Assembly: GCA_030699125.1 (NCBI GenBank)
Contig: JAUYKM010000008.1
Location: 1 to 45,516, forward strand
DNA: 45,516 bases
Source: Candidatus Daviesbacteria bacterium
GTDB taxonomy: Bacteria > Patescibacteriota > Microgenomatia > Daviesbacterales > UBA10151
Reading direction: 5' to 3'
Below, one piece after another: positions 1 to 45,516 of the stretch. The notes under the pieces are model-generated. The model worked only from the letters and a program-made list of their open reading frames with translations, ran no database searches and was not told the DNA's origin. A program made the translations under genes and the position numbers. How positions within the stretch are numbered: position 1 is the first letter of the stretch; each line of letters starts with the position of its first letter.

Positions 1-2689
1 AAACAAAGGTGGCAGATCCTAAATTAACAGGACCTGATGATAACCCACCCAAACTATTAGACTGGACTATGCCCTCTCCCAGAGTAGAGAAACTAGCGGC
101 TGAGGTGACAGTTAAGGATTGACCCACTCCCACATTACCGGAGACAGTTAAGGTAGAGGCATATCCGCTACCTAAGGATGAGGTACCGGAGACAGACAAA
201 GAAGCGGTATTAATATTGGATGTTGCAGTAAGGGAAGAAGATATACCGACATTGCCAACTACATCTAAAGCAAACTGAGGATTGGATGTCCCTACTCCCA
301 CATTACCCTGTACTACTAATCCATCTCTGGCTGAGGTAGGCAGGGTGGCTCCGGCATATGATGAACCTATTCCCACAGACCCAAATACTCCAAGTGTAGA
401 TCCGGGAGCAGATGATCCTATACCCAACCTCATTAATCCATTATTCCAGTAAAAGGCATTATTACCGGAGAGGGTGTCAGTATCTGTGAAGAAAGCCACC
501 TGATTAGTAGCTCCTGTGCCATCTACAGATGAGGCAGAGCCAATATCTGAGGCACAGTAGACATTGCCACTGCTATCTGTGGTTAACTTGCCTAAGTTAT
601 TTAATCCTGAACAATTCTGTCCGGCTAATCTGAATGCTCCGGTTGATGAAACACTCAGGGATTGACCAATACCGACGTTACCTGTTAAATCTGAGAATCC
701 GTTAACTCTTAAACCTCCTGTGGAGTAAGTCAAACTGGTGATGGTTAATGACCCACCAATTCCGGCATTGCCTGAGGTGGTGAGAGTTCCTGCATAGGCT
801 GTACCTAAAGATGATGTTCCTGTAACTGCTAATGCTGTGGTATTGATTAAGGAGGTGACAGTTAAGGAGGTCCCAATACCTACATTACCAATGATATGCA
901 GGGGATAATCCGGGGAAGTAGTGCCAATTCCCACATTTCCCTGTACAGCCAAGCCATTAGTAGGAATGCTGGCATTAGCAAATGAGACACCAATACCCAC
1001 GCTACCTACAACTGACAAATCAGTACCTGGAGCAGTGGTGCCAATCCCCAGTCTGAAATTATTGTTATTCCAATAAAGTGCATTATTACCGGAGATGGTT
1101 GTACCGGAGGTCCAGAAAGTGATCTGTCCGGCACTTCCACTGCCGGTGATTGATGAAGATGCTCCTGCATCATCAGCACAAACTATTCTTCCTGAGGAAT
1201 CAGCAGTCAGTTTTCCTGAATTATTTAATCCGGAACAATCGTATATTTGTAGCTGAAGCGCTGATCCTACAACTAAGGATCTGGAAATTCCCACATTTCC
1301 TATTACCTCAAATTCATAGGCGGGAGAGGTGGTCCCAATTCCCACATTTCCTTGTACAGCTAGTCCGTTAACAGGAATGACAGCATTGGCAAAAGATACC
1401 CCTACCCCTAAATTTCCGGCAATTGACAGTTTGGCCCCCGGGGCTGAGGTGCCAATGCCCACATTGTCTGTGGAAGTAGTTAATCTGACCACTGTGCCAT
1501 CGTCGGTCCAGCCTGGAGAAGTGGTCGTACTCCAAGATAAGGTTCCTGAACCATTAGTTGAAAGAGTTTGTGAGGATGAACCATCAGCTGATGGCCAGGT
1601 ATAAGTGACTCCATTGAATTTCGTGGTCCCTGAAACAGTCAAACTACCTGATAAAGAAATGGAATCATCCAGATTTAAAGTGACTGATCCTCCCAAAGAA
1701 ACAGATCCGCCTCCACCCAAGTTGGTGCCTGCATCAATGGTTATTGAGGAATTATCAAGCTCTGAGTTTGATATCTTCTGTCCCAATAATGAGATTTCTC
1801 CTGTGGCATTGGGTAGGGTGATGGTTCTAGCTGCTGTTGGAGTCCAGGTTAAGGTGCCAGTTGGTCCGCCGGATTGGAATATTAACTGATTAGAAGTTCC
1901 GGATAAATTGGCAGAGGTGAAGGTGGGGGAAACAAAAGTGGGAGAAGAACTTGTTGATAGGTTTTGATCTATTGTGGACGAGTTTGTTACATCTAGGCTG
2001 GTATCTCCAGAGCTTAAAGCGAAGGTAGAGGCTGAAGGGGTTGATTCAACAATTAGTTCATTGATAGCGTCGCGGACAAATAAAGCACCGTTGACTTGTG
2101 CATCAGTATTGATTTCCAAGAATCTAGTTCCCTGGGTGACGGCCAAAACTGCTTGATAATCGTCTGATGTTAACTGGACTGTTTTTGTTTTTTCGTCTAT
2201 CTTTTCAGAGGTGAAAAGATTACCAAGACTCTTATATCCTAAAACAGCAACACTTGTTATTATTAATGTAAATATAATAAATGCACCGGAATATGCATAG
2301 ATTTTATTATTATTGTTATTATTTGCATAGATTTCAGGGCTATTTGAAGAAAAATCCGATATACTACTTTCCCTGGTAACAGTAGGAATTAATTCGTTAA
2401 CAGTTGGGGGTTTTTGGACCTTCTTTTTTAAAAACTGATCTTTCAGCTGTTCAAGAAGTTCCTGGGAATAGAGTCTAGTCCCTCCAGGGGTCCTTATTGA
2501 GGTAAGTTTTCCGGATCTTTCCCAACGCCTTAATGTATCAATGGAAATTCCTAAGCTTTTGGATGCTTGCCCGATTTTGATAAAATCAGGGCTGTTTAAA
2601 GGGTCATCATGCGACCCCGTTTTAGTGGAGTCTTGAGGTTTCTTGTTTAAAGAAGTATCTGCAGTATTATTGGGCAAGTCTCTCTTCAT
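1..2689 (-). CDS. Giant surface-fibre-like protein with N-terminal MerR-type HTH (partial, C-terminus beyond window)
   Basis: An open minus-strand frame runs from ATG at 2689 to the window edge, about 896 codons with no stop. Residues 36-82 form a MerR/excisionase-type helix-turn-helix (KIGQASKSLGISIDTLRRWE, then a wing with TPGGTRLY). A linker leads to one membrane segment at about residues 133-152. Everything after that is low-complexity S/T/G/N-rich repeats carrying the motif VGIGTTSP or close variants about every 30-60 residues, as in tail-fibre and Peptidase_S74-type surface proteins. The likely topology is HTH inside and fibre outside. No gene name fits. The C-terminus, which could hold an S74 autoprotease or chaperone, is not in the window. 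The gene follows the ATPase operon on the same strand after 207 bp. Reading frame and domain calls are firm; function is unknown. Confidence 0.85.
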   Translation of the reverse strand, partial: MKRDLPNNTADTSLNKKPQDSTKTGSHDDPLNSPDFIKIGQASKSLGISIDTLRRWERSGKLTSIRTPGGTRLYSQELLEQLKDQFLKKKVQKPPTVNELIPTVTRESSISDFSSNSPEIYANNNNNNKIYAYSGAFIIFTLIITSVAVLGYKSLGNLFTSEKIDEKTKTVQLTSDDYQAVLAVTQGTRFLEINTDAQVNGALFVRDAINELIVESTPSASTFALSSGDTSLDVTNSSTIDQNLSTSSSPTFVSPTFTSANLSGTSNQLIFQSGGPTGTLTWTPTAARTITLPNATGEISLLGQKISNSELDNSSITIDAGTNLGGGGSVSLGGSVTLNLDDSISLSGSLTVSGTTKFNGVTYTWPSADGSSSQTLSTNGSGTLSWSTTTSPGWTDDGTVVRLTTSTDNVGIGTSAPGAKLSIAGNLGVGVSFANAVIPVNGLAVQGNVGIGTTSPAYEFEVIGNVGISRSLVVGSALQLQIYDCSGLNNSGKLTADSSGRIVCADDAGASSSITGSGSAGQITFWTSGTTISGNNALYWNNNNFRLGIGTTAPGTDLSVVGSVGIGVSFANASIPTNGLAVQGNVGIGTTSPDYPLHIIGNVGIGTSLTVTSLINTTALAVTGTSSLGTAYAGTLTTSGNAGIGGSLTITSLTYSTGGLRVNGFSDLTGNVGIGQSLSVSSTGAFRLAGQNCSGLNNLGKLTTDSSGNVYCASDIGSASSVDGTGATNQVAFFTDTDTLSGNNAFYWNNGLMRLGIGSSAPGSTLGVFGSVGIGSSYAGATLPTSARDGLVVQGNVGVGTSNPQFALDVVGNVGISSSLTATSNINTASLSVSGTSSLGSGYASTLTVSGNVGVGQSLTVTSAASFSTLGEGIVQSNSLGGLSSGPVNLGSATFV

Positions 2690-2718
2690 TTAGGTTTGTG
2701 TCCGTCTGCTCAACCATA

Positions 2719-2763
2719 AAATCTATGTAATTTTAAGGGTCTACACTCACGTTACATAGATTT
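2719..2763. promoter_or_regulatory. 12-bp perfect inverted repeat upstream of the fibre gene (possible operator)
   Basis: AAATCTATGTAA at 2719-2730 is repeated exactly inverted at 2752-2763, with a 21-nt gap, 30-74 nt upstream of the fibre gene start. Palindromes between gene and promoter are typical of regulator sites, and the fibre protein itself has a MerR-type HTH. Autoregulation is inference. A TTGACA lies just beyond it on the minus strand, so the repeat falls in the promoter region. Confidence 0.5.
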
Positions 2764-2896
2764 GCACAGATTTGTCAATAGGGGATGAATATATCAAACT
2801 AGGTCAATTTTGGTATAGTCAGGGTAAAAGATATTTACAACAAAATGGATCAGTGTGTCGGTGGATCGGTATATCAATTATTCGGTAGCAGAATTC

Positions 2897-5404
<2,508 letters not shown>

Positions 5405-5408
<4 letters not shown>

Positions 5409-6868
5409 GGATTATTGCCTCCAGGCTGATTGATAATCGATGGTATGGCCTGCTCCAGATGCTGGATAAATTGGTTATCGGATGTCATCTGTGCTTGAAC
5501 TATGCCTTGCATTTGAGGAGAATTGCTGATCATTTTAATCAGTGAGGACTTCTCTTTAGTAAAATATTCCTCATCTTTTTCTTTAATGAATGAGGTAAAA
5601 ACCAATCCTAATAAGATACTTTGAATATGTTTGGGGATAAAGGTGAGTGAAGCTTGTTTCAGGATTTCATCTATCATCTTTTTCTGTTTAAGGACCAACT
5701 GGGTTTGGGGAGGCAGTTCTGCTGAAAAACGGCTGATTGTTTGCAATTCTTCAGCCTGAGAAAGTATTTGTCTGATCCTTAAAGAAATCAGATTGGAAAT
5801 TCTATCTTGGGTTTGCCTGCCCACCCTGGTGACAGATTGACTCAGATCAATGGCCGGCCTTTGACCAAGGTTATAAAGATTGGATCTAAACAGCAGATGT
5901 CCATCTGTCATGGCCATTAAATTGGTGGGGATAAAAGAGGCAAAATCAGTCAAATTAAGTTCCATCACCGGGATAGCGGTAATGGAGGCCCCTCCAAATT
6001 CGCTCCTAAAATTACCTGCCCGCTCCATTAGGCGGGCATGCTGATAAAAAATGTCACCAGGATAAGATTCCCGGCCAGGAGCGCGTCCTCCTAAAAGAGA
6101 GATTTCCCGGTGAACCTTGGCATGAATTCCCAAATCATCCAAAATCACCAATACATCCAAGCCCTGTTTTTGAAAATATTCTGCCAGCGCCAAGGCTGTT
6201 TTGGGAGTGAGGAAAATAAGCGGAGCAGGTTCAGTAGAGGAGGCGGCAATCACCACAGTATAAGAGAGAGCCTGGTTGGCTTTTAACACATCAATTAAAT
6301 CCCTGACAGAGGCAATGGGTTTACCAATAGAAGCATAGATACAGACAGTATTTTTACCTCTCTGGTTAACGATTAAATCTACTAGAAAGGAGGTTTTACC
6401 AGAGTGAGCATCTCCTAAAACTAACTCACGTTGACCTTTACCTAGAGGCAGTAGCGAATCAATAATGGTAATACCGGTTTCAAATTGCTTGGTTATGAAT
6501 TGACGGGACTCAATGCCGGGAGCAGTCTGCTCTAAGTTAACAACCGTGACATCTTTAGTCTTGGTCAATAAACCTCGGCCATCAATAGGCACTCCTAAAG
6601 GGTTAATCGCCCGGCCCAGTAAAAATTTGCCTGCCGAAACTCCCAGTTTATAGGGAAGTTTTTTAAACAATTGCCCGGGAATAATTTGTCCTTCATTAAG
6701 CATCAATACTTCTACGTAGTCCTCCATCAGAGTATTAACCCAACCTATTCCGCCTGACTCATTTTCCACCAGATCATTTATCTGTACAGTAGGCAGACCA
6801 TTTAAACGGATTAAAAAATCCTGACTTTGATAAACATATCCTATCTCACTTTGATCTGTCAGTTTCAT
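5405..6868 (-). CDS. atpA: F1 ATPase alpha subunit
   Basis: This is the regulatory nucleotide-binding subunit of F1. It has a P-loop GDAHSGKT at about residues 152-159, a GGRAPGRESYPGD segment, and the arginine finger in LSQSVTRVGRQTQ. It is 487 residues long, slightly shorter than the usual 500-510. With intact beta, the alpha arginine finger suggests a competent ATPase. It overlaps both delta and gamma by 4 bp within the operon. Confidence 0.97.
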
Positions 6869-7341
6869 TTCAAAAACCCTTTCAGGATTGATAAAATCTC
6901 CTGTTTTCGATCTTCAATCTTTTTTCTTAAGGAATAATCCCGGTAGATGCCTTGCCAAGAAATGGAACAGCCGGCAATTAAAGCCGGATCATATTTAACA
7001 TCAAATAAGATTAGTTTGCCGTAGGTTTTTTGGATAAACAGACCAATTTGGGAAGTAACTTGATCATCAGTTTCAAACGGTAAATAAAGATAAAGAGGAA
7101 TAAACTGGCTGATTCTTTTTTCTAAGTCAGCAAATATGGGATAAAGATTATCTTTGTTAAATTGTTGATAAAATGATGGTTCTAATGACCTCAAGTAGGC
7201 CAAATCCTTCTCATTTAAAGACGGCCGGCTCTCATTAAACAATTGAGATATCAGGTAATCTTTTAGCACTCTGACTCTCTTTTTAAGCTGAGCCAGAGTA
7301 TAGGTATTAGTTAGAATGATCTTAAATATTTGGTCATTCAT
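6865..7341 (-). CDS. atpH: F1 ATPase delta subunit
   Basis: The protein is 158 residues, against 170-180 for the family. The C-terminal signature DPALIAGCSI...DYSLRKKIED matches delta/OSCP (DPSLIGGVRI...DGSLRGRLE). Delta ties the top of F1 to the b stalk, so keeping it together with b argues that a stator is still built. Position between b and alpha is canonical. Similarity in the N-terminal helical domain is weaker. Confidence 0.85.
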   Translation of the reverse strand: MNDQIFKIILTNTYTLAQLKKRVRVLKDYLISQLFNESRPSLNEKDLAYLRSLEPSFYQQFNKDNLYPIFADLEKRISQFIPLYLYLPFETDDQVTSQIGLFIQKTYGKLILFDVKYDPALIAGCSISWQGIYRDYSLRKKIEDRKQEILSILKGFLK

Positions 7342-8057
7342 GTGATAAATTTCTCTACTTTTGCCTTTTCCAAAGCTTCATAAACCAAATCAAGCTGATC
7401 TTTTAATGACAATTTTTTGGCTAAAACTATACTTAAGGTTTGTTCCATCATGGCAATGATATTTTCATCAATTAAGGCCAACTGTTGATTTTTGTAAGTG
7501 TCGATCAACTGCCTGGCTGATTTTAATTCCAACTCAATTGACTGAGTGGTCTGGCTCTCAGTTTTGACCAGGAAATTGCTAAGCCTTCCCTCAAACTGTT
7601 CAAATAGTTGATTGATCCGCTGTTGAGCTGTTTGTTGAGTTTGGGAATCCATCTGACTGGCTCGTTTCTTTAAGTCGTCTAGAAATTTACTAAATTCAGC
7701 CTCTTGCGCCTGTAGAGTCTGTCTGGCAGATTGAGTTTCTTGAGATAATGCATCTTGAGATGTTTGAATGGATTGGGTAATTTTCTTCTCATATTGCTGA
7801 TCCAGCTTCCCGGCAGATATTTTGGAGCCGGCCACAATTTTAATTCCTTCCAGTTCAGCGGTGCTTAAAATATCCTGGGCCTGTTTTACTGCCTGATGGA
7901 GGATTTGATAACCTTTTTGCTGAGTTTGTTCAAGCAGCTGATCTGAGAGATTTTGTGAACGTTTACGCAAGTTATATTCTTTAAGATAGAGAATAAGAAT
8001 TATGAGGGATAGCACCCCAAAAATTAAAGGAATAAAATTATAAAATAAGTCGGGCAT
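7338..8057 (-). CDS. atpF: ATPase b subunit (peripheral stalk)
   Basis: From ATG at 8057 this is 239 residues: a short N-terminus, one membrane helix at about residues 4-22, then a long Q/A/E-rich amphipathic coiled coil. That is the b-subunit layout, but about 80 residues longer than E. coli b. A longer reading frame starts with TTG at 8102, but those codons come from the word repeat at 8080-8110, so the ATG at 8057 is preferred. It overlaps delta by 4 bp. The long stalk would reach further from the membrane than a normal b. Confidence 0.88.
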   Translation of the reverse strand: MPDLFYNFIPLIFGVLSLIILILYLKEYNLRKRSQNLSDQLLEQTQQKGYQILHQAVKQAQDILSTAELEGIKIVAGSKISAGKLDQQYEKKITQSIQTSQDALSQETQSARQTLQAQEAEFSKFLDDLKKRASQMDSQTQQTAQQRINQLFEQFEGRLSNFLVKTESQTTQSIELELKSARQLIDTYKNQQLALIDENIIAMMEQTLSIVLAKKLSLKDQLDLVYEALEKAKVEKFIT

Positions 8058-8079
8058 TAAGTTAGATAATACGATAGAT

Positions 8080-8110
8080 AAGTAACAAGAGACAAGTGAC
8101 AAGTAACAAG
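8080..8110. repeat. Word-repeat array (ACAAGTGACAAGTAACAAG type)
   Basis: Four copies of a degenerate word around AAGTAACAAG/GACAAGTGAC fill most of the spacer between the c-like gene and atpF. It belongs with the other word arrays in this window. Confidence 0.7.
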
Positions 8111-8117
8111 TTGATTT

Positions 8118-8933
<816 letters not shown>

Positions 8934-9042
8934 CTAGACTTAAGAGGGCACTAAGCATGACTTAAGACTGTTTAGATAAGGAAATTAATAAGCAATCAAA
9001 ATATATAAAATAATATCAGGGGAATTAACGCATACGCATAAG

Positions 9043-9080
9043 TTAGGGTATAAGGGCTAGGGTATAGGGATTAGGATAGG
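9043..9080. repeat. Word-repeat array (AGGGTATA/GGGATTAGG type)
   Basis: Degenerate tandem words AGGGTATA, AGGGCTAG, GGGTATAGGG and ATTAGGATAGG stand in non-coding DNA between the divergent ATPase and leuS units. Confidence 0.55.
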
Positions 9081-9199
9081 TCACAATACTACTTAAATAT
9101 CTCAAATTGTGCAAATTTATGATGATTTGAACTTGTGAAAAGTGTCATGAAAAAGAAATATATAGAAATCCATGTTTCCATAAGTTTCAATCAATTGAA

Positions 9200-9228
9200 T
9201 TGAACTTATTTCAGGCATGTGCTAACAT
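9200..9228 (+). promoter_or_regulatory. leuS promoter
   Basis: TTGAAC at 9200-9205, a 17-bp spacer ending in TGC, and TAACAT at 9223-9228 form an extended -10 promoter. The ATG at 9237 is 8 nt downstream. It overlaps a GTG start at 9219, which argues for the ATG. Confidence 0.65.
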
Positions 9229-9236
9229 CAAAAGAT

Positions 9237-11507
9237 ATGAAGAAATATATACCCTCCGACATCGAGCCTAAATGGCAAAAAAAATGGGAAGAAGATAGAT
9301 TATATGAGGTCGATCTCTCTGATGCAGTCAGGCGTCAATATATCTTGATTGAGTTTTCTTATCCTTCTGGCGATCTGCATATGGGGCATTGGTTTGCCTT
9401 CGCTGTACCTGATATCCTGGCCCGTTTTAGAAGAATGCAAGGCTACAATGTATTTTTCCCAAATGGATTTGATGCTTTTGGTTTGCCGGCAGAGAACGCA
9501 GCTATAAAAAAGGGAATTCATCCAAGAGATTGGACCCTCTCCAATATAGAGAAAATGAAGCAGCAATTTAAAACCATGGGTGCCAGTTTTAACTGGGAGA
9601 ACGAAGTGATAACGTGCTTACCGGAGTACTATAAATGGAATCAATGGATCTTTTTAAAAATGCTGGGAAAGGGTATTGCTTATAGAGGCAAAGCACTAGC
9701 AAATTGGTGCCCTAATTGCCAGACAGTTTTAGCAAATGAAAATGTTGAGGCCGGGAAATGCTGGAGATGTGGAACAGAAGTGATCCAAAAGCAAGTTGAA
9801 CAGTGGTTTTTAAAGCTGACTGAATATGCGGATAGGCTTCTCTGGAAAGATAACCCTATTGTGGATTGGCCAAAGGCTGTAAGGGAAGGACAAAACAATT
9901 GGATTGGTAAGAGTGAAGGTATGATTTTAGACTTCGATGGAGTGGAAGTGTTTACCACCCGCCCGGAAACTACAGATGGGGCCACCTTTTTAGTGTTGGC
10001 TCCGGAACATTCGATGATTGGCAAATTTACTATTGCGGAGAATAAAAATGATGTAGATAGTTATATTAAACAAGTAAAAAATAAGACAGAACTGGAGAGA
10101 AAAGAAGGTAGAGAAAAAACAGGAGTTTTTACCGGTAGCTTTGTTAAAAACCCGGTTTCTAACAAGGAAATTCCGGTTTGGGTGGCAGATTATATTTTAA
10201 TGGGTTATGGAACAGGGGCAATCATGGCTGTACCATATGCTGACGAGAGAGATAAAGAGTTTGCCGAGAAGTTTGACCTTCCCATTATTAAAACCAGCTT
10301 TAAGGCTAAACCTCAAGGTAAGCAAAAGGTTAACTATCATATTCACGATTGGTCTATATCCAGACAAAGATATTGGGGAACGCCCATTCCTGTGATCTAT
10401 TGTGATACAGATGGGATGGTGTCTGTGCCTGAGAAGGATTTACCTGTTGAACTACCTTATGAAGTTGATTATGCACCTAAAGGTAAACCGCCTCTGGCAA
10501 CAGCTGAGGATTGGGTGGAAGTGAGCTGCCCCAAGTGTGGTAAATCAGCTAAAAGGGAGGTTGAAACCATGGATACTTTTGTTGATTCTTCCTGGTACTT
10601 TTTCCGCTACCTTGATCCTAAAAATAGCCAGCAAATATTTAAAAAAGAGGTGGTGGAAAAGTGGCTGCCTCTGGATATTTATTTTGGTGGGGCAGAACAT
10701 ACCTTGGGTCATACCTTATATTCCAGATTCTTTACCAAATTTTTTCATGATCTGGGATTGATCAGTTTTGAAGAGTATGCCAGGAAAAGAGTTAACAGAG
10801 GTTTAATTTTGGGCCCGGATGGCCAAAAAATGAGTAAATCCAGAGGGAATGTGGTTAATCCTGACGAACAGGTTAAGTCATACGGGGCTGATGCAGTCAG
10901 GTTATACCTGGCTTTTATTGGTCCCTATGCAGGAACTGTGGCTCCCTGGGATAATTCCGGCTTAAATGGGGTTTATCATTTCTTGCAAAGAGTTTGGGGG
11001 TTAGCCGATAAAATAGGTTCGAACCTACAGGGGAACGACTTGGAGGCACGAAGGATGATGCATAAGACTATAAAAAGAGTTACTGAGGATATTGAAGCAA
11101 ATAAATTCAATACTGCCGTGGCTGGAATGATGGAATGGTTAAACTATTTATCGAGAAAGGATCAGATTTCACAAGATGAATATCGAACTCTTTTGTTTCT
11201 TCTTGCTCCATTTGCTCCGCATATTACTGAAGAGTTATGGGAAAAGATTAGTCAAAAGTATTCCATACATCAAGCTTCCTGGCCTGTATTTGATGAGAAG
11301 AGCTTGGAAGAAGAGGAATTACCATTGATTGTACAGGTAAATGGTAAAGTTCGGGATGTTATCATGATACAAAAAGATATAATAAGTAATAAAGAGGTAA
11401 TTGAAAAAAAGGGGAAAGGTAGTGTTAAAGTAGCCAAGTATCTTGAAGGTACATCTGTGAAAAAAATCGTGTATATTGAAGGAAAGGTGCTCAATTTTAT
11501 TGTTTAG
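9237..11507 (+). CDS. leuS: Leucyl-tRNA synthetase
   Basis: This class I synthetase charges tRNA-Leu. The HIGH-type motif is SGDLHMGHW near the N-terminus and the KMSKS motif is GQKMSKSRGN. A CxxC...CxxC zinc pair (CPNC and CWRC) sits in the insertion before the editing domain. The CP1 editing domain keeps TTRPETTDGATF and GTGAIMAVPYADERD, so the key aspartate remains although the usual AHD reads YAD. At 756 residues it is about 100 shorter than E. coli LeuRS. A longer form could start at GTG 9219, but that codon lies inside the promoter. Confidence 0.96.
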   Translation: MKKYIPSDIEPKWQKKWEEDRLYEVDLSDAVRRQYILIEFSYPSGDLHMGHWFAFAVPDILARFRRMQGYNVFFPNGFDAFGLPAENAAIKKGIHPRDWTLSNIEKMKQQFKTMGASFNWENEVITCLPEYYKWNQWIFLKMLGKGIAYRGKALANWCPNCQTVLANENVEAGKCWRCGTEVIQKQVEQWFLKLTEYADRLLWKDNPIVDWPKAVREGQNNWIGKSEGMILDFDGVEVFTTRPETTDGATFLVLAPEHSMIGKFTIAENKNDVDSYIKQVKNKTELERKEGREKTGVFTGSFVKNPVSNKEIPVWVADYILMGYGTGAIMAVPYADERDKEFAEKFDLPIIKTSFKAKPQGKQKVNYHIHDWSISRQRYWGTPIPVIYCDTDGMVSVPEKDLPVELPYEVDYAPKGKPPLATAEDWVEVSCPKCGKSAKREVETMDTFVDSSWYFFRYLDPKNSQQIFKKEVVEKWLPLDIYFGGAEHTLGHTLYSRFFTKFFHDLGLISFEEYARKRVNRGLILGPDGQKMSKSRGNVVNPDEQVKSYGADAVRLYLAFIGPYAGTVAPWDNSGLNGVYHFLQRVWGLADKIGSNLQGNDLEARRMMHKTIKRVTEDIEANKFNTAVAGMMEWLNYLSRKDQISQDEYRTLLFLLAPFAPHITEELWEKISQKYSIHQASWPVFDEKSLEEEELPLIVQVNGKVRDVIMIQKDIISNKEVIEKKGKGSVKVAKYLEGTSVKKIVYIEGKVLNFIV

Positions 11508-11697
11508 CACTTCTTAAAAACATCTGCTAAATAGACATTAACAGGTATGAAAGCTAACTGCTAATTTTAGTGAACCTAAAATTTGACCAGTTTACCCTAT
11601 AAAATCTAATAGCAAACAAACCGATAGATTGCTAACCATTTTTTTAAGAAGGTTTAGATTGTTATATCAATAAATTCTAAATTTGGACTATTTTTTC

Positions 11698-11726
11698 TTG
11701 ACAAAAGTAAACGAATAATTCATGAT
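11698..11726 (+). promoter_or_regulatory. Promoter of the SprT-like/comEA/comEC unit
   Basis: TTGACA at 11698-11703, a 17-bp spacer, and CATGAT at 11721-11726 precede the ATG at 11733 by 6 nt. This suggests a leaderless transcript. Confidence 0.6.
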
Positions 11727-11732
11727 AGGTTT

Positions 11733-12140
11733 ATGCTTAAAAGAGATGATATTTGGCTTCTGTCCAGGTTGGATTATATCTGGACCGAATATTTCGCCGA
11801 TGTTAAGCAATCCAATAAAATATTTATCCGCTTTGGTAGATATGCCAGGTTCCGGCTTGGTTCAATAAAGCTGGATCAAAAAAAAGGTTATACTTTTATT
11901 ACAATTACTTCTATATTTACAAACCCTCAAGTGCCGATAGAGGTTATTGATCATACTATTGCCCATGAACTTTGTCACTATACCCATGGTTTCTCTTCAC
12001 CGCATCCCAAATTACATAAGTATCCTCACCATGGCGGAGTAATTAAACAGGAGATGGCTGAGCGAAATTTATCTCACTTAACCCTAGCCTATCATAAATG
12101 GATCAAACTATATCGTAAGCAATTAGAAAATGCCAAATGA
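11733..12140 (+). CDS. SprT-like zinc metallopeptidase-fold protein
   Basis: The 135-residue protein carries HELCH at residues 78-82 within TIAHELCHYTHG, plus a downstream His cluster (PHHGG) that could supply the third zinc ligand. This fits the SprT/M48-like minigluzincin group. There is no signal peptide or membrane segment, so it is probably cytoplasmic. Its substrate cannot be read from the sequence. It overlaps comEA by 11 bp and has its own promoter. Confidence 0.7.
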   Translation: MLKRDDIWLLSRLDYIWTEYFADVKQSNKIFIRFGRYARFRLGSIKLDQKKGYTFITITSIFTNPQVPIEVIDHTIAHELCHYTHGFSSPHPKLHKYPHHGGVIKQEMAERNLSHLTLAYHKWIKLYRKQLENAK

Positions 12141-12726
12141 AGTAAAACATGAATTTTGGACAAAAGTTGAGCAATACAAAGTACCGATTGCTCTAAGTTT
12201 GGTGGGATTGGTATTAATTAGTGGTGGGATGTTTGCCTCAGGCATAAACAAACCAAAGCAGGAGTATCGAAAGGAGAGTATTGTAGAAAGTATAAGGGAG
12301 ATCTCAGTAGATGTGTCTGGAGCGGTCAATAAGCCTGGAGTATATCAGCTTAAAGAAGGAGACAGAGTGGAGGAGGCAATCGCGGCGGCAGCAGGTTTTA
12401 GCAATGAAGCCAATAATGAATACATTGCCAAAAGTCTTAATATGGCAGCCAAGTTAGCTGATGGGGCCAAAATTTATGTGCCATATGGGGATGAGATGGC
12501 TGCCGGCGCTACCCAAGGTGGGGTAGCCGGGGTGGCTACGCAATCAAAAGTTAATGTGAACACCGCCAGTCAAACTGAGCTGGAAACATTATCCGGGGTG
12601 GGTCCGGTGACAGCCTCAAAAATTATCTCTAACAGACCGTATCAGAATGTAGAAGATTTATTAAATAAAAAAGTGGTGGGCAAAGCTACGTTTGAAAAGA
12701 TTAAAGATAGTGTGGTAGTCTTCTGA
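12130..12726 (+). CDS. comEA: ComEA-type DNA-uptake protein
   Basis: One membrane helix (residues about 18-36) precedes an SLBB domain (SVDVSGAVNKPGVYQLKEG) and a C-terminal helix-hairpin-helix pair (VNVNTASQTELETLSGVG, then the TASKIISNRPY segment). This is the ComEA layout: the HhH part binds incoming double-stranded DNA at the outer face of the membrane. Its 198 residues are normal. It is followed after 1 bp by a ComEC-like gene, which supports a role in natural transformation. Confidence 0.9.
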   Translation: MPNEVKHEFWTKVEQYKVPIALSLVGLVLISGGMFASGINKPKQEYRKESIVESIREISVDVSGAVNKPGVYQLKEGDRVEEAIAAAAGFSNEANNEYIAKSLNMAAKLADGAKIYVPYGDEMAAGATQGGVAGVATQSKVNVNTASQTELETLSGVGPVTASKIISNRPYQNVEDLLNKKVVGKATFEKIKDSVVVF

Positions 12727-12727
12727 G

Positions 12728-13714
12728 GTGTATAAAATCAATTTCCCAATTATATTAGCAATAGTATTATACCTTTTGATATATTTTTTACGCTGGCAGC
12801 AGGGAGGCTGGGATATAAAACTTAATCTGCTGGTAGAGGAACGCCAGGCTCTGGACCAAATTTCCCAGAATCTTCTTCCTTCCCCGCAGGCAGAGCTTTT
12901 ATCCGGCATTGTTTTGGGCCAGAAAAAGGAACTGCCGCCCGAGTTGAGATTAGCTCTAAGAGATACCTCAACTCTGCATATTGTGGTGGTATCAGGTCAA
13001 AATCTGACTCTTTTGGCAGGTTTAATCTTACGATTATCCGGGCTTCTAAGCGTAAGAGTGGCAATTGGATTAACTGTTTTGGTAATTGCCGGCTATACCA
13101 TGCTTACCGGTGCAGAATTACCAGTATTGAGGGCGGCAGCAATGGCAGGTCTTTCATACCTGGCTCAATTGACTGGCAGATTGGCAGATGGATTCAGAGT
13201 GCTTTTAATAACTGCAGGGGGATTTCTGCTGGTTAATCCCAGCTGGATTACTGATTTATCTTTCCAGCTATCTTTTTTGGCTACCTTCGGAGTGATAGTG
13301 GTGGCCCCAATGCTATCTCAAAGATTAAATAGCTGGCCAGTCTTCTTAAGAGAAAATTTGACAGTAACTCTCTCTGCTCAACTGATGGTCACGCCCATTA
13401 TTGCTGCTAATTTTCATCAAATCTCCCTGGTTGGGCTCGCCACCAACCTTTTTGTGCTTTGGACGACCTCCTATATAATGATCCTCGGCATGATTACTCT
13501 TTTGGCGGGGGTTTTAATTCCTTTTATTGCTCAGATTTTGGCAATTGGTTTAAATATTCTACTAACTTATTTTATTTATGTTGTCCGGTTTTTCTCAATC
13601 CTCCCTTTTGCCTGGGAATATGTGGGGGAACAGGTTTGGGTAGTTTGGGTGGGATATTATCTGGTGGTGGGAGGGTTACTGATTGCCATCAACAAGTTAA
13701 AAGTTCAAAGTTAA
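12728..13714 (+). CDS. comEC: ComEC/Rec2-type DNA channel, minimal form
   Basis: The 328-residue polytopic membrane protein carries the Competence-domain core, including LRDTSTLHIVVVSGQNLTLL and DLSFQLSFLATFGVI. ComEC normally has 700-800 residues. The N-terminal OB-like DUF4131 is mostly missing and the C-terminal metallo-beta-lactamase nuclease domain is completely absent. The start is GTG, 1 bp after the comEA stop. It could be a reduced but working channel, with the nuclease domain supplied elsewhere. Its last codons (KLKVQS) run into the word array at 13690. Confidence 0.85.
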   Translation: MYKINFPIILAIVLYLLIYFLRWQQGGWDIKLNLLVEERQALDQISQNLLPSPQAELLSGIVLGQKKELPPELRLALRDTSTLHIVVVSGQNLTLLAGLILRLSGLLSVRVAIGLTVLVIAGYTMLTGAELPVLRAAAMAGLSYLAQLTGRLADGFRVLLITAGGFLLVNPSWITDLSFQLSFLATFGVIVVAPMLSQRLNSWPVFLRENLTVTLSAQLMVTPIIAANFHQISLVGLATNLFVLWTTSYIMILGMITLLAGVLIPFIAQILAIGLNILLTYFIYVVRFFSILPFAWEYVGEQVWVVWVGYYLVVGGLLIAINKLKVQS

Positions 13715-13793
13715 AAATTAAAAGTTAGAATTAAAAATTCAAAATTTTAAACTTTAAACTGCAACTTTGCACTTTGCATTTTGAACTTTAAAT
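13690..13793. repeat. Large word-repeat array (AAAGTTCAAAGTT type), roughly palindromic
   Basis: The left half is made of AAGTT/AAAATT words (AAAAGTTCAAAGTTAAAAATT) and the right half of the inverse (AAACTTTAAACTGCAACTTT). It begins within the last codons of comEC and ends just before the argS -10 box. It probably forms a long imperfect hairpin. Confidence 0.8.
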
Positions 13794-13795
13794 TA

Positions 13796-13804
13796 TGCTA
13801 TTAT
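13796..13804 (+). promoter_or_regulatory. argS extended -10 promoter
   Basis: TGC plus TATTAT at 13799-13804 lies 6 nt before the argS ATG. A TTGCAT at 13774-13779 could be the -35 with a 19-bp spacer. The -35 is within the word array. Confidence 0.5.
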
Positions 13805-13810
13805 TAACTT

Positions 13811-15535
13811 ATGCTCAGACATAAAATTTTGGAAGACCTAAAGACTGTTATAAAAGAACTGAACTTCCCACCAACTGATCCCGATTCAGTCGGGACTGAT
13901 ATAGTTTTATCTAGTCCAAAAAAACCGCAGTTTGGAGACTATAGTACGAATTTGGCCTTGCAGCTCGCTAAACGGCTATCAGTCAGCGGCTATCAGTCAT
14001 CAGAAGAGATTGCTAAGAAAATTTTGGAGAAATTGGGAAAACCTGACTATCTGGAAAAGGTAGAAATAGCAGGCAAGGGCTTTATTAATTTTTTTATAAA
14101 AGATGAACAGTTAGTTAAAAATTTAGAGACAGCTGAGGATCTACCAAAAACTAAAACCTCCATCAAAGTATTAGTAGAGTATGGACATACCAATCCCTTA
14201 AAAGAGATTCATATAGGACATTTAAGAACGTTTATTTTAGGGGAAAGCATCTCCAGAATTTTAGAGAGTTTAGATCATCAAGTTTTTAGGGCTAATTATC
14301 AAGGAGATATTGGGCTTCATATCGCCAAAGCTATTTGGGGAATAAAAAAATTAGGCTTACCCACCAAAGAACTTAACTTGAAAGAGAAAGCTGAATTTTT
14401 AGGTAAAGCTTATACTGAAGGAAACAAGGCTTACGATTTAGATCACGCCATTAAAGTTGAAATAGATAAAATTAATGCCCAACTTTATCAAAAAGATCCT
14501 GAGGTTAAAGAAATTTACGAGCTGGCCAGAGGTTGGAGTCTGGCATATTTTGAACCTGTCTATGATCTTTTAGGCATAAAATATGACAGATGTTTTTTTG
14601 AAAGTGAAGTTTATGAGACAGGAAAAGAAATAGTTTCCGCAAATATTGGCAAGGTTTTTGAAGAAAATGACGGAGCAGTGATATTTAATGGAGAAAAATA
14701 CGGCTTGCAGATTAGAGTTTTTATTACCTCAGCTGGCAACGCCACTTACGAAGGTAAGGAAATCGGGTTGGCCCAGCTTGAATATGACACTTTCAACTAT
14801 GATAAATCAATCCATGTTGTGGCTCACGAGCAGGAAGGTTACTTTCAGGTAGTAATAAAAGCAATTGAGATAATTTTCCCTCATCTTAAGGATAAAAAAT
14901 ATCACCTCTCCTATGGATTAGTAGATCTTAAGGAAGGGAAAATGTCCTCCAGAACAGGCAATGTGGTGACAATAGATGATCTATATCGTGTGGTTTCAGA
15001 AAAGGTACGAGAGGTGATGAAGAAAAATAGATTGGAAATTGATCAGGAAGTGGCAAAAAAAGTGGCATTGGGTGCCATCAAGTTCTCTTATCTTAAATAT
15101 TCTCCCAGACCTAACATGATATTTGATCTCGAGGAGTCAGTCTCTCTAGAGGGGGATAGCGGTCCATACATTCAATACACCTATGCCAGGATTCAGTCAG
15201 TTTTAAAAAAGGCTAAAAAAGATTTAAATAAGGCTAACCCCGATTTAATCGGGGCTAATTTTGAAAATTTTATCTTGGATAAACAAGAAAGAGCAATCTT
15301 AAGACAACTTCTATATTTTCCGGATGTAGTGGAAGAGACTAGTTCTATCTACCATCCAAATTTGATAGCCACATATTTATTAGAACTTTCCAGGTTATTC
15401 AATCTTTTTTATCAGGGATCCAGAATTATTGGTTCTGAAAAAGAGGAGTTCAGATTATTGCTTTCACTCAAAGTAGGAGAAGTCATCAAAAAAGGACTAT
15501 ATCTTTTAGGAATAGAAGCGCCAGAAAGGATGTGA
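13811..15535 (+). CDS. argS: Arginyl-tRNA synthetase
   Basis: This class I synthetase charges tRNA-Arg. The HIGH-type motif is in GHTNPLKEIHIGHLRT. The KMSKS position reads LKEGKMSSRTGNVVTIDD, as in ArgRS. The N-terminal Add-1 domain and the C-terminal DALR anticodon-binding domain are both present, and its 574 residues are normal. Three short palindromic or word sequences lie in frame: 13874-13900 in the N-terminal domain, 13973-14003 (encoding RLSVSGYQSSEE), and 15238-15254 (encoding NPDLIG). None breaks the frame or hits a catalytic motif. A tRNA-Arg(CCU) gene is also in the window. Confidence 0.97.
   Translation: MLRHKILEDLKTVIKELNFPPTDPDSVGTDIVLSSPKKPQFGDYSTNLALQLAKRLSVSGYQSSEEIAKKILEKLGKPDYLEKVEIAGKGFINFFIKDEQLVKNLETAEDLPKTKTSIKVLVEYGHTNPLKEIHIGHLRTFILGESISRILESLDHQVFRANYQGDIGLHIAKAIWGIKKLGLPTKELNLKEKAEFLGKAYTEGNKAYDLDHAIKVEIDKINAQLYQKDPEVKEIYELARGWSLAYFEPVYDLLGIKYDRCFFESEVYETGKEIVSANIGKVFEENDGAVIFNGEKYGLQIRVFITSAGNATYEGKEIGLAQLEYDTFNYDKSIHVVAHEQEGYFQVVIKAIEIIFPHLKDKKYHLSYGLVDLKEGKMSSRTGNVVTIDDLYRVVSEKVREVMKKNRLEIDQEVAKKVALGAIKFSYLKYSPRPNMIFDLEESVSLEGDSGPYIQYTYARIQSVLKKAKKDLNKANPDLIGANFENFILDKQERAILRQLLYFPDVVEETSSIYHPNLIATYLLELSRLFNLFYQGSRIIGSEKEEFRLLLSLKVGEVIKKGLYLLGIEAPERM
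13874..13900. repeat. In-frame palindrome in argS (CCCGATTCAGTCGGG)
   Basis: CCCGA and TCGGG are perfect arms around TTCAG, flanked by direct ACTGAT copies. It encodes TDPDSVGTD in the N-terminal domain. Confidence 0.6.
13973..14003. repeat. In-frame word repeat in argS (CGGCTATCAGTCAG)
   Basis: CGGCTATCAGTCAG followed by CGGCTATCAGTCAT is a 14-bp near-exact tandem repeat inside the argS coding sequence. The same words occur at 22178 and 25685. Confidence 0.7.
15238..15254. repeat. In-frame palindrome in argS (CCCCGATTTAATCGGGG)
   Basis: Perfect 8-bp arms around one T, flanked by GGCTAA on one side and GCTAAT on the other. It encodes NPDLIG in the C-terminal half. Confidence 0.65.
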
Positions 15536-15537
15536 AC

Positions 15538-16587
15538 ATGTTTAGAAGATACAACAAACGATCTAGTAACCCTATTGTTACGATATTTAGGCTGATTTTA
15601 AGCCTGACTATGCTTGGATTTTTAATTCTGGTTTCATATTCTGCCTATAAACATTTTTCCGGACTCGACCCTTTAAGTCTTAGCCCTGAATCTGTTATTA
15701 ATAGCGTCACAGATTATAAAGAATTCCCACCTTTTTTGGAGAATTTGCTGTCTTCCTTGAAAATTAAGGAGGTGGGGGAGAAACAAAATACCCTGGGCCA
15801 GTTTGTGGAAGGATTAAATCCGGTATCTGGGGATAAGGGTGGGATCAGTCTAAATCATGGTCAGAGAATACTGACATTTATCCTGGTGGCAGATTCACAT
15901 ACTGACAATTTCAACCTGGAAAGGGCTCTGATTCAGGCTAAACAGAGCCATCCTGAAGCTGAATTTATCATAGGCTTGGGAGATTATTCCCAGGTAGGCA
16001 CAGTTGATGAGTTAAGAGGGGCCAAGGAAATTTTTGACAAAATGGGCTTAAGATATTTCCTCACTGCCGGTGATCATGACCTTTGGCACTCCCGGGATCA
16101 GGATCTTCCTGCTATATTAAATTTTAATGAGGTTTTCGGGCCAGAATATCAGTCATTTACTTCCAAGGCCGTGAAAATTATCATTATTCACAATAGCGAT
16201 AACTATCTAGGGATAGATAATGAACAGATGGATTGGATATCCAGACAAATAGCTGTCGGAAAAGAACAAAATTATCACATTTTAGTATTTTTGCATGAGC
16301 CCCTATATCATCCATCATCAGATCATTTTATGGGTAGGTTAGAACCTAAACTTAAAGATCAGGCTAAATCTTTAATACAACTTTTCTCCAGATACGGAGT
16401 GAAAAAAGTGTTTGCCGGTGATGCTCATTATTTTAGTGAATACTTTGAACCGGAGACAAATCTGGCAATGGTGACTATCGGAGCGGTAACAGCAGAAAGA
16501 AATCCCCAGACACCCAGGTATGGGCTGGTAAGTGTATTTGAAGATGGTTTCAGTAGGGTTGACGATGTGGAGATAAGGACCCAGTAG
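15538..16587 (+). CDS. Membrane-anchored calcineurin-like metallophosphoesterase
   Basis: One membrane helix at about residues 15-37 is followed by an outer metallophosphoesterase domain. The metal-binding motifs are VADSHTD, GLGDYS, AGDHD (the usual GNHD), FLHEPLYHP and GDAHYF. ATG at 15538 has AAGGA 7 nt upstream. The GTG at 15532 is only 1-2 nt from it, so the ATG is preferred. The gene overlaps or abuts the argS stop and is probably co-transcribed. Substrate is unknown; phosphate esters in the envelope are plausible. Confidence 0.8.
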   Translation: MFRRYNKRSSNPIVTIFRLILSLTMLGFLILVSYSAYKHFSGLDPLSLSPESVINSVTDYKEFPPFLENLLSSLKIKEVGEKQNTLGQFVEGLNPVSGDKGGISLNHGQRILTFILVADSHTDNFNLERALIQAKQSHPEAEFIIGLGDYSQVGTVDELRGAKEIFDKMGLRYFLTAGDHDLWHSRDQDLPAILNFNEVFGPEYQSFTSKAVKIIIIHNSDNYLGIDNEQMDWISRQIAVGKEQNYHILVFLHEPLYHPSSDHFMGRLEPKLKDQAKSLIQLFSRYGVKKVFAGDAHYFSEYFEPETNLAMVTIGAVTAERNPQTPRYGLVSVFEDGFSRVDDVEIRTQ

Positions 16588-16628
16588 TCTCGCAGTGTAT
16601 AATATTTTACTGCTTGACTATTGGAACC

Positions 16629-16657
16629 TTGCCTTTTGCTAACGCAAAACGTAAAAT
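16629..16657 (+). promoter_or_regulatory. ndk promoter
   Basis: TTGCCT at 16629-16634, a 17-bp spacer and TAAAAT at 16652-16657 lie 8 nt before the ndk ATG, giving a leaderless-type start. The spacer contains TTTTGCTAACGCAAAA, a short inverted repeat. Confidence 0.6.
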
Positions 16658-16665
16658 GATACATT

Positions 16666-17169
16666 ATGCTGGAGAAAACCTTAATTATTATTAAGCCTGA
16701 TGGGGTGGCCGGGGGCTTTACAGATGAGATTATCCGAAGGTATGAGGCTAGCGGGCTTAAAGTTGTTAAAAGAAAAGATATGATGGCGCCGCTTTCGATA
16801 GTGGAAAAACACTATCCAATGGATCCGGATTATCTTCGTTCGATTGGAGAAAAGACCATAGCAGCTGGTCAGGCGGTAAAAAGTGCCGAGGATCAGGGTA
16901 GAAAAGTAGTCACCTGGCTTCGAAAATTCATTACCTCCGGCCCGATTGTGGTGTTACTTCTGGAAGGGGAAGACGGGGTGGTAGCAGCCAGAAAGGTAAC
17001 TGGTTTTACTGATCCTTCCACAGCTGAAAAAGGCACTATCAGAGGGGATTTAGGTACAGATTCCATTTTGAAAGCCAATAAAGAAGAAAGACCGGTTTAT
17101 AATTTAATTCATGCCTCAGGATCCCCAGAGGAAGCGGAAAAGGAAATTAATCTTTGGTTTCCCCAATAA
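16666..17169 (+). CDS. ndk: Nucleoside diphosphate kinase
   Basis: Ndk moves the gamma-phosphate between nucleoside triphosphates and diphosphates through a phospho-histidine. The N-terminus (EKTLIIIKPDGVAGG) and the catalytic His in NLIHASGSPEEAEKEI are clear. Its 167 residues are about 25 more than the usual 140, through an insertion in the middle (IGEKTIAAGQAVKSAEDQGR region). Some CPR and archaeal Ndks have similar insertions. It stands alone, with its own promoter. Confidence 0.93.
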   Translation: MLEKTLIIIKPDGVAGGFTDEIIRRYEASGLKVVKRKDMMAPLSIVEKHYPMDPDYLRSIGEKTIAAGQAVKSAEDQGRKVVTWLRKFITSGPIVVLLLEGEDGVVAARKVTGFTDPSTAEKGTIRGDLGTDSILKANKEERPVYNLIHASGSPEEAEKEINLWFPQ

Positions 17170-17341
17170 GTCGAACAGGAGCGAATAATCTTGAACCCTT
17201 CGACTACCCTCAGCGCGAGCTGCTCCCTTTGGTAGATTCTATCTTAAAACACTAGAATCCTGCAACATTTGATCCTACAATCTTAAATCCTCTTGATAGA
17301 AATTACCCACAAAATTACGTTTTTTGAGGCTAAATTTATAG
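17170..17341. other. Intergenic stretch with a repeat relic
   Basis: No gene is visible. It contains a remnant of the CCTTCGACT...CTCAG word family at about 17198-17235 (CCCTTCGACTACCCTCAG). Next comes AT-rich DNA leading into the small-RNA promoter. Confidence 0.5.
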
Positions 17342-17370
17342 TTGCATTATAAGAGGGGTTATGATAATAT
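17342..17370 (+). promoter_or_regulatory. Promoter of the candidate small RNA
   Basis: TTGCAT (17342-17347), exactly 17 bp, and TAATAT (17365-17370) preceded by TGA make a good sigma-70 promoter. No open reading frame begins downstream on this strand. Confidence 0.65.
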
Positions 17371-17376
17371 ATTTTT

Positions 17377-17443
17377 ATCACGATGAGAGGACTACCAAAG
17401 GGTTTCGTCCCGAGGGAATGCCTCTCTTCTTTTTTACTTTTTT
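17377..17443 (+). ncRNA. Candidate small RNA of about 60 nt ending in an intrinsic terminator
   Basis: From a predicted start near 17377 the RNA folds into an outer stem GAGAGG (17385-17390) with CCTCTC (17421-17426). Inside it is CC-AAA-GGG-TTTCGT-CCC-GA-GG. A T-rich tract TTCTTTTTT (17427-17435) follows at once. The promoter, structure and terminator fill the whole unit, leaving no room for a protein. The T tract overlaps the stop codon of the convergent NYN gene. I do not recognise an RNA family. It could also be just the far-off ndk terminator, but that would leave the promoter unexplained. Confidence 0.55.
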
Positions 17444-17931
17444 CTCCTGTGTAGTTTTTCCTTTAATAAATCAATATTAACAATATAATGGCTGTATTCT
17501 CGAAGTAGTGAAGAATACTTTTTATTAGGAACGATTATTTTGAGCAATTTATCCTTTTGATCCAAGTATTCAACTAAGCAACGGAAATCACCATCTCCAG
17601 AAGCGATTACAGCCTTTTTGTAATGTCGAAATTCAATCATAGTATGTAGTACTAATTCTGCATCCACATTTCCTTTAACCTTTACTTTCTTATTTTTAGT
17701 GGTTATCACTGTAGGTTTGAAAATACAAATATATCCTGCTTCTTGCAGGTAGGTATATAGCAGTTGATTACCATCAATAAAACCAATAAACAAAAAGGCT
17801 TTCTCAACTTGATATTTTTCTTTAAGATAAACCCTGAAACGGGCAAAATCTAAAACCCAGCCTTGAGAACGAACTCCAAGGTTGAGGTTTTGGCTATCAA
17901 TAAAAGCATAATTTTCTTGTTTCCTTTTCAT
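17434..17931 (-). CDS. NYN-domain (LabA/DUF88-type) putative ribonuclease
   Basis: The 165-residue protein has the acidic sites of the NYN/PIN-like fold: FIDSQNLNLG at the N-terminus, VKGNVDAELVLH in the middle, and ASGDGDFRCLVEYL. These would coordinate a metal for RNA cleavage. The spacing and order match the LabA/DUF88 group. There is no signal peptide. The gene stands alone; a TAGAAT 7 nt before its ATG gives it the same promoter-start geometry as its neighbours. Confidence 0.8.
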   Translation of the reverse strand: MKRKQENYAFIDSQNLNLGVRSQGWVLDFARFRVYLKEKYQVEKAFLFIGFIDGNQLLYTYLQEAGYICIFKPTVITTKNKKVKVKGNVDAELVLHTMIEFRHYKKAVIASGDGDFRCLVEYLDQKDKLLKIIVPNKKYSSLLREYSHYIVNIDLLKEKLHRRKK

Positions 17932-18117
17932 CTAAATGATTCTACCATTTTTATCAAAAAATTTTCAAAAGGTTTAGCTGCTATGAAATTTAATGAACAA
18001 ACAGGGGAAAGGTACCAGATTATAAGCAAAAGCTTGATTCCTCGTAAACTCGGAATTAGAACCAGGTTAGAGTTTCACCGTAATTTAGGTAAGCTATTAG
18101 GGTTTATGCCAGAAAAT
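17932..18117. other. Gene-poor stretch
   Basis: A plus-strand open frame from ATG near 17981 to 18147 (54 codons) is present but shows no recognisable domain or start signal, so it is not called. Nothing else stands out before the GIY-YIG relic. Confidence 0.4.
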
Positions 18118-18243
18118 CTACAGTATTGGCTTGCCAAATTTTATTAAGCTTTCTTTTTTCTCCCTCCTCCAGCCTTTAATTTGATTTTTCCTTCTCCTGG
18201 CTGCTAAATGGGTAGAAAATGTTTCTGTGTAAACTGTGTACAT
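18118..18243 (-). pseudogene. GIY-YIG endonuclease C-terminal remnant
   Basis: The minus strand encodes about 41 residues with VYTETFSTHLAARRRKNQ, then IKGWRREKKESLIKFG. This matches the C-terminal third of small single-domain GIY-YIG nucleases (typically EALRREKQIKGW...KKK..LI). The GIY and YIG catalytic N-terminus is missing; upstream is repeat DNA instead. It is best read as a 5'-truncated relic. Confidence 0.6.
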
Positions 18244-18282
18244 AAATTTATGGCCCTTCGGCTCACTTCGTTCGCTCAGGGT

Positions 18283-18376
18283 TTTTCGATTCTCGTTTTA
18301 ATTTTAGCACTAAAATTTATTAATGAGCGTCGAAGACTTTGAGTGAGGAGCGAGTTTACGAGCGACGAATCGAAAA
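18283..18376. repeat. MITE-like element with 10-bp terminal inverted repeats
   Basis: TTTTCGATTC (18283-18292) and GAATCGAAAA (18367-18376) are perfect inverted ends. The 94-bp unit also contains CGTTTTAATTTTAGC and GAGCGAGTTTACGAGCGACG. It abuts the 3' end of tRNA-Pro and is flanked on the left by CTTCGTTCGCTCAGG, a word of the same repeat family. Confidence 0.55.
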
Positions 18377-18377
18377 G

Positions 18378-18449
18378 TCGGGGTGCTGGGAATTGAACCC
18401 AGTGTCTCTGCGACCCGAACGCAGCGTGATACCGATTCACTACACCCCG
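18378..18449 (-). tRNA. tRNA-Pro (anticodon CGG)
   Basis: A full cloverleaf can be drawn. The acceptor stem CGGGGTG pairs with CACCCCG, with discriminator A. The D stem is GTGA/TCAC. The anticodon stem CTGCG/CGCAG closes loop TTCGGGT with anticodon CGG. The T stem is CTGGG/CCCAG with loop TTCAATT. The C1-G72 pair is typical of tRNA-Pro. CCA is not encoded. A TATAAT on the minus strand lies about 11 nt upstream. Confidence 0.93.
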
Positions 18450-18518
18450 CAACCTAACAATTATATCTCCTAAAATGGTAAAATTATACAGTATAGTTGG
18501 CCCTGCCAAGTCAGACTT

Positions 18519-18591
18519 GGCCCTGTAGCTCAGTAGATAGAGCAGTCCCGTCCTAAGGGAAAGGTCGGGGGTGCAATTCCCTCCAGGGCCG
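18519..18591 (+). tRNA. tRNA-Arg (anticodon CCU)
   Basis: The acceptor GGCCCTG pairs with CAGGGCC, with discriminator G. The D stem is GCTC/GAGC. The anticodon arm GTCCC-GTCCTAA-GGGAA gives anticodon CCU (codon AGG), with one G-A mismatch at its base. The T arm has loop TGCAATT, so position 55 is G instead of the near-universal U. G32 is also unusual. CCA is not encoded. The sortase ATG follows 9 nt later, so they may share a transcript. Confidence 0.88.
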
Positions 18592-18600
18592 CTTGAGATT

Positions 18601-19284
18601 ATGTTTACCAATTTTAAATTTATACTGGCCATTAGATTTTTGGGGTACTTATTATTTTTCCTGGGGCTTTTTGGATTCTTTTTTATTCTGGGTCCTTTAG
18701 TACAGGCTGAGGCCAATTACAGATTAGATAAAATCCGAGGAGTTAAAAGGACTATATCAAACCAAATCGTAGTATCTCAAAGAGAAGATGGTGAGGCTAG
18801 TGCTAATTTTGCCGATATCAGACAAAAGGAAAATAGTATTGTGCCCAAATCTACTGAGTACGGTATTGTTATTGAGAAAATCAATGCCAATGCCAAAGTT
18901 GTCCCAGGTGTTAATCCGGCAGATGAAAAACAATATACTGAAGCCCTAACACAAGGTGTGGCTGAGGCCCTGGGTTCAACCAAGCCAGGCGAGCCGGGTA
19001 ATTTATACCTTTTTTCCCATTCAGTTGATGCCCCCTGGAATATTATTAGATTTAATGCCATTTTTTACCTCTTAAGAGAGTTAGAAAAAGGGGATAGGGT
19101 CGTGATTTTTTATCAAAATAAACGCTACGACTATATTGTATTTGATAAAACAGTAGCTGAACCAAACGATGTATCATTTCTAACAAATAGGTATGATAGC
19201 CCTATTTTAACATTACAGACTTGTGATCCACCAGGTACTCTGCTTAAAAGACTGATCATCAGAGCCAAACTAGCTTCCACCTAG
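18601..19284 (+). CDS. Sortase family transpeptidase
   Basis: From ATG at 18601 the protein is 227 residues, with an N-terminal membrane helix at about 8-36. The sortase catalytic triad is visible: His in LYLFSHSVDAPWN, Cys in LTLQTCDPPGT, and Arg in KRLIIRAKL. Sortases attach exported proteins with a sorting signal to the cell surface. The TLxTC(D/T)PPGT form resembles class D/E sortases. A longer frame starting at 18571 lies in the tRNA and is rejected. No obvious LPxTG substrate is in the window. Confidence 0.9.
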   Translation: MFTNFKFILAIRFLGYLLFFLGLFGFFFILGPLVQAEANYRLDKIRGVKRTISNQIVVSQREDGEASANFADIRQKENSIVPKSTEYGIVIEKINANAKVVPGVNPADEKQYTEALTQGVAEALGSTKPGEPGNLYLFSHSVDAPWNIIRFNAIFYLLRELEKGDRVVIFYQNKRYDYIVFDKTVAEPNDVSFLTNRYDSPILTLQTCDPPGTLLKRLIIRAKLAST

Positions 19285-19304
19285 TCAGATCTCGTAAGTA
19301 GTGG

Positions 19305-19310
19305 TAAAAT
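19305..19310 (+). promoter_or_regulatory. -10 box of the PEGA-domain gene
   Basis: TGG plus TAAAAT lies 9 nt before the ATG at 19320, an extended -10. TAGTCA at 19282-19287 could be a weak -35 at 17 bp. Confidence 0.45.
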
Positions 19311-19319
19311 AGAAAAACC

Positions 19320-20441
19320 ATGCCTGTTGGAAAAAGATTTTTGTTCACCATAATCACCCTTCTGGTTATTGCTGTAGCTGCGTCCCTGGCCATTTTTTTT
19401 GCCAAAGGCTACCGTGTTTCTCCCACGGAAAGAAGAATTCTAGGTACAGGGATTATGACCGTCTCCTCAGAGCCTGATGCAGCCTCTGTTTTTATTGACG
19501 GACATCTGACAACCGCCACCAATGCCACAGTTTCCTCTTTAAGTCCTAAAAAATACTCAGTCAGATTAGTCAAAGAAGGATTTATTCCATGGGAGAAAGA
19601 GATTGAAATTCTGGAGGGGGTGGTGACTGAGGTGAAAGCTACTCTCTTCCCGGCCATTCCAACTATTTATCCGTTAACCTTTACCGGCGTTGACAACCCG
19701 GTTTTAAGTCCGGACGGCTCTAAATTAGCCTATATTGTGCCAACTGGTAAAAAGGGTGGGGTGTGGGTTTGGACTTTATCCAGAAATCAGCCAATTGCTT
19801 TTGCCAGATCAGCCGAACCACACCAGATTGCACAAACAGGTCAGATTGATTTTTCTCAAGCCATTTTGAGGTGGTCTGCTGATTCCAAACAGGTTTTAGC
19901 AACAGTGTCTGGAAATAACTTTCTTTTGGAAGATAATGGTATAAATCAGGAACCTCGTGACATCACACCTATTTTAGATGCAACATTACAAGGTTGGGCT
20001 GAAGATGTGGAATCGAAGGAAGCCACCAGAATTTTGGCTCTGCAAGATGGCAATTTAAGAAAAATTGCCTCAGATTCGGCATTTTTGCGCTGGTCTCCGG
20101 ATGAAACTAAGTTTATGGCCAAAAATGAAGAGGTTGAGAAAGACGAGAAGGGTTTAATTTCCGGTATTTCTGTTTATGATTTAGAGTTGAATCAAAGTCA
20201 TCAGTTACCTCCGGCCTTAGCCCATCTTTGGTTGCCTGATTCCAAGCATATCATTCTGGTAGAAGAGGGTACTATATCTCTGATTGAATTTGATGGAACC
20301 AATAAGGCAGTTATTTTTGCCGGGTCCTTCCTGAACAATTTTGTCTTTCCATGGCCGGATAGCTCCAGGTTAGTAATTATTTCCTCACTTCCCACCCCTA
20401 CTGCTTCAGAGCCGAACTTGTACGGGATAAATTTAAGATAG
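19320..20441 (+). CDS. PEGA-domain protein with beta-propeller-like C-terminus
   Basis: One N-terminal membrane helix (about residues 6-28) precedes a PEGA domain (TVSSEPDAASVFIDGHLTTA, then KKYSVRLVKEGFIPWEKEIE). The remaining 260 residues contain repeated TolB/WD40-like strands (NPVLSPDGSKLAYIV, ILRWSADSKQVLATV, FLRWSPDETKFMAKN, HLWLPDSKHIILVEE). It is predicted to face outwards. PEGA domains are common in surface-layer and cell-wall proteins. The function is not known. It sits between sortase and mreB in an envelope gene block. Confidence 0.8.
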   Translation: MPVGKRFLFTIITLLVIAVAASLAIFFAKGYRVSPTERRILGTGIMTVSSEPDAASVFIDGHLTTATNATVSSLSPKKYSVRLVKEGFIPWEKEIEILEGVVTEVKATLFPAIPTIYPLTFTGVDNPVLSPDGSKLAYIVPTGKKGGVWVWTLSRNQPIAFARSAEPHQIAQTGQIDFSQAILRWSADSKQVLATVSGNNFLLEDNGINQEPRDITPILDATLQGWAEDVESKEATRILALQDGNLRKIASDSAFLRWSPDETKFMAKNEEVEKDEKGLISGISVYDLELNQSHQLPPALAHLWLPDSKHIILVEEGTISLIEFDGTNKAVIFAGSFLNNFVFPWPDSSRLVIISSLPTPTASEPNLYGINLR

Positions 20442-20461
20442 TGTGATCCATTTAGTGTATC

Positions 20462-20490
20462 TTGTGACCCACTTTTTAGACTGCTAAAAT
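20462..20490 (+). promoter_or_regulatory. mreB promoter
   Basis: TTGTGA (20462-20467), 17 bp and TAAAAT (20485-20490), with TGC before the -10, lie 9 nt before the ATG at 20500. Confidence 0.65.
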
Positions 20491-20499
20491 GACACAGTT

Positions 20500-21516
20500 A
20501 TGTTCGGTCTCTCCAAACGCATCGGTATTGATTTAGGTACTGCCAACTCCCTGGTTTACTTAGGTGGACAAGGCATAGTTCTTAATGAACCAACGGTAGT
20601 GGCTGTAACTACCGATGATAATAGGGTGCTGGCTGTTGGCAAGGAGGCCAAAGAAATGTTAGGAAGAACTCCCGGCAATATTTATGCTTCCCGTCCTATG
20701 AGAGAAGGAGTGATTGCTGACTATGTTATTACTGAGGCAATGATCCGTTTCTTTTTAGATAAAGTTTGTGGCTCTTCCAGATTATTCAAACCGGAAGTGA
20801 TGATTTGTGCTCCTGCTGGAGTTACATCAGTGGAAAAAAGAGCTATACTTGATGCCACTTTATCTGCCGGAGCTAAAACTGCTTTTTTAATTGATGAGCC
20901 CTTAGCTGCAGCTATTGGAGCTAAAATCCCCATTGCCAATCCTTCCGGGAATATGATTGTGGATATTGGGGGAGGTACTACTGAGGCGGCAGTCATCTGC
21001 TTGGGAGGAGTGGTGGTACATTCATCTGTAAGAGTAGGCGGCAATAAGATTGATGAGGCTATCCAAGCCTGGGTCCGCAAAAAGCACAACCTGATTATTG
21101 GAGAGCGGATGGCCGAGGATGTCAAGATAAATATTGGTTCTGCCACTCATCTTAAACCTTCAGAGATGGAAAAAATTGAAGTAAGAGGAAGAGATGCTTT
21201 CAGTGGTCTACCCAGGACAATTGAAATCTCCTCGGATGAAGTAACAGAAGCTATCTCTGATGTAGTAAAAAAAATAGAGGGAGCTGTGAAAGGAGTTTTA
21301 GAACAGGTTCCTCCGGAGCTTGCTTCGGATATTATTGATAAAGGAATTGTATTGAGCGGAGGAACATCGCTTTTGAGGAATCTGGATAAACATTTGACAG
21401 ATTCTGTAGGAGTACCGGTGGCCCTGGCAGAAAACCCGTTACTTTGTGTAGTTTTAGGCACAGGAATTGCGTTAGAGAATCTGGATCTGTACAAAAGATC
21501 GGTTAGTAAACGATAA
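20500..21516 (+). CDS. mreB: Rod-shape-determining actin-like protein
   Basis: The 338-residue protein has the actin-fold phosphate loops RIGIDLGTANSLVYL and NMIVDIGGGTTEAAVI, and the adenosine loop VLSGGTSLLRNLDKHL. These are the MreB signatures, and the length is normal. It polymerises under the membrane to guide wall synthesis. No mreC or mreD follows; two glycosyltransferases do instead. PBP1A elsewhere in the window is a likely partner in the same process. Confidence 0.95.
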   Translation: MFGLSKRIGIDLGTANSLVYLGGQGIVLNEPTVVAVTTDDNRVLAVGKEAKEMLGRTPGNIYASRPMREGVIADYVITEAMIRFFLDKVCGSSRLFKPEVMICAPAGVTSVEKRAILDATLSAGAKTAFLIDEPLAAAIGAKIPIANPSGNMIVDIGGGTTEAAVICLGGVVVHSSVRVGGNKIDEAIQAWVRKKHNLIIGERMAEDVKINIGSATHLKPSEMEKIEVRGRDAFSGLPRTIEISSDEVTEAISDVVKKIEGAVKGVLEQVPPELASDIIDKGIVLSGGTSLLRNLDKHLTDSVGVPVALAENPLLCVVLGTGIALENLDLYKRSVSKR

Positions 21517-21523
21517 TATCTTC

Positions 21524-22648
21524 ATGAAGGTGGGTTTTGACGGATCACGAGCTTTTGTAGAAAAAAGAACCGGCACGGAAAACTATTCTTTTCAGTTGCT
21601 TAATGCTCTTTCTAAGATTGATAAGAAAAATCAATATATTGTTTATGTTCGCAACACGTCTACTACCCCTTACTTATCATCAAATTTCCTTTTCAAGGAG
21701 ATTCGGTGGCCTATGTTGTGGACACAAGCGGGATTGGCTCTGCAAACTTTCAGGGATAAACTAGATGTGCTTTTTGTGCCGGCACATACCTTGCCAATAA
21801 TTAAAAAGCCAGGGTTGAAAACCGTGGTGACTGTACACGATCTGGGTTCGGAATATCTGCCCTCAATGCACCAATTTAAACAGAGAATTTACTTAAGTTT
21901 CATGCAAAGATATCAGCTAAATACTGCTACCAAAATCATTGCAGTTTCAAAAGCAACTAAAGATGATTTAATACGAAAAATAGGAATTAATCCAAAAAAT
22001 GTTACAGTAATATATGAAGGGTACAATAAAGATATATTTAGACATATTTCGTCCAAAGGCCGATCGTCCTTTGGACGAAATATTTTGAGACAGTATGATT
22101 TAAAACCAGGAAGTTACTTTCTGTTTGTGGGAACGGTTCAGCCCAGAAAAAATCTGGAAAGGGTGATCATAGCCTCCAGCTATCAGCTATCAGCTATCAG
22201 CTTAGTCATTGTTGGACGAGAAGGTTGGCTTTCTGATGAGATCTACAAACTGCCCAAAAAAATGGGAATAGAAAAGAAGGTTAAGTTTCTCGGTTACGTG
22301 CCTGAAAAGGATCTGCCAGCCTTATACTCCGGTGCCATAGCTCTAGTTTCCCCCTCTCTTTTTGAAGGTTTTGGCCTGCCAATTCTGGAGGCTCAAGCCT
22401 GTGGTTGTCCGGTTGTTACTTCAAATTTGTCAAGCATGCCGGAAGTGGCTGGTCCGCCAGCTGGCGGAGGAGCTATTTTGGTAAATCCGTATGATGTAGA
22501 AGATATTACTCGTGCTATGATAAGGGTAAAGGGGAAAGCGGAAAGAGAGAGGTTGATAAAAAGAGGGTTTGAAAATATTAAGAGATTCAGTTGGGAAAAA
22601 TGCGCCAGGGAGACGGTAAAGATATTAGAAGATGTCTCTAAACAATGA
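21524..22648 (+). CDS. GT4-family glycosyltransferase with three in-frame repeat insertions
   Basis: The GT-B fold protein has the GT4 donor-site signature SPSLFEGFGLPILEAQACGC and the Rossmann-like FLFVGTVQPRKNLERV. It would transfer a sugar from a nucleotide donor to an envelope glycan. It starts 7 nt after mreB. Three repeat sequences are read through in frame: 22044-22083 (adds ISSKGRSSFGRNI), 22178-22202 (adds SYQLSAIS) and 22453-22468 (adds GPPAGG, where homologues read GDA). All three sit in loop positions and the catalytic signature is intact. Confidence 0.92.
   Translation: MKVGFDGSRAFVEKRTGTENYSFQLLNALSKIDKKNQYIVYVRNTSTTPYLSSNFLFKEIRWPMLWTQAGLALQTFRDKLDVLFVPAHTLPIIKKPGLKTVVTVHDLGSEYLPSMHQFKQRIYLSFMQRYQLNTATKIIAVSKATKDDLIRKIGINPKNVTVIYEGYNKDIFRHISSKGRSSFGRNILRQYDLKPGSYFLFVGTVQPRKNLERVIIASSYQLSAISLVIVGREGWLSDEIYKLPKKMGIEKKVKFLGYVPEKDLPALYSGAIALVSPSLFEGFGLPILEAQACGCPVVTSNLSSMPEVAGPPAGGGAILVNPYDVEDITRAMIRVKGKAERERLIKRGFENIKRFSWEKCARETVKILEDVSKQ
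22044..22083. repeat. 16-bp perfect inverted repeat inside the GT4 gene
   Basis: ATATTTCGTCCAAAGG (22044-22059) and its exact complement (22068-22083) flank an 8-nt loop. The coding frame stays open through it. Confidence 0.8.
22178..22202. repeat. 7-bp tandem repeat (AGCTATC) inside the GT4 gene
   Basis: Three full copies of AGCTATC plus AGCT lie between the sequences for KNLERVI and LVIVG. Since 7 is not a multiple of 3, each copy is read in a different frame. Confidence 0.8.
22453..22468. repeat. 16-bp perfect palindrome TCCGCCAGCTGGCGGA inside the GT4 gene
   Basis: The palindrome encodes part of GPPAGGG next to the donor-binding region. A near copy lies in the dockerin gene at 26544 and a shorter one in rplA. 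Confidence 0.75.
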
Positions 22649-22732
22649 GTTTCTATGAATATCTACCGCATTTCCATGAGTATTCGCAAATGATACACAG
22701 TAGATATACAAGAGGAATACAGTTGTAGTTAC

Positions 22733-23464
22733 ATGAAAAAATTTATACTCGGTATAAAAATAGACGACATTACCATGAACCAAGCCCTAGAAAAAGTGGA
22801 GGGTTGGTTAAATGGGCAAGAGAAACGCTATATTGTGACCCCAAATCCGGAAATTGTAGTAATGGCCCAGACTGATGAGGAATTAAGAAGAATCATCAAC
22901 CAAGCTGATCTTTCTATCCCGGATGGCAAGGGTTTAAGACTTTCAGGTGATATAGTTTGTAATATTCCCGGAATAGACTTAATGGAGGCGCTTATAAAAA
23001 AGGCCTCAGAAAATGGCTTTACAGTAGGCCTTTTAGGAGGTAGAGATAAGGTAGCAGAATTGGCCTCTGAGCGCTTACAAAAAAAGTATCCAAAACTAAA
23101 GGTAGCATTTGCCAAATCCGGTGGAGAAGTTGGTCTGGATGGAACTATGTCTACCAATCCTTCGACTCCGCTCAGGGCAGGCTACCAACTACCAACTACA
23201 AAACTACTCTTTGTAGCTTTTGGTCCTCCCAAGCAGGAAAAATGGATTGCTAAAAATATTAATAAAATAGATGTAGGAGTGGTCATGTCAGTAGGCGGGG
23301 CTTTTGATTATTTATCCCATTCAATACCCAGAGCACCCAAACTCTTAAGAAACTTAAATTTGGAATGGTTATTTAGATTAATCATCCAGCCCTGGAGAAT
23401 TAAGAGACAATTGGCATTATTAAAATATCTTTGGCTTCTTGGCACTTTTAATAAAAAGGGATAA
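22733..23464 (+). CDS. WecG/TagA/CpsF (GT26) glycosyltransferase
   Basis: The 243-residue protein has the GT26 signatures: TPNPEIVVMAQTDEELR, ADLSIPDGKGLRL, and LFVAFGPPKQEKWIAKN, followed by VGGAFDYLS. The family adds ManNAc or a similar sugar to a lipid-linked carrier in wall polymer synthesis. A stretch at 23158-23206 encodes NPSTPLRAGYQLPTTKL just before the LFVAFG strand. It consists of CCTTCGACTCCGCTCAGGG plus TACCAAC words, and looks like an in-frame repeat insertion. Together with the GT4 gene it points to an envelope glycan pathway. Confidence 0.92.
   Translation: MKKFILGIKIDDITMNQALEKVEGWLNGQEKRYIVTPNPEIVVMAQTDEELRRIINQADLSIPDGKGLRLSGDIVCNIPGIDLMEALIKKASENGFTVGLLGGRDKVAELASERLQKKYPKLKVAFAKSGGEVGLDGTMSTNPSTPLRAGYQLPTTKLLFVAFGPPKQEKWIAKNINKIDVGVVMSVGGAFDYLSHSIPRAPKLLRNLNLEWLFRLIIQPWRIKRQLALLKYLWLLGTFNKKG
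23158..23206. repeat. In-frame repeat insertion in the GT26 gene
   Basis: CCTTCGACTCCGCTCAGGG is a word seen elsewhere here (17198, 18255, 24800). It is joined to TACCAACTACCAACTACAAA, a short word repeat. Both are coding. Confidence 0.65.
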
Positions 23465-23469
23465 AATTT

Positions 23470-23531
23470 CTATATTCCAGCTTCTAGTCTCAAAATACCA
23501 TCTTCCATCTTCTACCATCTATCGTCTAATA
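23470..23531. repeat. Word-repeat array (CCATCTTCTACCATC type)
   Basis: TACCATCTTCCATCTTCTACCATCTATCG fills the spacer between the GT26 and cupin genes. The same words occur inverted in the nusG extension. Confidence 0.65.
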
Positions 23532-23538
23532 TGAATTT

Positions 23539-24045
23539 ATGGTCATAAAAAGAACGCATAAACAATTAGAAGGATATCTGATGGAGCCCAAAGCAAAAGG
23601 GATTGAGGAGCCCTACTTTGTTATAAAAGTTGATGAACAATCTATCTTTGTTATTTCTCCCGGTCAAAATGGATTGGAATACAATAAAAGCGAAGGATTT
23701 GCCAGCTCTTATCCCGGAGTACAAAATTTTCATTGTCTTTATGGCCAAGGAATCTTACTGTTACAAAGAAATGATGAAAAAGGTGAGTCCAAAGAGTTTA
23801 AGGTGATCACCTTAAATCCTGGGAAACAAGTAACAATCCCCAGTGGTTGGGTATCTGCTCTGGCCAATATCGGAAAATCATTTTTGGTAATTTTGGCAAG
23901 CCCGGATGTGGAAGAGGAATACCAGGATCGATCACAAGTTAAAGAGAAAAAAGGGTTGGCCTATTATATAATAGAAAGAAAAGGTGAGGTAGCTTTTGAA
24001 CAAAATCCCAATTACTCACATCCTCCGCAGATCACCACAGAATAA
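23539..24045 (+). CDS. Cupin-fold protein resembling archaeal-type phosphoglucose isomerase
   Basis: The 168-residue protein has the strand pattern of a single cupin: VQNFHCLYGQGILLLQ, a turn, then TLNPGKQVTIPSGWVSALAN and SFLVILASP. The ending LAYYIIERKGEVAFEQNPNY follows the layout of cupin-type glucose-6-phosphate isomerases. The metal-binding HxH...E...H set of active cupins is mostly missing (only FH in the first motif), so it may not be an enzyme. Family is a layout-based guess. Confidence 0.5.
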   Translation: MVIKRTHKQLEGYLMEPKAKGIEEPYFVIKVDEQSIFVISPGQNGLEYNKSEGFASSYPGVQNFHCLYGQGILLLQRNDEKGESKEFKVITLNPGKQVTIPSGWVSALANIGKSFLVILASPDVEEEYQDRSQVKEKKGLAYYIIERKGEVAFEQNPNYSHPPQITTE

Positions 24046-24046
24046 T

Positions 24047-24283
24047 TTAGTATGAAGATGGAGTAGGTGATTCGACCGATGGTGTCTTCTGTGTTATTCC
24101 TAACAACCATAGCACTGCTTCTTTCTTATACCTGCGATCTCCTCTAGAATTAATCCTGATAGCCGGCAGTTTACCTCTTTTACCCCAGCGCTTAATGGTT
24201 AATGGAGAAACTCTTAAAATTTCTGCCACCTCTTTGACAGTTAGAAGATCGGGTAATGACTCAAGTGATAGTTTATCTGCCAT
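24047..24283 (-). CDS. Small excisionase/MerR-type HTH protein
   Basis: The 78-residue protein is little more than one winged HTH (LTVKEVAEILRVSPLTIKRW, then GKRGKLPAIRINSRGDRRY). It belongs to the xis/BldC/HTH_17 type and is related in fold to the HTH of the fibre protein at 1-2689. It probably binds DNA as a regulator. The C-terminal tail is short and Pro/Ser-rich. It lies just downstream of rplL on the same strand. Confidence 0.8.
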   Translation of the reverse strand: MADKLSLESLPDLLTVKEVAEILRVSPLTIKRWGKRGKLPAIRINSRGDRRYKKEAVLWLLGITQKTPSVESPTPSSY

Positions 24284-24332
24284 TCTAACTCAATGTATAT
24301 CACAACAAAACATAGAGTGTCAATAGTCCAAA

Positions 24333-24417
24333 TGGAACTAGGAGTTAAGAACTAGGAGCTAGGAGGTTAGAATGGAAAAAATCCTAGTTCCTCCGACCTA
24401 GTTCCTAATTCCTACTG
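24333..24417. repeat. Palindromic word-repeat array (AACTAGGAGCTAGG type)
   Basis: GGAACTAGGAGTTAAGAACTAGG and related words on the left are mirrored by CCTAGTTCC and CCTAATTCC words on the right. It fills the spacer between rplL and the HTH gene and could fold into a long hairpin after rplL. Confidence 0.75.
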
Positions 24418-25035
24418 TAATTCTACTGTTGCACCTGCGGCTGTTAACTTAGTTTTAGCCTCTTCTGCTGTAGTTTTATTTACAGATTCCAGTACTGGTT
24501 TTGGAGCGGCTTCTACCAAATCTTTGGCTTCTTTTAAACCTAAGGTTGGTACCAGTTCCCTCACAGCTTTAATAACTGCAATTTTATTTGCGCCTGAGGC
24601 GGTAAGAATAACATTAAAGGTGGTTTTTTCCTCAACCACTTCACCTGTTGCAGCTGTTCCGGCTCCTGCTGCAGCTACTGCTACTGGAGCTTGAGCTGAA
24701 ACACCAAATCTATCTTCTAGGGCATGAACTAAATCAGCCAGTTCTAAAACTGATAATTTCTCAATCTGTTCAATGATTTTTTCTAAACTAGCTGAAATAC
24801 TTCGACTTCGCTCAGTATCTTCGACTGGTTTAGGTGCAGCCTTAGGTTCAACTGGAGCCTCTTCTCTGATTGCTTTAGCTGGTGTAGCTTCTTTAACCTC
24901 CTCTGCAGCTTCTTTTACTTCTTCCGCAGCTTCTTCAGCCTTTTCAGCTGATTTCTTTGCTTCCTCTGCAGCTTCAGTTGCTTGTTCTACAGCCTCCTCT
25001 GCTTTTTCTTCTACTTTTTGTGTATTGTCTGTCAT
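24412..25035 (-). CDS. rplL: Ribosomal protein L7/L12 with an 83-residue N-terminal extension
   Basis: Residues from about 84 on are a complete L12: dimerisation domain ([20 protein letters not shown]), Ala/Gly hinge, and the factor-binding C-terminal domain ([20 protein letters not shown]). The usual length is 120-130 residues; here it is 207. The first 83 residues are an E/A/K-rich repeat such as [15 protein letters not shown] that should form a long charged helix. The codons for DTERSRS at its end match the CTTCGACTTCGCTCAG repeat word. No other start codon exists between ATG at 25035 and the conserved domain, so the extension seems to be translated. Confidence 0.95.
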
Positions 25036-25043
25036 GACTATTT

Positions 25044-25126
25044 GTCATTCTGAGCGATTAGCGAAGAATCTCTGACGAATGTCAGTCCCGCATTCGCGGG
25101 AGATCCTTCACTACGTTCAGGATGAC
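25044..25126. repeat. Palindromic element between rplJ and rplL
   Basis: The 83-bp unit has imperfect inverted ends (GTCATTCTGAGCGATTAGCG and the complement of the TTCACTACGTTCAGGATGAC end). Inside are two hairpins: CTGACGAATGTCAG and CCCGCATTCGCGGG. It supplies the last codons and the stop of rplJ. The GTCATTCTGAGCGAAG... family is widespread in uncultivated bacteria as far as I recall. Confidence 0.8.
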
Positions 25127-25656
25127 GCTTGCGCGTCACCTCCCCTCTGTTTTTGAATCTCACTTAAGGCATATACCAAATTGCGTAAATTTCCCTGCAA
25201 AACTGATACCATACCCTGCAGTGGAGCAACCAGAACTCCCACAGTTTGACCTCTTAGCTCATCTTTAGTTGGAAGCTGAGCAAGCTGAATGACTCTTGTT
25301 TCATCCAGCGCCTCAGTTCCTAAAAAGCCCATTTTAATTTTACCCAGGGTGGCATCTTTTAAAGTTTTCACCAGAAACTTAATAGGAGAAATTTCATCAT
25401 CATAGGCAAATAAAGTGGCAGTAGGGTTTTGGTAGGTGGTGGGCGGGAGCGAGTACTGTTTGGGCATGGCCAGTTTAAGAAGAGTATTTTTAGTAATAGT
25501 AAATTCGGCATTCTGATCCCTCAGCTGGTTTCTTAAATCAGATAGCTGTTTCATATTCAAGCCTTTATAATCAGCAAAAACCACAGCCTTGGCCCGGCCT
25601 AGTTTTTCCTGCAATTTTTGTACTAAATCTTGCTTTTCAGCTCTTGTTTTTGCCAT
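25117..25656 (-). CDS. rplJ: Ribosomal protein L10
   Basis: L10 anchors L12 dimers to the ribosome stalk. The 179-residue protein is recognised by KAVVFADYKGLNMKQLSDLR and ITKNTLLKLAM. The C-terminal helix that binds L12 is present. The final DAQASS and the stop come from the palindromic element at 25044-25126. The ATG lies 7 nt after a GC-rich hairpin whose 3' arm holds the Shine-Dalgarno GAGG, so initiation is probably controlled. Confidence 0.95.
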   Translation of the reverse strand: MAKTRAEKQDLVQKLQEKLGRAKAVVFADYKGLNMKQLSDLRNQLRDQNAEFTITKNTLLKLAMPKQYSLPPTTYQNPTATLFAYDDEISPIKFLVKTLKDATLGKIKMGFLGTEALDETRVIQLAQLPTKDELRGQTVGVLVAPLQGMVSVLQGNLRNLVYALSEIQKQRGGDAQASS

Positions 25657-25679
25657 TAAAAAACCTCGCTTAAGCGAGG
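25657..25679 (-). promoter_or_regulatory. Terminator-like hairpin sequestering the rplJ Shine-Dalgarno
   Basis: On the minus strand CCTCGCTTAAGCGAGG (25679-25664) is a perfect 16-bp palindrome followed at once by TTTTTT and then AATG of rplJ. Its 3' arm ends in GCGAGG, the only Shine-Dalgarno-like sequence. It could stop transcription or hide the ribosome site. L10 leader autoregulation is known in bacteria, but with a different structure. Confidence 0.65.
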
Positions 25680-25684
25680 ATAAT

Positions 25685-25757
25685 AGTCGTCAGTCTTCAG
25701 CTGTCAGCTATCAGACGGATATGTCTGATGACTGATGACTGAAAGCTGATAGCTTTT
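25685..25757. repeat. Palindromic word-repeat array (CAGCTATCAG/CTGATAGC type)
   Basis: TCAGCTGTCAGCTATCAGAC is mirrored by GTCTGATGACTGATGACTG and AAAGCTGATAGC. It lies in the rplJ leader, upstream of the hairpin. Confidence 0.75.
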
Positions 25758-25841
25758 CATTCGCCTCGGTAGGATTTAATCTTGTACCTACTGTCTTTAG
25801 CCATACTATTCTAACTTAGAATAATCTGATTTGTCAATCAC

Positions 25842-26726
25842 TCACTGCGGTACCCAAATCCAATAACCTCCAGTAGCTGATGGGGTAGCATCATTCACTC
25901 CACCTGTGGGAGAGGCAGACGGAGTTGGAAGTGGTGAAGTCCAGGCTCCAGAATCTCCGCTTTTGCCAAAGTTTTTAATGATATAACCAATATCTAAAAT
26001 ATTAATGATGCCATCTTTATTAAAATCAACATTTTCATTCCAGTTTCCGCTATCTTCAGTTGAGCCCAGAGCAATTTGGCCAATGGAATAATCTGCAGAA
26101 TTGACTACATTATCTTCATTCAGATCTCCATTAAGCAGTAAGATAGCATCACCATTATTTAAGGTGGAAACAGTGGGGGTCATTACAAAAGCTGAGGAGG
26201 TGGCAATCTGAGAAGGGCCCTTTAAGAGAGCAGAATAAGTTGTTCCTGAGGTTAACCCGGCCAAAGATATATTGCTAAATTCACCTGATGAGGGTATATC
26301 AACAGTGAAACTTAACACAAAAGTGGGATTGGTGCCAATTGTGCCCTCAGCAATCCCTATAAACATTCTACTTGATTGGTTATTCTCCGGTCTTCCTTCC
26401 AGTTTAACTTTGAAAGAAAGGGTAGGTCCAAATGAAGTGGCGGTGGTGGGTGTAGCTTCAGGCTCATCAGAGGATTCATCCAAAGTGACATCTTCTAATA
26501 AATCAGTCGGGCTAGTTAAAATACTGGTGGGTCGTGAGGTAGATCCGCCAACTGGCGGAGGGCTGGGGGAGGAGGTGATGGGTTTATTTTCTATAACTGG
26601 TGTAGATTCCACATCGGAAGTAGGTGCAGTTGATGATTCAGACAAAAAATAGGCTCCCAAAGGGATGGATAAGATAATAAAGATATAAATACCCAGTATG
26701 AGTCTTTGTCTAAGTGAGGAAAACAT
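25842..26726 (-). CDS. Exported dockerin-like repeat protein
   Basis: The 294-residue protein has an N-terminal membrane anchor (about residues 9-28), a Ser/Thr/Pro-rich linker, and a beta-rich middle. It has two calcium-loop repeats of dockerin type: DLNEDNVVNSADYSIGQIAL and DFNKDGIINILDIGYIIKNF. A Pro-rich tail ends in WIWVPQ. Dockerins bind cohesins, but none is visible here. An in-frame TCCGCCAACTGGCGGA (26544-26559) encodes PPVGG in the linker. It separates rplA from rplJ. Confidence 0.8.
   Translation of the reverse strand: MFSSLRQRLILGIYIFIILSIPLGAYFLSESSTAPTSDVESTPVIENKPITSSPSPPPVGGSTSRPTSILTSPTDLLEDVTLDESSDEPEATPTTATSFGPTLSFKVKLEGRPENNQSSRMFIGIAEGTIGTNPTFVLSFTVDIPSSGEFSNISLAGLTSGTTYSALLKGPSQIATSSAFVMTPTVSTLNNGDAILLLNGDLNEDNVVNSADYSIGQIALGSTEDSGNWNENVDFNKDGIINILDIGYIIKNFGKSGDSGAWTSPLPTPSASPTGGVNDATPSATGGYWIWVPQ
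26544..26559. repeat. TCCGCCAACTGGCGGA word in the dockerin gene
   Basis: Seven-base arms TCCGCCA/TGGCGGA around AC. It is nearly identical to the palindrome in the GT4 gene at 22453. Confidence 0.7.
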
Positions 26727-26734
26727 AAAACTAT

Positions 26735-26762
26735 ATTATAGTGTAATATTAAGTCTTAACAA
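26735..26762 (-). promoter_or_regulatory. Promoter of the dockerin-like gene
   Basis: On the minus strand TTGTTA (26762-26757), a 16-bp spacer and TATAAT (26740-26735) lie 8 nt before the ATG at 26726. The -35 overlaps the start of the divergent gene at 26762. Confidence 0.6.
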
Positions 26763-27760
26763 TGACAACTAAGACTATCCTAAAAATTGTCTTTAATACT
26801 TTCTTAGGGTTGGTTTTGATCTATATTTGGCTGCAATTTGTTGATGTAGAAGAAATTGTGGCCACTATATCTCAAGTTAATATTCCGGTATTGATGATTG
26901 TATTTGTTTTTATGCTGGCCTCACCGGTTGCTAGGGCTGTTAGATTAAAAATCTTTTTGTCCGAAATTAAGGATATTAAACTTACAAATTTAATTTTTTT
27001 AAATGGAGTAGCGATGATGCTCAATTTCTTTATTCCTATCAGAGCAGGAGAGATTGTTAAGGGAATCTACCTTCATACCAATTATGGTTTGAGTATGGGT
27101 AAAGCTGTTATTTGGGTATTTTTGGATAGATTTTTGGATTTTCTGGTGGTCTTACTTTTGGCAGCTATATTAATGCTTTTTGTCCCAACCACTCTTAGTA
27201 TAACGTTTATAATAATTATAACTATTATATTAGTGGTGGCTTTATTATCAGCCTACATTGCCATATTCCAAGTAACTTTTTCTAAAAAAATAGTCAATTT
27301 TTTGAGTCTTCTCTTAATAGAACGACATATTAAGATATATTTCGAGAGATTTAGTCACTTCATTTTAGACTCCTTTTCCATTTTGAAAAGATCTCCTAAG
27401 GATTTAAGCCTAATGGGTGGAGTGACGGTACTATCATACGCAGCTGATGCTTCTATTTGGTATTTTACTTTTAAAGCGTTAGGGTTTAATCAGGATTTTA
27501 TAAGGATGTATTTAGGGCAGATACTTTCTGCCCTAACTTATCTAATTCCGGCAGCACCCGGATATGTGGGATCTGCAGAGGCCTCCGGAACTTTAATATT
27601 ATCTGGAGTATTTGGTATAGACACTAATCTTTCATCTGCCATGATTGTACTGTTTCATATTTTATCTGCTTTATTTATATTAATTTTTGGATTGGTATCT
27701 GTTTTTAATTTAAAAATGAATTTGGGAGTAGTACTTAAGAAAGCCTTAAATAGAAGATAA
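26762..27760 (+). CDS. Polytopic membrane protein of the LPG synthase TM/UPF0104 flippase-like family
   Basis: The 332-residue protein has about 8 membrane helices. Its family marks include NFFIPIRAGEIVKGIYL and IWVFLDRFLDFLVVLLLA near the middle, and YLIPAAPGYVGSAEASGTLI near the end. This matches the UPF0104/YbhN-like lysylphosphatidylglycerol synthase membrane domain, without the catalytic C-terminal domain. A lipid flippase or carrier role is likely but not certain. It lies on the opposite strand within the ribosomal protein block and overlaps the end of rplA by 15 bp. Confidence 0.8.
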   Translation: MTTKTILKIVFNTFLGLVLIYIWLQFVDVEEIVATISQVNIPVLMIVFVFMLASPVARAVRLKIFLSEIKDIKLTNLIFLNGVAMMLNFFIPIRAGEIVKGIYLHTNYGLSMGKAVIWVFLDRFLDFLVVLLLAAILMLFVPTTLSITFIIIITIILVVALLSAYIAIFQVTFSKKIVNFLSLLLIERHIKIYFERFSHFILDSFSILKRSPKDLSLMGGVTVLSYAADASIWYFTFKALGFNQDFIRMYLGQILSALTYLIPAAPGYVGSAEASGTLILSGVFGIDTNLSSAMIVLFHILSALFILIFGLVSVFNLKMNLGVVLKKALNRR

Positions 27761-28585
27761 ATCAACTTTTACGGACGGGCCCATGGTGGGGGACAAAGAG
27801 ATTTTTTTAATTTTGGTTTTGCCTAAGGTTTGCAGAAGAATTTTAATATTGGCAGATAACTCCTCCGTGGGCTGGTCCAATTTACCCAAGGGAAGATGAA
27901 TAACCGGGGCTTTGCTTTCTGTTTTATACTCTGTTTTGCCTGCTTGAAAGGACTCCACTGTTTTTTTTAGATCATCTGTAATGGTGGAGTTTTTGGGGTT
28001 AGGCATCAAACCCTTGGGACCTAAAATTTTTGCCACTTTGGCCAGGCGAGGCATCCAATCCGGAGTGGTGACAACTAGATCAAAATTCACCTTACCCTTA
28101 TTGATCTCCTCAATTACTTCATCAGTCCCAAAAATACTTGCGCCAGATTGTTCAGCGCCTTTGCCGAAGGCAAGAATGCGAATTTTTTTACCGCTAGCAT
28201 AGGGCAAAGAGACTAATCCACGAATTCCCGTTTGGGCGGTATTTATATGAGCCTCTATGGTGGCATTAAATGTAGCATAGGATAATTTTTTGACCATGTC
28301 AACTGCCTCAGGAATAGAGTAGGACTTAGTGCGGTCTAATTCTTTTACAACCTCCTGGTACTTTTTAGAACGGGGTTTAGCTTTACCCGGTTTTTGGGTT
28401 TTTTTGACGGTGTCATTGCGAGGCCCGCCATCTGGCGTGGCCGTGGCAATCTGGGTTGGAACTTCTCCTGAATCAGATTGCTTCGCTTCGCTCACAATGA
28501 CAATTTCCTTAACCTTCTTTTTAGAAGGTTTCTTTTCCTCTTCCTTTGCTGATTCGTCAAAAACTTTTATCTTAGTTTTACCCAC
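27746..28585 (-). CDS. rplA: Ribosomal protein L1 with N-terminal extension carrying a palindromic insertion
   Basis: L1 binds 23S rRNA at the E-site stalk. Conserved parts are clear from about residue 75 ([20 protein letters not shown], and [20 protein letters not shown]). The length is 279 against the usual 230. Codons for residues 29-58 ([12 protein letters not shown]...GGPRND) are a 90-bp repeat element at 28412-28501, exactly 30 codons, read in frame. A lysine-rich linker surrounds it. The gene overlaps rplK by 8 bp. Confidence 0.96.
28412..28501. repeat. 90-bp palindromic element inserted in frame in rplA
   Basis: The ends GTCATTGCGAG and CTCACAATGAC are inverted copies with one mismatch. 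Matching GCAATCTG/CAGATTGC segments lie inside. An inner hairpin is CCCGCCATCTGGCGTGG. The CTTCGCTTCGCTCACAATGAC end belongs to the common GTCATTGCGAGCGAAG family. At 90 bp it keeps the frame. Confidence 0.85.
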
Positions 28586-29006
28586 CGATTTTTACCCCCA
28601 TTGATCTGGCTGTGCCTTCCACAATCTTCATGGCTTGTTCCACATCTTTAGTATTTAAATCAGGTAATTTAGCCTCGGCAATTTTTCTTACTTGCTCCTT
28701 AGTTAAGCTTCCCACAGGCTCTTTTAGGGCCACTCCCGAACCTTTTTCCAAACCAAGAGTTTTTTTAATCATCTCAGCCACCGGTGGTTCTTTAGTAATA
28801 AAAGAAAAAGTTCGATCTTCATAAACAGTAATAACCACCGGTAAAATATTTCCTTGTCTCTCTTTTGTTCTTTCATTAAAAGCTTTGACAAACTCCATAA
28901 TAGGTAGACCATGGGGTCCTAAAGCTGTTCCCACTGGGGGAGCGGCAGTAGCAACTCCTGCTGGGATGTTTAATTTAATGAATGTTTTTATCTTTTTTGT
29001 AGCCAT
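28578..29006 (-). CDS. rplK: Ribosomal protein L11
   Basis: The 142-residue protein from ATG at 29006 begins [20 protein letters not shown] and keeps the [17 protein letters not shown] binding loop. It forms the base of the stalk with L10/L12 and binds 23S rRNA. A longer frame to 29063 overlaps nusG and is not conserved, so the ATG 4 nt after the nusG stop is chosen. Confidence 0.96.
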
Positions 29007-29010
29007 AATT

Positions 29011-29709
29011 TTAGATTTTTTGTACTTGTAAGAAATCCAATTCCACCGGTGTCTCGCGCCCAAATATGGATACGAGAACGCGTACTTTTCCTTTTTCCTG
29101 ATCCACTGAATCTATTTTGCCAATAAAGTCAGCAAACGGTCCATCAATTATCTTAACAGTATCATCTGCGGCAAATATCTGTTTAAAAGTGGGGGCTTCC
29201 TCCTTAGTAAACTTAATAATGGTTTGTACTTCAGCCTCAGAAATAGGGGTGGGTTTATTTCCAATGCCCACAAATGAAGTCACTCCCTGGGTGGTTCTGA
29301 CAGCCAGCCAGGAGGTATCATCCAGGATCATTTTGACTAGAATATAGCCGGGAAAGATCTTTTCTTTAACTTCTAACTTTTTACCACCTTTGATCTCAAT
29401 TTTATCCTGCATTGGCACCAAAATATCCAGGATTTTTTTCTCCAAATGCTCAGATTCAATTCTTTGTTTTAAAGTGGCAGCCACTTTGTTCTCATGTCCG
29501 GAATAGGTGTGTACCACATACCATTTGGCGTTGGGATTGTCTGATCTGACGGTAGATGATGGAGGATTGAGGGTAGTATTTTGAGGATCGATGGTAGAAG
29601 ATGGATTTTCTTCTTTCGATTCTCCACCCTCCATCTTCAAAGTACTATCTTCTACCTTTCCACCATCTATTGTCTGCGCTGCTTTTTTTATTTGCTTACT
29701 ATCTTCCAT
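29011..29709 (-). CDS. nusG: Transcription factor NusG with a repeat-derived N-terminal extension
   Basis: From about residue 61 the NGN domain is clear ([20 protein letters not shown]), followed by GYILVKM and a C-terminal KOW domain ([20 protein letters not shown]). NusG couples RNA polymerase to ribosomes or Rho. The length is 232 against about 180. Residues 1-60 are hydrophilic (such as [20 protein letters not shown]) and encoded by GATGGTAGAAGATGGA-type words and their inverse. The ATG at 29709 is 1 bp after secE, and no later good start exists before the conserved domain. Confidence 0.95.
29545..29680. repeat. Palindromic word-repeat array coding for the NusG N-terminus
   Basis: GATCGATGGTAGAAGATGG and GGTAGATGATGGAGG on one side are mirrored by CCACCCTCCATCTTC and ATCTTCTACCTTTCCACC on the other. 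The frame is open throughout. Confidence 0.7.
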
Positions 29710-29710
29710 T

Positions 29711-29905
29711 TTATCCCGGGATCCTTTCTATAATGGCTGCCTGGAGTATAGTTAAAATATAATCCAAACCTCCCAAAAAAGCCCCCACTGCCAAAGCTAC
29801 CAAGACCACTAAAATAGTATATCTTAAAGTTTGTTCACGCGTGGGCCAAACCACCTTATCTAGCTCTTCTCTCACTTCTTTTAAAAATCCGAATATATTG
29901 GGCAT
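29711..29905 (-). CDS. secE: Preprotein translocase subunit SecE
   Basis: The 64-residue protein has an amphipathic helix (FLKEVREELDKVVWPTREQT) and one membrane helix, as in bacterial SecE. It holds SecY in the translocon. GGAG lies 7 nt before the ATG. It leads the secE-nusG-rplK-rplA run. Confidence 0.93.
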   Translation of the reverse strand: MPNIFGFLKEVREELDKVVWPTREQTLRYTILVVLVALAVGAFLGGLDYILTILQAAIIERIPG

Positions 29906-29917
29906 ACGATCTCCACT

Positions 29918-29942
29918 AAAAAGCCTCCATATTATTGGAGGC
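29918..29942 (-). terminator. Terminator-like hairpin in the secE leader
   Basis: On the minus strand GCCTCCA (29942-29936), loop, TGGAGGC (29929-29923) and TTTTT (29922-29918) stand 13 nt before the secE ATG. No gene lies upstream on this strand within 80 bp that would need it, so it could be a leader attenuator. Confidence 0.6.
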
Positions 29943-29982
29943 GATATGTCAAGTATAGCAGACCTAAATTAAAATGACAATA

Positions 29983-29991
29983 TGCTATAAT
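29983..29991 (+). promoter_or_regulatory. Extended -10 promoter of the first sigma-like gene
   Basis: TGC plus TATAAT ends 14 nt before the ATG at 30006. No good -35 is visible. Confidence 0.55.
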
Positions 29992-30005
29992 AAAAAACTA
30001 TTAGT

Positions 30006-31232
30006 ATGTATATAGAAGCTGAGGGAGGACCGCCAAAACCTCGCATTCCTCTTGAAATTCCCGTAATTGATGTAACAGATAGAGTAACCTTGCCTAACGG
30101 GAGAAGATATAGTGCAGCTAGCCTCGTTTATTCTAAAACAATAGGAATAAAGTCTTTTAATGAAGTAGCTTGTCAGGCTTTGGGGGTTGATCCTCGGGTC
30201 CGCATAGGATCAAAATTGCATGCCCAGCTTGTAGAAATGATAACTTCACATAGTCGTCAGGGAGGTAAAGCTATTACGCCGATAGTTATTAAATATAACA
30301 AGGGCCTTCATTATAGATTAATTACTGAACAAGAAGAGTCATTTATACATTTATTGAGGCAAAATAGAGACAAAATTGAGTGTAACCTGCCATTTTATGT
30401 TAATGAGGATGAATTACAGGCCTTTAGAAAAGGTAATGTAGAGGTAATGAAAGCAATTAGGGGTAGAGTTAAAAACTTAGGTGTTAATCTAGCGTTGTCA
30501 CAAGGAGCCTCTTTATCAGAGGCAGAAGAAATGGCGGAGAGTGTCATGAGGGGATCAAGTATTTGGGGTGCGCTAGATGAATCTGTGGCACCCGTGGCAA
30601 CGTCTAGTAATTTTCAAAAATTATTTAGGACAGCTATATATAGAAGATTTTTAAATCGTCACCGTGGTCAGGAAAAAGCTAAAGAAATAGCCCAAAGAGA
30701 AACTATCCCCTTGAGGTTTTTGGAAGGAAGCCCTTTAAAAAAATTCTTCAGTGAAAATCCGCCGGGTTCATTTTTAGCTGAAAGATTACTACATATTTTA
30801 AATGATGATTCGCAAGCGGCTTTTATGGAACATTATCTAAATGGTGGTCATGGGTCTGAAGTTGCCCAAAAGCTGGGAGTAAAGGGGGCCAAATTTGTAT
30901 CAAGATATCACAGCGCTAAAAAAAGACTGGAAGAGATAGTCGGGCAACCTATTCACGAGTGGCCATCACCTCATATAACTGTAGTTGTATCCAGATTAAG
31001 GCAAAATCATCCTGATTTCTGGTTTAGTTTTCTCGCAGAGGCTTTTCCCAAAATGGCAGATTATGCCACCATGAAGTATGGTGAAAGACGGAGGGATGAA
31101 GAAATTGCCGGCAGGTTGGATATGAGCGTAGGGGCAGTTAAGGCGTTTGGACACCGGTTTAGAATAAAAATTGCCCGAGAAGCTTTAAAGATGAAGATTA
31201 TACATCCGCAGGAGATGAACTTGGGAAGTTAA
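30006..31232 (+). CDS. Large protein with sigma-70-like regions 2 and 4 (novel type)
   Basis: The 408-residue protein has an unknown N-terminal domain to about residue 130. A segment at about 160-225 is shaped like sigma region 2 (SLSEAEEMAESVMRGSSIWG, then NFQKLFRTAIYRRFLNRH). At 265-310 there is a region 4-like HTH (EVAQKLGVKGAKFVSRYHSA, KKRLEEI). A second HTH follows at 360-395 (DEEIAGRLDMSVGAVKAFGH). The spacing fits ECF sigma factors, but the overall size and the second HTH do not. It may be a lineage-specific sigma-like regulator. It has a paralogue-like neighbour at 31730. Confidence 0.6.
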   Translation: MYIEAEGGPPKPRIPLEIPVIDVTDRVTLPNGRRYSAASLVYSKTIGIKSFNEVACQALGVDPRVRIGSKLHAQLVEMITSHSRQGGKAITPIVIKYNKGLHYRLITEQEESFIHLLRQNRDKIECNLPFYVNEDELQAFRKGNVEVMKAIRGRVKNLGVNLALSQGASLSEAEEMAESVMRGSSIWGALDESVAPVATSSNFQKLFRTAIYRRFLNRHRGQEKAKEIAQRETIPLRFLEGSPLKKFFSENPPGSFLAERLLHILNDDSQAAFMEHYLNGGHGSEVAQKLGVKGAKFVSRYHSAKKRLEEIVGQPIHEWPSPHITVVVSRLRQNHPDFWFSFLAEAFPKMADYATMKYGERRRDEEIAGRLDMSVGAVKAFGHRFRIKIAREALKMKIIHPQEMNLGS

Positions 31233-31627
31233 TTATGATGATATGCTAAGTCAATCTGTGAAATGCGAAGCCAAATACCCAGTTCCTCTTTGTTGGTGCC
31301 TACTAAAGGCTCAAATACTGAAGCAATTTCGGGGTGAGCTGTGATAAAGGCTCGGCGGCCATCTAAATCTAGTTTACCGAATCTATCAAGAGTTTGCGCA
31401 GTCTCGTGCATAACTTTTGGCAATGTTGTACTTTCAGGATCAAATGGTTTTCCGGTAACAAGCTGTTTAAGCTCTCCTGTCAGTTTTTTTGATACAACTA
31501 TAGCGGCATCACTACGTAGATCGGCGCTTCTTTCATGCAAGAGTAAATGAGCTAAATTTACAATGACTCCCTCATTAATAGATGTAGGGTCAGGTTTAAT
31601 GGTTTCCGCTACTCTTTCAATAACCAT
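31229..31627 (-). CDS. Hypothetical protein
   Basis: The 132-residue protein is largely helical and soluble (EGVIVNLAHLLLHERSADLR, VMHETAQTLDRFGKLDLDGR). No motif, signal peptide or membrane segment is seen, and I do not recognise a family. It lies on the opposite strand between the two sigma-like genes and overlaps the end of the first by 4 bp. Confidence 0.55.
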   Translation of the reverse strand: MVIERVAETIKPDPTSINEGVIVNLAHLLLHERSADLRSDAAIVVSKKLTGELKQLVTGKPFDPESTTLPKVMHETAQTLDRFGKLDLDGRRAFITAHPEIASVFEPLVGTNKEELGIWLRISQIDLAYHHN

Positions 31628-31690
31628 GGACAGATTTTATCGCAGATTGAGCTAGTTAACAAGAAGATAATTAGATAAAAGGTCACCTAA

Positions 31691-31719
31691 TTGGCAATTT
31701 AAGTTTTTAAAGTTATAAA
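31691..31719 (+). promoter_or_regulatory. Promoter of the second sigma-like gene
   Basis: TTGGCA (31691-31696), 17 bp and TATAAA (31714-31719) lie 10 nt before the ATG at 31730. Confidence 0.6.
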
Positions 31720-31729
31720 ATACGCTTGT

Positions 31730-33484
31730 ATGGTATCAGAATTACTCTCGCATGCCGAATTGGCAGCGGCAATAAAATCAGCAACTGATGATCAGGAGAT
31801 TCAGATGCTGTTAAATCAGGTAAGCGGAAGGAGAAGATTCTTGCAATTACATGCCTATGGTCCAGATCCTGTTGTCATGACATTAAGAAGGACTGCTGCT
31901 GACTTTCATTTTTCAGGTAGGGATGTTGCTACTTTTGTACAAGTTGCCAAGAATGCCCATATCCCAATAGTCCCGGTTGCCAGTGGAGATCAAAAAGGCC
32001 GCAACAGATACTGGATCTTTGCTGCTCAGCATTCTGAACGGGCGCAGGATGCATTTAATCAAAATCCAAGCCTTATGCCCTTTTTAAAAGATCCGCTAAC
32101 ACAACCTTTTGGTCCTACTGCAGAAAGACCAAGAACATCGAGGATTGTAAAGAAAAAAGGTTTCATTCCATTAACTCCGCTTTTTTTGGAATTAAGAATT
32201 GGTACTGTTAGAAATCCCAGATATGCGCTAGACCAGCTTTTTACAGATGAATGTCCGGTCCCGATTTACGAATATAGAGATAGATACTCTTGTACAAGTG
32301 ATCAAGCAGATGAACTTAAGGTTTTTTTACAAACCAGGAAACATGTACTAGAAAGAAGAGAATTGATTGATTCAGTAAAGAAGGCAGCTTATGGCGAGCT
32401 TGATCCCCAATCAATCTCTCCCATTGAACTTTATCAACAGGGGATGATATTCAGAAGTGTGCTCGTAAGACAGTCAACTCCGCTAGCACATTATTTACGA
32501 GCCCATAGTATGAGAGTAGGTGAACATTTATACCCAGCTCTTTATACTGTGTTATCGGCGAAAATTCCCTCCATGATAATATGCCTCGATTCTTTTGATA
32601 GGGGAGGCAAGTATAGAATCTACTCACCGATTGCTGATATGCAAATAGAGACAATTGCTGAAGTAGTTGAAGAATTAAAAAATGGTCAGTATCCTCAGCG
32701 AACTCCTGAAGAGAGACAATCATATCAGCAAAGACTCCTAAAGAAGATAGATAGTCGAGGAAATATGGTCACATTTTCTCTTGATGAGGCCATGGAGGAG
32801 ACTATTCGAAGATTACTGCAAAGGGTTCGAAGAATTAACTGGGCTAATCACGATATTACTGAGGATGTGGTGAGTTCTACCTTAGAAGCTCTTCTACCTC
32901 AGTTATTAGGGGAAAGAGGCGATTTTGAGAGCTATGATAAATTCGAAGGTTATGCCTTTACTACTGCTAAATATAAATTACTACAGCAGATACGCAAATC
33001 TAAATTAGAATTTTCCGCTACAAAAAGGACCCTTCTTTATACAGATGATACAAACAAAGAGCATTTAATATTTACAGATGAGCTAGACAGAATACTTCGT
33101 ACTCTTCCTACAGAAAAGGCTGCCGTTTTAAGATTGAGAGTTATGGGTATTAATATCGAGACGATAGCAGAGATGGTTGGTAAAAGCTATTCATCTACTA
33201 AAGAGATGATATACCAGAGCCTTGATGAGATCAATCCTACGAGAGAAAAGAGGGAAACACCTTTCACAACTACTTTTAATTTTGACATCGCTCTATCAGA
33301 CTATAAAAGCTTAAGAAATTACACCTTCCAAGATCGGTATCGACCACCAACAGGTTATGAAATCAAAAAAGCTTATAAGCGAGGTGAGATCCAAACCAGC
33401 CTGAAAGCTTATATATACAATTTTGGATACGGGAGCTGGCCGAAGGCACAAAAGGAATTAGAAAAATTGGTCTCATTGGGATGA
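31730..33484 (+). CDS. Large protein with repeated N-terminal modules and C-terminal sigma-70-like domain
   Basis: Residues about 345-515 resemble an ECF sigma factor. Region 2 includes HDITEDVVSSTLEALLPQLL and FEGYAFTTAKYKLLQQIRKS. Region 4 includes ILRTLPTEKAAVLRLRVMGI and the HTH IETIAEMVGKSYSSTKEMIY. The N-terminal 330 residues contain at least three similar modules, each ending in a strand pair: IPIVPVASG..RYWIF, CPVPIYEYRDRYSCT, and IPSMIICLD..KYRIYSP. They are followed by a helix of about 20 residues. A similar module is seen once in the neighbour at 30006 (TPIVIKYNKGLHYRLI). They could be sensory or DNA-binding. No known family fits the whole protein. Confidence 0.6.
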   Translation: MVSELLSHAELAAAIKSATDDQEIQMLLNQVSGRRRFLQLHAYGPDPVVMTLRRTAADFHFSGRDVATFVQVAKNAHIPIVPVASGDQKGRNRYWIFAAQHSERAQDAFNQNPSLMPFLKDPLTQPFGPTAERPRTSRIVKKKGFIPLTPLFLELRIGTVRNPRYALDQLFTDECPVPIYEYRDRYSCTSDQADELKVFLQTRKHVLERRELIDSVKKAAYGELDPQSISPIELYQQGMIFRSVLVRQSTPLAHYLRAHSMRVGEHLYPALYTVLSAKIPSMIICLDSFDRGGKYRIYSPIADMQIETIAEVVEELKNGQYPQRTPEERQSYQQRLLKKIDSRGNMVTFSLDEAMEETIRRLLQRVRRINWANHDITEDVVSSTLEALLPQLLGERGDFESYDKFEGYAFTTAKYKLLQQIRKSKLEFSATKRTLLYTDDTNKEHLIFTDELDRILRTLPTEKAAVLRLRVMGINIETIAEMVGKSYSSTKEMIYQSLDEINPTREKRETPFTTTFNFDIALSDYKSLRNYTFQDRYRPPTGYEIKKAYKRGEIQTSLKAYIYNFGYGSWPKAQKELEKLVSLG

Positions 33485-33519
33485 AACTAATAACCTACTG
33501 CAACAAAAACTAACAATAC

Positions 33520-33528
33520 TGGTATAAT
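33520..33528 (+). promoter_or_regulatory. Extended -10 promoter of the ASCH gene
   Basis: TGG plus TATAAT lies 8 nt before the ATG at 33537, with no clear -35. Confidence 0.55.
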
Positions 33529-33536
33529 TAGCCCAA

Positions 33537-33926
33537 ATGAAACATCTGGCTATTTTTAAAGGGGATGGGGCAAACTTAATTTTATCTGGTAAAAAAATAA
33601 TTGAGAGCAGGTTTTCTAAACGGAAAAATGTTCCTTTTGGGGTAATTTCCAAAGGGGATTTGGTATATATGAAAAAGAGTGGAAAAGATGTAATTGGTCA
33701 ATTTAGAGTACAAAAAGTGATCTTTTTTGATGGCTTGGAAACGAAAGATATGGAGGATATAAAATTGCAGTATGGTAAAGAAATTGCAGCAGATGAAGTG
33801 TATTGGAAAAGAAAAGAAAATTCACGCTTCGGCAGTCTAATTTTTGTGGGAGAATCATCCCGTTTCCTAACTTCTCCTATTAAATTGGCCAAAAAAGATC
33901 TAAGAGGCTGGGTGGTACTAGGTTGA
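33537..33926 (+). CDS. ASCH-domain protein (PUA-like RNA-binding fold)
   Basis: The 129-residue protein fits the ASCH pattern: LAIFKGDGANLILSGKKIIE, SRFSKRKNVPFGVISKGD (the GxKxxExR site), and VIGQFRVQKVIFF. ASCH proteins bind or process RNA or modified nucleotides. It is a single-domain form with its own promoter. Its specific substrate is not evident. Confidence 0.7.
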   Translation: MKHLAIFKGDGANLILSGKKIIESRFSKRKNVPFGVISKGDLVYMKKSGKDVIGQFRVQKVIFFDGLETKDMEDIKLQYGKEIAADEVYWKRKENSRFGSLIFVGESSRFLTSPIKLAKKDLRGWVVLG

Positions 33927-33949
33927 CGCCTTGGTACAAACCTTAAGAA

Positions 33950-34333
33950 TTAACTGTTTACATAAATTGCCAGACCTGGAATTTGGTCAAAATGTTTTCT
34001 ATTAAGCGTTAATATTTTCCCTCCTATCTCAAGAGCCGTAGCGGCAATGATACAATCCGCAGCTTGAATCTTTATTTTGGTATCACGAAAAAGTTCTCCG
34101 GCAACTCTGGCAATGGTTTCATTTAAATCTATCCTCTGAAATTCACGGATAAAGGCAATCATTTCTTGTAGTTTACGGGCATTCCTGGTACTGCTTCCTG
34201 AAAATAGTTCAAAAATAACTACTGTTGGTAAAAAAAGTTGGATATCTCTCGGAGCGTAATCTATAAACTCATCCCATTTTTTACCACCGCGCAAATAATC
34301 AATAATAATACTGCTATCAACTACTACTTTCAC
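33950..34333 (-). CDS. vapC: VapC-type PIN-domain toxin
   Basis: The 127-residue protein has the four acidic PIN positions: VVVDSSIIIDYLRG at the start, VIFELFSG, and IQAADCIIAATALEIGG near the end. These bind metal for RNA cleavage. It overlaps the antitoxin gene by 4 bp in an ATGA junction. Type II toxin-antitoxin pairing is clear from the context. Confidence 0.88.
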   Translation of the reverse strand: MKVVVDSSIIIDYLRGGKKWDEFIDYAPRDIQLFLPTVVIFELFSGSSTRNARKLQEMIAFIREFQRIDLNETIARVAGELFRDTKIKIQAADCIIAATALEIGGKILTLNRKHFDQIPGLAIYVNS

Positions 34334-34611
34334 TTTTTAAATTTTAAACTTTTATCCCACTTACCCAACGAAGGCCAGGCATTCCTTCTTCTTAGAGGGT
34401 TATCTTCCGGATCATAATCTTTCCATATGCCATGGACTGCTTCGGAGGCTTTCTTTAATGCCACCCAGTCTACAGTCTGCTTTTTTGGAGAAAGTATTGC
34501 CACCTCTTTTGAATCTTTCTCAATGATTACCTGCTGCCCCAAAGCAACCTGATCCAACAGGCTAAAAAAATTATTTCTGGCTTTTGTAGCGGATACTCTT
34601 AGGGTATTCAT
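34330..34611 (-). CDS. Phd/YefM-type antitoxin
   Basis: From ATG at 34611 this is 93 residues. The N-terminal Phd/YefM DNA-binding part is NTLRVSATKARNNFFSLLDQ followed by QQVIIEKDSKEVAILSPKK. The C-terminal part should bind and neutralise VapC. A longer frame to 34647 falls in the promoter. Confidence 0.87.
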   Translation of the reverse strand: MNTLRVSATKARNNFFSLLDQVALGQQVIIEKDSKEVAILSPKKQTVDWVALKKASEAVHGIWKDYDPEDNPLRRRNAWPSLGKWDKSLKFKK

Positions 34612-34618
34612 AGATATG

Positions 34619-34647
34619 ATAGTAGCACCTAATGTACATCTTGTCAA
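34619..34647 (-). promoter_or_regulatory. Promoter of the antitoxin-toxin operon
   Basis: TTGACA (34647-34642), 17 bp and TACTAT (34624-34619) lie 7 nt before the antitoxin ATG. This is the best consensus in the window. Confidence 0.7.
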
Positions 34648-34689
34648 TAGGGTTTATACAATTTAATTGGTTGTGAGGTAGAGCAAGGA

Positions 34690-34962
34690 TTATTTCGGGA
34701 TTAAAACATCCAGGCTTTTAATGGTTACTGTGATATCCGGGCTTTGGGTTGTGCAGGTGGGGGGATTGGTTGTGGCATCACAGCTTAAGATATTGCCGCT
34801 GCTATCTTTAAACTCAAAAGCCTCGAAAATCTCATCCTGATAAGCTTTCCCTTTAAAAATCTGGGTATTTTGAACTAAGAATACACTCAAAGGAATGGCT
34901 ATAGCCAATCCCAATAAGATAATCAGTTGAATAAGTTGTTTTTTAGTTAATTTATCAATCAT
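34690..34962 (-). CDS. Small membrane-anchored exported protein
   Basis: The 90-residue protein has one N-terminal membrane helix (LTKKQLIQLIILLGLAIAIP) followed by VQNTQIFKGKAYQ and a short outer domain with two Cys (SCDATTNPPTC). The anchor resembles that of other small exported proteins in CPR genomes, from memory. It overlaps the metalloprotease stop by 4 bp, so both are probably made together. Confidence 0.65.
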   Translation of the reverse strand: MIDKLTKKQLIQLIILLGLAIAIPLSVFLVQNTQIFKGKAYQDEIFEAFEFKDSSGNILSCDATTNPPTCTTQSPDITVTIKSLDVLIPK

Positions 34963-36968
34963 TGAATAAACTCCTTTTTAATTAAGCTGTAATCAAAAGT
35001 ATTCATGGTTCCATCCTCATTAAAATCCCTAAATACTCCAGTTCTCCAATCCTGTAAGAACTGAGATGTATCGATACTATTAATAGCCCCATCCGTGTTT
35101 AAATCATAAAGCTGATTGATGGTTGGTTGTATTTGCTCTTGAATCTGATCTTGCTGAACCTCACTCTCTTGAACTTGAGCTATTTGAGAAGGCAAAGGTT
35201 GGGAAGATTTCTCTATCTTTATTCCATCAGCCTTCAGTTGCTCATAAACATGTTCTTCCAACTCTCTTCTTTCCTCCTCAGAGGGTACCGGATCAGAAGA
35301 TATTTTATTAAAATCATATAATCTGATTTGTCCTTGAGAGGGAGCCTTAATCAATTGGGAGAACGGTTGATTAATCGTGGCCGCATCTCTTTGACCGTAA
35401 TCAAAATAGAGCCGGTTAAGATACGAAAGAGTTAAGGAGGCGTATCTTACTTCATTATTATAAGTGACCCTGAGTAGAGCTGAATTACCCAATGAATAGA
35501 TGGGGAGAAGGTTTTTATGGAAAAAAATGTTTTGTTCATCTCCCAGAAATACCCTACCTGTGGCATCTGTTATAGTAGAAAAAGAGACAATATTAGGAAT
35601 AGTTTGACGCGGAAAAGACCAGCCAATATACCAATAAAGTACTTGAGGAAAAATCTCAACTTTTACCCCAGGTAGAGGTTGTCCACCATCACCCAGTATC
35701 TGCAAAATAATAAATTTTGGGGTAAACTGACTTGCCCGGTTATGCCAATCTATAATCGGCAAAGATTCTATCTGGTTAGATATTTCTCTAGAAACAGGAT
35801 GGAAATTTTCCAGTGATGTCTGCCACATAATATCTTTGACATTAGAAGTGATAGAGATATTGGCTACCATATTTTCTTCAGAGTAGACATCTTGAAGATA
35901 TAGATCAGTCAATCCGAAGATATGACCAAATTCATGGGCTAAAATAGTCTTAGCGACAAATTTGCCACTTTCATTTGTTAAATCAAAGTGTCTTTGACAG
36001 ACTACAGATAGAGTTGGCCATGCCCAACTGCTAATTTCTTGTTTTACTGGTATATAAACTCGAATATTTTTGGAGATCGAGAGATCATTTCTTTCACTAC
36101 AATCTTGATCGATGTTTTTCTTCTCGACGCTGTTTAGTCTGACCCGATGTTTAATATTATACCGTATATAGAGACTATTTAAATAATTATTGATAATATC
36201 TGTTATCCAAATTTTGGCTTCTTCTAGGTTAAGAAAATCATCATCAATATAGACATCCACCGGATATTCATCACCAGTTAATTCAACTTGAGGTTTGGGA
36301 GGTTGGTAACGGAAGTTAATGAGATAATTTTTATAAATAATATTACTATCTCCGGATCCTCTTTCATAATTAACTCTTACGGGGATCAATATATTAGCTT
36401 CCCTTCTAGTATCATTAATAGGGAGAGTTAGAGAAAGACTGTTGCCTATTTTGGCGGCAAGTTCCCGGCCGTTTATCAGAATTGAGCTAATTGTTTGGGG
36501 AATAAAAACAGGAGTGGAGATTGGTGTTGATCTGGGAGTGGCAGTAGGGATGGGAGTTTGTTGTCCACCACAAGATAAGCCTAATTGAATTTGGATATCA
36601 CAGGAAAAAGTTTTCTGTCTTTCTAGGGGTAACTGTCTTAAAATTGAGAGATCAAAGGTCAAGAGTCTTTCGTTGGTAAATCTTGATAAAAATCCTATCA
36701 GATCTCCACTACCTTGGCCAATCTTGATTAGATCCCTATTACTAAATTCAGCCAGACGGGAGAGGGGAAGCTGGGTTAAAATATAGGCAGGGAAGGTGAT
36801 TAACCTTTCGTTGGGAAGCTCAGATAACTGGGTAATGCTGCAGTTGTTTATTAAAGCTTCGTTAGAAAGATTAGCAGAATCTGCCAGAGGACATTCACTT
36901 TGAGCAAAAATAATTGGGGATAGTGTGAAGAGAACTAATATAAATACTAAAGGATAAATTTTTTTCAC
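34959..36968 (-). CDS. Exported metzincin metalloprotease with C-terminal dockerin-like domain
   Basis: The 669-residue protein starts with a signal peptide (KKIYPLVFILVLFTLSPIIF). Short leucine-rich helical repeats follow (TQLSELPNERLITFPAYILT, PLSRLAEFSNRDLIKIG). The middle holds the zinc site HEFGHIFGLTD, the HExxHxxGxxD of metzincins. The C-terminus has two dockerin-type calcium loops: DLNTDGAINSIDTSQFLQDW and DFNEDGTMNTFDYSLIKKEF. A GTG start at 36968 follows a TTGACA-17-TAGGCT promoter (11 nt). It is probably a surface or secreted peptidase. No cohesin partner is visible. Confidence 0.85.
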   Translation of the reverse strand: MKKIYPLVFILVLFTLSPIIFAQSECPLADSANLSNEALINNCSITQLSELPNERLITFPAYILTQLPLSRLAEFSNRDLIKIGQGSGDLIGFLSRFTNERLLTFDLSILRQLPLERQKTFSCDIQIQLGLSCGGQQTPIPTATPRSTPISTPVFIPQTISSILINGRELAAKIGNSLSLTLPINDTRREANILIPVRVNYERGSGDSNIIYKNYLINFRYQPPKPQVELTGDEYPVDVYIDDDFLNLEEAKIWITDIINNYLNSLYIRYNIKHRVRLNSVEKKNIDQDCSERNDLSISKNIRVYIPVKQEISSWAWPTLSVVCQRHFDLTNESGKFVAKTILAHEFGHIFGLTDLYLQDVYSEENMVANISITSNVKDIMWQTSLENFHPVSREISNQIESLPIIDWHNRASQFTPKFIILQILGDGGQPLPGVKVEIFPQVLYWYIGWSFPRQTIPNIVSFSTITDATGRVFLGDEQNIFFHKNLLPIYSLGNSALLRVTYNNEVRYASLTLSYLNRLYFDYGQRDAATINQPFSQLIKAPSQGQIRLYDFNKISSDPVPSEEERRELEEHVYEQLKADGIKIEKSSQPLPSQIAQVQESEVQQDQIQEQIQPTINQLYDLNTDGAINSIDTSQFLQDWRTGVFRDFNEDGTMNTFDYSLIKKEFIQ

Positions 36969-37032
36969 AGCCTATTTTTAGCCTAGCCTATATATAACCT
37001 GTTGTCAATTTGCTGCTCCGTCTTGGATGGCT

Positions 37033-37064
37033 GCCATGAAGTAGAACAAAGTTCACTTCATGGC
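37033..37064. repeat. Strong hairpin between PBP1A and metalloprotease
   Basis: GCCATGAAGT (37033-37042) pairs with ACTTCATGGC (37055-37064) and GAAC with GTTC, with one bulged A and an AAA loop. No T tract follows on either strand, so it may be a repeat element rather than a terminator. Confidence 0.7.
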
Positions 37065-37067
37065 CCT

Positions 37068-37090
37068 GTACCGAACTAAAGTTCCGGTAC
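37068..37090. repeat. Inverted repeat containing the PBP1A stop codon
   Basis: GTACCGAACT and AGTTCCGGTAC are near-perfect arms with one extra base. The last codons (VPEL) and TAG stop of PBP1A lie in it. Confidence 0.6.
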
Positions 37091-39319
37091 AGCTGCCTGG
37101 GCAGATGATGTGGCATATGAAGAAAATGAATCGGAAAGAATCAGCTGATCATCTTTTCTTGCCATTCTGACCAGGCTTTTGGGTAATTTATCAGCTATGG
37201 CCAGATCTTTTCTACCATCAATCAAAGTTTCCACCACTTCTTGGGGACGCTCAAATGCCAGATCTTTTCTACCATCAAGTATGAGAGTCATGATTTTATT
37301 CCAGATAGGTGAGGCCCCGGTGATGCCTGAAGTGAGAGAAGGATGCATGGGAGAATTATCATTATTACCCACCCATACTCCCACCACATACTCGGGGGTG
37401 TAGCCAAAGGTCCAATTATCCCTTTTATCATCTGAAGTACCGGTTTTAACAGCCACGCTATGTTGGGGAATTTTGAGTAATGAATTTGCTCCGAATGCAG
37501 GGATTCTTGCTTTATTATCAGATAAAATATCTGTAATTAAATAAGCAACAGCAGGAGTTATTACCTGAGTAGGACGAGCCTCGTATTCTTCAATAATATG
37601 GCCATTGGCATCAGTCACCCTAAGGATGGGAGTAGGCAAGATCTTTTTACCCATCTGGGAAAATGTGCCATACATAGTCATCATATCAATCATTTTAACT
37701 GCTCCTCCTCCTAAAGTCAGAGACAACCCATACTTTTCCGGTTCTGTAAAGGTGGTAATACCTAAATCCCTGGCCGTTGCAATCATTTCCTCAATCCCCA
37801 CTGTGGCGAGCATTCTTACAGCGGGTATATTATAAGAAGAGCCTAAAGCCACTCTGATGGAAGTTGGTCCTCTGAATTTGCCATCATAGTTAACCGGTGA
37901 ATATTTATTACCCCAAATATCTTTAAAAGTAATGGGCAAATCCAAAATAGTGTTGCCCGGGCTGTAACCAAGTTTGAAGGCCGTTGCATAGGTGGCAGGT
38001 TTAATGGATGAGCCTGGTTGTCTTAAAGAAAGGGTGACATTATAAGAGCCAAATTGAGGCTCATGGTAATCTTTTGACCCCACCATAGCCAGAATCTGGC
38101 CGCTTTTACTATCCGTGACCATGGCCGCTCCGTTGGATACCTTCAGACTTTCAATTTTAAACACTTCTGAAGCCACAATTTCCTCTACTTTGCGCTGCAA
38201 ATTCATATCCAAAGTGGTAAAGACTTTAAGTCCACCCTGGGAAACTAATCTGGGCCCGTACCTTTGCGAAAGTAGATCTTTCACATACATCACAAAATGA
38301 GGAGCATTAATATTATTGGTGGGTGGGGTAATGATTAGCTCATCTGAATAAGCTGCATCAGATTGAGCCTGAGTAATATAGCCATCATCCACCATTCTTT
38401 GCAGAACGTAGTTTTGCCTTGATTTGGCCAGCTGAGGATTGGTGCCATAAGGGGAGAACTGAGTGGGGGAAGCAGGCAGTCCTGCCAAAAAAGAAGCCTC
38501 CGGGAGAGTTAAATCGCGGGCACCCTTTCCAAAATAGGTTTGGGCTGCAGCCTCAATTCCCCAGGCCGGTCCACCGTAAGGCGCCTCGTTAAAGTACATT
38601 TTGAGGATTTCATCTTTGCTGTAAACCCTTTCTGCCCAGAAAGCTAGAATTATTTCCTTGACTTTTCTGGAAATGGTTTGCTCCGATGTTAGCAAAGTAT
38701 TTTTAATCAGTTGCTGGGTGATGGTGGAAGCTCCCTCTCTTTTGCCATAAGCTAAATTATTATAGGCAGCCCTGATGATGGCAGAAATATCAAAACCAGG
38801 ATGATGATAGAAATTCTTATCTTCTACTGCTAGAGTGGCCCAGATTAAGTGTTTAGGCAGATCCTCCAACTCAATTAAGGTTCTATTTCTTCCCTCATAA
38901 AGCCTATATAGCAGCTCTCCATTTCTATCATAAATGGTGGTGGTTAAAGGATTTAAGGGGGTGGATAGTTTTTCGGGAGTGGGTAGCTGATAGGCAGCAG
39001 CTAGAATGAAAGTAGTATATGCATAGATTGATAAAATTAAAATCAAAAAGAAAGTGATCAGCTTATACTTTTTGGGAGTATGACGGAAAGCCGCACCTAT
39101 CTTACGGGCATAAACTGTATAGATGGGTTTTTTCCTGGGACGTCCCACTCTTCTTAGTGAAAAGTTAGTAAAAGAGAATAGCAATTTCCAAATGGAAATT
39201 GTACTTATGACTGTAAATAGGGGGATTTGGCCGATCTTAATCAAGATAAATTGACTCAAAAGAAGAGCAACCTTGGGTAAAGAAGGTCTTAAATTGGTGG
39301 CTGCTCTTATTTTTGGCAT
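37076..39319 (-). CDS. Class A penicillin-binding protein (glycosyltransferase plus transpeptidase)
   Basis: This PBP1A/1C-type enzyme of 747 residues polymerises and crosslinks peptidoglycan. A membrane helix at about 85-110 is followed by the GT51 domain with EDKNFYHHPGFD and GASTITQQLIKN. The transpeptidase has SSIKPATYA (SxxK), SYN and KTGTSDDK. Near the C-terminus a 21-bp direct repeat (37200-37220 and 37257-37277) encodes DGRKDLA twice, 19 codons apart. The last codons lie in a palindrome. Confidence 0.93.
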   Translation of the reverse strand: MPKIRAATNLRPSLPKVALLLSQFILIKIGQIPLFTVISTISIWKLLFSFTNFSLRRVGRPRKKPIYTVYARKIGAAFRHTPKKYKLITFFLILILSIYAYTTFILAAAYQLPTPEKLSTPLNPLTTTIYDRNGELLYRLYEGRNRTLIELEDLPKHLIWATLAVEDKNFYHHPGFDISAIIRAAYNNLAYGKREGASTITQQLIKNTLLTSEQTISRKVKEIILAFWAERVYSKDEILKMYFNEAPYGGPAWGIEAAAQTYFGKGARDLTLPEASFLAGLPASPTQFSPYGTNPQLAKSRQNYVLQRMVDDGYITQAQSDAAYSDELIITPPTNNINAPHFVMYVKDLLSQRYGPRLVSQGGLKVFTTLDMNLQRKVEEIVASEVFKIESLKVSNGAAMVTDSKSGQILAMVGSKDYHEPQFGSYNVTLSLRQPGSSIKPATYATAFKLGYSPGNTILDLPITFKDIWGNKYSPVNYDGKFRGPTSIRVALGSSYNIPAVRMLATVGIEEMIATARDLGITTFTEPEKYGLSLTLGGGAVKMIDMMTMYGTFSQMGKKILPTPILRVTDANGHIIEEYEARPTQVITPAVAYLITDILSDNKARIPAFGANSLLKIPQHSVAVKTGTSDDKRDNWTFGYTPEYVVGVWVGNNDNSPMHPSLTSGITGASPIWNKIMTLILDGRKDLAFERPQEVVETLIDGRKDLAIADKLPKSLVRMARKDDQLILSDSFSSYATSSAQAAVPEL
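37200..37277. repeat. Tandem duplication within PBP1A (21-bp direct repeats, 57-bp offset)
   Basis: GCCAGATCTTTTCTACCATC plus A occurs at 37200 and again at 37257. The offset of 57 bp equals 19 codons, so the frame is kept. Confidence 0.8.
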
Positions 39320-39474
39320 TTATCCTTTTTAAAAAAAGGAGCAGATAATGACAGATTTATTTTAACCTAAAATTTTTGTGCGTGGGAATTACTACTTTGT
39401 AGATCAAATATGATCAAAAGTACTCAGGTTGCAAAAATTACTCAAATATGGTTAAATACAATCTGTCAAAAAAC

Positions 39475-39503
39475 TTGATATCTTTAACCCTATAGTGTAT
39501 TAT
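39475..39503 (+). promoter_or_regulatory. Promoter of the gene at 39513
   Basis: TTGATA (39475-39480), 17 bp and TATTAT (39498-39503) lie 9 nt before the ATG. Confidence 0.65.
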
Positions 39504-39512
39504 AAATAATAT

Positions 39513-40211
39513 ATGAGCGAATATAAACATGGTCCAACTAATCCTATTGATGTAGCTTTAACTTGGGCATATTTTAAGAGAAATAAAGAGAATAGTTCCT
39601 TAGAACGATTAAATAATAGCAAAGAACGAGGTAGAGTTCGAGTGATGCTTGCTGCTGGAGCAATCATGGCTGGGATAGCCCTAGGTTCCATTCTTACTCA
39701 ACCAAACAGACAAATTATTGATAATAGTCAGTATTTTTCAGAGGAACAAAAAAGATCTTCGGATGATGTAGAAGCTTTCAAGCAGGCCGGCACTCTTCAC
39801 GAGGTTGGGAATTACCTATTTTATCATCCCTCAAATTGGGAATTTGTCAATAATTATTTTATCATTCACGGAAGTGATGGAAAGGCAAATAAGTTGTGGT
39901 TTTCAGTAAATGAAGACTTTCCGATGGGAAATTTTCCAGACTACGCTAAGCAAAATTATCAGAGGATAACAGAAAACAGATCTTCTGTTTTTAACCCATC
40001 TATGTTGGGGAAAACTACCATTAATGGTAGACAAGCATATAGATTTAGTTATCAAATCACAGATAATGAAACTCAAATTATCTATATAGAAAATGATCTT
40101 TTCAAAGCATTTAATTTAACAGTTATCACAGATAAAGAAACTGCCGAAGCAAACGGACATGATATAGATATGGCTGTAAGAACATTCCAACCGCAACCTA
40201 ATTTACATTAG
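39513..40211 (+). CDS. Membrane-anchored protein with PsbP-like outer domain
   Basis: A 45-residue basic cytoplasmic part precedes one membrane helix (RVMLAAGAIMAGIALGSILT). The outer domain has FYHPSNWEFVNNYFIIHG, GKTTINGRQAYRFSYQI, and ends FQPQPNLH. This resembles the PsbP-like fold also seen at 44715. Function is unknown. It converges with the next gene, overlapping by 14 bp. Confidence 0.65.
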   Translation: MSEYKHGPTNPIDVALTWAYFKRNKENSSLERLNNSKERGRVRVMLAAGAIMAGIALGSILTQPNRQIIDNSQYFSEEQKRSSDDVEAFKQAGTLHEVGNYLFYHPSNWEFVNNYFIIHGSDGKANKLWFSVNEDFPMGNFPDYAKQNYQRITENRSSVFNPSMLGKTTINGRQAYRFSYQITDNETQIIYIENDLFKAFNLTVITDKETAEANGHDIDMAVRTFQPQPNLH

Positions 40212-40893
40212 TAGATACCGGGTAAAAACGCATTTGCAGAAGTTTTAACCCATTATTATCATAATTCCAAAAATAGTCCTTTAACATATCATCAAACAGC
40301 GGATATCTTTCTAAAACTCCATCACCATCTATATCAGCATAAATATACAATAGTAACTTAGAAACATCCTCAAAAGTGGACTTGCCTTTTTCTCTAATTG
40401 AAATCATGGCATAAGCGCTGCAATACTGATCACCTGATGCAGGATCAGTCGCACAGGTGGTGGTTTGGGATTCTCCTCCCACTTTCCCCAAAGCCCTGAC
40501 CCAAACAGAATATTCAGTTATTCCATCAGAATTAGGATCTAGGGCAGGCAGCTGAAAAGCAGCCGGACCCTGGGTACAGTTGCCATCTAAAACCTCAAAA
40601 TCGCCTTCTGTTAATTTAATTCTGCAGTTTCCCTCTAAAGGTACAAAAATTCTTCTGCCTTGATCTTGACCTAAATCAGCACTTTTTTCTTTGGGTACCC
40701 CAATAATATTAAGATTGTAGCGGGTGCTTTCTGTCTTAGAAGCTGCCTCAGAGGCTGGTTTGGGGTAAAGAGTATCAAAGGTGGGTGAATTAAACGTGAC
40801 AGAATTAGTTATCAGAGTGACTGAGAGAAACCCAATTGTTCCCAGCAGAGCATAAGAGAGAGGACTTAATAATTTTTTTTCATGCTCATTCAT
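40198..40893 (-). CDS. Exported protein with an EF-hand-like calcium loop
   Basis: The 231-residue protein has one N-terminal membrane helix (about 13-32) and an outer domain with several Cys. A calcium-loop-like DIDGDGVLERYPLFD lies near the C-terminus. I do not recognise the family. A TTGACA at 40936-40931 lies in its upstream region. Confidence 0.6.
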   Translation of the reverse strand: MNEHEKKLLSPLSYALLGTIGFLSVTLITNSVTFNSPTFDTLYPKPASEAASKTESTRYNLNIIGVPKEKSADLGQDQGRRIFVPLEGNCRIKLTEGDFEVLDGNCTQGPAAFQLPALDPNSDGITEYSVWVRALGKVGGESQTTTCATDPASGDQYCSAYAMISIREKGKSTFEDVSKLLLYIYADIDGDGVLERYPLFDDMLKDYFWNYDNNGLKLLQMRFYPVSTNVN

Positions 40894-40934
40894 AGGGATA
40901 TATTTTTAGTAGGCCACATAAAGGGAATATTGTC

Positions 40935-40989
40935 AATACTTCGATAAACTCAGTATTGATCCTGAGTCCTGAGCGAAGCCGAAGGATCG
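40935..40989. repeat. Repeat element with CCTGAGCGAAGCCGAAGG words
   Basis: ATACTTCGATAAACTCAGTAT and GATCCTGAGTCCTGAGCG followed by GAAGGATC form two adjacent imperfect palindromes of the same family as 25044. Confidence 0.65.
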
Positions 40990-40995
40990 AATGGA

Positions 40996-41889
40996 TCAAG
41001 TTAAGGATAAAAGATAGAGCCCGATAATGATTGAGACAATCCCCAAAAATTTAGCCAAGGTAATCATAAGAGAGGTTTTCTCCACGAAAATTTCCGGATA
41101 TTTCTTACCCAAGACAAGAGAAAAAATCATCAGGAATATATATTTTATCCCCTGCAAGGAATTAACTATGGCAGGTGAGGCTAAAGAGATGGCAAATATT
41201 AACAAAAGCTCAGAGGCTGCGGCTGAGATTTGGCCTGCTGCAAAGAGCCAAACTGCGGGATTTTGTATTTTAAGATTATTTTTTTGAAATTGGAGAATTT
41301 TTCTCCTAAATTGAGGTATTAAGAATAAAATAATACCTAAGGGAATCAGAATTGGCCTGGAATAGACAAAAACACTCAAAAAAGATTCTTCTAAAAAAGC
41401 CAGCCTTAAAAGAAAGTAAGAAACGGCAAAAAATAATGCTGATAAGATACTTAGAATAAGCTCATTTATTTTAATCCTGCCTTTAAAATAGCCCAAATTA
41501 AGAAGTATTAATCCTGAGAGTAAAAAAATAACAGCCCAGGTTTGAGAAGGAGAGATAGAATGCTCTCTTCTGGCAAAAATGAGTAAAAAAAGAGGAGTGA
41601 GGGTACCAATTACCGGAATCACCCTTTGCAGGAGCCCTATTTGTAGGGCCTTAAACATCAAATAGGCAGCCAATGTCCAAAATAAGGTGGAAAGAGATGC
41701 TAGGACCAAAACATTAGTTGTGGGTACTTGAATAAAGGGAAATATCAATAAAACCAATAAACTAACTAAACTGAAATAGAAAACATATAAAAGTGGATCG
41801 CGGATAGTTTTGGTCAGTAATAACTTATCAACAGTCACAGCTACGCTATTTAGAAAAAAGGAAACAATGGCAATAGGAAGATAAATCAT
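40996..41889 (-). CDS. EamA/DMT-superfamily transporter-like protein
   Basis: The 297-residue protein has about 10 membrane helices in two EamA-like halves. The first half ends with PVIGTLTPLFLLIFARREH and the second with NSLQGIKYIFLMIFSLVLGK. DMT carriers move metabolites; the substrate cannot be told. The start overlaps the GH1 stop by 4 bp, so it may carry a sugar product or relate to it. This link is inference. Confidence 0.82.
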   Translation of the reverse strand: MIYLPIAIVSFFLNSVAVTVDKLLLTKTIRDPLLYVFYFSLVSLLVLLIFPFIQVPTTNVLVLASLSTLFWTLAAYLMFKALQIGLLQRVIPVIGTLTPLFLLIFARREHSISPSQTWAVIFLLSGLILLNLGYFKGRIKINELILSILSALFFAVSYFLLRLAFLEESFLSVFVYSRPILIPLGIILFLIPQFRRKILQFQKNNLKIQNPAVWLFAAGQISAAASELLLIFAISLASPAIVNSLQGIKYIFLMIFSLVLGKKYPEIFVEKTSLMITLAKFLGIVSIIIGLYLLSLT

Positions 41890-43196
41890 GGCTGATGGGC
41901 TGTTTCTTTTTGGTCAAATCCTTTTAATACTTCATCAGCCGTAACTGTGTGACCTAAGAATTTCATCAAAGAATGAGGAATGCCGTTTCCGGCAATAATT
42001 TCTGCATAAACTAGAGCAGACGGCCTGACAATTCTTTTTTGCGTTTCATAATCAATCTCAATTAGGCCAAATCTGGGTTCAAAACCCAAATGCCACTCAA
42101 AATTATCAATCAGAGACCAATAGAAAAATCCCCTGACATTTACCCCCATTTTGATAGCCCGAGCCACCTCCTGCAGATATTGAATCAAAAAACGGTTTCT
42201 TCTGTCATCATTGGTAGAAGCAATGCCGCACTCTGTGATATATATCGGTATGTCATCTGATAGATCAGTCAATACATCAAAAATGCCCTCCGGATATATT
42301 TCCCAGCCTAAATCTGAGGCTTCATGAGTTTGGGAAAAACTGCCCGCCAAATCAGGTACAAACCCATGATGTTTAAAGCGAACATGAAAATAATAGTTAA
42401 TGCCCAAAAAATCATGAGTTTTTCTGGTTAAAAGATAGAAAAGATGGTTGATAAATACATCATTTAATGAGACTGTCAATTGCTCCAAGAGAGAGTGTTT
42501 ATGGAAGGGTTCAAATGAAAGCAAATTATTGGCAATCCCTACAGGTTTGCCGGCCGGGTATCTTTTGTGCAGAAGTTTATAGACCTTTTTGTGGGCTGAG
42601 GCAATATTGAGATAACTTTTAATCATGCCCCAGAAACTTTTCTTGGCATTAGGCCAAGCTCTTTCAATATAGGTTTCATAAATATAAACTCCCGGTTCAT
42701 TAACTGTGATCCAAAAATCCACATATTCTCCTAAGTTGGGTATAATTTTTTCCACAAAGCGGACAAAATATTTAACAGTAGCTCCGTTTTCCCATCCTCC
42801 TTGATCAGTAACCCATTTAGGCAGGGTAAAGTGCCAAAGGGTCAGCATAACAGCCATTTTACGCTTCTTTAAGGCCTCTAAAACGGCTTTATAATGGCCT
42901 ATAGCATTCTGATCAAACTTACCTTCCTCTGGCTCAATTCTGGACCATTCAATAGAGAGGCGGTGGGCATTATGATTTAAAGATTTGGCCAGATCAAAGT
43001 CCTCTTCATAACGGTTGTACTGATCTGCTGCTTGTCCCGACCTGGCATGGCCAGGGAGGGATTCCCACTTCCACCAGTTATTGTGAGTATTTCCTCCCTC
43101 AACTTGATGAGCAGAGGTGGCGGCTCCCCAGAGGAATCCATCAGGGAAATTTAGCGTGGCATGGTCATGTTTTTCTTTAGGATGGTCATGAGGCAT
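41886..43196 (-). CDS. Glycoside hydrolase family 1 (beta-glucosidase-like)
   Basis: The 436-residue protein has the GH1 N-terminal FPDGFLWGAATSAHQVEGG, RLSIEWSRIEPEEG, the acid/base Glu in ITVNEPGVYIYE and the nucleophile Glu in YITECGIAS (usually ITENG). The end has FYWSLIDNFEWHLGFEPRFG. No signal peptide is seen, so it acts inside the cell on beta-glycosides. It lies 21 bp after the VanW-like gene and overlaps the transporter gene. Confidence 0.93.
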   Translation of the reverse strand: MPHDHPKEKHDHATLNFPDGFLWGAATSAHQVEGGNTHNNWWKWESLPGHARSGQAADQYNRYEEDFDLAKSLNHNAHRLSIEWSRIEPEEGKFDQNAIGHYKAVLEALKKRKMAVMLTLWHFTLPKWVTDQGGWENGATVKYFVRFVEKIIPNLGEYVDFWITVNEPGVYIYETYIERAWPNAKKSFWGMIKSYLNIASAHKKVYKLLHKRYPAGKPVGIANNLLSFEPFHKHSLLEQLTVSLNDVFINHLFYLLTRKTHDFLGINYYFHVRFKHHGFVPDLAGSFSQTHEASDLGWEIYPEGIFDVLTDLSDDIPIYITECGIASTNDDRRNRFLIQYLQEVARAIKMGVNVRGFFYWSLIDNFEWHLGFEPRFGLIEIDYETQKRIVRPSALVYAEIIAGNGIPHSLMKFLGHTVTADEVLKGFDQKETAHQP

Positions 43197-43217
43197 ATCT
43201 TAAATAGTATCACAGAA

Positions 43218-43886
43218 TTAATTCTGTTCCATTATAGAGATTTTCACTTTATCATTTTGATATTCAAACTTAAAGGCAATAGGTTTATCTTTATTATTAG
43301 TAATATATAGATTCTGGCGGGCATTGCTCCCTTTTGTGAAAGGATTATTATAAATGGATACTCCATATTCTCTGGGTACATCTGGGATGTTAGCAAAATT
43401 ATGATTGGTAGGAACCTCAGTTTCCAGTCCTGCCTCTTTGGCTACCCAATATATCAGGGAAGCTAAATGACAGACTCCGTCTCCATAAAGGTAGCCTGAG
43501 GACCTAAAACCCTCAGTTGCATTAAAGTGGGCATTGGTAGTTTTAACTAAGTTGGGCTGATATTTTTCGTAAACATCATCATGGAAAGCAAAGGTTTGAC
43601 CTGGCTCTATACTAAACTCATAGCTAAAATCTTGCTTTACTTCATCCCAGTTAGGTTGTTTAGAGTGTTCAATATTTCTTAGGTAGGCCAGATTCAAAAG
43701 AATATTATCTTTGAATACCTCATTTACCCAACTATTAGGCTGGCGGTTTTCCAGGCTCATTTCTCTTTCAGCCACGACTACTGTATCAGGTTGGGGAGTG
43801 ACTAAATTAATATCATCCAATCCTAAAAGAGAGATCAGAGGTAGGGGAATAAGAGCCATAAATTGTGCGGACTTTAGTATCTTCAT
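43218..43886 (-). CDS. VanW-like exported protein
   Basis: An N-terminal signal or anchor (LKSAQFMALIPLPLISLLGL) precedes a domain with FSIEPGQTFAFHDDV and GDGVCHLASLIYWVAKEAGL. It ends with NLYITNNKDKPIAFKFEYQN. This is the VanW order (GVCQxSTxLYxAxLxAGL, then a beta domain). VanW-like proteins are wall-associated with unknown function. It leads the operon with GH1 and the transporter. Confidence 0.75.
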   Translation of the reverse strand: MKILKSAQFMALIPLPLISLLGLDDINLVTPQPDTVVVAEREMSLENRQPNSWVNEVFKDNILLNLAYLRNIEHSKQPNWDEVKQDFSYEFSIEPGQTFAFHDDVYEKYQPNLVKTTNAHFNATEGFRSSGYLYGDGVCHLASLIYWVAKEAGLETEVPTNHNFANIPDVPREYGVSIYNNPFTKGSNARQNLYITNNKDKPIAFKFEYQNDKVKISIMEQN

Positions 43887-43898
43887 GTTTGACGAGAT

Positions 43899-43927
43899 AG
43901 TATAACATACTATGGGTCTAGAATCAA
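43899..43927 (-). promoter_or_regulatory. Promoter of the VanW-GH1-DMT operon
   Basis: TTGATT (43927-43922), 17 bp and TATACT (43904-43899) lie 12 nt before the ATG at 43886. Confidence 0.6.
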
Positions 43928-43971
43928 GTCAAAGAGTAGTCAAAAATCTTACAAAGTTGTATCATTAAAGT

Positions 43972-44712
43972 GTGTTAAGGATTCTGCCTGTTATCTTAAT
44001 ATTGCTTCTCATCTCCGGTGGGTTGATATTTTGGCGTTTTAATGCCTCTAAAAATAATCTAGAGAGCCCCAATGTGGAGATTTTGGATTCTGAACTGATA
44101 GAAGTACCTAAAACCCTGCCCGATGCTTCTTTAGATGATAAGGTGGAAATCCTAAATGATGCTATGACTACCATTGTTTCTGAAATTAATAGCTTAAAAA
44201 GAGCTATTTCCTCCCTACAATCCCAATCAGTAACTGATTTGGACAATAGATTAAAAGCAGTTGAAGCTTCTCTTACCGAACTTAAGATTAAAGTATCTGC
44301 CTTAGAAGGTGGTCAAACTACCCAAACTACCACCAATCAAACAACTACCACCAATCCTCCTTTATATATCCCTTTAAGCTCAGGGGGGCAGACTAAATCA
44401 CAGGACTACGTCACAATTGAGACCTATCAGATTAGCTTAAACCCTGCAGATTATGCCGGTTATAAAAATATGCAGCTGGAAGTCTCCATCAGAAGAAACC
44501 AACCAGGCAATACTGTTTATGCCAGGTTATATAACTCCACCGATGGATCTGTCACTTCCTCTGAGGTTTCTACCACCTCCAGTACTTTTGTCTGGCTGAC
44601 TTCATCCGGATTCAGTTTAGCCTCCGGAACAAAAACTTATGTTTTACAGGTGAAAGTGGGAGATGGCACTGATGCCTTTGTCCAGTCAGCCAGAATCAAG
44701 GTGAATTATTAA
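43972..44712 (+). CDS. Membrane-anchored coiled-coil protein
   Basis: The 246-residue protein starts with GTG. It has a membrane helix at residues 2-22 and a coiled coil at about 55-112 (ISSLQSQSVTDLDNRLKAVE). A Thr/Asn-rich linker and a beta-rich C-terminal domain of 110 residues follow (MQLEVSIRRNQPGNTVYARL). The shape suggests a surface stalk with a binding head. No known family is recognised. Confidence 0.65.
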   Translation: MLRILPVILILLLISGGLIFWRFNASKNNLESPNVEILDSELIEVPKTLPDASLDDKVEILNDAMTTIVSEINSLKRAISSLQSQSVTDLDNRLKAVEASLTELKIKVSALEGGQTTQTTTNQTTTTNPPLYIPLSSGGQTKSQDYVTIETYQISLNPADYAGYKNMQLEVSIRRNQPGNTVYARLYNSTDGSVTSSEVSTTSSTFVWLTSSGFSLASGTKTYVLQVKVGDGTDAFVQSARIKVNY

Positions 44713-44714
44713 TA

Positions 44715-45314
44715 TTATTTAGTTGGCTGGAAGGTTTGTAGCATGGCCGCAAAGGTCTCCTGGATTTGGTCTCCTGGGGCAAATCTGACCTCAATTTGCA
44801 GGACACCTTGATTTTGTGGAATTAAATAAGTCTCCATATGAAGTCCTTGATCTTCACCTACAAATTTCCGGGCTGTTGAGCCATTGATGTTAGCTTCAGT
44901 TTGACTCCACCCAGAAGGTGGATTGGGTACCACATCCAGTATTGATATAGTCATCACTCCATCCGGATAGCTTTTTTGGGCAGCAGAATCAAAAATATCT
45001 AAACTGGTGGCATTATCTAAAGTCTCCTGGCTGGATGTGGGGGTGACATTGATAATGGTGGCCCAATTGGGAGGGTATTTGATTGAGTAGCCATATTTGG
45101 TGTTGGCATATACTTCCCAATCAGGACCAACTTCCGTAGGGTAGGTAATTTCAGTATTATCTGTGGGTAAGCCTTGATTCTGAATCTGCAAAGGTTGAGG
45201 AGTGGGGCTGGGATCTGTTTTTCTGGTTGTTGTAAAAATAAACAATCCAATAGCCAAAAATATGGCTAGTGCAGCTATAGCTAAAGCAATTAATGAAATA
45301 TTTCTCCCGCGCAT
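44715..45314 (-). CDS. Membrane-anchored PsbP-like protein
   Basis: From ATG at 45314 this is 199 residues. A membrane helix (about 5-28) precedes a Pro/Gln-rich linker and a PsbP-like domain: WEVYANTKYGYSIKYPPNWA, then MTISILDVVPNPPSGW and LQIEVRFAPGDQIQETFAAM. Its upstream ATG at 45347 lies against the -35 box. It is similar in layout to the protein at 39513. Function is unknown. Confidence 0.7.
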   Translation of the reverse strand: MRGRNISLIALAIAALAIFLAIGLFIFTTTRKTDPSPTPQPLQIQNQGLPTDNTEITYPTEVGPDWEVYANTKYGYSIKYPPNWATIINVTPTSSQETLDNATSLDIFDSAAQKSYPDGVMTISILDVVPNPPSGWSQTEANINGSTARKFVGEDQGLHMETYLIPQNQGVLQIEVRFAPGDQIQETFAAMLQTFQPTK

Positions 45315-45325
45315 ATTAGTATTCT

Positions 45326-45354
45326 TTTTTATAATTTTGGACAACATTTGTCAA
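45326..45354 (-). promoter_or_regulatory. Promoter of the PsbP-like gene
   Basis: TTGACA (45354-45349), 17 bp and TAAAAA (45331-45326) lie 11 nt before the ATG at 45314. Confidence 0.6.
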
Positions 45355-45389
45355 GTTTTTTGAGTAACCTTACATAGCGGTATGTACAC

Positions 45390-45515
45390 TTAAATATCCG
45401 ACACTTGATACTGTTTCAAAAACTCATTCGGTGTCTTCATGTTTAAACTCATATGAGGCCTCTTAGTATGATAATACACCAAATAATCTGTTAGTTCTCT
45501 ACTTAGGTTTGGTAA
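45390..45515 (-). mobile_element. Transposase/integrase-core C-terminal end (partial)
   Basis: The minus strand from the window edge encodes about 41 residues ending at TAA: SRELTDYLVYYHTKRPHMSL, then NMKTPNEFLKQYQV. This is the C-terminal end of rve-type transposases (IS3/IS481 group: LxxYNxxRPHxSLxxxTPxxxL). A TACATA-GCGG-TATGTA palindrome just outside (45370-45386) may belong to the element end. The rest lies beyond the window. Confidence 0.8.
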
Positions 45516-45516
45516 C

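What the first reader, a model, noticed from the sequence alone, without database searches (positions are those of the whole stretch)
1..2689. MerR-type DNA-binding domain on the cytoplasmic end of a giant surface fibre
HTH (residues 36-82), one membrane helix (133-152) and a repeat fibre of more than 700 residues lie in one frame. Transcription factors bound to the membrane with a fibre outside are rare. It could sense contact or fibre loss and signal to DNA, or be freed by proteolysis.
Basis: partly seen in the sequence, partly recalled or inferred. Interest (0 to 1): 0.75.

Follow-up and report, generated by a model that had tools for sequence, protein, structure and literature searches.

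The report
Surface fibre that regulates own gene
A giant surface-fibre protein of an uncultured, small-genome bacterium carries a DNA-binding domain on its inner end, and matching binding sites lie in the fibre gene's own promoter, so the fibre appears to be its own membrane-bound gene regulator; the same design recurs in many related bacteria.

Summary
One frame (window 2-2689, minus strand) encodes a MerR/BldC-type winged HTH (residues 36-83), one membrane helix (132-150) and a Gly/Ser/Thr-rich fibre. In 112 large relatives fetched from Microgenomates genomes (closest named: Daviesbacteria), 111 have a membrane helix just after the HTH. ORFs reach 5,314 aa in the class; one HTH-bearing ORF outside it has 8,840 aa.

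The main new evidence is in the promoters. The relatives fall into HTH subtypes that differ at residues equivalent to BldC's DNA-reading residues. Four subtypes each have their own operator motif upstream of their own gene. In genomes carrying several subtypes, the own-type motif is the best match in 23 of 25 genes. In the window subtype, two head-to-tail AAATCTATGY repeats fill the 18-bp spacer between TTGACA and TAnnnT. In the window's genome the tandem site occurs once, at this gene.

I conclude it is a membrane-tethered autoregulator, probably an autorepressor. Fibre sensing or proteolytic release remains untested. No S74 domain was found in this genome. The gene instead continues on another contig, ends in a split-intein N-half, and is followed by two giant ORFs that begin with the C-half.

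The parts
2..2689 (-). HTH-TM-fibre gene, 5' 896 codons; 3' end is on contig C15 (full length 1,283 aa, ending in an intein N-half)
2441..2584 (-). MerR/BldC-type winged HTH, residues 36-83
   Evidence: PF00376 E 2.5e-11; AF2 pLDDT 94-96; nearest solved fold BldC
2240..2296 (-). single transmembrane helix, residues 132-150
   Evidence: hydropathy, AF2 helix 129-155, conserved position in 111/112 relatives
2..2233 (-). extracellular fibre (VGIG repeats; G+S+T about 43%)
   Evidence: relatives carry collagen, S74, FG-GAP or Hint domains there
2773..2778 (-). -35 element TTGACA
   Evidence: aligned in 24 type-A promoters
2765..2773 (-). operator direct repeat, copy 1 (AAATCTGTG)
2755..2763 (-). 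operator direct repeat, copy 2 (AAATCTATG), 10-bp period with copy 1, inside the -35/-10 spacer
2749..2754 (-). probable -10 element TAACGT (TAnnnT in nearly all type-A promoters), 18-bp spacing
2719..2727 (+). inverted operator copy AAATCTATG downstream of the promoter
   Evidence: an inverted downstream copy is present in several other type-A promoters
2701..2709 (-). GCAGACGGA element of unknown function, conserved in 16 of 28 type-A upstream regions

Best explanation
The gene encodes a transmembrane one-component autoregulator whose outer part is a giant surface fibre. Shown from sequence: HTH, one membrane helix and fibre in one chain, conserved lineage-wide. Strongly supported by comparison: the HTH binds tandem repeats in its own promoter. 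Inferred: binding between -35 and -10 (type A), or just downstream of the promoter (types B, C, D), blocks RNA polymerase, so fibre chains already in the membrane shut off further synthesis of a very costly protein. Inferred and untested: loss, engagement or cleavage of the fibre changes HTH availability and so adjusts expression. In this genome the fibre is probably completed by protein trans-splicing to one of two downstream giant ORFs.
For: Architecture: 111/112 against a control of 2/183; AF2 and BldC fold match. Operator, type A: exact AAATCTATG 25 times in 33 upstream regions against 0.075 expected. The tandem site was found 14 times in 57 whole genomes, 11 of them at promoters of this gene family; 2 hits for the reversed control pattern. 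The three other sites look like background. Own genome: one site even at 3 mismatches, at this gene. Four HTH subtypes have four motifs: A 20/29 against 1 elsewhere, B 8/17 against 2, C 14/26 against 1, D 7/18 against 1; 49 matched against a permutation mean of 11.8 and maximum of 24 in 20,000. Within multi-type genomes 23/25 genes carry the own-type motif best, which removes the lineage confound. The R/N switch between types A and B is at the residue equivalent to BldC Arg30, the base-reading residue (PMC5859096). Repressor-like position: 24 aligned type-A promoters with the repeats exactly in an 18-bp spacer.
Against: No binding or expression experiment exists. The sign is inferred from position only: MerR proteins also activate from the spacer, although with 19-20 bp spacing (own knowledge). 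About a third of type A and more than half of types B and D lack an exact motif, and type E has none clear. Type-defining 9-mers for C and D were chosen within their groups, so those counts are somewhat optimistic; the shuffle control and the cross-group absence limit this. Positive-inside bias is modest: K+R 3.25 against 2.38 in the flanking 20 aa.
Confidence: 0.78

Rival explanations
1. Proteolytically released factor: the fibre protein is cut near or in the membrane and the freed HTH acts in the cytoplasm as activator or repressor.
For: Cytoplasmic HTH and linker of 25-130 residues before the membrane helix; a conserved juxtamembrane outer segment in many type-A proteins. Regulated proteolysis of membrane-bound factors is a known principle (own knowledge).
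Against: No cleavage motif or dedicated protease was identified. Tethered one-component regulators act without release in well-studied cases (own knowledge: ToxR, CadC). Compatible with the self-promoter evidence, so not excluded.
Confidence: 0.15
2. DNA tether rather than regulator: the HTH binds its own promoter to hold the gene at the membrane, helping coupled transcription, translation and insertion of a giant protein.
For: Single genomic tandem site at the own promoter; very long ORFs.
Against: Sites overlap or abut the core promoter, where binding would be expected to affect transcription. A tether would not need that position.
Confidence: 0.1
3. RodZ-like scaffold: the HTH fold is reused to bind a cytoplasmic protein and not DNA.
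For: RodZ has the same HTH-TM-outer-domain order with a protein-binding HTH (own knowledge).
Against: DNA-contact residues are invariant (alignment columns equal to BldC T27, R47 and T/R29) and operator type co-varies with HTH type.
Confidence: 0.03
4. Prophage tail-fibre gene or fusion artefact.
For: VGIG repeats and S74 domains occur in phage tail fibres; the window gene sits at a contig end.
Against: The viral-contig scan gave only short stand-alone HTH genes or proteins without this architecture. The neighbours are an ATP synthase operon and leucyl-tRNA synthetase. The architecture is conserved in more than 100 loci.
Confidence: 0.02

Closest known systems
BldC (Streptomyces; 6AMK, 6AMA; PMC5859096)
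   Same: Closest solved HTH by sequence and fold; lone winged HTH without the MerR coiled coil; binding to head-to-tail direct repeats (9 bp for BldC, 10 bp here, inferred)
   Different: BldC is a 68-residue soluble protein; here the HTH is fused to a membrane helix and a giant fibre, and subtypes have one or two (once three) HTH copies
Transmembrane transcription regulators (ToxR/CadC kind; survey PMC10269533)
   Same: Cytoplasmic DNA-binding domain, single membrane helix, outer domain in one chain
   Different: Outer part is a fibre of hundreds to thousands of residues; MerR/BldC-type HTH; the inferred target is its own gene; the survey text names neither Patescibacteria nor candidate phyla
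Trimeric tail-fibre-like surface proteins with S74 chaperone
   Same: VGIG-type fibre repeats; one relative has PF13884
   Different: No S74 in this genome; N-terminal HTH-TM anchor; not in viral contigs
Atypically split inteins
   Same: Short N-half with Cys1 ending one ORF, C-half with block B His and terminal HN|T starting the next
   Different: Sits in a surface fibre operon with one N-half and two competing C-halves; splicing untested

Membership tests
MerR family regulator | MerR winged HTH domain | tested here: met
   PF00376 E 2.5e-11 above cut-off
MerR family regulator | Coiled-coil dimerisation helix and effector domain after the HTH | tested here: not met
   No Pfam or NCBIfam effector domain; the HTH is followed by a low-confidence linker and a membrane helix. 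Not filed as a classical MerR member
MerR family regulator | Inverted repeat in a 19-20 bp -35/-10 spacer | tested here: not met
   Type A: direct repeats, 18-bp spacer
BldC-like regulators | HTH closest to BldC, conserved DNA-contact positions | tested here: met
   residues mapped from PMC5859096. The NCBIfam BldC model itself stays below its cut-off (29.2 of 77 bits)
BldC-like regulators | Cooperative head-to-tail binding on direct repeats | not testable with these tools
   Direct repeats of 10 bp are present in promoters; binding not measured
Transmembrane transcription regulator | DNA-binding domain and membrane helix in one chain | tested here: met
   111/112 relatives
Transmembrane transcription regulator | Regulates transcription from the membrane | not testable with these tools
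   Operator co-variation only
S74 tail-fibre protein | Peptidase_S74 chaperone domain at the C-terminus | tested here: not met
   PF13884 absent from the window's genome; present in relative L026
Split intein | N-half with Cys1 and C-half with TxxH and C-terminal HN before Thr/Ser/Cys, on two ORFs | tested here: met
   GE|CVAEGTRI at the end of gene 1; TTKEHP and VAHN|T at the start of genes 2 and 3; PF14890 E 9.9e-14 over profile 9-155 of 155
Split intein | Splices in trans | not testable with these tools
   Motifs only

The most novel reading that the evidence does not exclude
The locus is a self-gauging surface organelle. A membrane-tethered repressor and the fibre base are one protein, the fibre is completed by trans-splicing to one of two alternative 3,800-residue distal parts, and the state of the finished fibre is reported by the HTH to its own promoter, so display of the fibre is counted and replaced on demand.
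Probability: 0.2. Interest if true: 0.92.

Novelty: new variant of a known kind. Interest (0 to 1): 0.78.

Why it matters
Membrane-bound one-component regulators are known, but a structural surface fibre that also carries its own transcription factor, repeated across a large group of uncultured bacteria with matched HTH and operator subtypes, was not found in the papers I could search. It gives a directly testable mechanism for how these small-genome cells, which have few regulators, could control costly giant surface proteins. It also supplies a natural set of matched HTH and operator pairs for studying specificity in BldC-type domains, and a candidate natural use of split inteins in assembling surface proteins.

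Tried and rejected
Misassembly or frameshift: rejected. Prophage origin: rejected. S74 autoprotease in this gene: not found. A regulon beyond the own gene: no second tandem site in the own genome at 3 mismatches; the three other sites in relatives lie in coding DNA (two) or before an unrelated gene. GCAGACGGA as an abundant DNA-uptake-like sequence: 11 copies in the genome against 2 for the reversed control, too few for that. Lineage as the sole cause of the motif-HTH match: countered by the within-genome test. Literature searches on CPR with MerR, giant protein, tail fibre, S74 and intein gave no description of this architecture; the library holds only open-licence papers and no preprints.

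Full report
OBSERVATION. The minus-strand frame at window 2-2689 is open over 896 codons from an ATG. Residues 38-74 match Pfam MerR above its cut-off. The only strong hydrophobic segment is 132-150 (a weaker one at 427-445 lies in the fibre). AlphaFold, with 17 relatives in the alignment, gives a confident winged HTH at 36-90, a helix at 129-155 and low-confidence linkers. The rest is a repeat fibre rich in Gly, Ser and Thr. The window begins at the end of contig C16. Contig C15 ends with an exact 141-bp copy of the window's first bases in the same frame, and no other contig showed an identical match in the search. Joined, the gene has 1,283 codons without an internal stop. The join rests on this overlap and was not checked by reads.

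NOT AN ARTEFACT. The same order is found in relatives across the GTDB family (closest named organisms: Candidatus Daviesbacteria) and class. The class search found the HTH in 197 of 374 genomes, with open frames up to 5,314 aa. I fetched 112 loci, selected for long frames, and 111 have a membrane helix within 260 residues after one to three HTH copies. Only 2 of 183 equally long ectodomain windows pass the same threshold. Flanking charges favour the HTH inside (K+R 3.25 against 2.38; 61 proteins against 31). Outside the class, long HTH ORFs of 4,483, 2,863, 2,226 and 8,840 aa also occur; most of those fetched have a membrane helix after the HTH, a few only weakly. Ectodomains vary: collagen repeats and S74 in L026, FG-GAP and intein domains in L040, intein domain in L056. 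Viral contigs gave no such architecture.

DOES THE HTH BIND DNA, AND WHERE? The nearest solved proteins by sequence and fold are BldC-DNA complexes. BldC reads bases through Arg30 and Lys26 in the recognition helix and His46, Arg47 and Arg48 in the wing (PMC5859096). Mapped by the alignment, window R55 is Arg30, D51 is Lys26, and T71-R72-L73 are His46-Arg47-Arg48. In 43 HTH copies the positions equal to Thr27, Thr29 and Arg47 are invariant, while those equal to Arg30 (R or N) and the wing tip vary. These variable positions divide the family into subtypes: A (R, wing GGTRLY; the window), B (N), C (R, wing GNQRRY), D (R, wing GKNRYF, mostly two HTHs) and E (wing GHRRY).

Upstream of 33 genes, exact AAATCTATG occurs 25 times against 0.075 expected, 24 of them in R-type genes; CCTAACTTTT with up to one mismatch occurs 12 times against 1.95, all in N-type genes. 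With 111 upstream regions, tandem direct repeats of period 9-12 at score 8 or more occur in 36% against 4.6% of shuffles. Four subtypes have distinct motifs: AAATCTATG (A, 20/29, one elsewhere), TTTCCTAA (B, 8/17, two elsewhere), ACTTGGACA (C, 14/26, one elsewhere) and ACCTATGCA (D, 7/18, one elsewhere). Matched pairs number 49 against a permutation mean of 11.8 and maximum of 24 in 20,000. Subtypes partly follow taxonomy, so I tested genomes that hold several subtypes: the own-type motif is the best of three in 23 of 25 genes. Shared ancestry of the genome cannot explain that; a matched DNA-protein pair can.

A whole-genome scan of 57 relatives for the tandem type-A site found 14 places (2 for the reversed control). 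Eleven lie just upstream of members of this family, including the window at 2754-2773; the other three lie in coding DNA or before an unrelated gene. In the window's own genome the site is unique even at 3 mismatches.

MECHANISM. In 24 aligned type-A promoters the two repeats fill an 18-bp spacer between TTGACA and TAnnnT; several also have a third copy after the -10 and an inverted copy further on. In types C and D the sites lie between the -10 and the start codon, type D as a long palindrome (example form ACCTATGCATTGGTTAACCAATGCATAGGT; upstream sequences), and in type B next to the start codon. These are repressor-like positions, so I favour autorepression by chains sitting in the membrane. 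This sign is an inference. Whether the fibre's state feeds back to the HTH, or the HTH is released by proteolysis, is not addressed by any result here.

DOWNSTREAM ORFS. The joined gene ends GE|CVAEGTRIRRRRKK...LLEVVL-stop, an intein N-half. The next ORF (C15 71667-60208, 3,819 aa) starts with overlapping ATGA and a GGAGG 8 bases before and begins with the remaining intein (PF14890 profile 9-155 of 155) ending VAHN|T; the third ORF (60211-48797, 3,804 aa) begins with a closely similar C-half. Neither has an N-terminal hydrophobic segment, so trans-splicing to the anchored first protein would explain their export. One N-half and two C-halves suggest alternative products. In G015 (L040, L056) similar inteins are mostly within frames, and some breaks there look like frame changes, so the split may be specific to this genome.

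COMPARISON. It works like a transmembrane one-component regulator, and meets that group's structural definition, but with a BldC-type HTH and a giant fibre outside. It is not a classical MerR protein (no dimerisation helix or effector domain; 18-bp spacer with direct repeats) and not an S74 fibre. I rate it a new variant of a known kind.

Noticed in passing
G000 contig C15:48797-71667 (L079, L080), downstream of the window gene: Two giant ORFs (3,819 and 3,804 aa, LVIVD beta-propeller repeats found in the first, shared C-terminal domain) each begin with an intein C-half, while the window gene ends in an intein N-half: possible alternative trans-splicing.
   Followed up: partly
window 2701-2709 (-) and upstream of many relatives: GCAGACGGA is conserved upstream of 16 of 28 type-A genes, sometimes paired with CCGTCTG just after the ATG to form a hairpin around the start codon (L038, L041, L051, L052); 11 copies in the genome.
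   Followed up: partly
L229, L231, L233-L237, L242, L245, L246 (Woesebacteria): A second kind of membrane MerR-like protein: HTH, long linker, C-terminal membrane helix and a very short outer tail ending ILSPIP or similar in those read; in several loci the gene for a transcription terminator Rho-like protein is nearby.
   Followed up: no
L040, L056 (G015): Fibre ORFs with several intein/Hint modules in a row, with RRRRR stretches after the first cysteine; G015 has 23 matches to the intein query.
   Followed up: partly
L201:1007-1294 (+), L203:1033-1308 (+): Small stand-alone ORFs with the same HTH lie divergently next to HTH-TM-fibre genes.
   Followed up: no
L336, L339, L348, L349 (outside the class): Further HTH subtype (wing NNYR.Y) whose upstream regions share inverted TTTACTA...TAGTAAA or similar repeats after the -10, suggesting yet another matched operator.
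   Followed up: no
start of C15:60208-71667: A VIPADAGIQ...WIPAYAGMT palindromic repeat element is inserted at the N-terminus of the second ORF but not of the third.
   Followed up: no
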